Source: Pontibacter diazotrophicus (GTDB lineage Bacteria > Bacteroidota > Bacteroidia > Cytophagales > Hymenobacteraceae). Taken from it: a stretch of DNA of 64,000 nt. Below the pieces are notes generated by a model. The model searched no databases. It saw only the letters and a program-made list of their open reading frames with translations, and was not told the origin of the DNA. The stretch spans positions 124,001-188,000 of the forward strand of contig NZ_QRGR01000011.1 of the NCBI RefSeq assembly GCF_003367245.1, in the 5' to 3' direction. Position numbers and translations under genes: made by a program. Shown here one piece after another: positions 1 through 64,000 of this stretch (within the stretch, counting starts at the first letter, position 1; each line of letters begins with the position of its first letter).

Positions 1-603
1 CTTGCGGTTTATCTCGTAGAAACGAGCCAGGTTCTGGGGTATCTGCACAAAAGTTACCCTATCCTGCGCCTTTAGCTCTTCTGTGGTGCGGGTTACCACA
101 CCAAAGGTAAGCAACTGGTTCATCAGCAGCGGGAAGCCATGGTAGTTGTCGAACACCATGGGCGTGAGCAGCGGGTAAATGGTATTTTTGAAAAAGGAAT
201 CAACTTTCTTCTGTTCGATTTCTGTCAGTTCGCTCACCTTCAGAATATCGCAGCCGTGCTTTTCAAAGATTGGTTTCAGCTCGTTGTTAAAGGTCAGGTA
301 TTGGTCGTTGACGAAGCGATGGGCATAATCCAGCAGCTTTTTACGGAACGGCAGCTCCCGCAGGCCGGAATAGTCAGTGCGCTCCTTACCGTAGTCGAGG
401 TAATTGTACAAACTTCCCACCCTGATCATGAAGAACTCATCCAGGTTGGAGGATGTGATAGCCATAAACTTCAGCCTGTCGAAGAAGCTTTTGTTGGTAT
501 CGCGCGCCTGGTCCAGCACCCGGTAGTTGAAACGCAACCAGCTCAGGTCGCGGCTAATGTACTTACTCCTTTTTATTTGGTCAGAAACTTTGTTTATAAG
601 CAT
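1..603 (-). CDS. ppk1: Polyphosphate kinase 1, N-terminal part (cut by window edge)
   Basis: The minus strand reads open for 201 codons from an ATG at 603 to the window edge. The translation begins MLINKVSDQ and then shows the PPK1 N-domain signature ISRDLSWLRFNYRVLDQA followed by FFDRLKFMAITSSNLDEFF and MIRVG. PPK1 makes inorganic polyphosphate from ATP. The catalytic histidines and the PLD-like C-terminal domains lie outside the window, so intactness cannot be judged. No clear Shine-Dalgarno precedes the ATG, which is common in Bacteroidota. The other ATG nearby (611) runs into a stop after five codons, which supports 603. Confidence 0.9.
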   Translation of the reverse strand, partial: MLINKVSDQIKRSKYISRDLSWLRFNYRVLDQARDTNKSFFDRLKFMAITSSNLDEFFMIRVGSLYNYLDYGKERTDYSGLRELPFRKKLLDYAHRFVNDQYLTFNNELKPIFEKHGCDILKVSELTEIEQKKVDSFFKNTIYPLLTPMVFDNYHGFPLLMNQLLTFGVVTRTTEELKAQDRVTFVQIPQNLARFYEINRK

Positions 604-834
604 GCTTGCATCAATTTTAAAGGATAAAGAAGCGCTATGCGCTGCTATATCCTGCCTTACCACAAAATATAACTATAATTTGATGCTGAAGTGTACAAAA
701 AGGCAACAAAAATTTTTGTACTCAATCTAAAACGCTTTCTCCCAAAGGCTTGGAAGCTGGCCCTGGATTCAGCTTTCAAGCATCTGTAGACAAAATACCC
801 GGCTACAGCCTGACAGCCTTTTGAAAACCAAAGG

Positions 835-864
835 ACCGACTGCTGCTATAGTACAACAGTCGGT
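835..864 (-). terminator. Hairpin between proA and ppk1
   Basis: ACCGACTG (835-842) pairs with CAGTCGGT (857-864) around a 14-nt loop. It lies about 30 bp past the proA stop. The T-rich side is better on the plus strand (GGTTTTCTG), so its role as proA terminator is plausible but not certain. Confidence 0.45.
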
Positions 865-895
865 TTTCTGAAATTTATTGAATCTCCGGCTATAC

Positions 896-2143
896 TTAGG
901 CCCTTACCTGCCCGTTCCCTTTCACAATCCACTTATAGCTGGTAAGCTCGTCTAATGCCATGGGGCCGCGGGCATGCAGCTTTTGGGTACTGATGCCTAT
1001 CTCAGCACCAAGGCCAAACTGGGCACCGTCGGTAAAGGCGGTAGAGGCGTTGGCATATACAGCGGCGGCATCCACTGCTTTCAGAAAAAGGTCTACGTTT
1101 GCCTCGTTTTCAGAAATGATGGCCTCGCTGTGCTGTGAGCTGTATTTATTGATATGCTCAATAGCCTCATCTAAGTCAGCCACTGTTTTTACAGACATCT
1201 TCAGCGAAAGGAATTCTGTTCCGAAATGCTTATCCGTTGCCTGATGCAGTTTTTCCTCCGGGTAGCTACCCTTCAGCACTTCATAAGCAGGTGCATCGGC
1301 ATATATGTCCACTTCTTTCTGTGCTAAGCCTTTTCCTATCTCTGTCAAATCCTGAACACGGTTCTTGTTGATTACCAGGCAGTCCAGGGCATTGCATACG
1401 CTTACTCTTCTTGTTTTGGCGTTCACAATAATTTCCTTTCCCTTCTCCAGGTCCGCAAACTCATCGAAATAGGTGTGCACGATTCCTGCTCCTGTTTCAA
1501 TAACCGGCACCTTCGAATTTTCGCGCACATAGTTGATCAATCCCTGGCTGCCGCGTGGAATGATAATGTCCACATAGCCCACGGCATGCAGCATCTCGTG
1601 TGTGGCTTCGCGGTCTGGTGGCAGGAGCTGCACTATGTTTCTGTCAACGCCGTTACTTTCCAGCACCTCATGTATCAGCTTTACGATGGCCGTGTTTGAG
1701 TCTTTTGCATCGCTGCCACCTTTTAGCAGCAGCGCATTTCCTGAGCGGAGACACAGGCTGAAAACATCGAAGGTTACGTTTGGCCGGGCTTCATAAATAA
1801 CACCGATAACGCCCAGGGGAACCGATACTTTTTTAAGCTCCAGCCCATTCTCCAGCTTCCGCTCGGCCAACACCTTCCCCAGTGGAGAAGGCAGGCTGGC
1901 CACATTCCGGATGTCGGCGGCTATACTCTCCACCCGCTCCCTTGTCAGCTGCAGCCGGTCGAATTTCGGGTCGCCGGCGTCCATGCGCTGCAGGTCTTTC
2001 TGGTTTTCTGCCAGAATATTATCAGTGGCTTCAACGGCCTTTTTGGCAAGGTCTTGCAGCACCTTTTCTACCTTATCTTCAGAAAGCAGGTTTAGTTTCC
2101 TGCTCGCTTGCTTTACACTTTCGAAAACCTGTTGCAATGCCAT
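896..2143 (-). CDS. proA: Glutamate-5-semialdehyde dehydrogenase (gamma-glutamyl phosphate reductase)
   Basis: ProA reduces gamma-glutamyl phosphate to glutamate-5-semialdehyde with NADPH, the second step of proline synthesis. The 415-aa length is usual for the family. Visible signatures are [19 protein letters not shown] (about residues 108-126), LLLKGGSDA (138-146) and the segment RVSVCNALD, whose Cys250 is the expected catalytic thiol of this aldehyde-dehydrogenase-fold enzyme. It follows proB on the same strand with 4 bp between the proB stop and the proA ATG, so the two are almost surely co-transcribed and translationally coupled. proC lies just upstream, which gives the complete pathway. 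No anomaly seen. Confidence 0.96.
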
Positions 2144-2147
2144 ATTT

Positions 2148-3239
2148 TTAGACGTTATGATATTTAAATAAATATAAGTAATTGTAATGAATGAGCGGTT
2201 TCTGATTGTTCAGGCCTATTCGCTCAATGGCTTTTTTGGAGCTATATTCTGCTTTACCAAGCCCTATCTTCTCCCCGTGCTCATCCCTGATGCGGACAAT
2301 GTCTCCTTTGGCAAAGTCACCGATTACAGACCCAATGCCTACGGGTAGCAAACTGGTCACTTCATCAGAGTATAAAGCTTCTTTAGCACCTTCATTGATG
2401 TGTACTTCACCTTTGGTGTAGTTGTCGCTGTGGGCTACCCATTTCCGCAGATTTGGCTTGGAGGAGTCCGGCTCAAAGTAAGTTGCCTTCAGTTTCTTAT
2501 TATAGAAGTCGTGCAGCACGTCCTCACGGTTACCGTTGGCAATATAAACGTGTATACCCAGAAAAGCAGCTTTCTTGGCCATCTTCATTTTACTGTGCAT
2601 TCCGCCTCTGCCAAAGGAAGATTTTGAGGTGGAAATGTAACGGCTTACTCCGGATGTTTTGCGGCTTACAAGCTCAATAAGTTGTGAAGCAGGGTCATCG
2701 GGATGCCCCCTGTAGATACCATCCACGTTGGTTAACAGGATAAGGGTATGGGCATCTATCATGGCGGCGGTCATGCTGGCAAGTTCATCATTATCTGTGA
2801 ACATGAGTTCCGTAACCGCTACCGCATCATTCTCATTGATAACCGGGATGATGCCATGGTTGAGCAGGCCCAGGAGACAGTCTTTAATGTTCAGGTAATG
2901 CCTCCGCGAACGGAAATCCTGAGGTGTTACTACAATCTGGGCTATCTGGTGCCCCTCTTTCTGAAAAAGATCCTTATAGGCATGTATAATGTCTATCTGG
3001 CCTACTGAGGCAAGAATTTGCTTTCTTACTACTGATTCTGTTTTCTCTTCGAAGGTGATGTGTTTTCTCGCGAAGGCTACTGCTCCTGAAGAAACCAATA
3101 CCACCTGCAACCCCTGCTCCTTTAGAAACACCAGTTGCTTCACGAGAGACGCCATGCGTTCCCTGTCTGGTGAGCCGTCGGCTTTTGTCAGAACATTAGA
3201 GCCTACTTTTACGACAACAAGCTGCGCTTGATGATCCAT
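2148..3239 (-). CDS. proB: Glutamate 5-kinase
   Basis: ProB phosphorylates glutamate at the gamma carboxyl to start proline synthesis. The 363-aa protein opens with the amino-acid-kinase motif [11 protein letters not shown] and then [10 protein letters not shown]. It continues with [10 protein letters not shown] and the substrate-site region [13 protein letters not shown], and ends with a PUA domain (about residues 275-350, containing [19 protein letters not shown]). Presence of the PUA domain fits the long bacterial form, which is usually feedback-inhibited by proline. It is the first gene of a proB-proA pair. A gap of 258 bp with a strong terminator separates it from proC, so proBA probably has its own promoter. 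Confidence 0.95.
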
Positions 3240-3433
3240 TTATTATTGTTTTGTTTCTTGTTAAAAATAAATTCTTTAGGCAGGCCACGTACTCATCCCT
3301 TCCCTTCGTGCAATGTCAGGCAAATTCGCACGACCATACTTCAACGATCGTTTAAAATGGCTGAGTAGCAAAAAATGAAAGGTTCTTGTAGATGACGTGG
3401 GACTGCCTTATAGGCAAAACGCCTGAAATAAAA

Positions 3434-3487
3434 ATGTTGCTGCTCGCAGGCTATAGATTTCTTGCTATAGCCTGCGAGCAGCAACAT
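3434..3487 (-). terminator. Rho-independent terminator downstream of proC
   Basis: A perfect 23-bp stem (3434-3456 with 3465-3487) closes on an 8-nt loop. On the minus strand the stem is followed by CATTTTTATTT, a good U-run. It begins about 10 bp beyond the proC stop and insulates proC from proBA. Confidence 0.85.
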
Positions 3488-3497
3488 ATAAAAGGAA

Positions 3498-4322
3498 TTA
3501 TGCGGATTCTTTTTCCCGTTGTTCTTTCAGGATCTGAATTCTTTGGAAGGAAGTGACCAAACCTTTGATAACCGCAGAGCTCAGCCCCTGGTGTTCCATC
3601 TCGTTCAGGCCGGCAATGGTGCAGCCTTCAGGGGTTGTTACTTTGTCTATCTCCTGCTCCGGGTGTGACTCATTTACTGCAAGCAAGGTAGAGGCGCCTT
3701 TGCTTACCTGCACAGCAATCTTCTGGGCATCCTCGGCATCAAGACCTAACTGAATGCCGCCCTGTGTAGCCGCACGTATAAAACGCATGTTGAAGGCGAT
3801 GCCACTGGAGCAAAGTGCGGTGGCTCCAGCCATTAGCTCTTCTTCAATGATCAGAGTTTCGCCTAAGCAATTAAAAATATCTACTATTTCTTGCTCCACC
3901 TGCGATGCCCTGTCGTTGAAGGCCAGGCAAGTCATGGATTGCTGCACAGCGATGGCTGTGTTTGGCATGCTGCGCACGATTGGGAAGTCGCCTACAGACT
4001 GCACAATTTTATCAATAGTCACCCCGGTTATCACACTTAGCAACACATGCTGCTCCAGGTTCAGGTGTGGTTTTATGTCATTGAGTACATTATCGAGTTG
4101 CGCTGGTTGCACACACAGCATGATCCACCGGCATTGCTTCACGGCCTCGCTGTTGCTATTTGTTACCTGAAGGCCTTTGTCTTTCAGAAACTGTATGGAT
4201 TTGGTGTTTCTTCTGGTTACAAAAACGTTTTCCGGCTTAAACTGACCATTGCTTACAAGGCCTTCTGCAATTGCGATTCCGAGGTTTCCTGCTCCGAGGA
4301 TAGCTACGTTGCTATTATTCAT
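3498..4322 (-). CDS. proC: Pyrroline-5-carboxylate reductase
   Basis: ProC reduces pyrroline-5-carboxylate to proline with NAD(P)H, the last step of the pathway. The 274-aa protein starts with a Rossmann motif (VAILGAGNLGIAIAEGL, residues 7-23). It also shows VQPAQLDNVL, the conserved IVRSMPNTAIAV segment and, near the C-terminus, TTPEGCTIAGLNEME, the family signature of the substrate-binding helix bundle. With proB and proA downstream on the same strand, the whole route from glutamate to proline sits in 3.4 kb. It ends at its own strong hairpin, so it is likely a separate transcription unit. Confidence 0.95.
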   Translation of the reverse strand: MNNSNVAILGAGNLGIAIAEGLVSNGQFKPENVFVTRRNTKSIQFLKDKGLQVTNSNSEAVKQCRWIMLCVQPAQLDNVLNDIKPHLNLEQHVLLSVITGVTIDKIVQSVGDFPIVRSMPNTAIAVQQSMTCLAFNDRASQVEQEIVDIFNCLGETLIIEEELMAGATALCSSGIAFNMRFIRAATQGGIQLGLDAEDAQKIAVQVSKGASTLLAVNESHPEQEIDKVTTPEGCTIAGLNEMEHQGLSSAVIKGLVTSFQRIQILKEQREKESA

Positions 4323-4726
4323 TCTTCTGTTTTTTTCCTAGAGTTTAACGGCTCTGCTTTCAGAGCACTTACACAAAAATTTATTTACTGAACCACAAAA
4401 GTACAAAATCCATTTTCATATAAAAAGCTAGCCTACATCATAAGCACCTGCTCCGCCTCCTATAGTCCATCAAAATACACATATAACTCTTTGAATTATA
4501 GATATATAACAACCCATGATAAAAATTTAGAAATTGTTTATCAAAAAAAATCAAGGCACAATGATATTGCCTGCCCACAACCCCAAAATGCTCAAATAAA
4601 AAAAGTTATAAATAACAAGTAAAACCTTTCTTAATTTAGCCTTGGCGAAAAAGGATTCTCCGTTGCGGATTATTTAAGCTTTACCAGCAATATTTAGTCC
4701 TTGTTCATTTTCTGAATAAAACTTGC
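4323..4726. other. AT-rich intergenic region upstream of proC
   Basis: No gene is visible. The stretch is very A+T-rich and presumably holds the proC promoter, but I found no convincing TTG/TAnnTTTG pair. Confidence 0.4.
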
Positions 4727-4989
4727 ATGCTGATTCTGATGGCACACAATTTTGTAATTCGCCCGTTTCTTGTGGCTACTCTTAACTCCTTTGCCATCGG
4801 CATCACCTAAACTTTGTCTGAAGTGGAGCTTTATAAGTATGCCGGCGGGCTGTTGGGTGCTTTTTCATCATCAATGTCATTTTCTCTGCCCCTCTAATAA
4901 GTGGGGCTAACACGTTTGCGCTGATAGTGGTCGGTCAATTGTTAATTGCACTTCTCTGCGATCATCCCGGACAGATGGGTTTGGAGTAA
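4727..4989 (+). pseudogene. Remnant of a YdcZ/DUF606 (DMT superfamily) membrane transporter gene
   Basis: Three plus-strand pieces can be stitched into a DUF606-like protein. Frame one, 4727-4810, reads RPFLVATLNSFAIGIT then a stop. A second piece (4823-4863) reads VELYKYAGGLLGAF. After a one-base shift inside the T-tract at 4861-4865 the reading continues FIINVIFSAPLISGANTFAL, then IVVGQLLIALLCDH, to a stop at 4987-4989. The order matches the SFxxG, GGLLGAFFV and AxxIAxxxxxQLxxALLxDHFG landmarks of YdcZ-type proteins. At least one frameshift, one premature stop and missing segments argue that the gene is dead. The family assignment is from memory of the family pattern. Confidence 0.65.
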
Positions 4990-5056
4990 AGTCCTGTTAC
5001 ATTTACACGGCTGATAGGTGAGATAGCTTAATCTTAGAAGCCTATCTTATAAATAA

Positions 5057-5103
5057 AAAGTAGCACCTGCCCGGGCTTTTACAGCACAGGAAGGCGCTAC
5101 TTT
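5057..5103 (-). terminator. Terminator of the small membrane protein gene
   Basis: AAAGTAGC (5057-5064) pairs with GCTACTTT (5096-5103), enclosing an internal CCT/AGG pairing. On the minus strand the stem runs into TTTTTATTT. It lies 20 bp past the stop of the 73-aa gene. Confidence 0.7.
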
Positions 5104-5122
5104 GTGTCATCATGATTATTGC

Positions 5123-5344
5123 CTAACGTTGGTACGGTGTTGTATCGCTTGGCCGTATGAGCAGCCACAAGAGTAGCCCGACGGGCCAGGCCAGAAACGC
5201 TACGACAATGGCTACAAGCCAGCCTGGTTTACCTCTTCGTTCCGCATCTTTATACGACCATATAATACTCCAGAAATACAGAACCAGCACCACCAGCCCT
5301 AGTATAAGTCCGAAAATACCAAATCCCAAAAGTGTCTCTTCCAT
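5123..5344 (-). CDS. Small two-helix membrane protein (PLDc_N-like)
   Basis: The 73-aa product has an N-terminal transmembrane helix (about residues 8-30, GIFGLILGLVVLVLYFW). A basic loop follows (SYKDAERRGKPGW), then a second helix (about 43-64, LVAIVVAFLAWPVGLLLWLL) and a short polar tail. The loop and second helix resemble the phospholipase-D-nuclease N-terminal type of short membrane proteins, which have no known catalytic role. It stands alone, with its own terminator downstream. Function unknown. The A+T composition and hydrophobic pattern are consistent with a real gene. Confidence 0.7.
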   Translation of the reverse strand: MEETLLGFGIFGLILGLVVLVLYFWSIIWSYKDAERRGKPGWLVAIVVAFLAWPVGLLLWLLIRPSDTTPYQR

Positions 5345-5711
5345 AGTATTTAAGCTTTATCTGTTATACACGCATTTGTTTATTTTCTAACGAACACGTT
5401 CTGGTTTAGGTTAATTACCAATATATTAGCGCGATACTAATGTGTAAAAAGACCGGATGGTATGACAAGTGTTTACATGCTTTGCTTTTCCATATATCAT
5501 TACCTGACGGATACTGAAGCAGCATGTGCTGATAACATCAAGCAGACTGAGACTCCGCCATATAATTTATTCTCAGAGGAACTTCATCATTTTCGCATGT
5601 TAAGCTGATCAAGCAGGTTCAGGCACAAACATCTCTTCTTCAACGCCGTATTCCATCTGAGATTAATAGCATAATTTAGAATTTAAAGTTTAAAGGAGGA
5701 AGCGTAGCGAT
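5345..5711. other. Intergenic region between two divergent genes
   Basis: This divergent gap should hold promoters for the 73-aa gene (minus) and the 211-aa gene (plus). The only clear signal is AGGAGG just before 5700, a strong ribosome-binding site about 12 bp ahead of the ATG at 5712. No gene, repeat or structured RNA was recognised. Confidence 0.4.
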
Positions 5712-6347
5712 ATGGGATTAAAGGATATGTTTGAGGACCTGAAGAAGGAAGTGAAAGTGGTGCAGGGCGAGGAGACCAAAGACAAAGAATACAGCAACCA
5801 CAATGAGTTTGCTGATGAGGCCACAGCCATTAAGGAGTTTGAACGGTCGAAGAAAAAGCTCTTTGCCGTGAACACATGGTCTAAGATTGCTGGCTCTAAC
5901 TCTGAATTTCGTCTTTACGACGAGCGTGGTCGCCGCACCACGGCAGAAAAGCCTGAAATTGGATATTATATTGAAATCATACTCCCTGCCTCAACTATAG
6001 ACAACTGGGTGAAAGTAACAGCGATTCGGGAAGAGGCAAACCTGGCGGAGTTTGTGGTACACCCCAGTGAGAAGCCACAGGAGCGTGGCCAGGAGGAAAA
6101 AGTGATAGAGCATTTTTTTATCAAGGAGGCCAGCAGCACCTTCCGTGTAATGCGTGAAGGCAAAACACTGCACGCATACGAAATCGGCAGGAACGAAGGC
6201 ATTAACAACCGGGGGGATGAAGCCGGTGACCGGGCTTTGCTAAACACATTGGTGGCCGAAGGTGGTTGGGCCGGGGTGCAGGCTTTGCAGTGGGGCAGGC
6301 TAACACGTTACCTTGTGCATTTGGATGAACTAGAGCAGCCAGACTAG
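5712..6347 (+). CDS. Conserved hypothetical cytoplasmic protein
   Basis: I do not recognise a family. The 211-aa product has no signal peptide or membrane segment. It begins with a charged helix (MGLKDMFEDLKKEVK), followed by acidic and polar sequence and then a likely beta-rich core (about residues 60-140, with SEFRLYDERGRRTT and GYYIEIILP). The tail is more conserved-looking (GWAGVQALQWGRLTRYLVHL). An AGGAGG site directly upstream supports the chosen start. It is single-gene, closed by a 26-bp terminator hairpin. Function cannot be inferred. Confidence 0.75.
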   Translation: MGLKDMFEDLKKEVKVVQGEETKDKEYSNHNEFADEATAIKEFERSKKKLFAVNTWSKIAGSNSEFRLYDERGRRTTAEKPEIGYYIEIILPASTIDNWVKVTAIREEANLAEFVVHPSEKPQERGQEEKVIEHFFIKEASSTFRVMREGKTLHAYEIGRNEGINNRGDEAGDRALLNTLVAEGGWAGVQALQWGRLTRYLVHLDELEQPD

Positions 6348-6478
6348 GTACCGTTTATAAACGCCTAGTGTTTGTTGCAACTCATAGGATTGCCCATCAA
6401 TAGCAGCAACTCTTACAAAATGCCTGCAATTCTGTGTATACCGTACTATAAAATGCCAGACTTACTATCGTAAGAACT

Positions 6479-6542
6479 GCTCTTTATCAAAATAAAAGTG
6501 GACGTTTTAGATTAAGCGTCCGCTTTTATTTTGATAAAGAGC
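6479..6542 (+). terminator. Long 26-bp hairpin downstream of the 211-aa gene
   Basis: Arms 6479-6504 and 6517-6542 pair over 26 bp with one G-T wobble, around a 12-nt loop. The upper stem is A/T-rich (AAAATAAAAG with CTTTTATTTT), so it can work in both directions. The long arms exceed a classical terminator. Confidence 0.65.
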
Positions 6543-6699
6543 ATTGGCAACCATATAACGGGAATTCTGATGGGATTGGCTTACCTGTCCGATACTTCAC
6601 AATATGCCAGGAAAAACTACAGGTAGTCTCAGTCTTTCTTCTTTGTCAAATTTCCCTATAGAATCCTAAGCCTTGCGAAGGTACTGCTCTCCCTGCTTT

Positions 6700-7125
6700 C
6701 TAAAAGATAATCCCTAATACCACAATGAGAAGGAATAGTGTGAGCATTGTCCAGAAGAGTATACCCACGGCTACAGCATCTTCTGCCGCGTTTCCTTCTT
6801 CCGTTATAGGTTCATTCATTCTGGGATCTTCTTCTACGTAACCCGTTCTTCGTGTAGGGTAATCCGTTCTGCGGGTGGTTGGAGTGGCAGCTGCAAGGAG
6901 CAGGGCGAAAAGGAGCCCTATAAACAGCAAAGGAAACCAGGCAATGCCATACCAGACCGGGCCTACCGGGCGGGCCCATACAGCTGCAATGAGCACACCA
7001 AAACCTACCACTAGAACAAACGTCCAGAAGCTACCCCATGGGCCTCTGCTATTTAAACCGTAATAAAAGATTGCCGCAATAATTAAGGCAATGAGAATGA
7101 CAGCTATTATACTTGCTGTTGACAT
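6700..7125 (-). CDS. Hypothetical integral membrane protein
   Basis: The 141-aa protein has about four hydrophobic helices, at residues 4-23, 33-52, 56-80 and 119-141. The hydrophilic loop between helices three and four is rich in Thr/Arg/Tyr (RRTDYPTRRTGYVEEDP) and the C-terminus is hydrophobic. I recognise no family. It is monocistronic, with flanking gaps on both sides. It probably sits in the cytoplasmic membrane; role unknown. Confidence 0.65.
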   Translation of the reverse strand: MSTASIIAVILIALIIAAIFYYGLNSRGPWGSFWTFVLVVGFGVLIAAVWARPVGPVWYGIAWFPLLFIGLLFALLLAAATPTTRRTDYPTRRTGYVEEDPRMNEPITEEGNAAEDAVAVGILFWTMLTLFLLIVVLGIIF

Positions 7126-7385
7126 AGGCGAGTAAATTAAAAGTGTTAAACAAAATAAACTTAGGTGCCTGAGTCATAATTCATATTTAGTATAAACCAC
7201 TTATTAAAGTTCTACTCCTCACACAGACAGATGTTAAACTCTTTTAGTAAGCCATCCTTTTCTAATTGTAAAAACGATTAAGTTATAAGGGACTGTAGCT
7301 TTGCCAAGTGACATATGATAACACAGAATTACTTACCTATTGATATAACAAGCTGTAATGCGTGAGGCAACAAGGAAATCAAGAT

Positions 7386-7546
7386 ACTCAAGTTTCGATT
7401 ATTTCTTTGTATCTGATATGAACCCACCCCTAACCCCTCCGAGGAGGGGAATCTTCCTTTTAGGCCAAAATTCCCCTCCTCGGAGGGGTTAGGGGTGGGT
7501 ATTCAACCGTAGCGAAACAGGGAAATGTGAGAATCGCAACTTGAGT
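7386..7546. repeat. Nested palindromic element (REP/BIME-like)
   Basis: The inner arms are a perfect 30-bp inverted repeat (7422-7451 with 7471-7500). They contain CCCACCCCTAACCCCTCC and GAGGAGGGG, with a 19-nt loop. Outside them lies an imperfect inverted pair, ACTCAAGTTTCGATT (7386-7400) with AATCGCAACTTGAGT (7532-7546). The CCCCTAACCCCTCC-type core is, as I recall, dispersed in many Bacteroidota genomes. Most of this 500-bp gap (7126-7625) holds nothing else. Confidence 0.75.
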
Positions 7547-7625
7547 TAAGATATCATCCTCTTCTTGAAAAGTCTTTGAGTCTGAAGTTTTTGCAAATAC
7601 ACTCCACTTGAACGGGTAGAATGGC

Positions 7626-8126
7626 TTAATCGCGGCGCTTAAACAGCTTGCGCAGTGGGCTCAGAGTGGCAAAGTTTATAGCAGCACCGGCCACACAATA
7701 GATGCAGACTTTCTTCTGGACAAAAGCCATTTTGTAGAGGTACTGCGCAGCACCTGCAGCCTGCCCCAGGATAATGCCGCCCATTGCCACATCTAATATG
7801 CGTGACTGCTTTTTGAAACGTGTGGCTGCGGTTGCCAACAGTATGGTAGCAGCATAGCTGCTCAAGCTGATAACACCGTCCGGCATGCCCAGCAGCACCG
7901 CATCCTTCGAGCTGTTTACTTTTTCTGTATCGAACACTTTACCGGGCAAATCAGGCATATCCTTTATGAAGCCCAGTTGGAAAAGAGATATCAGGCTGAA
8001 GTCAATCAGGCCTAAAGCGGATAGCGCTGCAATCCGACGGCGGTAAGCTGCTGCCTCTGAAGCGTCTTTTCTGATTTTATCAATAATTGTTTTTTCTTTT
8101 TTCATAGCTTTTCTTTTGTCTCTCAT
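7626..8126 (-). CDS. Vitamin K epoxide reductase (VKOR)-like membrane protein lacking the loop cysteines
   Basis: The 166-aa protein has a basic cytoplasmic N-terminus and about four membrane helices (residues 35-52, 82-102, 112-130 and 140-158). The family hallmark CxxC is present as C141-I-Y-C144 at the start of the last helix, followed by VAGAAINFATL. VKOR enzymes reoxidise DsbA-like partners and hand electrons to quinone. They normally need a second cysteine pair in the first periplasmic loop. Here that loop (DTEKVNSSKDAVLLGMPDG) has no cysteine, so the shuttle step must be missing or supplied by another protein. No thioredoxin-like gene is adjacent. Confidence 0.7.
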   Translation of the reverse strand: MRDKRKAMKKEKTIIDKIRKDASEAAAYRRRIAALSALGLIDFSLISLFQLGFIKDMPDLPGKVFDTEKVNSSKDAVLLGMPDGVISLSSYAATILLATAATRFKKQSRILDVAMGGIILGQAAGAAQYLYKMAFVQKKVCIYCVAGAAINFATLSPLRKLFKRRD

Positions 8127-8283
8127 TTACGCGCCAGCACTGGGTGGGTTCCTAAAACAATCTACTGCAAATCATATCATTAGACAGGCTTTTGAAATGG
8201 GCAAGACCTGCTCTGCGTAAAACTAAGTCTCGGAAGGAGGCGTACCATCAGGAGGAGAGAATTATACTTAACCTGCCATAACT

Positions 8284-9318
8284 ATGAATGAAAACAACGA
8301 CAGTAACTACAAGGGTGTCGCGGTAGTAACCGGTGCATCCGCTGGCCTGGGGCGGGCCATCGTCCGTGAGTTCGCCAAACAAGGCTACGACGTGGGCCTG
8401 CTTGCACGTGGTTTAGACGGACTGGAGGGAGCCAAGAAAGAAGTAGCTGCCTTAGGGCGTAAATCAGTCTATGTACAGGTGGATGTAGCCGATGCAGATG
8501 CCGTGGAAGAGGCAGCCGCTAAAATAGAAGAAGAGCTTGGAGAGATTGACGTGTGGGTAAATAACGCCATGAACAGTGTGTTTAGCCCCGTAAAGAAAAT
8601 GAAGGCGAATGAATACAAGCGTGTAACGGAGGTGACATACCTTGGCCAGGTGTATGGCGCACTTTCAGCACTCAAGCGCATGCTTCCCCGCGACCGTGGT
8701 TCCATTGTGTTTGTTGGTTCGGCGCTTGCCTACCGGGGCATTCCGCTACAGTCTGCCTACTGCGCCTCCAAACATGCTATTCAAGGCTTTTACGACTCGC
8801 TGCGCACCGAACTGATGCATGACAAAAGCAATGTAAAGATAACGATGGTGCAGCTGCCAGCCATGAACACGACCCAATTTGGCTTCGTGAAAACCCGCTT
8901 ACCAAACAAGCCAAGGCCTATGGGCACTATCTACCAGCCAGAGGTGGCTGCAGAAGTAATCGCTTACGCCGCTGAGCATGAACGCCGTGAGTACAGGGTA
9001 GGATATTCTACTTTAGAGGCAATAATTGGCAACAAAATAGCTCCCTGGTATGCTGACTTTGTGCTGGCGAACAATGCCATTGAGGGGCAGCAAACAGAGG
9101 AACCAGAGGATCCAAACCGGGACCACAACCTTTGGGATCCAATTCCGGGAGACCATGGCGCACACGGAAGTTTCGACGACCAGGCCACTTATTCCAGTCC
9201 ACAGGTGTGGCTAAGCCTTCACCGGGATTCAATTCTGAAAGGTGCTTTGGCTCTGGGTGGTGTTGTGCTTGGAGGGCTTCTGGCTCAGAAGTGGGTGAAT
9301 GAGGAAGATGATGAGTAG
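8284..9318 (+). CDS. SDR-family short-chain dehydrogenase with C-terminal membrane anchor
   Basis: This is a classical SDR: cofactor motif TGASAGLG (16-23), NNA at about 93-95, and catalytic Ser146, Tyr159 and Lys163 in YCASK. It therefore probably uses NAD(P)(H) on an alcohol or ketone of unknown identity. At 344 aa it is longer than the usual 250. The extra C-terminal part contains a Pro/Asp-rich linker and a final hydrophobic segment (about 318-336, LKGALALGGVVLGGLLA), suggesting peripheral membrane anchoring. It is transcribed alone and ends at a 21-bp terminator shared with the convergent esterase gene. Confidence 0.9.
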   Translation: MNENNDSNYKGVAVVTGASAGLGRAIVREFAKQGYDVGLLARGLDGLEGAKKEVAALGRKSVYVQVDVADADAVEEAAAKIEEELGEIDVWVNNAMNSVFSPVKKMKANEYKRVTEVTYLGQVYGALSALKRMLPRDRGSIVFVGSALAYRGIPLQSAYCASKHAIQGFYDSLRTELMHDKSNVKITMVQLPAMNTTQFGFVKTRLPNKPRPMGTIYQPEVAAEVIAYAAEHERREYRVGYSTLEAIIGNKIAPWYADFVLANNAIEGQQTEEPEDPNRDHNLWDPIPGDHGAHGSFDDQATYSSPQVWLSLHRDSILKGALALGGVVLGGLLAQKWVNEEDDE

Positions 9319-9354
9319 AAAAACGAAAACAGCTTAATAAGCATCATTACTGAT

Positions 9355-9402
9355 ATCAAGCAGAAGAGCCATTCATGAAAGTGAATGGCTCTTCTGCTTG
9401 AT
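9355..9402. terminator. Bidirectional terminator between convergent genes
   Basis: A perfect 21-bp stem (9355-9375 with 9382-9402) has a 6-nt loop and lies between the converging SDR and esterase genes. The plus-strand exit is GGCTTATTTCTATTTG. Confidence 0.75.
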
Positions 9403-9448
9403 GGCTTATTTCTATTTGACTCTGTTTTACTGCACTCTTTAGCAATAT

Positions 9449-10858
9449 TTAAAGCTGCTGCTTCACTGGCCAGTTGTCTGTTCTAAAGGAAGAAGCAGGA
9501 AGGCCTGCTTTATTGTATAAGTTTGGATTTACTGCATTGCTCCACTCATACCGTACTGCCACTGGGTTCTTCACTGACTTCGCCTGCACCACTACAGTGT
9601 TTCCTTCTATTCTGGCATCTGCTTTTACAAAATTCTGGTCTTCTCCGGCAATTTCGAAATTTGTTAATGCCTTGCCTTTGCTCACCAGCCCATTTTCTGC
9701 ATAGTCGAAGAAGAGCCTCACTTTTCTGCCTTCTACTTTCATGTCGCGGAATAAAGGTCCGGAGGCAGGTCGCTCTGTTTTACCGTAGGTTTTATTCAAC
9801 GCCAGGTTAGCCAGCCGTTTGCCCACATCCAGTTTATTTCGTGGGTGGATGTCGTCGTTATTGCCGATGTCGCTCACTACCACCATACCTGTGCCGGGTG
9901 TGTTTAAGCTCTTCCGCTGCGAGTCTCTCAACAAAGCGCCGGCATAGGGACCATAGTCTTTATAGGGCGCAATTTGCACAAAGTAGAACGGGAAGTCATA
10001 GCCCCACTCGCTGCGCCAGTTATTGATGAGCGCCGGTAGCAAGGTAGCGTAGGCCTCAGGAGCACTTGTGTTCGATTCGCCCTGGTACCAGAGCGCTCCG
10101 GCGATGCGGTACGGGATTAAGGGGGCAATCATGGCATGATAAGCTTTACCTGGTTGTATAGGGCCATACTCCACTTCTTTCTGCTGTGCTGCAGCCTTCG
10201 TTAGCACCGGGTCACCTGCAATAACTTCAGGGTTTACCCACACTTCTCCCGGAGTACCGCCCCAACTGCTGTTAATCACCCCTACCGGCACGTTCAGTTC
10301 ATGATGTAATTCTCTTCCGAAAAAGTAACCGATGGCACTAAAGTGCTTCATGGTTTCAGGTGTGCTCACCACCCACTCCCCCTTCAGGTCGAGTTGCGGT
10401 CCGTCTGCCGTCTGGTGGGCCACACTGAAGAAACGAATCTCAGGGTAATTCGCCTTCGGTATTTCCTGCTCGGCTTTGTCGATACCCGCTGCTGCTGACC
10501 ATTCCATATTCGACTGGCCGGAAGCAAGCCATACCTCGCCCGTCAGCACATCATTTATCACAATGGTATTATACCCTTTGATAGTGACTGTATAAGGACC
10601 ACCTGCAGCAGGTGTCTTCAGCTTCACCGACCACTTCGCCAGGTTACTGGCCTTCGTCTTCACAGGCTTGTTGTCCCAGCTTCCTGTAACGGTCACTTCT
10701 TCCCCGGACTTGCCCGATCCCCAGATGGTGACTTCTGCGTTTTGCTGCAGTACCATATGGTCATTGAAAATAGCCGGAACGGTTACGGCCCATGCTGCAT
10801 TCACTATACTTAAACTTAAAGCTAAAAATACCTGAAGGATGATTTGGCTCTTTTTCAT
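9449..10858 (-). CDS. Sialate O-acetylesterase-like carbohydrate esterase (SASA/SGNH family)
   Basis: The 469-aa secreted protein begins with a signal peptide (about residues 1-24, ending AAWA). The catalytic domain starts with the block GEVWLASGQSNMEW, where Ser116 in GQSN is the expected nucleophile, and shows LWYQGESN as the second SGNH block. A late block with D and H residues (NDDIHPRNK) supplies the probable Asp/His. Annotated relatives are usually called 9-O-acetylesterases. Next to SusCD and mannan-degrading genes it more likely removes acetyl groups from acetylated mannan; that substrate is inference. It lies downstream of susD on the same strand, past a terminator hairpin. Confidence 0.85.
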   Translation of the reverse strand: MKKSQIILQVFLALSLSIVNAAWAVTVPAIFNDHMVLQQNAEVTIWGSGKSGEEVTVTGSWDNKPVKTKASNLAKWSVKLKTPAAGGPYTVTIKGYNTIVINDVLTGEVWLASGQSNMEWSAAAGIDKAEQEIPKANYPEIRFFSVAHQTADGPQLDLKGEWVVSTPETMKHFSAIGYFFGRELHHELNVPVGVINSSWGGTPGEVWVNPEVIAGDPVLTKAAAQQKEVEYGPIQPGKAYHAMIAPLIPYRIAGALWYQGESNTSAPEAYATLLPALINNWRSEWGYDFPFYFVQIAPYKDYGPYAGALLRDSQRKSLNTPGTGMVVVSDIGNNDDIHPRNKLDVGKRLANLALNKTYGKTERPASGPLFRDMKVEGRKVRLFFDYAENGLVSKGKALTNFEIAGEDQNFVKADARIEGNTVVVQAKSVKNPVAVRYEWSNAVNPNLYNKAGLPASSFRTDNWPVKQQL

Positions 10859-10947
10859 CTATGCCTGTACGTTTTCGATGATATTGGTAGATAATGTGGA
10901 CTATACACTAGCCGCAGGATTGAGACCTTTCCTGTGTAAAGAAAAGA

Positions 10948-10975
10948 AAAAAGCTGGTCATAGAACCAGCTTTTT
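10948..10975 (-). terminator. Terminator downstream of susD
   Basis: AAAAAGCTGGT (10948-10958) pairs perfectly with ACCAGCTTTTT (10965-10975) around a 6-nt loop. It is a compact stem with built-in U-run, 20 bp past the susD stop. Confidence 0.85.
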
Positions 10976-10995
10976 CACTTAAAAGAATATGTTTA

Positions 10996-12615
10996 TTAGT
11001 AACCTGGATTTTGTTGTATTCCCCAAGCTTGCGCTTCGTTGATTGGAATAGGTAAAACCGGGAAAGGATTATCTGTGCCTTGCACAAGATGACGTTCAGC
11101 ATTTGAACGTGCCTGAGCAGAATACTTTTGCTCCAGGGCATTAAGATACCTTCCTGTTCTTACCAGATCATAGTACCGTAATGCCTCCATACCTAATTCT
11201 ACTCTTCTTTCATGCCAGATAGCCTGTAATAACTCCTGACCTGATGCTGTTACATCAGGAAGCACACCAGATAGATTTTGGTACGGCACGTAGCCTGTAG
11301 CACCAACTTCGGTTGAGCCTTTTGGTCTGGTACTGTTTCTGGCACGCTGGCGCACCTGGTTTACCAGTTCTCTGGCTTCAGATTCATTCCCTAAGTGGTA
11401 AGCCGCTTCCGCATGCATCAGGAGCACATCAGCATAACGGAACTTGATAATGTTCTTTGGGCTGTTCTGCGCGTCGCTTGGTCTGAATCCTGGCTCTACA
11501 AAAGCTTTTCTGTTCAGGTAACCTGTCTCATTCTGCCCGGGATAATCAATCTCCTGCAACTCACCTGCTACAATATCGCCATCGGAATAAACACTTACTG
11601 GCAAGCGTGGGTCTCTTTCTTCAAACTCACCTACAAAGTCCAGCGTTGGGTTATTAAAGCCCCAGCCCCAGGTAGAACGGTTGTTTTGAATTACGCTGTT
11701 AGCCGATCCTGTTTTAGGAGGGCCCCAGCCAGTGGCAGCTTCTGAAAACTGAATCTCGAAGATAGACTCTACATTGTTTTCATTCTCGATTTCAAACAGC
11801 CCTGCATAGTTAGAGAACAAAGAGTATTCACCTGAGTTGATGATCGCCTCTGTCTGGTTATAAACATCCTGCCATGTTACGCCATTTGAGTTATCCGTAC
11901 CAATCTGATACATGTAAGCTCTGGCCAAAAAGGCTCTTGCTGCACCCTGTGTGGCACGTCCTAAGTCGGCAGCGGCATACTCGCTTCTTTGCGGCAGCAT
12001 TTCTATGGCCTGCTGTAAATCATTTTCAATAAAGGCATAGGTTTCAGCGATAGAAGCCCTTTGAAGCTGGCCCCACTCAGCAGGAGCAGTAGGCTCTTCC
12101 ATTAAAGGTAAGCCTCCAAACTTTATAACCAGGTTAAAGTAGCTGTACCCTCTCAGGAAATGCGCTTCTCCTAATAATCTTGCTTTCAGCTCTTCATCTA
12201 TAGAAGATGTTGGAAGATAAGACAGCACCTGATTCGCCCTGTGGATGGCGGTGAACATGTTGTTCCAGGTACTGGATTGAATGGGTGCATTTGTTAATGT
12301 CTCCCATCTTTCCATCTGCTTAATCTCAATGTAATCACCAGAGGTACTTCCTTTTCTGGCGTCATCTGATAGTATGTCACCGTACATCCACTCGAAGGTA
12401 TTACCAGACCCAATAACACCACCTGCGTCCCAGCTAACGGCATCATAGATTCCGTTAACCGCTAACTCGGCATTGCCGGCGTTTTCGTAGAAGGTTCTGT
12501 CTGTTTCTACCCCAAGTGGCTCCTTATCCAGAAAATCCTCACACGCCTGGCTTGCAAAAGCTAAAGCTAAAATGGGCAGGATATTTTTTATAAATCTCAT
12601 TTTAAAATTCATCAT
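10996..12615 (-). CDS. SusD/RagB-family outer-membrane nutrient-binding lipoprotein
   Basis: SusD-like proteins form the lid of a SusC transporter and bind the glycan at the cell surface. The 539-aa protein has a lipoprotein signal ending at Cys25 (FASQAC), followed by EDFLDKEP, the typical SusD N-terminus. TPR-like helices follow (GEAHFLRGYSYFNLVIKFG is characteristic) and the C-terminal half carries RYADVLLMHAEA and WHERRVELGMEALRYYDL. The stop of the partner susC lies 13 bp upstream, so the two are one operon. Alternative ATGs at codons 2 and 6 are possible. Its neighbours suggest a beta-mannan ligand. Confidence 0.95.
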   Translation of the reverse strand: MMNFKMRFIKNILPILALAFASQACEDFLDKEPLGVETDRTFYENAGNAELAVNGIYDAVSWDAGGVIGSGNTFEWMYGDILSDDARKGSTSGDYIEIKQMERWETLTNAPIQSSTWNNMFTAIHRANQVLSYLPTSSIDEELKARLLGEAHFLRGYSYFNLVIKFGGLPLMEEPTAPAEWGQLQRASIAETYAFIENDLQQAIEMLPQRSEYAAADLGRATQGAARAFLARAYMYQIGTDNSNGVTWQDVYNQTEAIINSGEYSLFSNYAGLFEIENENNVESIFEIQFSEAATGWGPPKTGSANSVIQNNRSTWGWGFNNPTLDFVGEFEERDPRLPVSVYSDGDIVAGELQEIDYPGQNETGYLNRKAFVEPGFRPSDAQNSPKNIIKFRYADVLLMHAEAAYHLGNESEARELVNQVRQRARNSTRPKGSTEVGATGYVPYQNLSGVLPDVTASGQELLQAIWHERRVELGMEALRYYDLVRTGRYLNALEQKYSAQARSNAERHLVQGTDNPFPVLPIPINEAQAWGIQQNPGY

Positions 12616-12628
12616 GCAAAATCGTTAA

Positions 12629-15600
12629 TTAGAAAGTGACGTTTAAGCCACCGATAAAAGTTCTGGCCTGCGGATACGTCGCAAGGTCGACACCATAAAA
12701 GAAAGGATTGTTCCACAAATCACCTACTTCAGGCTCATAGCCTTTATAGTTTGTGAAGGTGAGCAGGTTATCTGCAGAAACATACACCCTCAAGCCTTTC
12801 ACTCCAATTGTGCCTGTTAAGCTTTCAGGCAGATTGTAACCTAACTGTATGTTTCTCAGGCGCAGGTAGCTCCCGTCTTCTACATATCTGTCTGAGAACG
12901 TGATATTCACATTCGGGTCAGCAGCAGTCATTCTTGGCTCATTTGTATTCTGATTCTCCGGCGTCCATCTGTCAAGACGGGAGACATGAGAATTCCAGAT
13001 ACCTTGTGGGTTTTGAGTGAAAACGGACATGGCGTTCACTGTTTCGTTGCCCTGCACGCCCTGGAAGAAAATTCTAAGGTCGAAGTTTTTATACTCCATA
13101 AATGCGGTGAAACCGTAAGTGAAATCAGGCAATGCACTTCCAAGTTTTGTTCTGTCCTCATCATTGATGACACCATCGTTGTTAAGGTCTACAAACTTTA
13201 CATCACCCGGCTGCGCATTTGGCTGAATAGGGCTTACCTCGCCTGTCTCAGGGTCAGTGTAGGTATAATCGTTTAATTCTTCCTGGCTGTTGAAGATGCC
13301 GTCTGTTTTTCTGCCATAGAAATAAGCAAACTCTTCACCTTCTTCTAACCTGGTCACGTTACCTAAACGGTTCACATCAGCAGCGCCAAAAGGCTCTCCT
13401 CCACCAAGGCTTAACACTTTGTTTCGAATGAAAGAGGCATTTACGCCAAGGTCATATCTGAAGTCTCCTTCGCTTTGTCTATAGTTAACAGCAGCTTCAA
13501 AGCCCCTGTTTAACATATCACCAGCATTTGCAGCAGGAGCAAGCGCACCAACATAAGATGGAATTGGTATCGTCACAATCAGGTCACGTGTTCTCTTGTC
13601 GAAGTACTCCAGCGACAGGCTAAGCCTGTTGTTCAGTAAGCCCGCATCAACACCGAAGTTAATCATTGTAGATTCTTCCCAAACCAGGTCTTTGTTACGC
13701 AGAGTCGTGTTTGCCCTGCCTTCTACAGGCTCACCACCAAACACATAGCGCTGTTGTGGCTGCACAACATAACTGGTAGATGTAGGCGTAACAATACCCT
13801 GGTTACCTACCACTCCGTATCCGGCTCTAAGTTTTAAATTGGAAAGCCATGTTACATCCTGAAGGAAAGCTTCCTCCATTACGTTCCAGCCCAGGGAGAA
13901 TGAAGGAAAGTACCCTACCCTGTTTTCAGGAATGAATCTGGAAGAAGCATCTCGACGCAGGGTAGCTGTTAACAGGTATTTATCCCGGAAGCTATAGTTC
14001 AGGCGGCCAAATACCGAAAACAAACTGCTTTCTTCTGCAAAGCTACCTGCCTGAAAAGCTGTTTGCTGAGCAGCACCAATATAGAATTGCGTCGGATCAT
14101 TCAGTATATCATAACCTGTAACATCTACATTGTCTGCACGCTGCGTTTGAGCTTCCTGCCCCAGCATAGCGTTAATGCTGTGGTCACCAAAAACTTTGTT
14201 GTAGTTAAAGACGTTTGACCAGGTCCACTGCCAGCCATTCTGTCTTTCGTCATACAGGCTGCTTTGTGTTCTTCTCTCATTCGCGCTTATCTGGAATTCA
14301 GGTAAGTATTCCCTGATACTGTTAAAGCTCATATCTCCGCCAAAGGTAGACCGGAACGTTAAACCGTCATTGATTTCCGCTTCTCCATACACCGTACCCA
14401 CCACTCTGTTTTGCTGCGTGGTCAGGTTTTCTGTTTCATTGGCTATCCGAAGCGGGTTGTTACCGGTACTAAAACGGGTAGCTTCTCCGTAATTGTTTGT
14501 TGCAGGGTCCCATGCTGGCGTAAGCGGGGATGTTACTGCGGCAGTAGGTAAAACACCTGCATACTGATCTATCTGATAGTTGTTGAACCTCGCATTCACA
14601 TAGTTCAGACTCCAGCCTCCCTTGAATCTGGAGTTAAAAGTATAGTCGTTGTTCGCTCTGATCAGGAACTTTTTCATACCGGTATTAATAACCGTACCCT
14701 CCTGGTTGAAATAGGTAGCTGACACATTGTACCTGGAATTCTCGCCTCCGCCACTTACTGAGAAGTTATAATTCTGAATAGGTGCATTGCGGTTGATAAC
14801 TGCGTCCTGCCAATCGGTTCCTTCTGAGTTACTGCTGATCGCATCTCTCATGACAGCATAATTAGCCGCATTGAATTGTTCAGGGTCAGTAACATCAACT
14901 CCATCATTTGTATAGGCCTCTAAGAACAGTCTGGAATAATCTGCTGCATTCGTCAGGTCTAAAGTGTTCCAGGGGTTCTGAACGCCGGCATACATGTTAA
15001 AATTAAAGGTAGGAGCTCCGGATTTACCTTGCTTTGTCGTAACGATGATCACACCGTTTGCTCCCCTGTTACCATAAACAGCAGTAGCAGAAGCATCTTT
15101 CAGCACTTCCATCGACGCGATATCATTCGGCGAAAGGTATTCTATGCTGTTAGTAGGATAACCGTCTACAACATACAATGGATCGCTGGCACCAAAAGAG
15201 CCGATACCCCTAATCCTTACTTTTGCACCCGTACCCGGGGCACCGGAACTTGGCGTCACCTGCACACCGGCCACCTTACCTTGTATGGCCTGGTTCACGT
15301 CCACTGTGGCCACCTGCTGGATTTCCTCTGTTTCTACTGTAGACACAGCACCTGTTAAGTCGCTTTTCCTGACTGTACCGTACCCCACTACTACTACTTC
15401 ATCTAATGCCTGTGCATCAGTTCCTAGCTGCACATTCACAGTCGATCTGCCATTAAGCGGCACGCTTTGCGATTCGTAACCGATAAAGGAGAACACCAGT
15501 GTTGCATCCGGATTTGGCACGGCAATCTGAAACTCTCCGTTTATACCTGTTGCAGTACCAGTGGTTGTGTTTTCGACGAGCACTGTTACGCCTGGAAGCG

Positions 15601-15856
15601 GATCCCCGGTTGCAGCATCTGTTACAGTACCTGTTACCTGCTGTGTTTGGAAACCTTTCACATATCCGCTGCTCAGCTTAACACTAATGCCAGGTGTGCT
15701 ATATGCTTTACCTCCTTCCATTGGCACTACTGCAGCATTTGCCTGGCAAGCACCTGCGGCCAGTAGTAAAGCTGCCAATCTTGTAGCGACTCTTTTTTTA
15801 GTCAAAGATTTCTTTTCGCAGAAATCTCCGTCTGTGAGTCTTTCATTCTTAGACAT
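12629..15856 (-). CDS. SusC/RagA-family TonB-dependent outer-membrane transporter
   Basis: The 1075-aa protein imports oligosaccharides with energy from TonB-ExbBD. In order it has a signal peptide (to about residue 42, AACQANA-like region) and a carboxypeptidase-regulatory-like domain (about 74-140, GTVTDAATGDPLPGVTV). Next come the TonB-box/plug (about 150-275, DEVVVVGYGT and GSFGASDPLYVVDGYP) and a long beta barrel ending in the terminal aromatic residue of GGLNVTF. Length and domain order are normal for SusC. It is followed by susD. Genes for mannan breakdown lie directly upstream on the same strand, suggesting mannan oligosaccharides as cargo. Confidence 0.95.
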   Translation of the reverse strand: MSKNERLTDGDFCEKKSLTKKRVATRLAALLLAAGACQANAAVVPMEGGKAYSTPGISVKLSSGYVKGFQTQQVTGTVTDAATGDPLPGVTVLVENTTTGTATGINGEFQIAVPNPDATLVFSFIGYESQSVPLNGRSTVNVQLGTDAQALDEVVVVGYGTVRKSDLTGAVSTVETEEIQQVATVDVNQAIQGKVAGVQVTPSSGAPGTGAKVRIRGIGSFGASDPLYVVDGYPTNSIEYLSPNDIASMEVLKDASATAVYGNRGANGVIIVTTKQGKSGAPTFNFNMYAGVQNPWNTLDLTNAADYSRLFLEAYTNDGVDVTDPEQFNAANYAVMRDAISSNSEGTDWQDAVINRNAPIQNYNFSVSGGGENSRYNVSATYFNQEGTVINTGMKKFLIRANNDYTFNSRFKGGWSLNYVNARFNNYQIDQYAGVLPTAAVTSPLTPAWDPATNNYGEATRFSTGNNPLRIANETENLTTQQNRVVGTVYGEAEINDGLTFRSTFGGDMSFNSIREYLPEFQISANERRTQSSLYDERQNGWQWTWSNVFNYNKVFGDHSINAMLGQEAQTQRADNVDVTGYDILNDPTQFYIGAAQQTAFQAGSFAEESSLFSVFGRLNYSFRDKYLLTATLRRDASSRFIPENRVGYFPSFSLGWNVMEEAFLQDVTWLSNLKLRAGYGVVGNQGIVTPTSTSYVVQPQQRYVFGGEPVEGRANTTLRNKDLVWEESTMINFGVDAGLLNNRLSLSLEYFDKRTRDLIVTIPIPSYVGALAPAANAGDMLNRGFEAAVNYRQSEGDFRYDLGVNASFIRNKVLSLGGGEPFGAADVNRLGNVTRLEEGEEFAYFYGRKTDGIFNSQEELNDYTYTDPETGEVSPIQPNAQPGDVKFVDLNNDGVINDEDRTKLGSALPDFTYGFTAFMEYKNFDLRIFFQGVQGNETVNAMSVFTQNPQGIWNSHVSRLDRWTPENQNTNEPRMTAADPNVNITFSDRYVEDGSYLRLRNIQLGYNLPESLTGTIGVKGLRVYVSADNLLTFTNYKGYEPEVGDLWNNPFFYGVDLATYPQARTFIGGLNVTF

Positions 15857-16377
15857 AAACTGGATTTATATTAGTTAATTTAATTGAATTCTTTCCCAAG
15901 CAGTGCTTCCATTTCCACTACTGTACCAGACTCTTTCTTTTAAAAAGCAAGTAATTATGCGCTAGTAAGCATATTATAAATTAAGGATATTATTTTTTTA
16001 ATTATATAGCACTAATTTACCACACATTTCACAAAAAAAAATCGCATCAATGAATTTGCTTTTTTGAGGTTTTAAAAAAACATAGCTATCATATAACAAA
16101 GATCTGTACCTATAGTTAATTTATTGCATTATTTATAATATAACAGCCATTTAACCGCATATTTACTAATAATGTCTAAACATTTTATCTTCTCAACCTG
16201 CTGATAGAAATCAAATTTAAGCATTTACCCGCATAATAAACTAATACTTTTTTAACCTTTACTTTACGTATTATTAACTAACTTCTACAAAACACTCTAC
16301 TAAACAGCAATTAGTTTGTTATAAAGTCAAGTTGTCACTTACTCAGTGGCTTGCAGCTGAACACTTTGCATAAAAAA
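15857..16377. other. Long AT-rich leader/promoter region of susCD
   Basis: About 520 bp without a gene, strongly A+T-rich. It separates susCD from the phosphorylase operon, so susCD probably has its own promoter here. I could not fix a credible -7/-33 pair (CAAAGATC at 16097-16104 is only a weak candidate on the minus strand). Confidence 0.4.
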
Positions 16378-16411
16378 AGAGCGGCTCAGGATTTGATTCC
16401 TGAGCCGCTCT
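16378..16411 (-). terminator. Terminator of the mannan catabolic operon
   Basis: AGAGCGGCTCAGGA (16378-16391) pairs with TCCTGAGCCGCTCT (16398-16411) around a 6-nt loop. On the minus strand it is followed by TTTTTTTATGC. It is placed about 50 bp after the epimerase stop. Confidence 0.9.
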
Positions 16412-16463
16412 TCTAAGCCAATTAAAATTGCACATTAATTTCCAGCAAATCGCCTGCTATCTC

Positions 16464-17699
16464 TTAATACATATTGCCTGCTAATTTATCGCAGCGATGC
16501 ACCACCTCCAGGCAGGCACGGGTGTTGTGATAGGGGCATTTCCAGAAACCGATTTTATCTTCTGCTTCCATCAGGCTGTAGTCATCGTTTACGCCCCAGA
16601 ACCACTCGCCCTGCGCCTTGTCCAGAAGATGGGCTTTGGAGAATTGCCAGGCATTCCAGGAGTGCCCCAGGTAAACAGTATCGTTTGTCACCTCATACGC
16701 ATTCAGGAAGCCCACCATCGCCTCGGCACTCACCCACCACTCACGGTGTTTGTCGTAGTGATTCCCGTCGCGGTTCAGCTCATGGTAGAGGCTGCCATCC
16801 GATTGCAGCGCTGTGGCTGTAGCCTTTGCCATTGCTACAGCCACAGCCTTCACTTTATCCGTCAGTTCCTTTTTACCTAATACTTCGGCTGCTTCCTGCA
16901 GCAGCCACGAGGCTTCAATGTCATGCCCGAAGGAAACAAGGTCTGCGGTAGGTTTCCAGTCTTTGGTCAGGAACAGTTTCATATGGCCGTCTTTTTCCAC
17001 AATGTGCTGCAGGAAAACCTCTAGCAGCGCCTCTAACTGCAGTCCCAGGTGCTGGTCCGGCCACACCCGGTACAGGTTGGCGTAAGCCTCTAATATGTGC
17101 AGGTGGGTGTTCATGGTCTTCGGATCATTGCGATCTTTCTCACTCAGGCGCAAATCTTCCAGCAAGTCTCCTTCACGGCTAAAAGCCTCGAAGTAACCAC
17201 CCTGCTCCGGATCGAAAGAATGCTTCTCAATCCAATAAAACAGTGCCCTGGCACTTTCTAAAGCCTTCTGATTTTGTGTGGCCATGTGATATTCACTCAG
17301 GCCATATATCACGAAAGCGAGGGCATAGATTTGCTTCCGCGTACTCAGAGGCTTTCCTTTTGCATCCACAGACCAGTAGGTGCCGCCATAGGTTTCGTCC
17401 CAGAAGTGCTGCATCAGGTAGTCATATGCCCGATCCGCCATCTTCAGGTATTCCTCCTTTTTTGTATGGTGGTATGCTGCAGAGAAAGACCACAGGATAC
17501 GGGCATTCAGGACGCCACCCTTCGGAGCGTCCTGCACATTATTTCCTTTGTTATCCATCTTCCCCACAAAGCCGCCCTGCTCCTCATCCAGCGCATACTG
17601 CATCCAGAAAGCCAGTATATTTTCAAGTTCAGCTTCTGCCTCTTGCCGGTAAGACTTCAGCTTTCTTTCGACTTCCGTTTCTTCGTGTTTATGCATCAA
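16464..17699 (-). CDS. Cellobiose/mannobiose 2-epimerase (AGE family)
   Basis: The 411-aa (alpha/alpha)6-barrel protein belongs to the N-acylglucosamine 2-epimerase family. Conserved His residues of cellobiose 2-epimerases are visible: His199 in MNTHLH, His259 in SFGHDIE and His391 in CPYHNTR. Other family blocks are YGGTYWSVD and HREWWVSAEAM. The enzyme would convert beta-1,4-mannobiose to mannosylglucose. The GH130 gene starts the operon directly upstream (8 bp between its stop and this start), a pairing known from the Bacteroides fragilis mannan pathway. Specificity is inferred from that context rather than from sequence alone. Last gene of the operon, followed by a terminator. Confidence 0.88.
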   Translation of the reverse strand: MMHKHEETEVERKLKSYRQEAEAELENILAFWMQYALDEEQGGFVGKMDNKGNNVQDAPKGGVLNARILWSFSAAYHHTKKEEYLKMADRAYDYLMQHFWDETYGGTYWSVDAKGKPLSTRKQIYALAFVIYGLSEYHMATQNQKALESARALFYWIEKHSFDPEQGGYFEAFSREGDLLEDLRLSEKDRNDPKTMNTHLHILEAYANLYRVWPDQHLGLQLEALLEVFLQHIVEKDGHMKLFLTKDWKPTADLVSFGHDIEASWLLQEAAEVLGKKELTDKVKAVAVAMAKATATALQSDGSLYHELNRDGNHYDKHREWWVSAEAMVGFLNAYEVTNDTVYLGHSWNAWQFSKAHLLDKAQGEWFWGVNDDYSLMEAEDKIGFWKCPYHNTRACLEVVHRCDKLAGNMY

Positions 17700-17707
17700 A
17701 CAATTCT

Positions 17708-18916
17708 TTAAACATTCACCTCCGATACCTTCCCCTGCTCTTTCAGGTAAGCCAGGTTCTTGTCGATAAGCTCATTTATTTGGTTGACAGAGGCAGCTGA
17801 GCGGAACTGGTCTTCCGGTGTGTTGATGGCATAATCCAGCAACCTGTCAATAGTGGAAGTGGCCACGTGCATTCTGGTATCAGAAGAGGCATAGTAGATG
17901 AACACCGTGCCATCCTCATCCAGTATCCAACCGTTGGCAAACACAACGTTAGACACATCTCCTACACGCTCTTCTCCTTCCGGTGCAATAAAGTAACCGG
18001 CAGGTTTGTGTATTACCTTCGTCACATCATGCAGGTCTGTCACGAACACATACAGCACATAGCGAAGGCCAGCAGCTGTATTGCGCACACCGTGGGCCAT
18101 GTGTAACCAGCCTTTCTCTGTTTTAAGCGGAGCAGGGCCCTGGCCGTTCTTTACTTCATAAACCGTATGATAACGCTTTTCGTCGATGATGATTTCCTCT
18201 GGCACCACGGCATTTTCCATTGAATCTACCAGTCCCCAGCCGATGCCACCACGTGTACCTGCTTCGATAAAGCTATCCTGCGGGCGGGTGTATAAAGCGT
18301 ATTTTCTATCCACGAACTCCGGGTGCAGCACCACGTTGCGTTGTTGCGGCGAGTTGGTCTTCAGGTCTGGCAGGCGCTCCCATTTCACCAAATCTTTTGT
18401 GCGGGCAATACCGCATTGTGCGTTGGCAGCAGATTCATCTCCCTGCGGTGCGTTAGGATCTTTGCGCTCGGTGCAGAACAGGCCGTAGATCCAGCCGTCC
18501 TCGTGCTGCGTCAGGCGCATATCGTACACGTTTACATCCGGCTCGTCTGTCTCCGGCAAGGATATGGGGCGGTCCCAGAATTTGAAGTTGTCTACGCCGT
18601 TCGGACTTTCCGCCACAGCAAAGAAAGACTTCCGATCCACACCTTCTACACGCACCACCAGCAGATACTTACCATTCAGCTTGATGGCACCTGCATTGAA
18701 AGCGGCATTCACTCCGATGCGCTCCATCAGGTAAGGGTTTGTGTCCGGGTTCAGGTCATAGCGCCAGAAAAGGGGGGCATGCTGCCCGGTCAGGATGGGG
18801 AACGTATAGCGCTCATAAACCCCATTGCCTAACGACTCCTTTTCGTTCTGCCGCGTAATCAGGTTTTTATGTGCTTTTTCTAATTGTTTGAGTCTTTCTT
18901 TAAATGCAGTGTTCAT
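17708..18916 (-). CDS. GH130 4-O-beta-D-mannosyl-D-glucose phosphorylase
   Basis: This 402-aa enzyme splits mannosylglucose with phosphate into alpha-mannose-1-phosphate and glucose. Signatures of the GH130_1 type are [19 protein letters not shown] (67-84), [11 protein letters not shown] and [10 protein letters not shown]. Asp132 in the last of these occupies the position of the family's general acid. Length is as expected for the hexameric, cytoplasmic form with an N-terminal helical extension. It lies between the symporter (180-bp gap) and the epimerase (8-bp gap) on the same strand. The context matches the described ManA/epimerase/MGP pathway. Product specificity (mannosylglucose over mannobiose) is inferred from context and the subfamily pattern. 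Confidence 0.92.
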
Positions 18917-19096
18917 CGGAAATTTATGCTATTGTTTAATCTATCTACCGGGGCTATCCCCTTTATTTTAATAATCTGGTTTACACAAGTATCAGCATTT
19001 CAAGCTCCTTAGCCTGAAACTCCGCTGCAGGGCTATCACTATAGACTTGCTGATTGTTAGATACAGCAAGAAAGAAGTGGCTTTCTGTAGTGCGAA

Positions 19097-20968
19097 CTAA
19101 TGTGTGACAAGCGGTTCCTTTTTAGATTTCGGAATGGCGGCATTGTGCGTATCCAGTTTATCCCACCATGTTTTCTTCAGGATGACACACACTACCAGCA
19201 GAATTCCAAGGGCTATGTACATTTCCGTTTCCATGCCAATGACAAGGTATATCGGAATTACTGTTAAACACATCTGGCCCAGCACCCCGATTACCACATT
19301 AAAGGCGTCGAGCTTGAAGTTCCTGTTTTCGGTGGCTTCCGGGTTTTCCGCTTTCACCTTCGCTGCTATCGGCCCCCAAAATCCCCAGGGACGTACATTC
19401 CTGTAGAAGATCTTCAGGGTTTCTTCATCTGTAGGAGGTGCTGTAAAAGTACCGATGAGGCTACCTGCCAGGGATATCACCAGCAGAAGCGGGAAATAGT
19501 ATAAATCAAGGCCGTCGAAGATATAAGGGAAGATCAGCGCAGGCACAATACCTGCCAGCATACCCCAGAAGAAGCCACTGCTGTTAAAGCGCCACCAGTA
19601 CCACTTCAGCACATTGGCTGAAATATAGCCGCCATACAGGCCGGCCACAATCCACTGCAACAAGCTGTTTACGTCTTCCGCAAAGAAGCCAATCACCACA
19701 CTCACCAGCACTACTACCACACCGGTGGTATAATTCATGCGGGTTACCGTCACGTTGGATGCCGTCGGGTTCACATACTTAAGATAGATGTCATTTACAA
19801 GGTATGCCTGGGCTGCGTTGAGTGTTCCGGCAAACGTGCCGATAAAAGCGGCAAGAAGGCCAGCCAGTATCAGGCCCATGACACCGGTAGGGGCAAAATT
19901 CTGAATGGCAGACGGCAGTATCCTTTCAAAGTCAATACCGCTGGCTGAATCCAGGTTGAGCTGATCGTAGTTCAGCAAGGCCAGCACCGAAAAGCCAATA
20001 ATCATGAGGTAGCGCGTCGGAATCAGCACCAGCGACACAAAACCGCTCATTTTAGCGGCGTCCTGTGGTGAGCGGGAAGAAAGAATCTTCTGCATGTCGT
20101 AGTTCGGTGTTGGCCCGGCTATACTGGCCAGTATACCCTTGAATACCATCATGGAGAAAAATATACCAAACATCGTATACCCATCCGCCTGAATCTTCTC
20201 ATTTACCTCATCTATGATACCCGTCCAGTTGAGGTCGTCAAGCGTGGCGCCAAAAAACGGTGTTTTCCAGGCTTCCGGCACATTCAGTGTGGCTGTTTCC
20301 AGGTTATTCATCGCCATAACGCCAATCACGACGGCAGCCACTGTCATGATCACAAACTGCAGTACGTCGGCCCATACAATACTGGACATACCACCCAGAA
20401 TAGAGTAAAAAACTGCGAAGGAAGTAAATATCAAACCATAAAAGTGCGGCACAAACTCAGGAGGCAGATCAAACGGCAGGAAAGGCTGCACGAAAGACCA
20501 TGGCACGAAAATCTCCACGAATTTACCAAGTCCGATAAAGCCGTAGGCCAGGAAGCCGAGGCAACTGATAAGGGCAAAAACCACGACAATACCATGGGAC
20601 TGATTGGCGTAGTTGCCTCTTCCGAAGCGGGTCAGCATCCATTCGGCACCGGTGGTTACGTTAGACCGGCGCAACCAGGCAGCCAGGAACATCATCAGGA
20701 AAACCTGGTTAAATGAAGGCCAGAGCCACGGAATCCATATACTTTTCAGGCCATAGACAAAGGCCAGCATCACCATCCACATGGTACCGGAGATGTCAAA
20801 CATGCCGGAGGCGTTGGAAAGCCCGAGTGCATACCATGGCAGCGTGTTACCACCTAAGAGGTAGGCGTTTTTGTTTTCCCTCGCCCTGCGCTGCATCACC
20901 AGGCCTATCACTGCCACGGCTACCAGGTATAGGGCAACTATACCGACGTCTATTGCGGTTAATTTCAT
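19097..20968 (-). CDS. Sodium:solute symporter (SSS family), probable mannobiose importer
   Basis: The 623-aa protein has 13-15 hydrophobic helices typical of the SSS/LeuT-fold Na+ symporters. It starts with the helix IVALYLVAVAVIGLVM, has the GGNTLPWYALGLSNASGMFD region and the sodium-site segment NAAQAYLVNDIY. Homologues near GH130/epimerase genes in B. fragilis are proposed to import mannobiose, and I infer the same here. It sits between the GH26 mannanase gene (113 bp upstream) and the phosphorylase on the same strand. A weak hairpin near 19046-19070 may attenuate readthrough. Confidence 0.92.
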   Translation of the reverse strand: MKLTAIDVGIVALYLVAVAVIGLVMQRRARENKNAYLLGGNTLPWYALGLSNASGMFDISGTMWMVMLAFVYGLKSIWIPWLWPSFNQVFLMMFLAAWLRRSNVTTGAEWMLTRFGRGNYANQSHGIVVVFALISCLGFLAYGFIGLGKFVEIFVPWSFVQPFLPFDLPPEFVPHFYGLIFTSFAVFYSILGGMSSIVWADVLQFVIMTVAAVVIGVMAMNNLETATLNVPEAWKTPFFGATLDDLNWTGIIDEVNEKIQADGYTMFGIFFSMMVFKGILASIAGPTPNYDMQKILSSRSPQDAAKMSGFVSLVLIPTRYLMIIGFSVLALLNYDQLNLDSASGIDFERILPSAIQNFAPTGVMGLILAGLLAAFIGTFAGTLNAAQAYLVNDIYLKYVNPTASNVTVTRMNYTTGVVVVLVSVVIGFFAEDVNSLLQWIVAGLYGGYISANVLKWYWWRFNSSGFFWGMLAGIVPALIFPYIFDGLDLYYFPLLLVISLAGSLIGTFTAPPTDEETLKIFYRNVRPWGFWGPIAAKVKAENPEATENRNFKLDAFNVVIGVLGQMCLTVIPIYLVIGMETEMYIALGILLVVCVILKKTWWDKLDTHNAAIPKSKKEPLVTH

Positions 20969-21081
20969 TTGATAATATTAAACTGAGTTATCTAATGCTA
21001 CTATATAAGGTGTTTCTAAGGCTAATAATCTAAGGCTGTGCCCATACGTCCTGCCTTCTCATAGCCGGGAACATGAATTTC

Positions 21082-22248
21082 TTAATTTGAGGGAGGATCA
21101 CTGTAAATGTTTTCTGACGCCACTTTCTGCAAAAAGAAAGTTTCCGGGTGGTTATAGAAGGCTTTGAAGTCTTCGGCACTCTTCTGCCCTGGGTACGGTG
21201 CAAAGAAATGATTCAGGTCGAAGTTGCGCCACACCAGCACATAGGAAAGGCCTGCATCCTGTACTACAGGGAGCAGAACACCCGTCCACCAGTTCGCCAG
21301 CGGAAGGTTGCCAAGGCCTGTTTCACTAAACGTCCATACTTTCTCCTTCTCCTGCCCTAACTGGCGCACTGTTTCCACCATGCGGCGGGCTTCTCTGATG
21401 TAAGCAGTGTCCGGATCCGGCGAAACAACCGTCGTGTCAATTTGAGGGCGGTGGTAAAGGTCGAAGCCCAACACATCTACATAGTCATCGCCGGGGTAAC
21501 GCTCCAGGTAATCTTCGCGAGATGTAAACCTATCAGTGGAATAGGCTATCAGCAGGTTATTGGCTCCTTTGTTGCGCAGGTAATCTATTGTGTAGCGCCA
21601 CATCTTCTTATAGTCCTCAGGGGAAACATGCTCGCGTCCCCACCAGAACCAACTGCCGGTGTGCTCGTGCAGGGGGCGGAAAACCACCGGGATTAATTCT
21701 CCCTGCGGTCCTTTCAGGCTTACCATGAAATCGGCCACCCTGTCTAACCAAGAGTCATAGCGCCGCAGTGCCACCGGGTCGTTAAACATGCGCTGAATGG
21801 TAGAGTCCATTCTATCCCAGCTGGTTTTAGAAGGATCTAAAGGGTTGTTCAGGTGCCAGCTAAAGGTGTTCAGTCCGCCTTGCGCATACACCTGCTGCGC
21901 ATACGATCGCATCCTGTCAAAAGGCACGCTATCGAGGTTTACTACATTGCCCAATTCCAGGTGGCCAATGTCCCAGCCTACTACAGCCGGATACTCCCCC
22001 ACCGTTTCCTTTACATCAGAGCGCCCGTCCTCATACTCCCACCCGATGCCATAGGCCAAATCATCCTGGTGCCCAAACATGGTCCCCTCTTGTGAGAGTC
22101 TTTTCATATTGGCATAAAGATTTTTTGTTTCCTGCGTTGCCTCCGGATCTACAGGTCGAATCTGGGAACCTGCTACCTGCAGCCTCTGAGTACATGATAC
22201 TTGCAGGAAGAGTGACGCAAGCAAACAAACGACAACGATACGGGACAT
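21082..22248 (-). CDS. GH26 beta-mannanase/mannobiohydrolase, lipoprotein
   Basis: The 388-aa enzyme hydrolyses beta-1,4-mannan, probably releasing mannobiose. A lipoprotein signal ends at Cys19 (FLQVSC), so it is exported and anchored. The GH26 catalytic residues are visible: acid/base Glu195 in RPLHEHTGSWFWW and nucleophile Glu309 in WTFSETG. Other family marks are GTMFGHQDD (55-63) and VVGWDIGHLE. It is the first gene of the symporter-phosphorylase-epimerase operon and faces the divergent AraC-type regulator. No carbohydrate-binding module is present. Exo versus endo action cannot be told by eye. Confidence 0.94.
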   Translation of the reverse strand: MSRIVVVCLLASLFLQVSCTQRLQVAGSQIRPVDPEATQETKNLYANMKRLSQEGTMFGHQDDLAYGIGWEYEDGRSDVKETVGEYPAVVGWDIGHLELGNVVNLDSVPFDRMRSYAQQVYAQGGLNTFSWHLNNPLDPSKTSWDRMDSTIQRMFNDPVALRRYDSWLDRVADFMVSLKGPQGELIPVVFRPLHEHTGSWFWWGREHVSPEDYKKMWRYTIDYLRNKGANNLLIAYSTDRFTSREDYLERYPGDDYVDVLGFDLYHRPQIDTTVVSPDPDTAYIREARRMVETVRQLGQEKEKVWTFSETGLGNLPLANWWTGVLLPVVQDAGLSYVLVWRNFDLNHFFAPYPGQKSAEDFKAFYNHPETFFLQKVASENIYSDPPSN

Positions 22249-22860
22249 ATATAATCGATTAATAAAATTTGTTATTCCAACTTCTAAATAATCCTCCGGG
22301 TCTACTTAAAACGTTGGTCTCCTAATTCCTCTGGCGAACTTCCTGTTGCTAAATAATGTATCAGTACTCTTCAAAATTCCATACCAAAGCTCATCTAGCC
22401 ACACACTTTCTGTAAATAAAACTTGGCGAGATTTATTGGAAATAAGTAAGCACTCAGTAACTTGACACCAGGCTCACAAAGTTAAATATATTTTTCTCAG
22501 CTTTGTAATACAATTTTATCAAATCTTTGCCTAAATTACTTCCTGAAGTAATTTCTGTGCTTCTATATCTGGCTAGAATGTTCTTTAGCACAAGCATAAA
22601 AGCTGTATAAACTCTTTGATTGCTTAAGCCAACTTTAATTAAAACAGGTTCAAAACGATTGAATAAGATATATTTTTAAAGTAATAAGCTTTTAAACGGC
22701 ATCAACAGAATGATCTGGAGTACCGCTTTATGTTTGGTTCTGGGTACCTGAAAGCCGGAATAAACAAGGAAAACGTACTAATACTTTTTTGCCTTGTTTT
22801 ATCAACATAAGCAGTATAACATAATCACTTTAAGCTGTATAATAAAAACTTTCAAAAACC
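22249..22860. other. Divergent control region between the mannanase operon and the AraC regulator
   Basis: A 612-bp A+T-rich gap between divergent genes, the natural place for the regulator's binding sites. Apart from one Bacteroidota-type -7 box on the minus strand (22477-22484) I could not pick out clear direct repeats. Confidence 0.5.
22477..22484 (-). promoter_or_regulatory. Putative Bacteroidota -7 element (TAACTTTG) for the mannan operon
   Basis: On the minus strand the sequence reads TAACTTTG, matching the TAnnTTTG -7 consensus of Bacteroidota sigma factors. A TTG lies about 26 bp further upstream, somewhat wider than usual. It would give a leader of roughly 225 nt before the mannanase gene. 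Confidence 0.35.
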
Positions 22861-23736
22861 ATGACAACCGCTGCTTACAGGGAAATTACCCCACTTACCC
22901 AAAACGACTGCTTTACTGTATTCTCCAGAAAGAAAAAGGAGTTCAAATTCCCCTTACACTACCACGAGGAATATGAGTTGAACCTGATCTCGAATGCCGC
23001 CGGAGCCCAGCGAGTTGTTGGAGACAGTATTGAAGTAATCGACGACCTTGAGTTGGTCTTGGTAGGCAGCAATCTGCCCCATGGTTGGTTTACCCATCAA
23101 TGCCAGAGTGAAAACATCAACGAAATTACGATTCAGTTTCACCGTGACTTGTTTGATGAAAAATTCCTGAGGCGCAATCAGTTAAGTTTTATCCGTACGT
23201 TACTGGAACGCTCGTCTAAGGGAATATCTTTTTCGCAGGAAACAAAAGAGGCTTTCAAACCCCGATTGGAGCAACTGGCAAAAAAGAGCGGCTTCGATTC
23301 TGTGCTGGAGCTAATCTCTATTCTGCACGACTTGTCTAACTCCCGCAACATGCGTACGCTGTCGAACAGCACTTTTACTTCAGAGCAGTTCAGTTACTAC
23401 AGCAGGAGAATAGAGAAAGCTTTTGAGTATATGCAGACTTATTATGATAAAGACATTACGCTGGCGGATATATCTAAAGTTGTGAACATGCCGGAGGTAT
23501 CTTTCAGCCGTTTCATAAAGAAACGTACCGGTAAAACCTTTGTGGAAAGCTTGAACGAAATACGCCTTGGCCACGCCTCCCGCATGCTGATAGACACGAC
23601 TGAAACCATTTCAGAAATCTCTTATAAGTGCGGCTTCAACAACCTCTCCTACTTTAACAGGGTATTTAAACGGGAAAAAGGAAGTACCCCGAAAGAGTTC
23701 AGACAAAACTACTCCAGTTCCTGCGTAATTATCTAA
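22861..23736 (+). CDS. AraC-family transcriptional regulator
   Basis: The 291-aa protein has an N-terminal cupin-like sensor domain (about residues 20-110, with FPLHYHEEYELN and SNLPHGWF). The C-terminal double helix-turn-helix of AraC/XylS (about 190-285) is marked by LADISKVVNMPEVSFSRFIK, ISEISYKCGFNNLSYFNRVF and the final GSTPKEFRQN. The cupin suggests sugar sensing. It is divergent from the mannanase-symporter-phosphorylase-epimerase operon and is the obvious candidate to control it in response to a mannan-derived sugar. That link is inference from position. Confidence 0.93.
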   Translation: MTTAAYREITPLTQNDCFTVFSRKKKEFKFPLHYHEEYELNLISNAAGAQRVVGDSIEVIDDLELVLVGSNLPHGWFTHQCQSENINEITIQFHRDLFDEKFLRRNQLSFIRTLLERSSKGISFSQETKEAFKPRLEQLAKKSGFDSVLELISILHDLSNSRNMRTLSNSTFTSEQFSYYSRRIEKAFEYMQTYYDKDITLADISKVVNMPEVSFSRFIKKRTGKTFVESLNEIRLGHASRMLIDTTETISEISYKCGFNNLSYFNRVFKREKGSTPKEFRQNYSSSCVII

Positions 23737-23927
23737 ATCATGTAAAGCGACAAGCGTATCAGGACACCAGGTTCTAATAAAATGAGACAGGAAAAGCAAC
23801 AGCAACACGGATTCAGGCCATCATTGCTGGTTTGATGCTGGGCTACAGCAGGAACAATTTGGTGCTGACTTTGAAAAAGCCAGGGCTTTCCTCCCCTTGC
23901 CTACAGGCAGTGTGTGCAAAAATCAAC

Positions 23928-24776
23928 TCATGTTATTCCGAACTCCTGATGCCTGCTTCTCAGTTGCTGACTTACCTGATCGTAGTCCTGGTCTTTTATG
24001 AATTCAACCATCAAGGTGCCTCCTATCAGAATTTTAGGGTCTATCGACAGTCTGAAAATCTCTCCATACACTTTCTTCTTTGTCGCTGTGTCAAACTCCT
24101 TGTTTTTCCTCAGGCTCTTTTTATAAGTGATCCAGTTCGACAATAAAATAAATGGGTAGAAAAGCGGAAACAACAGTAAGGAGGTGGTCTTTACACGGGT
24201 AAAATGGAATTTCTTGATACGAAACCCCGACAGTTTCGCTAAGACTCTTAGCTTTTGAACGCCAATCAGGAATATATGTCCAAAATATATATCATCTGTT
24301 ATCTCCTGCTTTGAGACCCAAATGCTGTCAAGTTCATTGGGGGGCATGGTAGAGATAAACCGCTCACTCTCTGATAGCAGGTAACTTAACTTCGACCGCA
24401 GATTGGAGTAGTTAGGTGTAGTAATCAGCAGAACCCCATTCATTTTCAGGACCCTGTTGAACTCCTTTAATGCACTAAACTGGTCACTGAAATGCTCGAT
24501 TCCTTCCTGGCAAATTAATGCATCAGCGGTTTTATTCTCCACCGGGAGCCCGTCACGTATATTGGCTCTTGAACATTCGATCCCTTCAATCTTAAAGTAT
24601 TCAGGAAACAAATCCATTGGTATGGGGTTAGCTCCAATTTCTCTCAGAATTCTCGATGTTATTCCGTTTCCCGCAGGGAAATCAATCACGGTTTTTCCTT
24701 TATAGAAAGCAGCGTTTTTATGTAAGTATTTTTTTACATAATACTTGATGCTCATTGGGTTATCTTCAAATCTCAT
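23928..24776 (-). CDS. Class I SAM-dependent methyltransferase
   Basis: The 282-aa protein carries the SAM-binding motif VIDFPAGNG (about residues 30-38). Later come the acidic strand end PMDLFPEYF, the motif DALICQEGIEHF and the post-motif strand GVLLITTPNYSN. These are typical of UbiE/Methyltransf_11-type enzymes that act on small molecules or cell-surface polymers. A hydrophobic stretch (about 200-215, LLLFPLFYPFILLSNWI) may associate with a membrane. No adjacent pathway gene hints at the substrate. It is convergent with the AraC gene. Confidence 0.85.
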   Translation of the reverse strand: MRFEDNPMSIKYYVKKYLHKNAAFYKGKTVIDFPAGNGITSRILREIGANPIPMDLFPEYFKIEGIECSRANIRDGLPVENKTADALICQEGIEHFSDQFSALKEFNRVLKMNGVLLITTPNYSNLRSKLSYLLSESERFISTMPPNELDSIWVSKQEITDDIYFGHIFLIGVQKLRVLAKLSGFRIKKFHFTRVKTTSLLLFPLFYPFILLSNWITYKKSLRKNKEFDTATKKKVYGEIFRLSIDPKILIGGTLMVEFIKDQDYDQVSQQLRSRHQEFGIT

Positions 24777-24971
24777 CCTTTTTCTAATGGTTCAACAGTA
24801 GCGGCAGAGGGATGACAAAAAATCATCCTGCTACTAAATATAGTTAATTGTGCCAGCATCTTGTCCGGAAAAGCAGGAAGTATACAATCTATGTGCAGGA
24901 TCACCAGAACGTACCCGAGCTTTTACCCTGCGCCATTTCTGGCAAAAGAGTGAACAAGAACGCTTAAAACG

Positions 24972-25009
24972 AAAGCAAGCATGTGCGATGACACACACAT
25001 GCTTGCTTT
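24972..25009 (-). terminator. Terminator of the MDR oxidoreductase gene
   Basis: AAAGCAAGCATGTG (24972-24985) pairs with CACATGCTTGCTTT (24996-25009). On the minus strand it is followed by CGTTTTAAG. It lies about 25 bp past the stop of the gene at 25033. Confidence 0.75.
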
Positions 25010-25032
25010 GGGATGTTTAGGGGCACTTGCTT

Positions 25033-25977
25033 CTATACTACATTCACCACTACTTTACCATTCGTTTTACGTGTTTCCACCTGCTTGTGCGCCTCGGCCA
25101 TGTCCTTTAGCTCATACACATGCGACACGTGTGGCCTCAGATGGCCTTGCCGCATCAGTTCGGCTATCTGCTCCTGATCCTCTCCGCTGGAGTGCACCAG
25201 GTAATTCTTTGCCTCTATATTTCGCTTTTTTGCGTCTGCCTGCACAGTTTCCTTTGCCCCACCTAGTATAGAAATAATCTTACCACCCTCTTTGAGGGTT
25301 GCAAGCGAACGGCGGGTATTTTCCTCTCCCAGCGAATCGAGTACAATATCTGCATCCATCACGACGTCTTCTACATTAAACTTGTGATAGTCAACCTGCT
25401 CGTCGGCACCCATGTTTCTGATAAAATCGTGGTTTTCAGCTGAGGCTGTGCCAATGACTGTGGCTCTAAAGTATTTCGCTATCTGCACCGCAAAATGACC
25501 TACTCCGCCAGCTGCTGCATGTATAAGCACACGCTGGCCTGCTTTTATACCAGCTTCATGCACCAGCACCTGCCAGGCAGTAAGCGCTGCCAACGTGGCG
25601 GTGGCAGCCTCATGGTGCGGAATATTGGCGGGTTTGTGCGCAAGGTGTGTTTCGGGTGCCGCCACATACTCTGCATAGGCTTTTCCATGGCCCGGGAAAT
25701 TTACCATCCCGAATACCTCATCACCTTCTTTAAAATAGGTTACATCGTCGCCAACAGCTTCCACTACTCCTGAAATATCCCAGCCTAAAATTACCGGAGA
25801 ATCTTCTTTCAGCTTGTCATAAAGCGACTTTCCCTCACGTGTCTTCGTATCAACAGGGTTTACGCTAACGGCGTGTACCTTCACCAGTACCTCGTTTTTG
25901 AACGGTCTGGGCTTCTCTACTTCCTGCAGTTGCAGGTTCTCTACTCCTCCTGGGTTGTTTAGAACGATTGCTTTCAT
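25033..25977 (-). CDS. Zinc-independent MDR oxidoreductase (quinone-oxidoreductase-like)
   Basis: The 314-aa protein is a medium-chain dehydrogenase/reductase. It has the N-terminal GroES-like fold (VKVHAVSVNPVDTKTREG and VILGWDISGVVEAVG) and the cofactor motif HAAAGGVGHFAVQIAKYF. The structural-zinc cysteines of alcohol dehydrogenases are absent, as in quinone oxidoreductases. It probably reduces a quinone or enone with NADPH. It is transcribed alone. A truncated member of the same superfamily occurs at 51826-52434 in this window; the two differ clearly in sequence. Confidence 0.9.
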   Translation of the reverse strand: MKAIVLNNPGGVENLQLQEVEKPRPFKNEVLVKVHAVSVNPVDTKTREGKSLYDKLKEDSPVILGWDISGVVEAVGDDVTYFKEGDEVFGMVNFPGHGKAYAEYVAAPETHLAHKPANIPHHEAATATLAALTAWQVLVHEAGIKAGQRVLIHAAAGGVGHFAVQIAKYFRATVIGTASAENHDFIRNMGADEQVDYHKFNVEDVVMDADIVLDSLGEENTRRSLATLKEGGKIISILGGAKETVQADAKKRNIEAKNYLVHSSGEDQEQIAELMRQGHLRPHVSHVYELKDMAEAHKQVETRKTNGKVVVNVV

Positions 25978-26173
25978 AGGCTTTTAATTAAGGTTCATAT
26001 TCTATCCTTCTTTATTCAACTTAAGCCCCTGCAAAAGGTTATGATAACTGACGCATGAAAACAGAAGTAAAAATACCTGTGTGTTAGCAAGATGAAATAT
26101 GAGCTGCATCTTTAACTGGAGAGAATCTTACTGGTAGATACAGGAACAGGTGTTGATGAGACGCTATAAAGCA

Positions 26174-26208
26174 GCAGCGGCTATACCTTTTGAAGATATA
26201 GCCGCTGC
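26174..26208 (-). terminator. Hairpin downstream of gyrB
   Basis: GCAGCGGCTATA (26174-26185) pairs perfectly with TATAGCCGCTGC (26197-26208), about 25 bp past the gyrB stop. The U-run on the minus strand is poor (GCTTTATAG), so termination strength is uncertain. Confidence 0.55.
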
Positions 26209-26233
26209 CGGATATGGTTATTTGAAAACTGAA

Positions 26234-28198
<1,965 letters not shown>

Positions 28199-28476
28199 TT
28201 ATCAGAAAAATTGATTAGGTAAAATTACTACTTTTATTTCGTTTATACTATACTTTTAGAGAGCTTACAGGCAGCTTAAAAACCCTTCCACTCACCCTCC
28301 CCTGATCTAACAGGTATAAACGCTTCTATATGAACAAGAAAAGCCTCTGAATAGTGCCTCCACGGCATGCACACATCCCTGAAAAACACAAAAGGCAACC
28401 TGATCCTGCAGGTCACCTTTAGTTGCTATAGAAACAGGAAAATCTTATACAGGATACTGCTACAGGCAGGAAGTTA

Positions 28477-29121
28477 CTATTGCAACCGGGCCTTTACCTT
28501 TAGCCGTGCTACCATACGGCGGTTAAAGTCGTTATATTCCGGACCATAAGGCACCGTGTTATCCAACTCTTCCACTCCTACTATCCTGTAGCTATCTTCT
28601 CCATTGCTCAGGAAGTTAAGCTTTGCTTTCGCGTTGTCGAGCGCTTGCTGCATCAACTCCTGCTGCACCTGCTGGCGCTTGTCCGGGTCTAAAACTGTGC
28701 CTGACACGTTCACGCTGAACGGAAAGTTATGGCGCAGCACATCCTGCATAATGCGCCCGTACATGGCACTGTCTGCTACGGTTATGTTATAGGAAACGCT
28801 GGTCTGGTACATCTCAGGCCTGATTTTCTCCTGCCCCATCTGCTCTGGCATATGATGGATGTAAATGTTTTCGCTCGTGAGCACCATGTTCGGCACTTGC
28901 TTTTGCAGGGAGTCGGCCCATTCCATAAACTTGTCGCGCATGCCCATCGGGCCGTTGTAGGACAGGTTGAGGCGGTAACCTGCATCGGGCATGCTTCGTT
29001 CATGCTCCCCGATTACTTCAAGGTAATCCTCCTGTGCCTCATCATGCACCTGGCAACTGCTTAGGGTGCCAAAGCCAGCTAGCATCGCCAGCACCCACAC
29101 ACATACGTTTTTCATAGTCAT
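28477..29121 (-). CDS. SIMPL (DUF541)-domain lipoprotein
   Basis: The 214-aa protein begins with a lipoprotein signal ending at a Cys (GTLSSC, residue 23). It then shows the SIMPL-type start YLEVIGEHERSMPDAGYRL. Near the C-terminus come a long helix with regularly spaced Ala/Leu (QQALDNAKAKLNFLS) and the final strand with VEELDNTVPYG. SIMPL proteins are periplasmic and poorly understood; some are linked to oxidative stress. A second in-frame ATG two codons later (29115) could be the true start. It is transcribed alone, divergent from the DUF486 gene. Confidence 0.75.
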   Translation of the reverse strand: MTMKNVCVWVLAMLAGFGTLSSCQVHDEAQEDYLEVIGEHERSMPDAGYRLNLSYNGPMGMRDKFMEWADSLQKQVPNMVLTSENIYIHHMPEQMGQEKIRPEMYQTSVSYNITVADSAMYGRIMQDVLRHNFPFSVNVSGTVLDPDKRQQVQQELMQQALDNAKAKLNFLSNGEDSYRIVGVEELDNTVPYGPEYNDFNRRMVARLKVKARLQ

Positions 29122-29279
29122 ATAGGGTTTGTATATATACTTTTTAAATATCGAGAATTATGCCAATATATCACGGCAGCAGCCTTCACCTGGGAAAAGC
29201 GGAACAAAAGAAAAAATGACCGCCGCACACATACTACCATTGAATAAATTCATCAGATTTGCAGCTTTAACCTAGTGCG

Positions 29280-29609
29280 ATGCGAACGATTATCCTGCTG
29301 CTCATTTCCAACATCTTCATGACCTTTGCCTGGTATGGGCACCTTCGCTTCAAAGAGGTGTCGCTTTGGAAGGTGATTCTCATCAGCTGGCTGATTGCCT
29401 TTTTTGAATACTGCTTTCAGGTGCCCGCCAACCGTATCGGGCATGGCCAGTTCACCGCCTTTCAACTCAAAACCATACAGGAAGTTATCACCCTGGTAGT
29501 GTTCATCGGCTTCTCAGTACTGTACCTGCGCGAGGACCTGAAGTGGAACTACCTGGTGGGTTTCCTCCTCATTTTAGCTGCCGTGTTCTTTGTGTTTAAG
29601 AAGTGGTAA
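29280..29609 (+). CDS. DUF486 (DMT-family) small membrane protein
   Basis: The 109-aa protein has four predicted helices (about residues 3-17, 28-47, 65-85 and 89-107). It carries the DUF486 signatures FMTFAWYGHL and EYCFQVPANRIGHGQF, and length and pattern match the family closely. DUF486 proteins belong to the drug/metabolite transporter superfamily and presumably work as dimers; the substrate is unknown. No visible partner gene in the window. The gene is plus strand, divergent from the SIMPL lipoprotein. Confidence 0.88.
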   Translation: MRTIILLLISNIFMTFAWYGHLRFKEVSLWKVILISWLIAFFEYCFQVPANRIGHGQFTAFQLKTIQEVITLVVFIGFSVLYLREDLKWNYLVGFLLILAAVFFVFKKW

Positions 29610-29933
29610 GACGTGGCTTATCAAGTACTTTGTTAAGTTGCCAAAGAAGATACACCCGGTAGGTAACCGCATATCTCTTGGTCAGGAAATGCTTTTCCTC
29701 TTCAATTTGCCATAGCATTAAAACCCTCTTATGTTGCTCACGTTAATTTTAAGAGCATGTTTATTTTTTATTTTGATGGCGAAAAGGGATAGTGCTGTAT
29801 TCTGAAGAGGCGAAATTTCAGGTATATCCCCCTGATTAAAAGCAAAAAACAGCAGAAAGCAGCTTTTAAAAGCACTCCTTTGTAGCCTAATAAATAAAGG
29901 TTAAACAGGCGCTGACACATGTTTAACATAAAA
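29610..29933. other. Intergenic region without visible gene
   Basis: About 320 bp of A+T-rich sequence upstream of the DUF2267 gene, which presumably contains its promoter. No ORF, repeat or stable hairpin stood out. Confidence 0.4.
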
Positions 29934-29948
29934 AAAGGAGGTAAAACT

Positions 29949-30374
29949 ATGGCAATGAATTTTGATGATTATGTAAAGGACTCGAAGACGTGGCTCCATG
30001 AGCTATGCTCTTACCTGGGTATAGACGATGAAGTGAAAGCAGGAAGAATCTTCCGCTCGGTGCTGCACGCTATCCGCGACCGCATTCCGACTGGTGAGGC
30101 CATCCATTTAGCAGCACAGCTGCCTATTATCTGGAAGGGGATTTACTTCCACGGCTTCACCTTACACGAGCCCGTGCGTATACGCCACGAAGACGAGTGG
30201 CTTGAATTTATCCGCAGCAAAGATGCTGGCGCAGAAGAGGCAGATTTCCCAACACTGGACCACGCCTACTATGCCTATCATGATGTAATGGCTTTCCTGC
30301 GCGACCACATTTCAGAAGGCCAGTACGAGCAGGTAGCACAGGCGCTGCACTCAGAAATTACCGTACCAGCCTAA
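29949..30374 (+). CDS. DUF2267 domain protein
   Basis: The 141-aa protein starts MAMNFDDYVKDSKTWLHEL. I chose the ATG at 29949 because a strong AAAGGAGGT site lies 7 bp upstream; the longer frame from 29919 would place this site inside the gene. The DUF2267 pattern is clear: a helical N-half with the A-x-R-I-F-R-S-V-L-H-A-I-R-D-R-I motif, then EAIHLAAQLPIIWKGIYFHGF. The last third is a helical repeat with HAYYAYHDVMAFLRDHI. Function is unknown; the family is often seen near stress genes. A good terminator follows. Confidence 0.88.
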   Translation: MAMNFDDYVKDSKTWLHELCSYLGIDDEVKAGRIFRSVLHAIRDRIPTGEAIHLAAQLPIIWKGIYFHGFTLHEPVRIRHEDEWLEFIRSKDAGAEEADFPTLDHAYYAYHDVMAFLRDHISEGQYEQVAQALHSEITVPA

Positions 30375-30405
30375 ACACAGCAAAACAAACCAAGAGACAC
30401 CTTAG

Positions 30406-30427
30406 AGGTCTGGCTAGCGCCAGACCT
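30406..30427 (+). terminator. Rho-independent terminator of the DUF2267 gene
   Basis: AGGTCTGGC (30406-30414) pairs perfectly with GCCAGACCT (30419-30427) over a 4-nt loop, followed by TTTTTATTG. A textbook terminator, 32 bp past the stop. Confidence 0.92.
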
Positions 30428-30591
30428 TTTTTATTGTGCAGCAGTATTCTGGTTCAATTTAAAACTATTGGGGTCAGATAGATTGGCGTTAGCAGCATTT
30501 AACATCCTTTCATAGTTGTAGTACTCAACTTATTTAAGTAAAATTACTACAGTTTGCTGCAGTCGTCTAAAAGCAGCATCCGGCACAAAGA

Positions 30592-31098
30592 ATGGAAAAC
30601 GGGTACGATAGAAAGACCGGCTATGTCTTTGGTGGGGCAAGCAGCTTCTGGTTTTTGTTTGTAGCGATTGCGCTCATCATCTGGCTCAGCCCCTTGTTTA
30701 TAAAGCAGGAAAACTCCTCCATTAAAACACTGCTGATAGGTGCTGCTGCTTTACTGCTAGGCTTGTGTCTTCGGTTCACCTTTTACGGCACCCAGGTAGA
30801 CCCGGAAAGAGGAAGAATAAGAGAGTACACCTCCCTGTTGGGCTATAGAACAGGAGACTGGGAAAAATTACCAGACCTGAAAAGGCTCCGTTTCACCTCT
30901 AACAATGTCAGCTCCCGAAACACTCCCAATGGCATCTCCCCGACGATGCGGCACACAAGCACAGTTTATACCATTGCCCTCTTCTCTTATGCTGCCACTC
31001 CTGATTACGTAATTAAAACGGAGAACAAAAAGGAGGCCTTGCAGGACGCACAAGCCTTAGCTAAAATCCTTCACTTAAAAGTGGAGGACAGGCTGTAA
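30592..31098 (+). CDS. Hypothetical two-helix membrane protein
   Basis: The 168-aa protein has a short polar N-terminus, two transmembrane helices (about residues 17-36 and 46-64) and a cytoplasmic domain. That domain begins GTQVDPERGRIREYTSLLG and resembles a bacterial PH-like fold in pattern (strands alternating with basic loops). I cannot name the family. It is 19 bp upstream of the GNAT gene on the same strand, so the two may be co-transcribed. Confidence 0.7.
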   Translation: MENGYDRKTGYVFGGASSFWFLFVAIALIIWLSPLFIKQENSSIKTLLIGAAALLLGLCLRFTFYGTQVDPERGRIREYTSLLGYRTGDWEKLPDLKRLRFTSNNVSSRNTPNGISPTMRHTSTVYTIALFSYAATPDYVIKTENKKEALQDAQALAKILHLKVEDRL

Positions 31099-31117
31099 AC
31101 TTTATGAAGAGCAGCGC

Positions 31118-31549
31118 ATGCATGTTACCATCAGGAAAGCAGCATCAGAAGATGCCACCGCTATAAACAACCTCGCCTGGCAGTTGGGCTATACGCCTAC
31201 TGTTGAAGCGACAGCAGAAAGGATACACGCCATTACTGCGGACAAGACGCATTGTGCCTTTGTTGCCGAGGCTTCAGGAGAGGTGATTGGCTGGGTTCAA
31301 GCCTTTTGCGCCATCCGCCTGGAATCAGAACCTTTTGTGGAGATTGGTGGCCTGGTGGTAGACGTAAATGCCAGAGGAACCGGAGTTGGCAGAAAACTGG
31401 TTCAGCAGGTGATGGTTTGGAGCGCACAACAGCCTGTCAGTAAAATCAGGGTAAGAACAAATACAACCAGGCTCGAAACACACCAGTTTTATCAGAAGTT
31501 CGGGTTTGAAGAAAACAAAGAGCAAAAGGTTTATGACCTGAAATTATAG
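31118..31549 (+). CDS. GNAT-family N-acetyltransferase
   Basis: The 143-aa protein is a single GNAT domain. It begins VTIRKAASEDATAINNLAWQLGY and has VAEASGEVIGWVQAF. The acetyl-CoA pyrophosphate loop is VNARGTGVGRKLV (the R/Q-x-x-G-x-G/A signature), and the C-terminal motif is HQFYQKFGFEE. It transfers acetyl from acetyl-CoA to an unknown amine. The start at 31118 (MHVTIRK) fits the family N-terminus. It is probably co-transcribed with the membrane protein gene before it. Confidence 0.9.
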   Translation: MHVTIRKAASEDATAINNLAWQLGYTPTVEATAERIHAITADKTHCAFVAEASGEVIGWVQAFCAIRLESEPFVEIGGLVVDVNARGTGVGRKLVQQVMVWSAQQPVSKIRVRTNTTRLETHQFYQKFGFEENKEQKVYDLKL

Positions 31550-31810
31550 CAAATAGTGCTGTCGAAAGCACTTCAAAAATATACGGCAGTATTCCTCTCT
31601 TTCATTATCCTTTATAAACACAGCAAACTAAGCTTGTTCTTGCCAGCATGCAACCATACCTTTGCACTTTAAAAAAGAACAGTTTGCACCGTCTCCTTGC
31701 CCGCAACAGGTGGGTAAATGACAACATTCAAAAGCAGGCGAAAACAAGCCGCTCTTATTACACGAAAACTAAACCTTTTTGCCTTCTAAATCCTTTTATA
31801 CCTGAAGCGA

Positions 31811-32248
31811 ATGATGATGAAACACCTTATACTCATCGTAATGCCGTTCCTGCTGCTTATGGGTTGCAATACAGGTCCTGCTGAGGCAACACAGCAGGAG
31901 GAACTGGAGGCAAACGTGATGGTCATACACGATGATGCTATGGCTAAAATGGGTGACATTTATAAACTGCGTCGTAATTTCCGAAGCCTCCGCGATACCT
32001 TGGCAGCACAACAGGCTGACACGGCCACCCTGCAGGCACTTCAGCAGCAGATAGACGAGCTGAACCAGGCGGATGAAGTGATGATGGTCTGGATGCGGAA
32101 TTACAGTGCCCCGGACACCCTGCAGCACGAGCAGGCGATGAATTACCTGCAGCAGGAATTGCAGAAAATTGAACGTGTACAAACAATAATGGACAGCACC
32201 ATAGAGGCTGCCCGGCAAACACACCAGCAATATGAGCAACAGAAATAA
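31811..32248 (+). CDS. Coiled-coil lipoprotein upstream of SCO and cytochrome c
   Basis: The 145-aa product has a lipoprotein signal ending at Cys19 (LLLMGC). The rest is almost entirely helical and Gln-rich (AAQQADTATLQALQQQIDELN), predicting a coiled coil in the periplasm or at the outer membrane. Its stop overlaps the start of the SCO gene by 17 bp, and the SCO gene overlaps the cytochrome c gene, so the three are tightly coupled. I recognise no family; a scaffold or helper role with the other two is inference. Several ATGs in a row (MMMK) leave the exact start open. Confidence 0.75.
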   Translation: MMMKHLILIVMPFLLLMGCNTGPAEATQQEELEANVMVIHDDAMAKMGDIYKLRRNFRSLRDTLAAQQADTATLQALQQQIDELNQADEVMMVWMRNYSAPDTLQHEQAMNYLQQELQKIERVQTIMDSTIEAARQTHQQYEQQK

Positions 32249-32921
32249 ATTCCATTTTAAAAAAAGTATAATCACTGCCGCTATAGCCCTTTCAGCTGGC
32301 TTTTTTTACAGTTGCAGCGAGAGTGGAGCCCGTAACCAATCGCTGCCCATCCTGGGTGAGCGGGAGGCTGTGGAGCGGGAAGTAAACGGCCAGTTAGAGG
32401 TGGACACGCTTTACCACCAGGTTCCCGATTTTGCTTTCGTTAATCAGGACAGCCAGCGGGTTACGCAGGAAACGGTATCGGGCAAAATATATGTTACTGA
32501 CTTCTTCTTTACCTCCTGCCCTTCCATCTGTCCTAAAATGAAGAGCCAGATGCTACGCGTTTACGAGGAATTTAAAGGTAACCCGGATGTGCTGCTACTC
32601 TCCCACTCCATCGATCCGCAGCACGACACCGTAGCCGTACTGAAGGATTATGCTGACCGCCTGGGCGTGCAATCCAATACATGGCATTTCCTGACGGGTG
32701 AGAAAGACAGCATATATGACATCGCCTCTAAATACCTTGTGGCAGTGCAGGAAGATGGTGACGCCGCCGGTGGTGGTTTTACCCATGGTGGCCATTTCAT
32801 ACTGGTGGATGAACAGCGCCGTATACGGGGCGTGTACGATGGTACGGAAGAAGCTTCTGTAGACCAGCTGCTACAGGATATTCCGGTACTGCTGAACGAA
32901 CAACAGCATGCGCAAAACTAA
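32232..32921 (+). CDS. SCO1/SenC-family copper chaperone
   Basis: SCO proteins are membrane-bound thioredoxin-fold copper chaperones for cytochrome oxidase CuA assembly. The 229-aa protein has an N-terminal lipoprotein or anchor segment with Cys28 in FYSC. The copper motif is Cys96-x-x-x-Cys100 (TSCPSICP), and the partner histidine is at 185 or 188 (FTHGGHFILVD). Length and motif order are normal. The gene lies between a coiled-coil lipoprotein gene and a cytochrome c gene with overlaps at both ends. No oxidase subunit is in the window. Confidence 0.93.
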   Translation: MSNRNKFHFKKSIITAAIALSAGFFYSCSESGARNQSLPILGEREAVEREVNGQLEVDTLYHQVPDFAFVNQDSQRVTQETVSGKIYVTDFFFTSCPSICPKMKSQMLRVYEEFKGNPDVLLLSHSIDPQHDTVAVLKDYADRLGVQSNTWHFLTGEKDSIYDIASKYLVAVQEDGDAAGGGFTHGGHFILVDEQRRIRGVYDGTEEASVDQLLQDIPVLLNEQQHAQN

Positions 32922-33324
32922 AGGCATAGCGGTGGTGACGGGTATCTTAGCCCTCACCACCCTTACACAGTGCTTTACCGAAAAACAAAACGAAGGGCAG
33001 CGCCTGTATGAGGCGAACTGCCAGAGCTGCCACATGGAAGACGGCAGCGGCCTCCGTAATCTTATACCACCCATTGCAAGTGCTGATTATTTACAAAAGC
33101 ATAGGGAGGAGTTGCCCTGCCTCATCCGCCACGGCCTAGAAGGTCCTATATTGGTTAACGGCCAGGAATATGACCGGCCAATGTCCGGCCTGGAGACCAT
33201 GCGCACCGATAAAATCACGAACCTGCTCAACTACATCCAGACCAACTTCGGCAACAACAACGAGCGCTATACTTTGCAGGAAGTAGACCAACTGCTGGAG
33301 TCCTGCCCGCCGCACCAGCATTGA
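32908..33324 (+). CDS. Monoheme c-type cytochrome lipoprotein
   Basis: The 138-aa protein has a lipoprotein-like signal ending near Cys22 (TLTQC). One heme-binding motif follows (C38-Q-S-C41-H42 in EANCQSCHMEDGSG), with a probable axial Met at 92 in YDRPMSGLE. It is a small soluble-type electron carrier facing the periplasm. It overlaps the SCO gene by 14 bp, which suggests joint regulation. Together with SCO it points to a respiratory or copper-handling role; which oxidase it serves is unknown. Confidence 0.92.
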   Translation: MRKTKGIAVVTGILALTTLTQCFTEKQNEGQRLYEANCQSCHMEDGSGLRNLIPPIASADYLQKHREELPCLIRHGLEGPILVNGQEYDRPMSGLETMRTDKITNLLNYIQTNFGNNNERYTLQEVDQLLESCPPHQH

Positions 33325-33342
33325 CGGGTATTCCGGGCTGTA

Positions 33343-34281
33343 TTAATAGCCTGTTAGTTCCTCCAACTTATAAGCAGGGTCAGCATTAAACCAGTCCCGG
33401 ATAAGGCGGTACGCGATGGAAATGAGTGGCGGCAGGCGCAATGAACCATCCTGCAGGCCAGCTGCGATCTCACTTCGGGTAAACCAGCGGGCATCCTCCA
33501 GTTCATCGCTATCCAGTTTCAGGTTCCGGTTACGTGCCACCGCGCTGAAGCCCACCATAACAGAGCTCGGGAAAGGCCAGGGCTGGGAGGAGTGATAGGT
33601 AACTGTTTGCAGTTCCACACCAGTCTCTTCCTGCGCCTCGCGCGCCACCGCCTGCTCCAGCGTTTCGCCGGGCTCCAGAAAACCAGCAATGGTGGCGTAC
33701 ATCCCTTTTGGCCACACCGCCTGCCGCCCCAGCAAACACGCATCTCCCTCTGAAATAACAACGATAATGGCTGTATCTGTGCGGGGAAAGTGATGCCTGT
33801 TACAGTTTTGGTTTGTGCACTGCCGCACATGCCCTGCGTGTGTGCTATAGGTCAGGCTGCCGCAGTTGGGGCAAAACCGGTGACGCAGGTTCCAGTGCAC
33901 CATGCCCCGGGCGTAGGCCAGCAAAGCACTATCCGGCTGCGGCAATTCCATTGCAGAGGTCCGGAGGTCGGCCAGGCTATAGCTTTCTCCTAAAATGGCG
34001 TGTAACTGCTCCTGCATCCCCTCAAAACCTAACACAAAATATGGCACCCCGTCCTCTGAACCGAGATACACCTGCACCTGCGCCAGCTTTGCCAGCTCTT
34101 CTGCCTCCTGTTGCCGCAGTACGGCAGCCAACTTGCCTGTCTCCGTTTCCCTGATTAAGCTCAGGGAATCGTGCATTACAAGAATGCGCGCGTCCTGCTG
34201 TTGCCAGAGCTGCTGCATGTGTGTCTCATCCGGGCGTAGTTCAGAGAAACGGTTCAGGGGGTTATGTGAAAAGAAGTTCAT
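33343..34281 (-). CDS. nudC: NAD+ diphosphatase (NudC-type Nudix hydrolase)
   Basis: The 312-aa protein hydrolyses NADH/NAD+ and may decap NAD-capped RNA. It has a variable N-domain and a zinc ribbon with Cys137, Cys140, Cys155 and Cys160 (FCPNCG and QCTNQNCN). The Nudix box at 200-222 (GFLEPGETLEQAVAREAQEETG) fits GX5EX7REUXEEXGU. The SQPWPFPSSVMVGF element after the box (SQPWPFP) is the NudC signature motif. It lies tail-to-tail with the cytochrome c gene. The 34354 hairpin lies upstream of it. Confidence 0.93.
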   Translation of the reverse strand: MNFFSHNPLNRFSELRPDETHMQQLWQQQDARILVMHDSLSLIRETETGKLAAVLRQQEAEELAKLAQVQVYLGSEDGVPYFVLGFEGMQEQLHAILGESYSLADLRTSAMELPQPDSALLAYARGMVHWNLRHRFCPNCGSLTYSTHAGHVRQCTNQNCNRHHFPRTDTAIIVVISEGDACLLGRQAVWPKGMYATIAGFLEPGETLEQAVAREAQEETGVELQTVTYHSSQPWPFPSSVMVGFSAVARNRNLKLDSDELEDARWFTRSEIAAGLQDGSLRLPPLISIAYRLIRDWFNADPAYKLEELTGY

Positions 34282-34353
34282 AATAGGGCAAAATGGTGTC
34301 TACGCTGATTTATACAAAACGCTCGCGCTGCGTGTTCCATATGCAGCAAAATT

Positions 34354-34388
34354 AAAAGAGCCATCCTGGGACCCAGAGTGGCTCTTTT
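34354..34388. terminator. Terminator between nudC and the cupin gene
   Basis: AAAAGAGCCA (34354-34363) pairs with TGGCTCTTTT (34379-34388), and the inner CTGGG/CCCAG adds five more pairs. It lies 30 bp past the cupin gene stop. Symmetric A/T tails allow action in either direction. Confidence 0.8.
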
Positions 34389-34418
34389 AGTTATGTCAGA
34401 AGATGCTTCCTATGACGA

Positions 34419-34922
34419 TTAACGTCCGAAATCATCCTGCACGCGTACAATATCATCCTCATTCGAAGGGCTCTCTGCATCAGTGTGCTGCCATATCTCG
34501 GCCAGCACGCCCCATTCTTTCAGCCCCACCAGGCGATGGCGTTCGCCTTGTTTTAGGGTGATATAGTCGCCCGGCTCCAGTGTCTTCAGTTCGCCTTCTT
34601 CATCTGAGTCGGAAGTTACCACACCTACTTTGCCTTCCACTGCTTTCCATATTTCAGCGCGGCGGTGATGGTACTGCCACGACAAACGTTTCTCCGGTGC
34701 CACCACCAGGATCTTCGGGCTCAGCTTACCGGATATTTTCAGCTTGTCAACCGACATGCCTTCAAAGTAAGTGTCGGCGAATTGCTGCGCCTGGTTTTCA
34801 TCAATCACAAAAAAACCACCCCAGGGCCTGGTCTGGTCCTGCTTGTCGATAGAGAAGCCCTGCTCGGTTAGTTGTTGCTCTATTTGCTTGAAAAGCTGTT
34901 GCTTGTCGTTTTCGGTAGGCAT
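34419..34922 (-). CDS. Cupin protein resembling type II mannose-6-phosphate isomerase C-terminal domain
   Basis: The 167-aa protein has a short N-terminal helical part, then a cupin with the PMI-type blocks LSWQYHHRRAEIWKAVEG and ITLKQGERHRLVGL. The HH and E residues of the first cupin motif are the likely metal ligands, with a later His in the second block (GERHRL). Such stand-alone cupins are often called phosphoheptose or mannose-6-phosphate isomerase-like. It could act on Man-6-P from the mannan pathway, but it is 11 kb from that locus and no direct link is seen. Confidence 0.75.
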   Translation of the reverse strand: MPTENDKQQLFKQIEQQLTEQGFSIDKQDQTRPWGGFFVIDENQAQQFADTYFEGMSVDKLKISGKLSPKILVVAPEKRLSWQYHHRRAEIWKAVEGKVGVVTSDSDEEGELKTLEPGDYITLKQGERHRLVGLKEWGVLAEIWQHTDAESPSNEDDIVRVQDDFGR

Positions 34923-35210
34923 GTTAGAATGTAGTGTTTTGGTTATTAGAAAGACAACGGGTTGCGGTACTCATCAGAAGCAACCATACATTGAAGTGTA
35001 AAAGTAAAAGTATTTGCGGTTTTCTGCATAACCCGTATAAAATTTTGCGAGGGAGTGCCTGCTTTTATATTTGATAACTCCGCTAAATGTTCAATCCTTG
35101 AAGTTAAACAAACTAGGAACAGGCACTTGTAAAGCAAAGGCACTAAAGAAACAAGCAGACACCATTCCCGTACAATCAAGTATATATTTTAACCAATCAA
35201 ATAGCTAATT

Positions 35211-35402
35211 ATGAACGAGGCAGAATATAGAACAAAGGGAAACTGGAATGAACTGAAGGGTAAGTTAAAGCAGCAGTACGGCGACCTCACTGATGATGAC
35301 CTGACCTACAATGAGGGACAGCAGGACGAGTGGCTGGGTAAACTTCAGCAAAAGACCGGCAAGGCAAAAGGCGATCTGAAGAAATGGATTGATTCTTTAT
35401 AA
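35211..35402 (+). CDS. CsbD-family stress-response protein
   Basis: The 63-aa hydrophilic protein begins [19 protein letters not shown] and carries the CsbD signature ([20 protein letters not shown], then a second repeat [17 protein letters not shown]). CsbD proteins are small, abundant, general-stress proteins of unknown mechanism. It has its own terminator and is surrounded by short non-coding gaps. Confidence 0.9.
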
Positions 35403-35424
35403 CAGGCTAAGCTTATTAAGAGAC

Positions 35425-35493
35425 CAGGCATGCAGCATAAAAAACCCGTATCATGGCGCAAGTCAGATACGGGTTTTTTATGCTGCATGCCTG
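35425..35493 (+). terminator. 28-bp perfect hairpin after the CsbD gene
   Basis: Arms 35425-35452 and 35466-35493 are perfect complements of 28 bp around a 13-nt loop. Within the stem an ACCCGTATC/GATACGGGT core followed by TTTTTTA acts as an inner terminator. The outer arms extend far beyond what termination needs. Confidence 0.8.
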
Positions 35494-35786
35494 CTGGTTT
35501 ACAGGATTCGAAAAAGCTATATCACTCTGAAAAAGCGGACGCTTCATTTTAACACAAGAAAGACAACTCCAGAATTTAACTGTTTTTATTTTTAAAAGAA
35601 TATAACCAACCCAATTTATTGAATTAATTCGATATGAAAAATATTTGAATATAAGTATATTGTAAGAACTAATTATTCATTTAATTTGCTTTCTGATTTA
35701 TTTAAGAAGCAAATTCTATAACGACTATTTCCGCTTTTATAAATAAACCAACAAACAGCAATACGCCATACTTTTAAGAATATTAG

Positions 35787-38324
35787 ATGAAACCGGATCA
35801 GGCTCTTTTTGATTTTGAAAAAATGGTCATACATTCTCTCGATATCATAGGGAGCATTGATTTGAATGGTTACATCCGGTATGTGAGTGATATAAGCGAA
35901 GATATTCTGGGATATCAGAGCAGCGAAATGATAGATCATCACTATTCTGATTTCCTGCACCCTGATGACCTTCTTGATACCGAACAAACTGTACGAACAT
36001 TCTATGATACGCCTGAAAAAACTTCCTTTGAAAACCGTTATATACATAAAGAAGGCCATATAGTACCTATACGCTGGTATGGCGTCTGGTCAGAAGACAA
36101 CACACTTTATTGTGTAGGGCGTGACATGACAAAGCAAAGAAAAAGCCAGTCACGTTTAGAGGAAAGCGAGCAACGTTACAGGGTCTTGTTTGATAATAAC
36201 CCGGACGTTGTATTTATTGAGAACAAGGAAGGGCTTGTAACAGAAGCTAACCAGCAACTCGTTAAGAGTTTGCGGGTTAGCGAAGCGCAGTTAATTAACT
36301 GTCCTGCCTCGTCCTTTCTGCCTCCTGATATGGCTGCTGTGAACGAAAGATACCTTCAGCAGGCACTAATGGGAAACTCTCTGCGGTTTGAATTCGAGTT
36401 TGAGATAAACGGAGAAACCAGGATATACGACACCATCAAATACCCTGTCATTGTAAAGGATGAGGTTGTTTGTGTGCAGACTATTGCAAAGGAAATTACG
36501 TCGCTGGTGCACTCCTATAACACCATTAAGCGGCAGGCTAAACGGTTAAGCAACATCTTTGAAAGCATCACGAATGCATTTTTTACACTGGACAAAGAAT
36601 GGAAATTCTCCTACATTAACTGCGAAGCGGAAAGGCTTCTGGCAATAGAACGGGCCTTTTATATAGGGGAAAATGCCTGGCAGAAGTTTCCAATCGAAGA
36701 AAATGGTGTCTTTTACAGGCACTACCACCACGCGGTGGCAACAGGCAAGGCGGTGCAGTTTGAAGCCTATTACAGCGGCACTGATGTGTGGCTGGATGTG
36801 AGGGCTTTCCCTTCAGAAGAAGGCATATCTGTTTATTTCGATGACATTACGGAAAAAGTAAAGGCACGGCAGGAGCTTGAGAAGCTGTCGCTTGTTGCCA
36901 GCAAAACGACCAATGGTGTCATCATCACCAACAGAGCGCGTAGAATTGAGTGGGTAAACGAGGGCTTTACCAGACTGACGGGATACAGATTAGAAGAGGT
37001 TAGAGGGCAGATTCCTTCTGATTTCCTGCACGGCCAAAAGACCGATAAAAAGGCTTTTGAAGTAGTAAAAGACAAAATGGAAGGTGGTGAGCCTGTGTCT
37101 TTTGAAATACTGAACTACCGGAAAAACGGTGAAGAACTGTGGCTCTCAGTTCAGGTAAACCCAACCTATGACGGGAATGGCGGGATTTTAGGGTTCGTTA
37201 CTGTACAGACTGACATCACAGACAGGGTGAATTCGCAACAGGAGCTCGAAAAGCTGTCGCTGGTGGCAAGCAGTACGGACAATGGCGTTATCATCACCGA
37301 TGCCTGCGGACTGACGGAGTGGGTAAACGAAGGCTTCACAAAAACGACAGGTTACACGCTCTCCGAGATAGCGGGAAGAAAGCCAGGAGAGTTGTTACAG
37401 GGTGAGGAAACTGAAGAAGCAACAGTGAGCATGATGCGTGAAAAGTTGAAGTTGGGTGTCCACTTTAACGCCATGCTCATCAACTACAAGAAATCAGGAG
37501 AAAAGTTCTGGGTCTCTATGGATATTACGCCTGTTTATGATACTGTAGGAACTGTGCGGCAATTTATTGCTATTCTTAAAGACATTACCTTCAGGAAAGA
37601 GGCAGAGACAAGCCTGCTGAAGATGACCCAGGACCTTTACGCTAAAAATAGTGATCAGCAGCAGTTTACGTACCTGGTGTCTCATAACCTGCGGGCACCT
37701 GTTGCCAATGCAATGGGTTTAGCGAACCTCCTGACTAAACTTGATAAGAACTCTGAGCTGTATGACAAATCGCTGTCAGTGTTGAATCAGAGCATACTAC
37801 AGCTAGACACTGTCTTAAAAGACATCAACACCATCCTCACTATTCGGGATAGCAATGGGAACATGGACCAGGAGCAGGTCAGTATCAACGCTGTTTTAGA
37901 ACAGGTACTGTCGTCGTTACAGGAGCCGTTTCAGAAATGCGGTGGCGAATTTGTCAATCGTCTTGAAGAAGGTATCAGCGTGAAGGCAAACAAAGCATAC
38001 GTGTACAGCATTTTCTACAACTTTCTGTCAAACGCCATCAAGTACAGGTCCGAAGAACGCGCCCTTGTGGTGCGCGTCAAAAGCTTTGGCAACACATCCA
38101 AAGGCACACTTATCTCCTTTTCCGACAATGGTTCCGGCTTCGACATGAAAAAGGCGAACAACAACATTTTCAAGCTATACAAGCGGTTTCATGTCGACAA
38201 AAAAGGACGGGGCATTGGCCTGTATTTAGTTAAATCGCATTTAGAAGCAATGGGCGGACACGTAGAAGTAACCAGTAAGATTGGATTCGGCACAAGGTTC
38301 CTGATTTATTTACCAAAAATTTAA
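35787..38324 (+). CDS. Multi-PAS sensor histidine kinase
   Basis: The 845-aa protein has no membrane segment. It contains about five PAS domains (roughly residues 8-118, 125-245, 250-362, 365-485 and 488-608), then a HisKA-type dimerisation domain. The phospho-acceptor His633 lies in the H-box YLVSHNLRAPVANA. The HATPase follows with NFLSNAIKYR and FSDNGSGFD. PAS four and five share the long repeat QELEKLSLVASxTxNGVII and WVNEGFT, evidence of tandem duplication. The stop is one base from the receiver gene, so they form a two-component pair. The signal is unknown; the PAS stack suggests redox or small-ligand sensing. Confidence 0.94.
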   Translation: MKPDQALFDFEKMVIHSLDIIGSIDLNGYIRYVSDISEDILGYQSSEMIDHHYSDFLHPDDLLDTEQTVRTFYDTPEKTSFENRYIHKEGHIVPIRWYGVWSEDNTLYCVGRDMTKQRKSQSRLEESEQRYRVLFDNNPDVVFIENKEGLVTEANQQLVKSLRVSEAQLINCPASSFLPPDMAAVNERYLQQALMGNSLRFEFEFEINGETRIYDTIKYPVIVKDEVVCVQTIAKEITSLVHSYNTIKRQAKRLSNIFESITNAFFTLDKEWKFSYINCEAERLLAIERAFYIGENAWQKFPIEENGVFYRHYHHAVATGKAVQFEAYYSGTDVWLDVRAFPSEEGISVYFDDITEKVKARQELEKLSLVASKTTNGVIITNRARRIEWVNEGFTRLTGYRLEEVRGQIPSDFLHGQKTDKKAFEVVKDKMEGGEPVSFEILNYRKNGEELWLSVQVNPTYDGNGGILGFVTVQTDITDRVNSQQELEKLSLVASSTDNGVIITDACGLTEWVNEGFTKTTGYTLSEIAGRKPGELLQGEETEEATVSMMREKLKLGVHFNAMLINYKKSGEKFWVSMDITPVYDTVGTVRQFIAILKDITFRKEAETSLLKMTQDLYAKNSDQQQFTYLVSHNLRAPVANAMGLANLLTKLDKNSELYDKSLSVLNQSILQLDTVLKDINTILTIRDSNGNMDQEQVSINAVLEQVLSSLQEPFQKCGGEFVNRLEEGISVKANKAYVYSIFYNFLSNAIKYRSEERALVVRVKSFGNTSKGTLISFSDNGSGFDMKKANNNIFKLYKRFHVDKKGRGIGLYLVKSHLEAMGGHVEVTSKIGFGTRFLIYLPKI

Positions 38325-38325
38325 G

Positions 38326-38733
38326 ATGAAAATATTTATCATCGACGATGATCATTTAAGCATATTCCTTTCAAGAAACATGCTGGCTATTGAAGATGCA
38401 ACACTCGATATTAAAACGTTCCTTTCCGGCGCAGAGGCTTTAGAAGTATTATTTGCAAGTGATGAGGACAATATTCCTGAGGTCATGTTTGTGGATTTGA
38501 ATATGCCCATCATGGATGGCTGGGGTTTACTGGACGCCCTGTCGCCGCTAGAATACAGACTTCGTGAAAAGTGCAGCATCTATATCCTAACCTCTTCTCT
38601 CGACACGTCAGACACTGATAGACTGCAGAATTACCCTTTCGTGTCCGGTCTTATTCATAAGCCCATTAAAAGCGAAGACATTGAACTCATTTTTTCATTT
38701 CAGAGGTCACAGAGTAAAAGCCTTGTTCTTTAA
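38326..38733 (+). CDS. Single-domain response regulator (receiver only)
   Basis: The 135-aa receiver starts IFIIDDDHLS with the acidic pocket. The phospho-acceptor is Asp57 (MFVDLNMPIMDG), and it has the conserved Thr in YILTSS and Lys in IHKPI. There is no output domain, so it acts through protein contacts or by phosphotransfer. It follows the PAS kinase by a single base, implying co-translation, and is followed 32 bp later by the GAF protein gene. Confidence 0.94.
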   Translation: MKIFIIDDDHLSIFLSRNMLAIEDATLDIKTFLSGAEALEVLFASDEDNIPEVMFVDLNMPIMDGWGLLDALSPLEYRLREKCSIYILTSSLDTSDTDRLQNYPFVSGLIHKPIKSEDIELIFSFQRSQSKSLVL

Positions 38734-38765
38734 AGCTTTTAGTTAGAATACAAACCATTCAGAAC

Positions 38766-39284
38766 ATGGATACTATACTTGAACAAACACGGATTCCGGA
38801 GAACGAAAAGGAGCGGCTAGCCAACCTGTACAGCTACAACATCATAGAAAATCACGACAAAACGGGCACCTTTCAGCATATAGTCAGTATGGCAGCTCGT
38901 ATTTTTAATGTGCCGATAGCCCTTGTGAGTTTTGTTGATGAAATGAACGTGGTGGCACAGGCAAATATAGAAATGGAGGGTGCGGGGGAGTTTAGCAGGG
39001 ACATCAGCCTGTGCTCCATGGCAATTCTTAAAAATGAAGTTACTGTTTTTGAGAATGCCAGAGAAGAACCGTGCCTTTTAACGAACCTTATGGTTTATGG
39101 CAACTTTGGTTTACAGTTTTATGCCGGAGCCCCGCTAAAAACACCCGGTGGCTTCAACATTGGGGTACTGGCTATAGTGGACAAGAAGCCTCGCACCTTC
39201 TCTAAAGATGAAGAAGCGTTGCTGGAAGGCCTGGCTGCTATCGTGATGGAAGAACTTGAAGAGAGGCTGTCTGTGAGTAGCTAG
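38766..39284 (+). CDS. GAF-domain protein
   Basis: The 172-aa protein is a single GAF domain. The N-terminal helix ENEKERLANLYSYNII is followed by RIFNVPIALVSFVDE, the SLCSMAI block and FYAGAPLKTP. The domain ends with FNIGVLAIVDKKPRTFS and a final helix. It has no kinase or output domain. In the same operon as the PAS kinase and receiver it may modulate kinase activity, but it could also sense its own ligand; the chromophore or ligand is unknown. Confidence 0.9.
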   Translation: MDTILEQTRIPENEKERLANLYSYNIIENHDKTGTFQHIVSMAARIFNVPIALVSFVDEMNVVAQANIEMEGAGEFSRDISLCSMAILKNEVTVFENAREEPCLLTNLMVYGNFGLQFYAGAPLKTPGGFNIGVLAIVDKKPRTFSKDEEALLEGLAAIVMEELEERLSVSS

Positions 39285-39372
39285 CAGCATCGCCTGCTGC
39301 ATACGGCTACCAGAGATTAATTAAAAAAATTAATTTACTTTCTGACAAAGCAGCGTAGCCTGAACTTTGGGT

Positions 39373-39404
39373 AAAGTAGCATTAAATATATTTGATGCTA
39401 CTTT
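39373..39404 (+). terminator. Hairpin after the kinase-receiver-GAF operon
   Basis: AAAGTAGCAT (39373-39382) pairs with ATGCTACTTT (39395-39404) around a 12-nt A/T-rich loop. A weak T-tract follows. It may end the operon about 90 bp after the GAF gene. Confidence 0.5.
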
Positions 39405-39527
39405 GACATACTTGTCTTGCTGAAACGCAGGTATAGTCACCAACAATATAGCATGAGGAGCAGTATAGAAGTTTGATGTATAGGCAACCACCCTATACCT
39501 AATACCCTCTAAAGATTAGCACCTCCC

Positions 39528-40622
39528 ATGGAAAACAGTAATTTACCTGATAACTCCTTCTTAGAACAGATTGCACAGCAGTTGGGGCAAGTATTCTTCA
39601 GCTACGACACTATCGGGGGTAAATTCAACTATATTTCCCCTGCCATCGAACAGCTCTGCGGCACTACACCAGAAAACATTTTTTCCAACCCTGAAGCCTT
39701 TTTGTCTCACGTGCATGAAGACGACTTAGAATTCTTAGGTCACCAATACCGGAAACTGTTGGTTACCCGCGAGCAAACGCAGGTGGAGTTCAGAGTCAGG
39801 CAGACTGACCAGGAAACAAAGTGGATTTGTGTTTCCGCCTGTTTCATACAAGATGAACACGAGGCGCGGCACCTGATAGGCGGGCATGCAATGGATATTA
39901 CAGAGCAGAAAGTGTTTACCCAGAACATCATGAAGTACAACAGCAAAAAGAACTCTACGCTGGAGATACTCTCTCATGACCTGGCGGCTCCCTTCGCCAA
40001 TATACAAGGCACTATCAATATCCTTGAAGAGCAGGTAAACCAGGGCGATATGGATATACAGCAACTAATTGGGTTTATAAAGCAGGATGCTATGAGAGGC
40101 TCCGACATGATCCGGGACTTCGTGGATAACGAGTTCCTGGAGTCCTCCCAGGTAATGCTGCATAAAGAACGGGTGGATATTGCAAGTAGAATCGCCATCA
40201 TGATGGACAATTACATAGAGCAGGAAAAGCTGATATCCAAAAACTTCAAACTTATTTCACCTGAAAAACCCATCTTCATGTACATCGATATGATGAAGTT
40301 TATGCAGGTGATGAACAACCTCGTTTCCAACGCCATCAAGTTCACCCAGGACAACGGAAATATTACTGTTTCGGTGGAAGACAAAGAGGACCATGTGCTA
40401 GTGAAGGTAGCTGATAACGGCATCGGTATTCCAAAGAAGATGCAACCATACCTGTTTGACAGGTTTACGAGAGCGCGAAGAGCGGGCGTGCGCGGCGAGA
40501 AAAGCACCGGGCTTGGCATGTCTATTATCAAGACCATTGTGGAGTTGCATAACGGAAAGATTTCCTTTGAGAGCAAGGAAGGCACAGGCACCACTTTCTA
40601 CATTGAAATACCGTTAGAGTAG
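39528..40622 (+). CDS. PAS-domain sensor histidine kinase
   Basis: The 364-aa soluble kinase has one PAS domain (about residues 12-130, with FFSYDTIGGKFNYISPAIE). HisKA follows, with phospho-acceptor His150 in EILSHDLAAPFANIQ, then a complete HATPase (NNLVSNAIKFTQDNGN, VADNGIGIP and STGLGMSIIKTIVE). All ATP-binding boxes are intact. It is followed on the opposite strand by a stand-alone receiver gene. Together with the larger kinase upstream this makes a signalling island. Signal unknown. Confidence 0.94.
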   Translation: MENSNLPDNSFLEQIAQQLGQVFFSYDTIGGKFNYISPAIEQLCGTTPENIFSNPEAFLSHVHEDDLEFLGHQYRKLLVTREQTQVEFRVRQTDQETKWICVSACFIQDEHEARHLIGGHAMDITEQKVFTQNIMKYNSKKNSTLEILSHDLAAPFANIQGTINILEEQVNQGDMDIQQLIGFIKQDAMRGSDMIRDFVDNEFLESSQVMLHKERVDIASRIAIMMDNYIEQEKLISKNFKLISPEKPIFMYIDMMKFMQVMNNLVSNAIKFTQDNGNITVSVEDKEDHVLVKVADNGIGIPKKMQPYLFDRFTRARRAGVRGEKSTGLGMSIIKTIVELHNGKISFESKEGTGTTFYIEIPLE

Positions 40623-40650
40623 CTCCTACCCTTGCGGTGTAAACTCTAAT

Positions 40651-41043
40651 TTAAGCATGCTCTAAAACCCGCTGCAGCTTTTCTTTTGTTAAAGGCTTAT
40701 GCAGGAACGCGGATACCGGGTACTTCTTTGCCTTTTCCATCTCCCATGGGTTATGTGAGCTGCTGAGCAAAGCTATCTTCGTGTCGTTGAAGTCCATATT
40801 CGGGAGCCTTTCCAGTTCTTCTAAAAAAGCGAAGCCGTCCATTACGGGCATTTTAATATCCAGCAGAATAAGCTGCGGAAGCAGCTCCTCAGCAACTGCT
40901 TTCTTTATACTATTCAGTCCCTCTAATCCATTAAGCGCAGTCTGTATCTGGCTCCCAACGCCAACACTGTGAAGCAAACGCTTCGTGAGGAAAATACTGG
41001 TTTCATCATCATCTATAACTAAAACTCTCTCTATTTGCTTCAT
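40651..41043 (-). CDS. Single-domain response regulator
   Basis: The 130-aa protein is a receiver only: VLVIDDDETS acidic pocket, phospho-acceptor Asp62 in LILLDIKMPVMDG, Ser in ALLSSSH and Lys in FLHKPLTKEK. It is convergent with the PAS kinase gene, 28 bp away, and likely the partner of one of the two kinases here. No DNA-binding output. Confidence 0.94.
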   Translation of the reverse strand: MKQIERVLVIDDDETSIFLTKRLLHSVGVGSQIQTALNGLEGLNSIKKAVAEELLPQLILLDIKMPVMDGFAFLEELERLPNMDFNDTKIALLSSSHNPWEMEKAKKYPVSAFLHKPLTKEKLQRVLEHA

Positions 41044-41225
41044 TCAGTCAATTTCTTCTGTATTGTAATCTTATTGAGATAGCATACGGCACAAATCCCG
41101 AAGCAGGCATTAAATCAGTTTTAAAAGCGCTATTAAGCGGGATGTACAGCTGCACACAAATACAACTACTGCCCTATTATTCTCCTGCCTTTTAACGGCT
41201 GTAAGAGGAGGTAAAATGATTCCTT

Positions 41226-41603
41226 TTAATCAACTGGCTTAAACTCCATGGTTTTAGCGACATGTTCCGGTTTGATGATTCCTCTGGCATAGAAGGAATT
41301 TTCCCCTTTGTCGTATTTATCTAAATAGGCCTGGCTGATTCGCTCCTGTAGATTTTCACTTTCTTCGGGAATACTGGCCCTGATAGCAGTAATTTTATCA
41401 CCGCACTGGATTTGCCCATTGGCATTGTTTAAGAAGGTATTGAACCAGCTACGTTTACCAAATCCCCAGGAACGCGCAAATACTCTGTCATCTACAAGCA
41501 CCTTCCAGATAGGAAGGAATTTTTCTCTTTCACTTCCGGCTTTGATACCAATAAGGTTGTTGTTCCTGATGTATGCTAAGGTCTCCTGATCGAAATCAGC
41601 CAT
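41226..41603 (-). CDS. DUF2255-family protein
   Basis: The 125-aa protein begins MADFDQETLAYIRNNNLIGI. The DUF2255 core has PIWKVLVDDRVFARSWGFGKRSWFN and the following GQIQCGDKITAI. These resemble flavin-reductase-like split-barrel proteins that bind nitro or deazaflavin compounds, but activity has not been shown for this gene. It is monocistronic and divergent from the SMP-30-like gene. Confidence 0.83.
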   Translation of the reverse strand: MADFDQETLAYIRNNNLIGIKAGSEREKFLPIWKVLVDDRVFARSWGFGKRSWFNTFLNNANGQIQCGDKITAIRASIPEESENLQERISQAYLDKYDKGENSFYARGIIKPEHVAKTMEFKPVD

Positions 41604-41805
41604 AGAATTAAAGAATTAAGTATATTATAATTACTTCCAGGGATAGTGGCGCACTGGCTTTTAAACCACTTCTTGAGTATCTGTCGGGACAAATATGGAC
41701 TCTTTTACAGACAGATGATGTACAGACTATTCTGTCTTTCGTATTATATATAATATTCCTTAATTTAGATATCAAAATCTTTTCACACACTAAAACTTTC
41801 TGACT

Positions 41806-42681
41806 ATGAAGAGCACCTTTTCCCTTCTGTTACTCGCTGCTGTTTTGTTTTCCTGTTCAGGTGAAACAGAAACCCAGCAAACCGCAGAAACGAATGCAAC
41901 TGAAACAGCAACAGAACCCAGCCTCACAAAGGTTTGGGAAACAGACACGGTTATGACCACCGCTGAGTCTACCTTGTATGACGAAGAAAATAACATTATC
42001 TATGTCAGCAACATACAGGGGAACCACTCAGAAAAAGACGGGGAGGGATTTATTTCCATCCTGCGGCCTGATGGGTCTGTCAGCCAGATGAATTGGGTAA
42101 CAGGACTGAATGCGCCAAAGGGTATGGCCATCATGGACGGCAAACTTTATGTGACGGATATTGATGAACTGGTTGAAATTAACATAGCCGACAGCACTGT
42201 CACGAACCGTTATCCTGTGCAGGGCGCTGCCTTCCTGAACGATGCAGCTACCGATGGAGAGAAAGTTTATTTTACTGACTCAGAGACAGGCAAAGTGCAT
42301 GTGCTGGAAAACGGCAGCGTGAATACTGTTGCCGAAGGGATGGAAGGCATTAACGGACTTGCCTTTAATGATGCAGGTGAAATGTTTGTGCTGGACGGAA
42401 AAGGACTCCGAAAGTACAACATGCAGGATAAAACCGCTGAACCTGTAAATGAAACAGTTACCGGCGGCGATGGCCTGGTTATTATTGACGACAGCACCTA
42501 CATCGCGAGCCGCTGGCAGGGAGAAGTTTACCTGATCCGTAACGGGAATGAGCAGTTACTGCTGGATACAAAGGGAGAAGAATCCAACACAGCGGATATT
42601 GATTACATAGAAGAAGAGCAACTGGTGCTGGTTCCTACTTTCCTCAAAAACAGGGTAGCCGCGTATAAACTTGATTATTAA
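41806..42681 (+). CDS. SMP-30/NHL-like beta-propeller lipoprotein
   Basis: The 291-aa protein has a lipoprotein signal ending at Cys17 (LFSC), a Thr/Glu-rich linker and then six repeating blades. Typical pieces are NAPKGMAIMDGKLYVTDIDE, VNTVAEGMEGINGLAF and GGDGLVIIDDSTYIASRW. This pattern resembles SMP-30/gluconolactonase or NHL propellers, although the metal-binding residues cannot be confirmed by eye. It is likely periplasmic. Function unknown; no neighbour gives a hint. Confidence 0.8.
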   Translation: MKSTFSLLLLAAVLFSCSGETETQQTAETNATETATEPSLTKVWETDTVMTTAESTLYDEENNIIYVSNIQGNHSEKDGEGFISILRPDGSVSQMNWVTGLNAPKGMAIMDGKLYVTDIDELVEINIADSTVTNRYPVQGAAFLNDAATDGEKVYFTDSETGKVHVLENGSVNTVAEGMEGINGLAFNDAGEMFVLDGKGLRKYNMQDKTAEPVNETVTGGDGLVIIDDSTYIASRWQGEVYLIRNGNEQLLLDTKGEESNTADIDYIEEEQLVLVPTFLKNRVAAYKLDY

Positions 42682-42744
42682 CAGGCATTTGTCAGACTTC
42701 ATGAAGCCCCTTTAAAGGCAGGCTGTTACATTAAAATGTAACCT

Positions 42745-42893
42745 ATGGCGCGAGGGTCCACCCTCGTGTCTGGTATCGCAGGGCCTCTGGCCCGTGAAGC
42801 ATAGAGCAGCCTCTGAAGTGTATCCGCCCCTGTAGCTTTTGCATGCGGCCAGAGGCCGCTGAATAGGCAGCACGAGCGAAGACGCTCGCGCTA
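42745..42893. repeat. Four-hairpin palindromic element with covarying stems
   Basis: Four small hairpins lie in a row: CGAGGGT/ACCCTCG (42751-42757/42760-42766), GGGCC/GGCCC (42781-42785/42789-42793), GCGGCC/GGCCGC (42845-42850/42854-42859) and CGAGCG/CGCTCG (42873-42878/42883-42888). The second pair mirrors the first on the opposite strand, giving a large imperfect inverted repeat. Where the halves differ, the base changes keep each small stem paired. Just before it lies GTTACATT/AATGTAAC (42725-42742). REP/BIME-like; the family is unknown to me. Confidence 0.7.
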
Positions 42894-42899
42894 TGAAAG

Positions 42900-42966
42900 A
42901 GAGGGGATATAAAGTAAAAGGGAATAGCTGCTTGAAGGCTATTCCCTTTTACTTTATATCCCCTCT
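42900..42966. terminator. 29-bp perfect hairpin between the propeller and PBP genes
   Basis: Arms 42900-42928 and 42938-42966 are perfect complements with a 9-nt loop. It lies between convergent genes (SMP-30-like plus, PBP minus). A/T-rich stem parts allow bidirectional termination, but the length also fits a mobile palindrome. Confidence 0.6.
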
Positions 42967-43055
42967 GATTAACTCAAAACCAGCTGCATTTTTCTAAAGA
43001 CCTGCTTTTAACTGCCCAGCCTGGCGTTGAATTCAGGTTAAGCATGATATTATCA

Positions 43056-46000
43056 TTATTGCTCTGTGTGAACTGGGGCAGGCAGCGCAACAGTTGAAGC
43101 AGAGACATCCCCACCTACCGTAATCAAAGGTTTAGCCACCGGAGGAACCTCAGGTGCACCAACGCATAAGGTACTGCTCCCCGGCTCCAGGTAAGGCTCC
43201 AGTATCGGAGCCATGCCACGCAGCACCTGTATCGGCAGCGACGAGGTAAAGCTGTACCCTGCCGCTTCACGGCCGGGCACAAAGGCAGTTAGTGTGCCGA
43301 AGTGGTTGTCGCCGAGGAAAAAGACAAAGGTAGCGGTTCGGTTAACAGCACGGGAGGTCATGCGGTGCCCCCCGGAGTTAACCGTAACAAGCCGATTATC
43401 TCCCGTGCCGGTTTTGCCGCCCATCGCCAGAGGATGACCGTCGGCTCTGGTAAAACCACCCTGCAGGCGGCGGGCAGTTCCCAAACCCACCACCTCTGAC
43501 AATGCCTCCCGCAGGGTGACGGCTACCTCGGGTACCATCACCTGCTCCCCCTCCAGGGGCGGGCGCCTGAGAGAAGTTTCATAAGGTGTGTTGGCCGCGA
43601 AGTGAAGCTTTTCGATGCGAAGCGTTCGTTGGCGCACACCGTTGTTCAGAATGATGCCCATCAGTTCTGCCAGCGCCGCCGGGCGGTCGCCGGAGGAACC
43701 CAGTGCTGTGGCGAAAGACGGCACCAGGTGGTCAAAAGGATAACCGAGCCGTTCCCAGCGCTGCTGGATATCGGCAAAAGCCTCCACTTCCAGCATGGTG
43801 CTGATGCGGGAATCACGTGCGTTCTTATAGCGTGTGCGGAACAGCCAGGCGTAAACTTCCTGGCGTTGTTCCTTACTTGCTTCCACTACCTCAGCCCACT
43901 CCGCACCGGGGTGCTGCAACAGGTAGCCCAGCACCCACAGTTCCAGCGGATGAACACGGGCAATATAGCCCTGATCCGGAAGGTTATAGGCATTAGGGCC
44001 ATACCGCTGGTACAATTCTAAAACCCTGTCATCCGTAATCTTCTCGTTGGGCAGGCGCTCGCGCAGAAATGCCGCGAAGCTGACGGAGTCGGTTTCAGGG
44101 TACAGATAGCGGTGCACGGCGGCTAAACGTACAGGGTTCTGGCGAAGTCCGTCCAAGAATTTATCCAGACGCTCCTCAGGCGTGTTGCCCTTGTACTTGC
44201 GCCAGAAGCGCAGCAGGAACGTCTTGCCTTCCCGATCAGCGAACTGAGTCAGGTACTCGCGACGGCGCGGGTCGCGGTCGTCTCCCATTAGCTGGGCTCT
44301 GCTGCCAGTGCTCTGGTAGGTAGTGTAGCGTACCAGGTCCCGCATCAACCGTACGAAGGGCAGGTTAATAGATTTCAGCAATGCCTCCCGCACAGTAGGA
44401 TTGCTCCAGTTTTCTTCGTTCCGGAAGTTATGGAATTTATGCAGGCCCCCTCCTGTAAAAAACACTTCCCGCGGATTGGCTGAATAGCGGCGCTCCAGTG
44501 CCGCCTGTAGCATTGCCGGCAGGCTTCTGTCTTTTTCCCTAAGCAGATACACCAGCACCCAACTGGTCAGGTTATCATTCGGTTCCTGTAAAGCATTTCG
44601 CAGCGTTTCCAGAGGCTTATCAGCATAACGTTCATGTATTTCCGCCATTATTTCCAGGTATGTAACCAATACCCGCAGTTTGGCAGTCGAGCCCAACTCC
44701 AGTTTACTACCTTCGTTGATATCAAATGGCTGGTTCGTGTTATCTGTCTGTACCCGTACCAGGTTGCCTTGCGGGGTATGTTCAAATAAGGTAAAGCTAT
44801 AACGCACCTGTTCTGTACTGCTAGGGGTTAACAAGCGTTCCCCAAACAGGCCAACAGTGCTGGCGAACTCAGGATCGCTCAGGCGATCAAGATAAGAACT
44901 GATCTGTTCCTGCAAATCATGTTGTAAAGTGGTTGTGGCGGCAAGGTCGAGGCGGTCCAGGTCGTACAGCGAGGTGCCCAGCAGTTCGGAGAGATGGGTG
45001 CGAACCATCAAAACACCCTTGTCTGTATCTACAGGGGTTACTGCCGGCGCTTTGCTGAAGTCACGGAAGGTGACTTCCTGCGCAAGCCCCGCTTCACGCA
45101 GAGCGGGACTGATGTAGCCATTTTCCCCCATCAGGCGCAGGTAGCTTCTCGTGAGTTTGCTCAGTTCAGCATGGCCCTGTGTCCCCAGGTAATAAGACGG
45201 ACGGCGTTGGGCAATCATTAGGGAAATTACCTGGCGCAGCGCCTGGCCCTGTGCAGCGAGGGTGTCTCCCTGAGCACTGGGGAGGTTCAAAAGGTGATTT
45301 ACCTCGTCGAAATCAGCGCCAAACCAAACCCAGAGTCCGTCACCTAAGCCATGCACTTCACCATATCCCGGAGCACCTGAGAGGGGCACCGTGTTAACAT
45401 AGGAAAGGAGCGCTGCCTGGCGCGCAGGAAGTGTTTCAGGACCTCCCTGGTAAGCCCGCACACTCGCAGAGACCATTTGCATAAGTTTATCACGGGGTCC
45501 GGCTGTAAGCCCTGCAGGAGAATGGCGGTATTTCTCTATTTGGGTGGGGAGGGTGCTGCCTCCTATTGTTTCGTACTCCAGGCCAATGGATTTGGCGGCC
45601 TCTTGCATAATAGCCTTGGTGAAACGCCCCCAGTCAATGGCCGGGTTCATGAACGGTCTGTCTGTATCTAAAAGCTCCCTGTTTTCAATAAACACCAGTG
45701 ATTGCACGGTTAGAAGCGGAACAGACGCAAAGGAGGCATAGACGCGCTTCGGGTAAGGAGAGTGATAAACAGATTGCCCCCCGCAGTCAACGATATTCAG
45801 GCCTGTCTGGGATTTCTCCTGATAAGGTGTGAAGAACCCTTTAGACGTATATTCCATTAAAGCTGGCGAGAATCGGGCCTGGTACTCTATCTCCAAGCCC
45901 TGTAGCTGCGCGCGTTCCAGCAGCCGTGGCAATTGGGCATAACCAAGGCGCATGTCAAACGGCCCGTTCTTCGGATAAGTAATAGTGTCGCTTGGCCCCG

Positions 46001-46202
46001 GCTTCACGCTGTAAGTAAGCGAAGCTGCATACTGCGAGAACTCCTCCGACTGAAACCTGGAGGTATGCATCTCATAAGCCACAGCAGCTATGGCGACGCA
46101 AACGCCCAGCATCAGTATTCCAATTAACGTCCACTTAAGGATGCCCCCACGCTTCTTCTCTTTCCTGTCCGTGGGCTTATTTTGGTAGTCGTTTATTATC
46201 AT
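43056..46202 (-). CDS. Class A penicillin-binding-protein-like glycosyltransferase/transpeptidase
   Basis: The 1048-aa protein (from ATG 46202; a start at 46259 would add 19 aa) has a basic cytoplasmic tail and one membrane helix (about residues 24-42). A glycosyltransferase-51 domain follows, with the catalytic Glu in FIENRELL and GGSTLPTQIEKY. A transpeptidase domain has Ser505 in STAK and the KTG triad at 930-932. Between them lies a large helical stretch (about 540-780) rich in charged residues, longer than in ordinary PBP1a. It probably cross-links or elongates peptidoglycan in the periplasm. The special insertion is a reason to suspect a non-canonical role. Confidence 0.88.
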   Translation of the reverse strand: MIINDYQNKPTDRKEKKRGGILKWTLIGILMLGVCVAIAAVAYEMHTSRFQSEEFSQYAASLTYSVKPGPSDTITYPKNGPFDMRLGYAQLPRLLERAQLQGLEIEYQARFSPALMEYTSKGFFTPYQEKSQTGLNIVDCGGQSVYHSPYPKRVYASFASVPLLTVQSLVFIENRELLDTDRPFMNPAIDWGRFTKAIMQEAAKSIGLEYETIGGSTLPTQIEKYRHSPAGLTAGPRDKLMQMVSASVRAYQGGPETLPARQAALLSYVNTVPLSGAPGYGEVHGLGDGLWVWFGADFDEVNHLLNLPSAQGDTLAAQGQALRQVISLMIAQRRPSYYLGTQGHAELSKLTRSYLRLMGENGYISPALREAGLAQEVTFRDFSKAPAVTPVDTDKGVLMVRTHLSELLGTSLYDLDRLDLAATTTLQHDLQEQISSYLDRLSDPEFASTVGLFGERLLTPSSTEQVRYSFTLFEHTPQGNLVRVQTDNTNQPFDINEGSKLELGSTAKLRVLVTYLEIMAEIHERYADKPLETLRNALQEPNDNLTSWVLVYLLREKDRSLPAMLQAALERRYSANPREVFFTGGGLHKFHNFRNEENWSNPTVREALLKSINLPFVRLMRDLVRYTTYQSTGSRAQLMGDDRDPRRREYLTQFADREGKTFLLRFWRKYKGNTPEERLDKFLDGLRQNPVRLAAVHRYLYPETDSVSFAAFLRERLPNEKITDDRVLELYQRYGPNAYNLPDQGYIARVHPLELWVLGYLLQHPGAEWAEVVEASKEQRQEVYAWLFRTRYKNARDSRISTMLEVEAFADIQQRWERLGYPFDHLVPSFATALGSSGDRPAALAELMGIILNNGVRQRTLRIEKLHFAANTPYETSLRRPPLEGEQVMVPEVAVTLREALSEVVGLGTARRLQGGFTRADGHPLAMGGKTGTGDNRLVTVNSGGHRMTSRAVNRTATFVFFLGDNHFGTLTAFVPGREAAGYSFTSSLPIQVLRGMAPILEPYLEPGSSTLCVGAPEVPPVAKPLITVGGDVSASTVALPAPVHTEQ

Positions 46203-46911
46203 AATTGGACTTTTTTTAGGGTGAAAAGCGAAGGGCTCCGTATTTATTTTTACGTTCAATTTGCCTTAAAGGTGACTAAAAGAAGTGAAAACATTCGGAA
46301 AGAATCACTCTCTCCGGCTCAGTATATTGTACCCAAACTGCACTTAGCAGAGATTACATTCCAACTGATAGAAAATGTGTTCAACCTGTCTACCAGTTTA
46401 CTGTGGATCTGAGTAATCCAGGCAGTATATCGAGGCAGGTCATGTAAGGATAATTTTCAAAACAGCAAAAGAAGGACTGGTACTATTATGTTACGATGGG
46501 TTTAGGAAATCTTAAACCGATGTTGTCAATGACACTGGTTCTTTAACTTTTTTTATGCGAAACCTCACCCAAAGAAATAACAGGATTTAGATACAGGTTT
46601 ATTCATACAGGAATAACTGACACCGCTCCCTATCCCTTATACTTATTTCTAAGGCCAATTTTGATAGGGGATTGCTGCTGCCTGTTCTGAATCGCCTGCA
46701 AGACAGTAAAGTGGCTTTGGTGGTTTTTAGCTATTCTTTTTGTTCTCCTGAAAAGATAACATCAAACACCCTAAAACATATTAAAGTAGCATTTTGCATT
46801 TTATAGTGCCCAAACGCAACAGTATAGCCATATTTTTTAATAAAATATAACCCTTATTATAAAATACAGTATAGAGTCCAAATTCATTACTCATTTAATC
46901 CTACAAAACAC
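46203..46911. other. Long A+T-rich intergenic region
   Basis: About 700 bp between the PBP gene and the 156-aa lipoprotein gene, transcribed away from each other. It must hold two promoters. I found no ORF of coding character, no strong hairpin and no obvious repeat. Confidence 0.4.
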
Positions 46912-47382
46912 ATGAGAACACTTAAACCAATTACACTACTATTTCTCACACTAATGATGTTTAGCTTTGCAAGCTGCGAACTAATTGAGGACATGCTTCC
47001 AGTTCCAGGTACTGAAGAGCCTGAGCCAGAACCTGAAGCACCCTCTCCTTTAGAGATGCTGGTAACCGATAGCCTCTCAACGGGCCTTGTATGGCAGTTA
47101 CAGCAGGTGCAATTAGATGGTGCAGACTTTACTGCTGCCTATGACCAGGTGTATCAACTGGACAACTCTTACTTTGACATCAGGAGTGATGGCACCTTCA
47201 GTGGGGCTTTGCTAGGTGAAACATATTATAATGACCCTAAATGGCAAGCAGAAGGAAATGTATTGACCTTAACACATGACTACATCGTGCAAGGCCTTAG
47301 CCCAACTCAAATGGTACTGGAAAGAACTTTGCCTGCCGGAGGGCCAGGTGAAGTTGTAACCTATGTCTTTGTGAAGGAATAG
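46912..47382 (+). CDS. Hypothetical lipoprotein
   Basis: The 156-aa protein has a lipoprotein signal ending at Cys22 (FASC), then an acidic Pro/Glu-rich linker (EEPEPEPEAPSP). A small beta-rich domain follows, with WQLQQVQLDGADF, FDIRSDGTFSG and GNVLTLTHDY. The domain looks like a lipocalin-like (META-type) fold, but I cannot name a family. Probably exported to the outer membrane. It ends with a good terminator 20 bp past the stop. Confidence 0.7.
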   Translation: MRTLKPITLLFLTLMMFSFASCELIEDMLPVPGTEEPEPEPEAPSPLEMLVTDSLSTGLVWQLQQVQLDGADFTAAYDQVYQLDNSYFDIRSDGTFSGALLGETYYNDPKWQAEGNVLTLTHDYIVQGLSPTQMVLERTLPAGGPGEVVTYVFVKE

Positions 47383-47401
47383 TAAACACGCTCTACTAAA
47401 C

Positions 47402-47431
47402 AAAAAGCCCTTCCAAATGGAAGGGCTTTTT
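47402..47431 (+). terminator. Terminator of the 156-aa lipoprotein gene
   Basis: AAAAAGCCCTTCCA (47402-47415) pairs with TGGAAGGGCTTTTT (47418-47431). A short loop and a run of T follow (TTTTTGTTTTTG). Clear factor-independent terminator. Confidence 0.92.
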
Positions 47432-47509
47432 GTTTTTGAGTTGTCCCGCCCTATAATAAATAGATAGTACGGGTACTGTTATATAATTATGATAACTGAG
47501 GCACCTTAG

Positions 47510-47695
47510 TATACTTATCATAAAACCTTTCGCGTATTAGCCGATGAACGTACCCGTGGGGACTTTGCCGTAATGCGCTATGATGAATGGGGTGTAGGAA
47601 CCTCTACCGGAAATTATACGGGTACCACTATAGCAGAATTTGCGCAAGATGCCAAAGCAGCAGTTAAAGCTTTACGATCAGACCATTGTGTCTAA
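47510..47695 (+). pseudogene. Remnant of an alpha/beta-hydrolase gene
   Basis: The 61-codon open stretch has no start codon. It reads FRVLADERTRGDFAVMRYDE, then WGVGTSTGNYTGTTIAEFAQ and DAKAAVKALRSDHCV to a stop at 47693-47695. This closely tracks the FxxLADxLxRxGxAVLRYDxRGVGxSTG segment of alpha/beta-hydrolases, with an altered key residue (EW for DDR) and upstream stop TAG at 47507. The catalytic Ser-containing and C-terminal parts are absent. I treat it as a decayed fragment. Confidence 0.6.
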
Positions 47696-47802
47696 GTAGA
47701 TATACAGTATAGCAGAACAAGTAGGCACAAGGCTGTTTAACAATATGTTAATTAGCAGGTGTTGTTTAACCTCTCTATGTTTACATACAACCTACCACAG
47801 CT

Positions 47803-48345
47803 ATGAAATACTTCCTGTGCATTATTCTCCTGCTCCCTTTCAGTGCCTCTTACTGCTACGCGCAGCGTCTGTACGATAAACCTGAGGTACAAACAGGGGA
47901 AACAACTTATAAGGTGGAAGTTTTTGAAGGGCGTTTCCCAATGATCGGAGTAACGAACGCTAAAAATTCCTTAGCTGGAACAAGGATGATAGTTAGTTCA
48001 GATGTGTTAGGAGGAACGCATTTTACACAGCCTGCGAGCCTGTTGAATAGCTTTTGGAGTACTTTCAATGAAGAAGATCTAAAAGAATTGCTTCCTGAGA
48101 AAATCATCCTGGCAATGTTCTATGTAAATCCTTACGGTAGGGTGAGGGAAATAAGCTTCTTGTTGAAGAAGGATACCAGGCTAAGTCCAGAGAAGTTAGC
48201 CGAGCTAGAAGCCGCTCTTAAAAAGAACGTCTCCTTTAGCTTTAACATACACCCTCAACAAGCTGAACGCGCCAACTACTTCGTAATTACTGTGCCAATT
48301 TCAACAGCCAAAGTTTTAAATAAAACCCTAGAGCCAGAGTTTTAA
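47803..48345 (+). CDS. Hypothetical secreted protein
   Basis: The 180-aa product has a Sec signal peptide (about residues 1-20, ending CYAQ). A domain follows with VFEGRFPMIGVTNAKNSL, TMQ-like helical parts (FNEEDLKELLPEKIIL) and YGRVREISFLLKK, ending in HPQQAERANYFVITVPIS. It has only Cys18 within the signal and so is probably not disulfide-bonded. I recognise no family. It lies alone, in a region with decayed genes, but its frame is intact. Confidence 0.65.
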   Translation: MKYFLCIILLLPFSASYCYAQRLYDKPEVQTGETTYKVEVFEGRFPMIGVTNAKNSLAGTRMIVSSDVLGGTHFTQPASLLNSFWSTFNEEDLKELLPEKIILAMFYVNPYGRVREISFLLKKDTRLSPEKLAELEAALKKNVSFSFNIHPQQAERANYFVITVPISTAKVLNKTLEPEF

Positions 48346-49155
48346 ATTAAATCTTGAATGGTGAAGGTGGCAGCAAAATAAATGCAGTAGGTTGAAGACA
48401 CGGGGTTCCTTGTCTAGCAAGGGTAGCTGAAACAAGGCAGCAGAACACATCTGGAGAAAACAGCTACTGTGTGGTATTCGCGGTCTTCGCTGTATAAGTA
48501 TAGAGATCCTCAAACTGAAGCCGAAGCCGTAAACTTTCTTTTGCTTAGCATAACTGAGCTTATGAGAAGCCGGTAAGCGAGTTTATGTTAAACTCACTCA
48601 GTTTATTTATGACAGTCAGGATGTAAGCCGACATTCTCAGGCATCAAACAATAGTTTACCTGACATTCTCCACTTAACATTTTTCTTTCATAATCCCCTC
48701 TCACTAAACCATGGAGGGGTTGAGAAAGAAAAATGAACCTGTTAGCCTTCTGCTACAAAAATTAGCAGTAGTGTCAGGTCAAGTAGTGGCAATTACACTA
48801 TATCTTGACTATTACAGGTTAGTACAGGCTACGCCTCGTTCGTAGCCTATACTAAACGTTGTACCAAAAGATTCTTTATTCTATCCATGAAGTTTCATGC
48901 AAAAACTCCACATCATTCTTCTTATCAAAAAAGAACAGGTACGTTTTCCCTGATGAACCTCTTTTCCGAGTCTGCTGGTGAAGATAAAAAACTTATAGCT
49001 TACACCTCACCGTACCATTGCAGAAACATTTTGTTAGCAACATGTGCCATTCTTCTCGCAACTTGTAGTCGGTCGTTACATTGTCGTCATGGTGTCGCGG
49101 AATAGAATTAATTATCTCGCCATCGTCATAACCTGCGGATGAATGTTTTACCTTT
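48346..49155. other. Long intergenic stretch with one hairpin
   Basis: About 810 bp without a convincing gene. The ORF at 48887-49105 (72 aa) has a start but no family likeness and odd composition. A hairpin lies at 48818-48857: GTTAGTACAGGCTACG pairs imperfectly with CGTAGCCTATACTAAAC, with a perfect AGGCTACG/CGTAGCCT core. I see nothing else. Confidence 0.4.
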
Positions 49156-51483
49156 TTACTCAGCTTTCAAAACTTTTACAGGTTCAATTTGCGACGCTCG
49201 AATGGTTTGGGACAGGACAGTCAGAAGCCCGACTATGGCAACCAAACCAAAGCCTATGCTTACATTTATAAAACTTAAATCAACAAGACTGCTGCCTAAA
49301 TCTTGTCTAATTAAATCACCGCCAAACAAGCCAGCCGGAACACCAATAAGTCCGGCAATCAGGATAAGAATGCCAAAATTTCTGGTAACTGCCCACACCA
49401 ATTCTTTGTTGCTTGCTCCCAATACTTTTCTTATACCCAGTTCTTTAACACGTGTTTCTACGGAGTAACTTGCTATGCCTAAAATGCCCAAACCAGCGAT
49501 TATCATAACTATAAGGGCAAAGAATCCAAAAAAACCTATTCTTTCTCTACTGCTTGAATAACCATCTCTTAAATTTTGAAGGTTTGCTGTTTTTTCAGGA
49601 AAATGGTTTTTCCATAAGGTTTGAATGGCTTTGGTTGCTTCCAATTCTGTATTTGGCGTTATTTTTATGGTCAAGGTGGCTATTTCATTTGGCAAATACC
49701 GATACATTAAAGGAATTGTTTCGCCAATAATTTCATTGGGCATGATGCCAATGACTTGTACATAGGCAGAATCCAGTAATAGAGTTTGCCCCACTAAAGT
49801 CTCCGATTCAGACTCCATCAATTTTGCGGCAGTTTCATTCACCAACACATATTGCTCAATATTCTGGGGCATATCTTTAGGGAAAATTTGTCCCGATTTT
49901 AAGCTGATACCTTCTGTTTCAATTGTTTTCGGGTCAATACTTACGTAATTCATTTCCAGAATTTTATCATTTAATATTACAGAAGATTTGCCCATTTTAA
50001 TCGGTTTATAATACCAGTTAGTCGCCAAAGTTGTTTCTACCTGGCTTAACTGGCTTATTTCGTTTTGCAGGTTTTCATATTTTTCACCTTTTAAATCAAG
50101 TGTCAGGACATTGGGTGACACGGTTGAGCTAATGATTGCATGATTTTTTATTTCATAATCTGCTAATATGACAACCAATATCATCAGCATGATGGTCACT
50201 GAAAACTGTACGACAATTAAAGCTTTGTAAATAGCAATACTCTGGAACAGCTTAATATTCTTCATTTTACGCAAAACCTGTATGGGCTGAAACGCTGACA
50301 ACAGCCAAGACGGAAGTGCCCCTGCGACTAAGCCTGTGATAACTGCGTAGGTCAACAAACCTAAAATCAAGGTTGTATCATAAGAAAACGCCACATCCAT
50401 ATCGGGTATATAGTGCATTAAAATTTCAACACATGGCATTGTAAACAACAAAGCAAATAGGGAAATCAGGGTCGATTCCATTAAAAATTGACCAATAATC
50501 TGTCCTCTTGTTGCGCCTATCGTTTTGCGAATACCTACTTCTTTCGCTCGAGAGAAGGCACGCGCCAATGTCAAACTGATATAGTTGAAAGCAGATAAAA
50601 GGGTTAAGGCTAGAATCAAAAATAGCTGTGTTTTTATGCCCGTCCAATCGGTGCCCGCATCGAGGTCATTTTTAATGTCATTGTTTCGAGGGGTGATGTC
50701 TTCTATGGGTTGTGCCAAAAAATGAATATTGCTCTTATCCATTTTCCGATTATAGTTTTGGAGCGTTGTATTGAGCTGCTTTAAATCATCTTCTGATTTT
50801 AAACGTGCGTAAATTGCTGAACTCTTGAAGTCTCCCCAACTTTGTGAACTATTACTCAGTGCTCCTTTTTTTTCAAGCATTTCGGCAGCATTAATAGAAA
50901 GCATTGCCTCAATGGGTAGATGTGTTTCTAAAGGCGGGTCCTGGATAATTCCCTCAACGGTATAAGAACCTAAGTTTTCAAATCGAACCGTTTGCCCTAA
51001 AGCATTGGCGTTGCCAAATATCTTTTCTGCTGTTTTTTCAGTTAAAAAAAGGGTGGTGGGATTATTTGTAAGGCTTTGTGCATTACCTGACAACAATTTA
51101 AAGCCAAAAACATCAAAAAAAGAAGGCTCCGAAAATTTTATGTCAATAGGTATATCGCCACCGTCGGTTTGCAAGTTATGTTTTCCTGCCAAGCGTACTT
51201 TTACCGTTTTTTCAACAAAGGAGACACTTTCCATTTGAGGCGCTAATGGTAATGGAGCTGTTGCCCATTTGGTTTGTTCCCCCTCCTTTGTTTCCTGCGT
51301 GAGTATCCGTACTATTTGATTTAATTTTGGATGAAAATGGTCTGTATCGTGAGTGGCTTTTAGGCCTGTAAAAAGTATAACACCAACCGCCATACTCAGT
51401 GACAAGCTCAGTATATTGACTAATGAAAAAAGCTTGTTTTTCCAGAGTATCCGTATAGCGATTTTTAGATTGTCCTTTATCAT
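49156..51483 (-). CDS. ABC transporter permease of the MacB/FtsX type
   Basis: The 775-aa protein has two FtsX-type permease halves. An N-terminal helix (about residues 20-40) is followed by a large periplasmic domain. Membrane segments follow around 287-311 and 335-390, then a second periplasmic domain and the C-terminal FtsX domain with GFFALIVMIIAGLGILGIASY and VKELGIRKVLGASNKEL. Homologues take part in efflux or lipoprotein/peptide export with an ATPase and membrane-fusion partner. No ATPase is adjacent. Codon use is A+T-richer than neighbours such as the MNIO and RlaP genes, a sign of possible transfer. Confidence 0.88.
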   Translation of the reverse strand: MIKDNLKIAIRILWKNKLFSLVNILSLSLSMAVGVILFTGLKATHDTDHFHPKLNQIVRILTQETKEGEQTKWATAPLPLAPQMESVSFVEKTVKVRLAGKHNLQTDGGDIPIDIKFSEPSFFDVFGFKLLSGNAQSLTNNPTTLFLTEKTAEKIFGNANALGQTVRFENLGSYTVEGIIQDPPLETHLPIEAMLSINAAEMLEKKGALSNSSQSWGDFKSSAIYARLKSEDDLKQLNTTLQNYNRKMDKSNIHFLAQPIEDITPRNNDIKNDLDAGTDWTGIKTQLFLILALTLLSAFNYISLTLARAFSRAKEVGIRKTIGATRGQIIGQFLMESTLISLFALLFTMPCVEILMHYIPDMDVAFSYDTTLILGLLTYAVITGLVAGALPSWLLSAFQPIQVLRKMKNIKLFQSIAIYKALIVVQFSVTIMLMILVVILADYEIKNHAIISSTVSPNVLTLDLKGEKYENLQNEISQLSQVETTLATNWYYKPIKMGKSSVILNDKILEMNYVSIDPKTIETEGISLKSGQIFPKDMPQNIEQYVLVNETAAKLMESESETLVGQTLLLDSAYVQVIGIMPNEIIGETIPLMYRYLPNEIATLTIKITPNTELEATKAIQTLWKNHFPEKTANLQNLRDGYSSSRERIGFFGFFALIVMIIAGLGILGIASYSVETRVKELGIRKVLGASNKELVWAVTRNFGILILIAGLIGVPAGLFGGDLIRQDLGSSLVDLSFINVSIGFGLVAIVGLLTVLSQTIRASQIEPVKVLKAE

Positions 51484-51557
51484 GACTTAAAGTATTGCTT
51501 TTTATTGAAAAAGAGGCCAAATACTGAGGGGGGATCCCTTTCAATTCGATTGGCAAA

Positions 51558-51626
51558 GTTGGTACCAAAATACAACTAATTAATTATCAATAATTTATAA
51601 TTAATTAGTTGTATTTTGGTACCAAC
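51558..51626. repeat. 30-bp perfect palindrome upstream of the permease gene
   Basis: Arms 51558-51587 and 51597-51626 are perfect complements around the 9-nt loop CAATAATTT. Each arm contains GTTGGTACCAA followed by an A/T-rich end (CTAATTAATTAT). The inner A/T-rich stem is unsuited to termination. Its place 75 bp before the permease ATG suggests an operator, or a mobile palindrome. Confidence 0.65.
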
Positions 51627-51655
51627 TGTTTATTAAAACCTGTTCGATTTCGGAC

Positions 51656-51686
51656 ACTTGACTGTATCGATTTGATACAGTCAAGT
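51656..51686. repeat. 13-bp hairpin ACTTGACTGTATC in the permease upstream region
   Basis: ACTTGACTGTATC (51656-51668) pairs perfectly with GATACAGTCAAGT (51674-51686), loop GATTT. It is the second palindrome in 130 bp of this gap between the permease and the truncated MDR gene; it may be an operator or a terminator. Confidence 0.55.
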
Positions 51687-51825
51687 ACAAAATATTTTAC
51701 ACCCAAATGAGACTGCGGCACTTACTTTTATCTCAGTGGGTGTTTGCCGTGGAGAAGCTTATTGGTAGGATTGTCAAACGTTTCTTTGTTGTCTGGGAAC
51801 ATTTGTCGGGTTACACGGAAGGGCA

Positions 51826-52434
51826 TTGTTGCTAACGGCTTTGCAAGCACTCCTCACCCATGGTCAACTTAAAGAAGGAGAATCTGTTTTGATTAACGGT
51901 TCTTCAGGAGGTGTCGGCCATTTTGCCGTGCAAATTGCAAAGGCCTATGGCGCTAAAGTCACGGCTGTTTGTTCCAGTAAAAACATCAACTTTGTAAAGG
52001 CATTAGGTGCTGATCAAGTGGTTGCATACGATAAAGAAAGCATTCATCATCACGATGGGCATTACAACCTCATTATTAATACACACGGCAACCTTTCTTA
52101 TAAAGACTACAAACGCATGGGACAGCGAGGCGTCATCGTCGGTTTCACCACGATGGGGCATATGACTTCGCTTCTTTTACAAGGAAGAATAAGTAAATTT
52201 CCATTAGCCCAATTTACCGCTGAAGCCAACACAGCAGATCTAGAGACTTTGGCATTTTTAATTCGGGACCGAAAAATCAGAGTTCACTTAGAGAAGACTT
52301 ATTCTTATAAAGAAATTCCTGAAGCCATAAGCTATATTGAAGCTATGCGCACCAGAGGAAAGGTGGCGATGGTGTGGGAAAGCGTTGCCGGCACAGAAGA
52401 GGTTGATGCCGGACGAAATATCACATACAGCTAA
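51826..52434 (+). pseudogene. 5'-truncated MDR (zinc-type dehydrogenase/quinone reductase) gene
   Basis: The 202-aa open frame from a TTG covers only the cofactor-binding and C-terminal part of a medium-chain dehydrogenase. It opens TALQALLTHGQLKEGESV, which is normally about 110 residues into such proteins, and has the NAD(P) motif LINGSSGGVGHFAVQIAKAY. It ends with PEAISYIEAMRTRGKVAMVW. The GroES-like half is missing, and the sequence before the TTG (from 51781) stays open but does not resemble it. Thus it is a decayed fragment rather than a short functional gene. It is not a copy of the intact MDR at 25033. Confidence 0.7.
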
Positions 52435-52516
52435 CATGAGCTTTGCGTCAGGACGGGCCGATGTGGCCAAACCTGGAGCCTGTGCATGCAATGCGCTTCA
52501 GTAATAGTAAGCCAGA

Positions 52517-52549
52517 TGTACAGGCCGCTTTTTAAAATAGGCCTGTACA
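52517..52549 (-). terminator. Hairpin downstream of the MNIO gene
   Basis: TGTACAGGCC (52517-52526) pairs with GGCCTGTACA (52540-52549) around a 13-nt loop. It begins 17 bp past the MNIO stop. No good U-run follows on the minus strand. Confidence 0.5.
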
Positions 52550-52565
52550 CTTACCATCTCTAAGG

Positions 52566-53723
52566 TTACCGCTTCCACTTCTGTGCAATGCTGACGGCAG
52601 TCTCCAGCATGTGCGGCGCCCAGTTTTCAATTTTCCAATCAGAACCAGCCAGGGAAGACGTAAAGAGCAGTCGCCGGGCCTCTTCGTAGGAAGGTGCTGT
52701 TTCCAGGATGTGCGAGAGCTGCAGCTGTTGGTCGTGAAGCATATCATCCTCCACAACAGGGCCCGTCTGTAGAGGCTGTACCGGCAAAAAGAGATTATCA
52801 TCCTGCCTGGACAAGCTGCTTCTGCTCTTCTGTACCAACGCCTCCATCTTCAGAAAATCCTGACGGAAGCGGTTTCTGCTGCTTTCGGTCTTCAACCCAT
52901 TTCCCAATTGCTCCAGCACAACATATTTCAGGTTGGAGCACTTTGGCACCGTCAGTTCCAGCAGATGGAAAACCTCCTCCGGCACGGCGTCATCGTGGGT
53001 GTCCCTTCTTACCTTCTTCTCTGGTTCAAGCACAGAAGCCTCCCAGCTGCCTCCTGAAATATGGATTTCCCGCACACGATTCAGCGGGTACAGCGTGATC
53101 AGGTCTTCGTATGTAATGGAGAAATTATGGAGCTGGCAGTAGAGGTTGTGCAGGTCCAGTATAAGAAAGCCATTCACAGGCGCTACCAGCTTTTCCAGGA
53201 ATTCGCCATGTTGTTTCACTTCGTCCAGCGAGTAGGAAAAAGCCAGGTTCTCGAGCCCGACCGGGCATTGGCAGGCGTCGTAGATGCGGCTTAACCTGTC
53301 CTGCCCGATGCGCAAAGTGGTGCTGGTGTACGGCACATAGAGAGGAGCACCGGAATGGAAATTCTGTCCGGTAAAAAAACCGAAATGTTCGGTAATATGA
53401 TCAAAAGAATATTGTGAACTTAGTTGTTTCAGTTGTTCCAGCCAGTGCTGCTGCTCCTTTGTCCACTTGCCAGAGAGCAGGGAAAAGAACACGCCGTGAC
53501 CAATCAGCCTGCTTTGTTGGCTATAAGCAAGTAACAAATCAGTGAACCAGTAAGGCACCTGCGCTGCCCAATAGAGCGTATCGAAAGACCACTCAATGGC
53601 CTCTACCCTGCCCTCTTCCAGCAAAGGAAAAGCGGCAGATAGAATATCCGCATCTAAATTACAGGCAATCGTTGATAAGATTTCCGGCTCCTTCCCCACA
53701 GGATGTAGTTCTTTCCCGTTCAA
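52566..53723 (-). CDS. DUF692/MNIO multinuclear iron-dependent oxidase, probable RiPP-modifying enzyme
   Basis: The 385-aa protein matches the DUF692 TIM-barrel family (MbnB, TglH, ChrH). Candidate iron ligands are H76 in IGHGVFF, H113 in TEHFGFF, E158 in GLENLAFS, D190/H192 in LDLHNLY, H221 in EIHISGG, D241/H243 in DTHDD and E271 in VLEQ. The domain covers about residues 12-290; some 95 extra residues follow, possibly a fused partner domain. A known member class oxidises Cys in a peptide. The start is TTG 53723, in the same frame as the upstream peptide and one codon after its TAA. It shares an operon with that peptide. Confidence 0.85.
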   Translation of the reverse strand: MNGKELHPVGKEPEILSTIACNLDADILSAAFPLLEEGRVEAIEWSFDTLYWAAQVPYWFTDLLLAYSQQSRLIGHGVFFSLLSGKWTKEQQHWLEQLKQLSSQYSFDHITEHFGFFTGQNFHSGAPLYVPYTSTTLRIGQDRLSRIYDACQCPVGLENLAFSYSLDEVKQHGEFLEKLVAPVNGFLILDLHNLYCQLHNFSITYEDLITLYPLNRVREIHISGGSWEASVLEPEKKVRRDTHDDAVPEEVFHLLELTVPKCSNLKYVVLEQLGNGLKTESSRNRFRQDFLKMEALVQKSRSSLSRQDDNLFLPVQPLQTGPVVEDDMLHDQQLQLSHILETAPSYEEARRLLFTSSLAGSDWKIENWAPHMLETAVSIAQKWKR

Positions 53724-53726
53724 GGC

Positions 53727-53894
53727 TTAGCCCATGCCACAAGCCGGGCAGTTGTCCGGCACTTTCACAACCTCTTTCCCTTTCTCACCGCCCTGCTCCG
53801 TCCTGGGCCCGGGCAACTCTTCTTGTGTACAGCCCGTGGTTTGTACCGTAATGCCAACCAGTATGGCTCCGAGTAACGCTTTAGGTATTTTCAT
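53727..53894 (-). CDS. Signal-bearing precursor peptide ending in CPACGMG (candidate MNIO substrate)
   Basis: From ATG 53894 the product is 55 aa. It has an N-terminal basic/hydrophobic signal (KIPKALLGAILVGITVQ) and a lipobox-like TTGC with Cys22. A polar, Gly/Lys/Glu-rich spacer follows, then the C-terminal core DNCPACGMG with Cys49 and Cys52. An upstream in-frame ATG at 53972 would add 26 residues that spoil the signal, so I prefer 53894. A CxxC tail next to a DUF692 enzyme is the expected arrangement of an MNIO-modified peptide. The signal implies export. The modification itself is inferred. Confidence 0.75.
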   Translation of the reverse strand: MKIPKALLGAILVGITVQTTGCTQEELPGPRTEQGGEKGKEVVKVPDNCPACGMG

Positions 53895-54095
53895 GGCGAT
53901 ATAGCTTATTTTTGGTGCTGGTAAAAATTTCTTCTCACTTGGATGACCCTCATCCAGGAGCAAGGGTTGCATCTGTATTCAGAAAAGGGCTGAAACTTGA
54001 ATTTGGTATGCAATAACAGTGCTTTTTGCAGGTTTCGCTGTTAATAGAATATAGGATAAAGTCTTAGCATTTCAGGTGCAGCGGGAATTGATTTT

Positions 54096-54323
54096 ATGAA
54101 ATACAGAAATCCGCCGCTGCTGTTCCGGGAGCTGCTGCCACTGGTGAAGGGTCAGAACATCAGCAGCACGATTGACAGCATGCTCGAGCTAAAGGCAAGC
54201 GTTAACGAGAAATACCTGCACCCGAAAGAGGTGGAGCTGGAGGTCTATCTCAAAAGCACGCTTTACTACTGCGAGCAAAGGCAAATGAAATTGATGCACA
54301 GAAGGGCGAAACAGAGCCGCTAA
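54096..54323 (+). pseudogene. C-terminal fragment of a paired nucleotidyltransferase gene
   Basis: The 75-aa ORF reads PPLLFRELLPLVKGQNISST, DSMLELKASVNEKYLHP and a Tyr/Cys tail. In my memory this matches the C-terminal part of the nucleotidyltransferase that commonly precedes an RlaP-type gene, whose catalytic GSxxxG-DxD domain is missing here. The intact RlaP-like gene begins 31 bp downstream, so the pair arrangement persists. I judge it a truncated remnant. It could also be a genuine small protein; the absence of the catalytic domain is what I see. Confidence 0.5.
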
Positions 54324-54354
54324 ACCAACTCATCCGGAAAACGATAGAACAACC

Positions 54355-55422
54355 ATGGCACTAACCATAGACGAGCTTAAGACAAAAAACCTGCTGCTGT
54401 TCGAGTGCATTAGCGGAAGCAGGGCTTATGGCCTGAGCACCCCTACTTCCGACACCGATATCCGGGGCGTATTCGTGCTGCCCGAGGAGGACTATTTTGG
54501 CCTGAACTACGTGGAGCAACTCAGCAACGAGAGCAACGACATTGTATACTATGAGCTGCGCCGTTTCGTAGAGCTGCTGGCTAAAAACAACCCCAACATG
54601 CTGGAGCTGCTGAACATGCCCGAAGACTGCATACTATACCAGCACCCGCTCTACAACAGGTTTAAGCCGCAGGACTTCCTCTCGAAGCTGTGCAAAAACA
54701 CCTTTGCTGGATACGCCCTCACGCAGGTGAAGAAGGCGAAGGGGCTGAACAAGAAGATAGTGAACCCGGTGGAGCCGGAGCGCAAGTCTGTGCTGGATTT
54801 CTGCTATGTGGCACAGGGACAGGGCTCGGTGCCGGTGCAGGAGTTCCTGGAGCAGCAGGACCTGCAACAGGAGGATTGCGGCCTGGCCCGCATCCCGCAC
54901 ATGCCAGACCTCTACGCGGTGTTTCATGACCCCGGCACAAACCTCAGGGGCATTGTGCAGAGCGAGGAATCCAATGATGTTTCGCTGAGCTCCATCCCCA
55001 AAGGGTTGCAGCCGCTGGCGGTAATGAGCTTCAACAAAAACGCCTACTCCACCTACTGCAAAGAATACAAGGAGTATTGGGACTGGGTAGAGAAGCGTAA
55101 CAATGCCCGCTACGAAAACACGCTCTCGCACGGCAAAAACTACGATGCCAAGAACCTGATGCACACCTTCCGCCTCCTCGACATGGCCGAAGAAATCGCC
55201 AGCCAGGGCCAGATCATCGTGCGCCGCCCGAACCGGGAATTCCTGCTCCAGATAAAAGCCGGTGCTTTTGAATATGCGGAATTACTGGCTATCGCCGAGG
55301 AACGCATTGCGAAGATGGATGCGCTGTATGCCGCGTCTGATTTGCCAGAGGAGCCAGATATGGAGCGGCTGAATAAAGTGTTGGTAGAGGTGCGGAGGGA
55401 GCTTTATTTAGAATTTCTATGA
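54355..55422 (+). CDS. RlaP-type nucleotidyltransferase (DNA polymerase beta superfamily)
   Basis: The 355-aa protein carries the nucleotidyltransferase motif FECISGSRAYGLSTPTSDTD (residues 16-35), with the GSRAYG and DTD metal site, then IRGVFVLPEEDYFGL. Conserved C-terminal parts are MSFNKNAYSTYC, NARYENTLSHGKNYDAKNLMH and the final VNRPNREF-like region (RRPNREFLLQIKAG). RlaP proteins are linked to RNA-repair ligases in some bacteria; no ligase is seen here. It is preceded by a truncated relative. Its GC-rich, strongly biased codon use contrasts with the permease region. Confidence 0.9.
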   Translation: MALTIDELKTKNLLLFECISGSRAYGLSTPTSDTDIRGVFVLPEEDYFGLNYVEQLSNESNDIVYYELRRFVELLAKNNPNMLELLNMPEDCILYQHPLYNRFKPQDFLSKLCKNTFAGYALTQVKKAKGLNKKIVNPVEPERKSVLDFCYVAQGQGSVPVQEFLEQQDLQQEDCGLARIPHMPDLYAVFHDPGTNLRGIVQSEESNDVSLSSIPKGLQPLAVMSFNKNAYSTYCKEYKEYWDWVEKRNNARYENTLSHGKNYDAKNLMHTFRLLDMAEEIASQGQIIVRRPNREFLLQIKAGAFEYAELLAIAEERIAKMDALYAASDLPEEPDMERLNKVLVEVRRELYLEFL

Positions 55423-55695
55423 AATAACTTTATTGTTATTGTTTGGTGCGCACTGTCTGTCAGAGAGAAAAAGTAGATAAATCTAAAGAATGCATGGCAG
55501 ATATGATATTTTATTCTATCATAGATTCCTTATAACCTAGAGAATGGATATACCCTTTTTTTATCATTTAAAAAATTACCCTTAAAGCTCGAATAAAGCA
55601 AACCTTCAAACAAATGATAACATTATAATATTCTTATATGCCACTTCTAATGAATTCAACTCTGAGTATGGCATTTTTTAAGCCTCCGTTAGGAA

Positions 55696-55960
55696 TTAAA
55701 AGTCAAAGAAATCGCTCAGGAACGATTCCTTTTTCTTGTGCGGATGCTTTTTATGTGAGTCGTGGCCATGATCGCCATAGCCGTAGCGTTTAGAGTCAGC
55801 CTCGTAATTTTCTTTTCTGGAGTAATGGTCGGCGGAGCGCTCCATGATCTTTTCAAGTTCGCCACGGTCCAGCCAGATGCCACGGAAATTGGGGCAGTAA
55901 TCAGTCTCAACTCCGTTTTTCTCGCATCGGAAGCGTTTCGTTGCAGTTAGGGCATTTCAT
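55696..55960 (-). pseudogene. Frameshifted zinc-ribbon (zf-TFIIB) protein gene
   Basis: From ATG 55960 the frame reads MKCPNCNETLPMREKRS and stops. One extra base in the GAGAAAAACGG tract explains it: shifting frame gives NGVETDYCPNFRGIWLDRG, then ELEKIMERSADHYSRKE, to the stop at 55696. That is the usual zf-TFIIB family layout (MKCPxC...xxYCPxCRGxWLDRGELxK), followed by a His/Lys/Asp-rich tail. The second zinc knuckle has Phe in place of its last Cys (CPNF). Two independent lesions make this a pseudogene. Confidence 0.85.
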
Positions 55961-56098
55961 CGTTCGTGATTGCTTTGGTGTATTCTTCAATATAAGCAAA
56001 AGATTGCAAAGCACCGAGTTGCAGAGCCATTGAACATGTGAGCTCCTGCTTGACGTAACCTGGTTTATGAGAAGCTATATTCCTACTTAGGAAATGCT

Positions 56099-56344
56099 TT
56101 ATGTCATTTCTAATATATTGACAGAGGTTACATAGGGTTCAAGAGCCCTTTTACTATCCAGGCCACGTATCAGACTTATAAAATCGGTCTGTGGGTTAGA
56201 CCATACCTCAGCAAAGAAGCCCCCCATGTCATATATTTCAATATAATACCCCCTTCTGCCGCGGTGGGCTAGAAAAGCGCCGTGTGCCCAAATTATTTCT
56301 AACCTTCCGGCTAAGGAATGGCTGTTGAAGAGGGAGAGGTTCAT
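56099..56344 (-). CDS. Hypothetical small protein
   Basis: The 81-aa frame contains GYYIEIYDMGGFFAEVW and PQTDFISLIRGLDSKRALEPY, a beta-alpha-beta-like sequence that looks like real coding, with no membrane segment. I recall similar short unknown proteins in Bacteroidota but cannot name one. The N-terminal start (56344) is uncertain because the first 25 residues look less conserved. Confidence 0.5.
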   Translation of the reverse strand: MNLSLFNSHSLAGRLEIIWAHGAFLAHRGRRGYYIEIYDMGGFFAEVWSNPQTDFISLIRGLDSKRALEPYVTSVNILEMT

Positions 56345-56450
56345 GACACACTATACGTAAGAAAGGAAAAGGAAGCCAGTCTTACAGCATACATCTTTGC
56401 TGAGATGTTAATCTTTTGGCCGTATAACGGCTCTTATGTTCACCAAAACC

Positions 56451-56726
56451 TCATGGATTCTGCTGCAGCCATGCCTCGTAATCACTCCCGGAAAGGTGCC
56501 GCCGCATGTATTCTTTCAGTCCCTGCCCGTTTTGCTCTGCCACGAAGCGACGGAAATCCACCACACCCTTGGCCCCTTCAAAACCCTCTTTCCTGAAGTA
56601 GTTTCGCATCGGCTCATTGAGTGTGTTCAGCCATTCTTCAAAATGACTTAGCTCCGGGTCTGGCCCTGCCTGCCTATAGTAATCAGCGGCAACCTGGGCT
56701 ATGCGCAGGCTCTGGTTCTTTTTCAT
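56451..56726 (-). CDS. Conserved hypothetical small protein
   Basis: The 91-aa product starts MKKNQSLRIAQVAADYYRQA and has FEEWLNTLNEPMRNYFRKEG and EYMRRHLSGSDYEAWLQ. It is helical and charged, soluble, with no Cys. It reads as a single alpha-helical domain. No recognised family. It lies 35 bp downstream of the tatA gene on the same strand, so it may be co-transcribed with it. Confidence 0.7.
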   Translation of the reverse strand: MKKNQSLRIAQVAADYYRQAGPDPELSHFEEWLNTLNEPMRNYFRKEGFEGAKGVVDFRRFVAEQNGQGLKEYMRRHLSGSDYEAWLQQNP

Positions 56727-56761
56727 CTCTAAAGTTCATGGCGTGCTGGCAAGTGGGGGCT

Positions 56762-57019
56762 TTACACTATGGCTTCTTTTTGAGCTTCATCCCTGGCAAC
56801 CGGTCTCTGCGCTGCCGCCTTTTCGTCTTTACCCGGTTTCTCTATCTCGCTCTTGATTTCATTGGTGGCGTCCTTAAACTCACGGATGCCGCGGCCCAGG
56901 CCTTTTGCCAGCTCCGGAATGCGCTTGGCCCCGAAGAGCAGCAGGATGACAAACAGGATGAGGATGACCTCTGTGCCTCCCAGGCCCCCTATAAAAGCAA
57001 GAATGTTGGTGTTTTCCAT
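56762..57019 (-). CDS. tatA: Twin-arginine translocase subunit TatA/E
   Basis: The 85-aa protein has the TatA pattern: a short N-terminus, one membrane helix (about residues 15-31, [20 protein letters not shown]) with the FGxxxxP hinge, then the amphipathic helix [19 protein letters not shown] and a charged tail. TatA forms the pore of the Tat system that exports folded proteins. The ferritin-like gene 0.5 kb away, on the other strand, has a Tat signal. tatC is not in the window. Confidence 0.9.
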
Positions 57020-57496
57020 AGTCTTCTGTCTTGAAGTGATGCACTACTAACGGGAAAAGGAAAATAATGGATTTCCCGCCGGCCTATTTAGCCAAAGAGA
57101 AACGAGCCTGGCTGCTATTTTACCTTCTCACTACGGCGCCGGATTTCTTTTTCTCTAACTATTAATGAGTACTCACTCATTGATTGGGTGCATACACCCT
57201 GTATTATGATGCTACTCTCAAATATTCAGATGCACAAGCGTACGTAGTTCTGCGTACGTACTTTTAATATTACAAAAAGAATAAATATGCACCAATTAAC
57301 TGTGTTTCAACAGGGACTGCTGCTCGTCTTGAATATGCACGGCAAGTATCGTAAATATTTGATGTATAGATGATTGTAAAGCATGTTAATCAACTTTAGC
57401 AGAGTGGCAAAGAAAATCAGGATATATAACAGAAAAGGCAGCAGAGGAGAGAGAAAGATTTTAAAGTAGTATTTTTTTAATTTTATATGTGTTAGT
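57020..57496. other. Intergenic region between tatA and the ferritin-like genes
   Basis: A 477-bp gap between divergent transcription units. Besides the AATGAGT palindrome it contains GCGTACGTA and GCGTACGTAC (57239-57262), two close repeats that are also near-palindromic. The rest is A+T-rich and shows no gene. Confidence 0.5.
57164..57181. promoter_or_regulatory. TetR-like operator palindrome AATGAGT-N4-ACTCATT
   Basis: AATGAGT (57164-57170) and ACTCATT (57175-57181) form a palindrome with a 4-nt spacer. The spacing and the AATGAGT half-site resemble operators of TetR-family repressors. No TetR gene is in the window, so an outside regulator would be needed. It lies between tatA and the ferritin-like genes. 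Confidence 0.35.
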
Positions 57497-58213
57497 ATGA
57501 TAAAGTTTACCAGTTTTAAAGGAAAGGATTACAAGCCCGATGAAAGGCTTGGTAAGTCCCGCAGGTCTTTCCTGCAGTACAGCGGGGCCGCACTGGCCAC
57601 ATCCGCTATTTTACTCTCCGGCTGCGAGGTGCTGGAGGAATATATTCCACCGAAGAACCCCAACTCTCCCAAGAAAGTGAACCTGGGCAGCGGGGACATC
57701 GGCATCCTCAACTATGCCTATGCCCTGGAGCAGCTGGAGGCAGCCTTCTATACCAAGGTAGCGCTATTAGGCTTTTACATCGGTGCGAGTCCTGAGGAAA
57801 TAAGGGTGCTGGAGGATTTGCGACAGCACGAGGTGGCACACCGGGAGTTCTATGAGGCGGCGTTGGGCAAGAACGCCATTGGTAAGCTGGAGTTCGACTT
57901 CAGCATGGTTGACTTCAGAGACAGAAACAGTGTGCTGCAGACTGCCAAGACCTTCGAGGACCTGGGCGTGGCGGCTTATAACGGTGCTGGCCCTCTCCTT
58001 GAGAACCCCGATTTCCTGGTAGTGGCAGGTAAAATCGTGTCGGTGGAGGCGCGGCATGCAACTGCCATATACGACCTTATCGATCCTAGTGCGGCGTTTG
58101 TGGACTTCATTGATGATGGCCTGGAGCGGGCTTTCCTCCCTATGCAGGTGCTGCAGATGGCCGCCCCTTTCATTGTGACGGAGATTGACGCGAGTAATTT
58201 ACCAACAGCTTAA
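57497..58213 (+). CDS. Tat-exported ferritin-like protein (lipoprotein)
   Basis: The 238-aa protein begins with a twin-arginine signal, RR at residues 22-23 in SRRSFLQYSG. A hydrophobic helix and a lipobox Cys43 (ILLSGC) follow, so it is probably exported folded and lipidated. The mature domain is a ferritin-like four-helix bundle with iron-ligand candidates in YALEQLEAAFY, RQHEVAHREFYE, AKTFEDLGVAAYNG and VEARHA (E, H and E-x-x-H). This is the pattern of the desiccation-related PCC13-62 type. It may store or oxidise iron or handle peroxide; not proven. It is the first of two such genes, 15 bp apart. Confidence 0.88.
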   Translation: MIKFTSFKGKDYKPDERLGKSRRSFLQYSGAALATSAILLSGCEVLEEYIPPKNPNSPKKVNLGSGDIGILNYAYALEQLEAAFYTKVALLGFYIGASPEEIRVLEDLRQHEVAHREFYEAALGKNAIGKLEFDFSMVDFRDRNSVLQTAKTFEDLGVAAYNGAGPLLENPDFLVVAGKIVSVEARHATAIYDLIDPSAAFVDFIDDGLERAFLPMQVLQMAAPFIVTEIDASNLPTA

Positions 58214-58228
58214 CCGGAGGACACTATT

Positions 58229-59056
58229 ATGGAGTTTATAAAACTATTCAATTCTTTCAACACTGATAATAGGTCGGAAGAAGAAGTGGACACCTACATG
58301 TCCAGGAAAGAGGCTTTCAAGAAACTGGGAGGCCTGACTAAAAAAGTGGCACTTGCCTCTTTGCCGGTGGCGGCCTTCACCGTTATGCCTAAAATGGCTT
58401 TTGCCCGGGCGCATGATGTGATAGCCGTGCTGAAGTTCGCACTGACCCTGGAGCGGCTGGAGTATCAGTTCTATATAGAGGGTGTAAACTCAGGGATCAT
58501 CAGCAGCCAGCACCAGAACGTATTCATGGCCATCCGGGAGCACGAGCGTATCCATGTGGAGCTGCTGGAGGCGACTATCCAGTCGTTGGGCGGAAGCCTG
58601 GACGGTGTGCCGAGCATGTTCGATTATACCGCAGACGGCGTGTTCCCAAGTCCTTTCGGCAATTACCAGCTTTTCCTGGCCCTGTCGCAGGCGTTTGAGG
58701 ACACAGGCGTGAGAGCCTACAAAGGACAGGCCCCGAATCTGATGGAGAATGACGACTTGCTGAAAGTGGCGCTGCAGATTCACGCAGTTGAAGCTCGCCA
58801 TGCCTCACAGGTAAGGCGCATCCGCGGAAGAAAAGGCTGGATAACAGAAGAGGACTATGACGGCATTGATGGCTTTGGCTCGACCTTCATGATGGCCAGC
58901 AGCGCCGTGTACGCCGGTGAGAAAAACACGATGCATGTGGGTGTGGAAGTGACTGACGTGACAACGGTGCCGGTGATGGCAGTGAGGGAGGCATGGGATG
59001 AGCCGTTATCTATGCAGATGGTTGTAGACATTGTTACGCCCTTTATCGTGTCGTAA
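58229..59056 (+). CDS. Second ferritin-like protein, Sec/Tat-type signal
   Basis: The 275-aa protein has a signal with SRKEAFKKLG (RK rather than RR), a hydrophobic stretch and AFA at 57-59, perhaps a cleavage site. The mature domain is again ferritin-like: LKFALTLERLEYQFY, REHERIHVELLE, LSQAFEDTGVRAYKG and HAVEARHASQVRRIRG. It resembles the upstream gene in design, but the C-terminal part (GFGSTFMMASSAVYAG) is extra. The genes are 15 bp apart and surely one operon. Function as above, unproven. Confidence 0.88.
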   Translation: MEFIKLFNSFNTDNRSEEEVDTYMSRKEAFKKLGGLTKKVALASLPVAAFTVMPKMAFARAHDVIAVLKFALTLERLEYQFYIEGVNSGIISSQHQNVFMAIREHERIHVELLEATIQSLGGSLDGVPSMFDYTADGVFPSPFGNYQLFLALSQAFEDTGVRAYKGQAPNLMENDDLLKVALQIHAVEARHASQVRRIRGRKGWITEEDYDGIDGFGSTFMMASSAVYAGEKNTMHVGVEVTDVTTVPVMAVREAWDEPLSMQMVVDIVTPFIVS

Positions 59057-59101
59057 CGAACATGAAGGATTATCAACTTTTAATATTTAAAACAAAAACT
59101 T

Positions 59102-59824
59102 ATGAAGACGAATATGATACTGAATAAAGCGGCTACTCTGACCAAGGGCTTTGCTGCTGCGCTGCTGGGCACTTTCTTCCTAACCAGTTGCGACCAACTC
59201 GGTGACCTGGATGGCGTGATACCCGGAGGCGGCTCTGGCGGCGGCGGCAACAGCCAGATGAAGATGTACAAGGTGCAGCTTAACCCGCTCAACAACTCGG
59301 GTGTGACAGGCACTGCGACGGTGATGATGAATGAAGACGGAGAGTTCGAGGTGATTACGGATGTGATGGGGCTGGCACCTAGCATGGTGCACCCGCAGCA
59401 CATTCACGGTTTTGTGATGGAGAACATGGCGGATAAAGATGCTATGTGCCCGCCACCAAGTGCAGCGGGCGCCGACGGGCTGCTCACGCTGGAGGACGGC
59501 CTGCCTTTTTACGGCCCTGTGCTCATACCGCTGGATGACAAACTGGTGCCACTGACCGCTGACAACTTCCCTATTGCCACCTCTGCCGGTACCATCAGCT
59601 ATGGAGGGAAGGTAATGACGAGCTCGCTTGTTTCTGCCTTCGACGCGATGCACAATGGTACGCAGACAGAGAAGGACCTGGAGCTTGACAAGCGTGTTAT
59701 CGTAATTCATGGTGCTTATGTATATTACGATAAAGTTGTACCTGCCGATAGTAGAGAAGCTAAGTGGGCAGAGTACCAGCCAACGCTTCCGGTAGCCTGT
59801 GGAGAGCTGGTAGAGATGAAGTAA
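59102..59824 (+). CDS. CHRD-like lipoprotein
   Basis: The 240-aa protein has a lipoprotein signal ending at Cys30 (FLTSC), followed by a Gly-rich linker (GGGSGGGG). The domain has KMYKVQLNPLNNSGVTGTAT, VITDVMGLAPSMVHPQHIHG and, later, KRVIVIHGAY. The H-x-H-G block with the surrounding beta sheet resembles CHRD and Cu/Zn-superoxide-dismutase-like domains, and may bind metal. It is the third gene of the ferritin-like operon, 45 bp after it. A role in extracytoplasmic oxidative stress is inference. Confidence 0.78.
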   Translation: MKTNMILNKAATLTKGFAAALLGTFFLTSCDQLGDLDGVIPGGGSGGGGNSQMKMYKVQLNPLNNSGVTGTATVMMNEDGEFEVITDVMGLAPSMVHPQHIHGFVMENMADKDAMCPPPSAAGADGLLTLEDGLPFYGPVLIPLDDKLVPLTADNFPIATSAGTISYGGKVMTSSLVSAFDAMHNGTQTEKDLELDKRVIVIHGAYVYYDKVVPADSREAKWAEYQPTLPVACGELVEMK

Positions 59825-59850
59825 AACTTGCACGGACCAATTAATTTAAG

Positions 59851-59891
59851 ATAAAAGGAGCGCCCATACCAAGTATGGGCGCTCCTTTTAT
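59851..59891 (+). terminator. Terminator of the ferritin-CHRD operon
   Basis: Arms 59851-59869 and 59873-59891 are perfect complements over 19 bp with a 3-nt loop. The stem ends CTCCTTTTAT. Strong terminator, 27 bp past the stop. Confidence 0.88.
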
Positions 59892-60168
59892 ACCTGTAGC
59901 ATACGTCAGGCACGATGGCCACAGCATTTCTCCTCCTCTGGGATGGCCGTCTGTAAAGGTGGTGAAATGATGATACGCTGAATGTATGTACCTCTTAAGT
60001 CTACGAGACTGCATGTATTTCGCTTCGCAGAGGGGGCTTGCCTGAAGGAGGGTGACTGCAGGCCGCAGGAACAGGCAGCGGAGGGGAAGCAGGTTATAGC
60101 TAGCTTGCTGCTCAAACTTGTATTAAAATACGTGGGAATTTCGAGATTTTAAAAAAACGACTAGAACG

Positions 60169-60951
60169 CTATACCACTCCTGATTTAACAGCAAAGGAAA
60201 TCAGTGCCGGAGTGCTTCTGCAACCGGTTTTGTGCAGCATGTTCTTGCGGTGCGTCTGCACCGTATTTTTGCTTATAAAGAGCTTATCGCCTATTTCCTC
60301 GCTGTTGTAGCCCTGGACGAGTAAAAGTAGTACATCTCTTTCCCTTGCGGAAAGTAAAGAGTGAGCGGGAAACTGGACTTTCTCAACTGTGACGTCGATG
60401 TAGGAAGGCTCCCCATTAAGCCCAATGAATGAGAGCACGGGAGCACCTTCCTGCTTGAGATGAGAAATGTCCGTGTGGATGCCAAGGGTGCGCAAAACAT
60501 GCCCCTGCTCATCAAACTGTATGGTCACCACCTGCTGCAGAATCCGGATATAGTCGCCGTTCTTCTTCCTGATGCGGTAGTCATAGCGGACTTTGTAGTT
60601 CGGGATTTGTTCTAAAGTCAACCCGGAGAAGAACTCTCCCACTTTTTTCTCACAAGACAGAAACCAAAGCTGATCTTCGGGATGTATGCTACTCAGTATA
60701 AAAGCAACGTCTACTTCATCAGGCTCATATCCTAGCACTGAACTCACCTCTGCGCTTATCAGATCGAAGGCAAAGGCTCTCACGTTGAGAATAAAATAAT
60801 AGTACTCCCCTACCTGAAAGAAGGAAAGAAGCCTTTTATGCAGCTCAAGCTCAAACCTAGAGTCCTCTGCAGTAAGAGCTTTTCCATCCTCATTCCGCTC
60901 TGAGATGAATTTCCAGATTCTTTGCGCCTGTTCATGTATAACTGGTTTCAT
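60169..60951 (-). CDS. PAS-LuxR transcriptional regulator
   Basis: The 260-aa protein has a PAS fold (about residues 45-165, with SSVLGYEPDEVDV, SSIHPEDQLWF and the PAC-like YRIRKKNGDYIRIL). A C-terminal LuxR-type helix-turn-helix (about 197-255) follows, with LSARERDVLLLLVQGYNSEE, IGDKLFISKNTVQTHRKN and the last helix. There is no receiver domain, so the PAS domain itself senses the signal. It points away from the ferritin operon (convergent), so regulation of that operon is possible but not indicated by position. Confidence 0.92.
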   Translation of the reverse strand: MKPVIHEQAQRIWKFISERNEDGKALTAEDSRFELELHKRLLSFFQVGEYYYFILNVRAFAFDLISAEVSSVLGYEPDEVDVAFILSSIHPEDQLWFLSCEKKVGEFFSGLTLEQIPNYKVRYDYRIRKKNGDYIRILQQVVTIQFDEQGHVLRTLGIHTDISHLKQEGAPVLSFIGLNGEPSYIDVTVEKVQFPAHSLLSARERDVLLLLVQGYNSEEIGDKLFISKNTVQTHRKNMLHKTGCRSTPALISFAVKSGVV

Positions 60952-61228
60952 TGTCCTTTGCTTTTATGTGCAAGCCCCGTTTCTTTAGTGGTTGCACACT
61001 ATAAGTGCATCTACTATTAGTAGCGGTTAGAAAGTTGACAAAAAGCATATACGTTCATTCTGAAAATGAGGCTCTTGTTGAAAGCCTAATCTTCTAGCTC
61101 TTGCCCATAAGAAGCCACTAAAGAGACCTGCTCTTAGCTATTGGCAGGATAAAGAACCCTGCGCAGGAAGTGTTCCTGCAAACTTGGAATTTTTGAGATG
61201 GAAGGTGGAGGTTAGCTTGCTTTGACTC

Positions 61229-61560
61229 GTCCTGAAAAGTTGACAGTTTACATTGTTAATCCTATACCAGGTTGACAGCTGTTTCTTAATCCTGCCAGCC
61301 CTTTGCACCTTATACTGTCACCATAGGTAAGGGGTTCAGGCAACGACAAGCGTTCTTGGCCTCTACCTTACTGCATGGGCACCTCCTTTCCCTTCTTGGC
61401 AGCATAATAGTTTTTCCAGTGTCTCTTCAGCTCGCCGATCCTGCCGTGCGCCTCCACAGGCGTGAGCATGTCCACTATCGGCACGTGTGCTTGTGGCATG
61501 ACCTCATGGGGAAAAGGTGCAAGTGCCGCCGTGGTATAGAGAGACTGCCCTGCCCAATGC
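61229..61560 (-). mobile_element. Remnant of an IS3-family insertion sequence (3' end)
   Basis: On the minus strand the frame ending at TAA 61368-61370 reads MLTPVEAHGRIGELKRHWK and NYYAAKKGKEV. This matches the C-terminus of IS3-family OrfB transposases (xxLTPxxAHxxxGxLKRxWKN). Near 61229-61250 lies CCTGAAAAGTTGACAG, which resembles IS3-type terminal inverted repeats. The DDE catalytic region is absent. It is a decayed, 5'-deleted copy. Confidence 0.65.
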
Positions 61561-61600
61561 AGGTGGCTTACCCCCTGCCGGGCACTGCATCGAACAGCAA

Positions 61601-61906
61601 TCAGTATTTAATGAAGGGCATGCTTTCGTCAGAGAGTGCATTGTCATCTGCACCACCAACAAAGTAGCCGCCAACAAATATTCCGGCCCCGGCGTTTACG
61701 GCATTTGCTCCTGACTTATAAGCCACCATACTACCGTCTATGGTAGAAAAGCTTAGCATGTCGTCCTCAAAGCCAGTGTCCGCCTTCGGGGAAGAAGAGA
61801 CCATGGTAAAGATTCTTCCAAGGTTTTTCAGAACCTTGTTGTCTATAACGTTTGGGCGATAAGAAGTAGCTGCAATACTCATGTGGCTATCAGTTTCAGG
61901 TTTCAC
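61601..61906 (-). CDS. Hypothetical small protein with Gly-rich tail
   Basis: The 101-aa frame (or from the second Met, 61882) has a polar N-half with YRPNVIDNKVLKNLGRIF and a C-terminal Ala/Gly stretch SGANAVNAGAGIFVGGYFVG followed by GADDNALSDES. The composition suggests a small secreted or self-associating peptide, perhaps a bacteriocin-like one, but no leader or processing gene is near. It borders the IS3 remnant. I do not recognise a family; its reality as a gene is uncertain. Confidence 0.45.
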   Translation of the reverse strand: MKPETDSHMSIAATSYRPNVIDNKVLKNLGRIFTMVSSSPKADTGFEDDMLSFSTIDGSMVAYKSGANAVNAGAGIFVGGYFVGGADDNALSDESMPFIKY

Positions 61907-62299
61907 ATATTCAATGTTACATAACTATTCTGTACAGCAACAGGAAACAAATATGCGTGGAGTAACACAAATCCTGGGCCAACAGCAACAGCTGCCAGAG
62001 AAGTAGTTTTGCATTGATTTTTGTCTGGATAAAACTTTAAGCTGATACCAGAGGCGTATTCATATTATTTATTATATATACATATTATATAATATATACT
62101 AACTGCTATATGAAGTAACATTTTGGCACCCGCTTTCTGGCAGCAGGTAAAAGAAAATATTTTGCTTTTTTACCTCATAACTATACCGCGTAAAAGCGAA
62201 CAGGCCTATAAAATAAAAAAATTCACTTTTCAGCACCTCCTGAAGTATTGTTTCAGTATATAACTTTACATATATTAGTGTCTTCTAATATTAAAAGAA
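61907..62299. other. Very A+T-rich intergenic region
   Basis: About 390 bp with runs such as TATTATATATACATATTATATAA (near 62068-62098) and no gene. It should contain the promoter of the 136-aa gene. No hairpin with a clear loop was found. Confidence 0.4.
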
Positions 62300-62710
62300 G
62301 TGATTCTATACGAAAACGGCTTTATCAGGCTAGAATACGACGCCTCCACTGATTTGCTCTATGTAGATGGCCCCGATGTTCAGGAGTATGCCCTGCTGCG
62401 GGTTTATGAAGCATCCAATATTATTGTGGGAGCCATAGGTAAGTACAATATAAAAAGGCTCCTGATAGACTCCAGTGAGACGATTGTTGACATCAGCCAC
62501 GAAGACTACAAGGTCGTGATGAACCAGTTTACCCGCGACCTGATGAAAACCTCCCTGCAAAAGGTTGTCCGGGTTGCCACCAGCGATGCCGCCAGGGAGA
62601 GCGGGGTGGAGAAATACGTGAAGCAGGTGAGCCAAAGTGCCAAGCCTTCGCTTGCGTTTCAGAACTTTACCAGCAGAGCCGCCGCCATTGCCTGGCTAAG
62701 GGCGGAATAG
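62300..62710 (+). CDS. Hypothetical cytoplasmic protein (STAS-like pattern)
   Basis: The 136-aa protein starts at GTG 62300 and reads ILYENGFIRLEYDASTDLLY. It has NIKRLLIDSSETIVDISHED and ends with SRAAAIAWLRAE. The alternation of strands and helices (LLIDSS in the core) resembles the STAS/SpoIIAA fold, a frequent pattern in this lineage for anti-anti-sigma or unknown proteins. No catalytic motif. The gene stands alone. Confidence 0.7.
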   Translation: MILYENGFIRLEYDASTDLLYVDGPDVQEYALLRVYEASNIIVGAIGKYNIKRLLIDSSETIVDISHEDYKVVMNQFTRDLMKTSLQKVVRVATSDAARESGVEKYVKQVSQSAKPSLAFQNFTSRAAAIAWLRAE

Positions 62711-63328
62711 CCCGGCACCGTTGCCTTTACCGTTGTTCTTTCCGGATGGTATGTTCAATTAACGGCCCATTGATTACAGGAAATAGTGAGGTGGCAACTA
62801 CTTGAGTTGAGAAAGGAAAAAATATCATTTTAACACCCATCATAACAGGCTGTCAGAAAACACAAAAACAGCAATTATCCTTTTCAAACATATGCAGGCA
62901 GCTTCTGACAAAGACTGTATGTTTGCCGACAGCTTCTGCTCTACAGTCGGTCCTGGTGAACATAACCTTCGCTATGAGCCGCTATTCTGCCTTATATCTA
63001 CCCTCTTTAAAAGCTATGGAAGGAAGTCTACCCTTATCTGGACCCTCTCCTCCCCCACCGGCGTCAGGAGCGTGACCTCTACCTTATCGCTTTTCTTATA
63101 GTGCCTGGCGATGCCCATGATGCTACCTAAGGAAGGCGATTTTCATGTTCAACTGGTTCTCAAAACACATACAGGTCAAAACCTTTATCCCCCTCTCTAC
63201 TCTTTTTATGCAAGTTCCTGTACAATGGGAAACAAAGAAAGTCGTGAATTCCTGTTTTGAGAATTCTTTCTACCGGCATTTGCTTATCTTCGGACACTCG
63301 TTATGTTATGCTCCCTATTTCGTCAATA
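62711..63328. other. Intergenic region upstream of the PAS sensor gene
   Basis: About 600 bp without a clear gene. A minus-strand stretch at 63014-63142 (43 codons, GSIMGIARHYKKSDKVEV then TLLTPVGEERVQIRVDFLP) looks coding-like and may be a fragment of a dead gene, but I cannot place it. Two plus-strand ORFs here have no likeness to anything. Confidence 0.35.
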
Positions 63329-64000
63329 ATGCATCAGGACTCTACGCTGGATTATCAAGCTATTTTCAATACCCTACCAGGTAACTTCCTGGTGCTGCAA
63401 CCAAACCCACCTCTTTTTACTATTCTGGCTATCAGTGACAGTCTGCTGCAAATCACGAACCAGGAGAGGCACAACGTAGTAGGCAAGAGTGTCTTTGAAG
63501 CATACCCCGAGAACCCTGATGATAGTACATCTTCCGGGCCATCCAGGATGAGAGATTACCTACAGAAAACCCTTCAGGAAAAAAAGATAGATCAGGTGCC
63601 GCTCGTTCGATATGACGTGCCCAACACAGAAAGTGCTTTTGAAGCACGGTACTGGTCGGCCGACAGTAGGCCTGTTTTAGATGCAGCAGGCAATGTTGCC
63701 TACATTCTGCACACCGCGATTGATATTACCCAGCAGGTAACGGCGCAAAAACAGCTGGAAGACCAGAAAGGATATCTGCAAAGTGCCGTTGATATTGCAG
63801 ACCTGGGCACTTTCAAAGTGGATATAGCTAATGACACTGGAACTTACTCTGAGGCAGCAAGGGAATGGTTCGACTTTGACAGCCTCCGTAAACCCATGGC
63901 TGATATCTTCAGCAAGTTACACCCCGAAGATGCTGAAAGAGTAACGAAAGTTATTGCGGACTCACTCCAATCAGAAGAAAGGGGCAGGCATGATATTACC
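63329..64000 (+). CDS. PAS-domain sensor protein, N-terminal part (cut by window edge)
   Basis: The frame from ATG 63329 (or ATG 63308, seven codons earlier, same frame) is open to the window end, 224 codons. It opens MHQDSTLDYQAIFNTLPGNF and has a first PAS domain (LFTILAISDSLLQITNQERH, GKSVFEAYPENP, then AYILHTAIDITQQV at its end). After a helical linker (LEDQKGYLQSAVDIADLG) a second PAS begins. Such proteins are usually hybrid or plain histidine kinases. The output part lies outside the window. Confidence 0.85.
   Translation, partial: MHQDSTLDYQAIFNTLPGNFLVLQPNPPLFTILAISDSLLQITNQERHNVVGKSVFEAYPENPDDSTSSGPSRMRDYLQKTLQEKKIDQVPLVRYDVPNTESAFEARYWSADSRPVLDAAGNVAYILHTAIDITQQVTAQKQLEDQKGYLQSAVDIADLGTFKVDIANDTGTYSEAAREWFDFDSLRKPMADIFSKLHPEDAERVTKVIADSLQSEERGRHDIT

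Follow-up and report, generated by a model that had tools for sequence, protein, structure and literature searches.

What becomes of a short, putatively exported peptide whose gene lies directly before that of an MNIO (DUF692) enzyme, and what switches such a pair on? The question arose in the window, the stretch of 64,000 nucleotides of Pontibacter diazotrophicus DNA that we analysed, where the first-pass annotation had reported a 55-aa peptide frame immediately followed by an MNIO gene. Both frames were confirmed on the minus strand. The precursor gene (55 aa plus stop; 53727-53894, stop codon at 53727-53729) translates as MKIPKALLGAILVGITVQTTGCTQEELPGPRTEQGGEKGKEVVKVPDNCPACGMG, and the gene of the 385-aa enzyme (52566-53723) begins with a TTG 3 nt after the precursor stop. 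We took the TTG at 53723 as the enzyme start because the first in-frame ATG lies far inside the conserved part of the protein. The ORF caller had proposed a longer precursor of 81 aa; since Pontibacter pamirensis differs at one position of the 55 aa but has a divergent sequence for the 26 added N-terminal residues, the shorter start was preferred. Pairwise dN/dS against the same species was 0.06 for the peptide (few sites) and 0.13 for the enzyme.

Precursor family and core

The precursor matched the NCBIfam model NF050125 (chryseobasin-related MNIO class RiPP peptide) with 84.7 bits (cut-off 40) over model positions 1-56 of 56. Its C-terminal heptad CPACGMG (residues 49-55; 53730-53750, minus strand) corresponds to the modified site described for DybA and ChrA (PMC12636315). 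The proposal of a RiPP-type exported precursor with its last residues as core thus held, given this match and a core identical to the published ChrA/DybA core. The identity with ChrA, left open in the annotation, is supported by the logo of 115 BGCs in PMC10214503, in which CPACGMG is highly conserved. A search for the tail beside DUF692 genes, run on the best 80 of 195 enzyme relatives, recovered 84 precursors ending in CPxCGxG-stop, located before the enzyme in 77 of the 80 loci; the heptad was identical in 61 of 85 precursors. Three of the 80 loci carry no precursor (L031, L071 and L080) and were omitted from the promoter and signal analyses. The motif CPxCG[NTN]G-stop, with a hydrophobic sixth residue, occurred at a single site in the 6.4-Mb genome of the organism, and further precursors elsewhere in this genome were rejected on this ground, for a search that misses sixth residues encoded by other codons. 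The same motif was present in 11 of 99 genomes and adjoined the enzyme in nine of these 11. Its rarity across genomes, together with the 77 of 80 loci, indicates that the pairing is more than chance. No conserved operon partner emerged: besides the pair, the most widespread gene family lay near 17 of 81 loci (families clustered, unannotated). In Saprospiraceae-type relatives the precursor carries extra Cys and Asp/Asn-His stretches, which are absent from the window peptide.

The enzyme and its relation to known MNIO systems

The assignment of the enzyme to DUF692 was borne out by a match to Pfam PF05114 (MbnB_TglH_ChrH; 105.8 bits, cut-off 25). Pfam match, alignment and model place the MNIO barrel part with its conserved His/Asp/Glu set at residues 64-271 (52911-53534, minus strand). 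All nine candidate ligands named beforehand (H76, H113, E158, D190, H192, H221, D241, H243 and E271) were invariant in a 10-sequence alignment; eight of them have an identical aligned counterpart in TglH (8hci/8hi7), and H76, the remaining one, is matched by a His in 3bww, a DUF692 structure. An AlphaFold2 model (mean pLDDT 79.8) found its best PDB match in TglH (8hi7), with 3bww and MbnB also among the best matches. Helices at 327-342, 346-355 and 370-384 of the model form a predicted C-terminal helical domain (residues 327-384; 52572-52745, minus strand), a feature by which the ChrH subfamily is reportedly distinguished (PMC12636315). The enzyme reached 403.7 bits against NF050165 (MNIO_ChrH), below the cut-off of 600. 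In the enzyme tree it was nested among Hymenobacteraceae, with two ChrH-type enzymes set apart at 100/100, and it is 58% identical to the enzyme of Dyadobacter crusticola.

The suspected kinship to ChrA/ChrH is therefore real as regards the shared core CPACGMG and the enzyme subfamily. Nevertheless, chryseobasin of Chryseobacterium differs from the window pair in its longer precursor with an SPI signal, and its product is described as S-methylated (+10 Da) and made by a larger operon with ChrI, ChrE and ChrP (PMC10214503). Both strict chryseobasin models failed (NF050165, as above; NF050124, 25.5 of 50 bits). A check for ChrI, ChrE and ChrP that scanned the near frames gave, as the larger frames nearest the pair, a MacB/FtsX permease, part of a dehydrogenase and RlaP-type genes. 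Much closer are DybA/DybH of D. crusticola and HymA/HymH of Hymenobacter gelipurpurascens, which, as described in PMC12636315, combine a lipobox Cys, a short linker and a C-terminal CPxCGxG with an adjoining MNIO that carries a C-terminal helical domain, with no obvious partner gene, just as here but in a different genus. The precursor of the D. crusticola locus in our set (L099) agrees with the published DybA residue numbers M26-D27 and A46. The annotation had considered a possibly undescribed variant; minimal units of a lipoprotein-signal precursor and an MNIO are, however, known in Bacteroidota, for example in Dyadobacter (PMC12636315). Because NF050125 was passed, the core is published and units of the DybA/DybH type have been reported, we regard the pair as one of a described kind. 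By sequence, it belongs with the lipidated DAG-RiPPs DybA/DybH (PMC12636315) and probably makes a small lipidated peptide with an unusual C-terminal ring, a kind described in 2025. For that class, a change of –4 Da was reported for DybH, HymH and ChsH acting on DybA, HymA and ChsA, and the structure of the DybH product was solved as a macrocycle plus hydantoin made by the enzyme alone; its discoverers state the function of DAG-RiPPs as unknown (PMC12636315).

A copper- or other metal-handling RiPP, in the manner of bufferins, oxazolins or methanobactin, had also been suggested. The enzyme shares its superfamily with metallophore makers, the core is a Cys-x-x-Cys, and bufferins likewise pair an MNIO with an exported precursor, in some cases one with a lipoprotein signal (PMC12452194); the additional Cys and Asp/Asn-His stretches of the Saprospiraceae-type precursors, which the window peptide lacks, also fit this reading. 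However, the published bufferin BGCs have another core, a DUF2063 partner and DoxX (PMC12452194), the EGKCG repeat is absent from the precursor sequence, and the maturase models stayed far under their cut-offs (BufB model NF050167, 87.6 of 310 bits; PRK05409/HvfB, 73.4 of 360 bits). Moreover, the DybA product is described as lacking such absorbance and having one free thiol (PMC12636315). With these low scores and no gene family besides the pair, in a clustering without annotation, close to more than 17 of the 81 loci, a metal role is unsupported. No support for copper was found, and we rejected this role on the failed metallophore models (neighbouring families being clustered, not annotated), considering it highly improbable.

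A conserved lipoprotein-type signal peptide

Residues 1-21 of the precursor, MKIPKALLGAILVGITVQTTG (53832-53894, minus strand), were assigned as a lipoprotein-type signal peptide from their pattern and unusual conservation. By pattern, the export signal looks like an SPII-type signal ending in TTG-C22, with Cys22 (53829-53831, minus strand) as the predicted lipidated residue. A matching lipobox Cys is present in the L099 precursor, where it corresponds to that of DybA, which was lipidated in E. coli (PMC12636315). Across the set, a Cys follows a signal-like stretch in 84 of 85 precursors, again by pattern. The TQEE behind Cys22 (53817-53828, minus strand) resembles the surface-export signal C-x-[K/Q]-(D/E)2 of Bacteroidota defined in PMC5080379; C-x-[KQ]-[DE]-[DE] was fitted by 17 of 84 precursors versus 3 of 67 control lipoproteins.

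As judged from the alignments, the conservation of the signal peptide is far beyond that of control lipoproteins, which is new here and at odds with a published suggestion of relaxed selection on the N-terminus. In the 78 precursors that offer only one possible Met, positions 7 [LV], 8 [LI] and 14 [GA] were kept in all and position 10 [AT] in 77, and F, W or Y occurred in 3 of 84 precursor signals compared to 56 of the 67 signals of the controls. One paralogue (L072_1) lacks the lipobox and still keeps MKVxxxLLQA. These three observations would all suit a signal conserved as a leader that is read by the enzyme or a membrane partner, so that modification and export are coupled. Against this stand the modification of leaderless CPACGMG on GFP by DybH (PMC12636315) and a hydrophobicity not different from that of the controls (P = 0.11), and we hold such coupling to be doubtful, if worth serious consideration. 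Slow export through a weakly hydrophobic signal was rejected on the same hydrophobicity comparison.

A predicted promoter and its candidate regulator

Searching 78 regions upstream of the precursors for a two-block motif yielded a bipartite ECF-type element, TGCAACC-N15-GGGTCAT in the window (53943-53971, minus strand), whose first base lies 77 nt before the precursor ATG. The motif log-likelihood was 264, versus 65-67 in three shuffled sets. At a posterior of at least 0.95 the motif was present in 48 of the 78 loci, 52-112 nt before the ATG; in the other 30, which include most Chitinophaga, the precursor is preceded by a weak motif or none. Housekeeping promoters follow a consensus of the TTG/TAnnTTTG type. 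Both boxes were found in none of the 78 regions, and the TAnnTTTG box alone in eight versus 7.5 expected, so that a housekeeping promoter was rejected. We infer a bipartite promoter of the ECF type for the pair, which is new here; the main text of PMC12636315 makes no mention of a promoter or regulation of DAG-RiPPs.

The strict form TGCAACSN{15,16}GRRTCAT has exactly three sites in the 6.4-Mb genome, whereas the reversed pattern has none. One precedes the RiPP pair, another an ECF sigma gene, and the third follows the neighbouring gene for a presumed anti-sigma factor. In 11 genomes of the same genus we counted 35 sites versus two for the reversed pattern; one RiPP-bearing genome (G002) has no site at its RiPP under the genus pattern. 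The genome site searches covered genomes other than that of locus L029. The ECF sigma gene (G000:C70; L157:5083-5688) lies outside the window, and its product matches sigma regions 2 and 4 (PF04542, 43.4 of 24 bits; PF08281, 59.2 of 25.7 bits). Its presumed anti-sigma neighbour of 571 residues has a TM helix near residue 57 by hydropathy and a C-terminal match to PF13568 (OMP_b-brl_2; 346-533, 28.5 of 27 bits). Das/Dma of Bacteroides, an ECF21 sigma with an anti-sigma factor spanning both membranes, shows a similar gene order (PMC13088901). Dma consists of an N-terminal part, a TM helix, a long middle part and a C-terminal barrel, and the C70 neighbour shares this layout. Control of vesicles was reported for Dma1 and Dma2, in Bacteroides thetaiotaomicron only (PMC13088901). 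The recurrence of the strict promoter form, which would link the pair, an ECF sigma and a presumed anti-sigma with Dma layout, is likewise new here.

The sigma factor reading the promoter is most likely that at C70, as far as sequence can tell, and its exact identity is uncertain because paralogous sigmas share the promoter class. Orthologues of the C70 sigma have an upstream site scoring at least 12 in 22 of the closest 24 (two others, L204 and L210, score 4.7 and 8.9) and in 23 of all 35, but so do 13 of 20 ECF paralogues tested. The same-genome comparison of the two comprised 20 genomes, with both sites scoring at least 12. By score alone, orthologues and paralogues were not clearly different (22/24 versus 13/20, Fisher P = 0.057; Mann–Whitney P = 0.14 for the closest 24 and 0.97 for all 35). 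A genuine promoter could thus still be used by a different ECF sigma from this group, in which case the C70 link and the co-regulated genes would be wrong for this species; two of three Dyadobacter RiPP sites are indeed nearer to the paralogue's site. On the other hand, the own genome has its only three strict sites at the RiPP, at the C70 sigma and behind the neighbour of that sigma, the first and last of these agreeing at 15 of 16 compared positions, and the RiPP –10 box of Hymenobacter follows the C70-type orthologue. When paralogue sites scoring below 9 were dropped (15 of 16 genomes kept), the RiPP site was nearer to the orthologue's site in 12 of 15 genomes and nearer to the paralogue's in two, with one tie (sign test P = 0.013, the genomes not being independent). 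We therefore consider another sigma factor rather unlikely and retain the C70 factor as the candidate.

In related genomes, such sites precede serpin and Kunitz-like genes; these putative promoters of protease-inhibitor-type genes are a further new observation. In the Hymenobacter group, 11 of 12 genomes share an almost identical 30-mer upstream of uppS. The 30-mer holds an inverted repeat, and a uppS site at P < 0.02 occurred in one of 29 other genomes, not that of the window; uppS was rejected as a regulon member. BamA in G014 was dropped as well, as its site lies inside uppS if G014 is the G492 assembly, as matching coordinates suggest. RiPP-less genomes of the same genus kept the sigma site in five of six searched, so the switch could be independent of the peptide.

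The two genes probably form a DAG-RiPP unit of the DybA/DybH type whose product is a surface lipopeptide within an envelope regulon resembling Das/Dma, with the chemistry argued from the family and the regulation from promoter conservation. The ECF-sigma promoter would drive transcription. The cytosolic MNIO, with no partner protein, would then take four hydrogens from CPACGMG to give a macrocycle and a hydantoin (–4 Da), as DybH does. Lgt, LspA and Lnt would lipidate Cys22 and remove the signal, by analogy to DybA in E. coli. The lipopeptide would finally reach the outer membrane and probably the cell surface, aided by the acidic TQEE. Alternatively, it may be released, cleaved and act as an antibiotic or signal, followed by SusCD-type re-import or ABC export. 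The authors of PMC12636315 point to neighbouring SusCD genes and to a ring that resembles ring B of lantibiotics; in our set, the largest other family, near 17 of 81 loci, has a member nearest the pair that looks SusC-like by eye, and, on the minus strand of the window, a MacB/FtsX-type permease is encoded at 49156-51483, about 1.1 kb downstream of the pair. Yet this permease family is near only 6 of the 81 loci, an opposite-strand frame separates it from the pair, and no family of proteases or transporters recurs near the majority of the loci, which makes release quite unlikely. With the surface-displayed lipopeptide as the preferred reading, the pair would belong to a small set of genes controlled by a surface-sensing, vesicle-linked switch, which in relatives may also drive protease inhibitors and small lipoproteins.

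The pair thus adds one more host to the DAG-RiPP class. Speculatively, DAG-RiPPs might serve a conserved surface alarm of Bacteroidota as plug-in effectors: a Dma-type anti-sigma spanning both membranes would sense when the outer membrane is attacked and free its ECF sigma, whereupon the cell would display, and perhaps shed on vesicles, serpins, a Kunitz-type inhibitor, small lipoproteins and the macrocyclic lipopeptide, the latter acting on proteases or other envelope attackers; we rate this broader scenario as possible but somewhat improbable. The promoter names a candidate regulator, a candidate inducing condition (release of a Dma-type anti-sigma) and candidate co-regulated genes, namely serpins, a Kunitz-like frame and small lipoproteins, and with its few genomic copies it would turn the role of the peptide into a simple experiment.

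Relation of the gene pair to the DAG-RiPPs

On the minus strand, a gene for a 55-residue RiPP precursor (53727–53894) is followed by an MNIO (DUF692) gene (52566–53723), which encodes 385 residues and starts with TTG 3 nt past the precursor stop. Re-reading of the frames confirmed the coordinates and residues that the first-pass annotation had assigned to this pair. All nine candidate ligand residues named there were invariant in a ten-sequence alignment; for eight of them the aligned residue of Pseudomonas syringae TglH is identical, and H76 aligns with a His in 3bww, a DUF692 structure. The proposed family assignment held as well (PF05114, 105.8 bits, cut-off 25). The AlphaFold2 model of the enzyme (mean pLDDT 79.8, pTM 0.82) had TglH, 3bww and MbnB as its seven top PDB matches and showed helices in residues 327–384, C-terminal to the barrel.

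The NCBIfam model NF050125 (chryseobasin-related MNIO class RiPP peptide) covered the whole precursor with 84.7 bits (cut-off 40). For the enzyme, the best-scoring curated model was that of ChrH (NF050165; 403.7 bits, under its cut-off of 600), while the BufB, HvfB, ApyH and MbnB models scored far lower. An earlier suggestion of a copper-related function finds no support here, the BufB and HvfB models being far weaker than that of ChrH. ChrA/ChrH and the conserved CPACGMG were described in PMC10214503. Units with a short precursor, a third (lipobox) Cys and a lone MNIO were named DAG-RiPPs in PMC12636315, which reports a –4 Da product for DybA, ChsA and HymA, an NMR structure of the DybA ring with its hydantoin and triacylation of DybA in E. 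coli; its authors state that the function of DAG-RiPPs is unknown. Since that paper covers such units, we regard the pair, judged from its sequence, as an additional example of an already described kind. The notion of a possibly undescribed variant was not borne out, as the kind is published and the precursor passes NF050125. The main text of PMC12636315 does not name Pontibacter, and no other paper on the group was found among later open-licence PMC articles.

Enzyme identity to Dyadobacter crusticola DSM 16708, the DybH host, was 58%. In a tree of 81 enzymes, two above the ChrH cut-off, called Chryseobacterium-type on model score alone, separated with full support, and the window enzyme was placed among Hymenobacter enzymes together with its 93% identical counterpart from Pontibacter pamirensis. 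The other two Pontibacter loci fell outside Hymenobacter in this tree, and RlaP neighbours were common to all four Pontibacter loci (L026, L037, L052 and the window). The split may reflect either a replacement at a single site or a poorly resolved tree.

Occurrence and surroundings

Besides the window's genome, 9 of 98 relatives (4 of 49 within the genus) encode a full-length enzyme, and three further genomes gave weak partial matches. CPxCGxG followed by a stop, with NTN as sixth codon, occurred in 11 of 99 genomes and adjoined the enzyme in 9 of these; CPACGRG adjoined the tenth enzyme. Six genomes in a phylum sample of 395 gave an enzyme match above 300 bits, one of them cut and holding an internal stop, and the CPxCGxG motif lay adjacent to all five intact enzymes. 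A ChrH-like frame near a contig start (L115, genome G143) carried one in-frame stop, its profile match ending at position 289.

Among named genomes, 195 relatives were detected, and the best 80 were taken on. Of these 80 loci, 77 carried precursors, 84 in total, and 61 of 85 precursors, the window's included, ended in CPACGMG. Besides the enzyme, the most widespread gene family lay near 17 of 81 loci (the window and the best 80 of 195), and the pair therefore mostly stands alone. In the window, about 1.1 kb separates the pair from a downstream gene for a MacB/FtsX-type permease, whose family was near 6 of the 81 loci. Tandem precursors, two or three per enzyme, were seen at L060, L063, L072, L084, L092 and L097.

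Further features surround the pair. A 202-codon frame at 51826–52434, matching only zinc-binding dehydrogenase C-terminal domains (PF13602, PF00107), is possibly a remnant. The divergent neighbour at 54096–54323 (75 codons) matched weakly to the C-terminal part of RlaP only and clustered with a 253-aa frame at the same place in L026; beside it lies a whole RlaP-type gene (54355–55422, 355 aa). The stretch between the RlaP-type neighbours and the RiPP promoter is missing in the window, the promoter being kept. Two adjacent ferritin-like genes occupy 57497–59056 (PF13668, 129.9 and 108.8 bits); judged by eye, the start of the first one is twin-arginine-like.

A conserved precursor N-terminus

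In 78 of the 84 precursor frames from the best 80 of 195 loci, a single Met lies 14–34 residues ahead of the lipid (lipobox) Cys, so that their start is free of choice. All 78 had L/V at position 7, L/I at position 8 and G/A at position 14; 77 had A/T at position 10 and 67 had Lys at position 5. These five positions carried 3.4–4.0 bits, compared with 0.9–1.3 in 67 lipoprotein-like control signals chosen by pattern from the same flanks (starts picked with bias at positions 2–4), a conservation that is partly kinship because the precursors are homologous and the controls are not. Aromatic residues occurred in 3 of 84 precursor signals versus 56 of 67 controls. The linker between signal and core had diverged widely within the same precursors, and two ChrH-type precursors start with MKIPAILMASLLAV and MKIPALLMASLLAV. 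PMC12636315 suggests relaxed selection on the N-terminus; within the window's group, these signal data speak against it.

After the lipid Cys, C-x-[KQ]-[DE]-[DE] was found in 17 of 84 precursors and in 3 of the 67 control signals (P = 0.007 by Fisher's test, homologues counted singly). C-TQEE stands in the window peptide and C-QKDD in that of P. flavimaris; most of the family lacks this strict form. The pattern resembles the surface-export signal described in PMC5080379, and signals of such type accompany vesicle packing in Bacteroides according to PMC6222051. One precursor, L072_1, lacks the lipobox Cys and keeps the conserved N-terminus. Saprospiraceae-type precursors (L066, L067, L068, L070, L073, L081, L083, L090, L095, L101) have extra Cys residues and an acidic/Asn-His stretch between lipid Cys and core, e.g., TCAEDCQLDH, a possible metal site that is absent from the window peptide.

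A predicted promoter shared with an ECF sigma gene

The sequence TGCAACC-N15-GGGTCAT was conserved in three aligned Pontibacter upstream regions. A two-block expectation-maximisation search of 78 regions upstream of precursors (best 80 of 195 loci) recovered this arrangement without prompting, as CAACC and a TC-centred box with 15 or 16 nt between them, with a log-likelihood of 264 versus 65–67 for three shuffled sets. The posterior was at least 0.95 in 48 of the 78 regions, the site lying 52–112 nt 5′ of ATG; within this set the motif was weak or absent at most Chitinophaga loci. Its AAC/GTC spacing is the general one of ECF sigma promoters.

TGCAACSN{15,16}GRRTCAT occurred exactly three times in the window's own genome, versus none for the reversed pattern: before the window pair, before an ECF sigma gene located elsewhere, and 2.35 kb past the latter, after the sigma's neighbour and ahead of a frame of 35 codons and a gene for a small lipoprotein. 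In this 571-aa neighbour, a TM helix lies around residue 57 and the C-terminal part matches an outer-membrane barrel domain (PF13568, 28.5 bits, cut-off 27); Dma1 and Dma2, anti-sigmas that span both membranes, share this layout. As reported in PMC13088901, Dma1/Dma2 and the ECF21 sigmas Das1/Das2 control vesicle formation in B. thetaiotaomicron, where dma2 deletion raises das2. Eleven same-genus genomes held 35 sites versus 2 reversed. In eight of these the site of the sigma gene itself was read, among them five of the six searched genomes without the RiPP, and the RiPP had a site in four of the five RiPP-bearing ones, G002 showing none in this pattern search.

Sigma relatives were present in all 35 RiPP-bearing genomes searched, as expected for a large family. 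Upstream of 34 best-match sigma loci, the motif beat random windows (P < 0.01) at 17, and at 16 of the 23 closest, the P values being rough because windows came from one flank each without restriction to intergenic DNA. Within the RiPP flanks, ten genes of a different ECF-like cluster scored at most 10.4. A harder control came from ECF paralogues of the same search: a site score of at least 12 was reached by 13 of 20 paralogues, by 22 of the 24 closest orthologues, counting the window's genome (Fisher P = 0.057, Mann–Whitney P = 0.14), and by 23 of all 35. The promoter class is therefore shared by members of this ECF group, which, as read from their sites, differ in the –10 box and in the bases preceding CAACC. 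Over 16 positions, the RiPP site was nearer the orthologue's in 12 of 15 genomes and the paralogue's in two, the remaining one being a tie (P = 0.013 by sign test, with related genomes counted individually). Sigma and RiPP sites of the same genome were more alike than shuffled pairs (0.671 versus 0.623, n = 20, P = 0.007), mostly a genus effect. On these comparisons, we consider the sigma–RiPP link likely for Hymenobacteraceae and Spirosoma and uncertain for Dyadobacter; in most Chitinophaga it was not seen.

Other genes behind such sites encode serpin lipoproteins (two same-genus genomes, one Hymenobacter and Dyadobacter psychrophilus; PF00079, 348–400 bits), a LVIVD lipoprotein in Dyadobacter and several small lipoproteins. 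In RiPP-bearing G002, a 63-codon frame without a signal as read holds a partial Kunitz domain (PF00014, profile 1–37 of 53, 48.7 bits, cut-off 21). The Hymenobacter group contributed SurA-like proteins (twice), a BamD-like lipoprotein, an FKBP, a Kelch lipoprotein and, twice, a response regulator with a PglZ domain. With the Hymenobacter pattern, 12 genomes yielded 47 sites versus 8 reversed, so that about one-sixth of the matches may be chance; some precede frames of no assigned family. In 11 of 12 Hymenobacter-group genomes, a near-invariant 30-mer starts about 40–47 nt before uppS (L256, L263, L264, L270, L271, L309, L310, L313, L315, L317, L319) and holds an inverted repeat (TTTGCGTAA...TTACGCAAA in L263).

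Family membership, the promoter with its copies and the regulator layout can be read from the sequences themselves, and ring chemistry and lipidation were demonstrated for relatives in PMC12636315. We infer that disturbance of the outer membrane would be the inducing signal, upon which the Dma-like anti-sigma would release this sigma, and the freed sigma would drive transcription of its own operon, the small lipoprotein and the RiPP pair. The MNIO would form the ring at the precursor C-terminus in the cytosol, and the lipoprotein pathway would anchor the peptide via Cys22, probably outward-facing. Surface exposure, a passage into vesicles and any protective action may follow from this scheme, and the joint appearance of protease inhibitors and outer-membrane folding factors behind such sites would suggest an envelope alarm.
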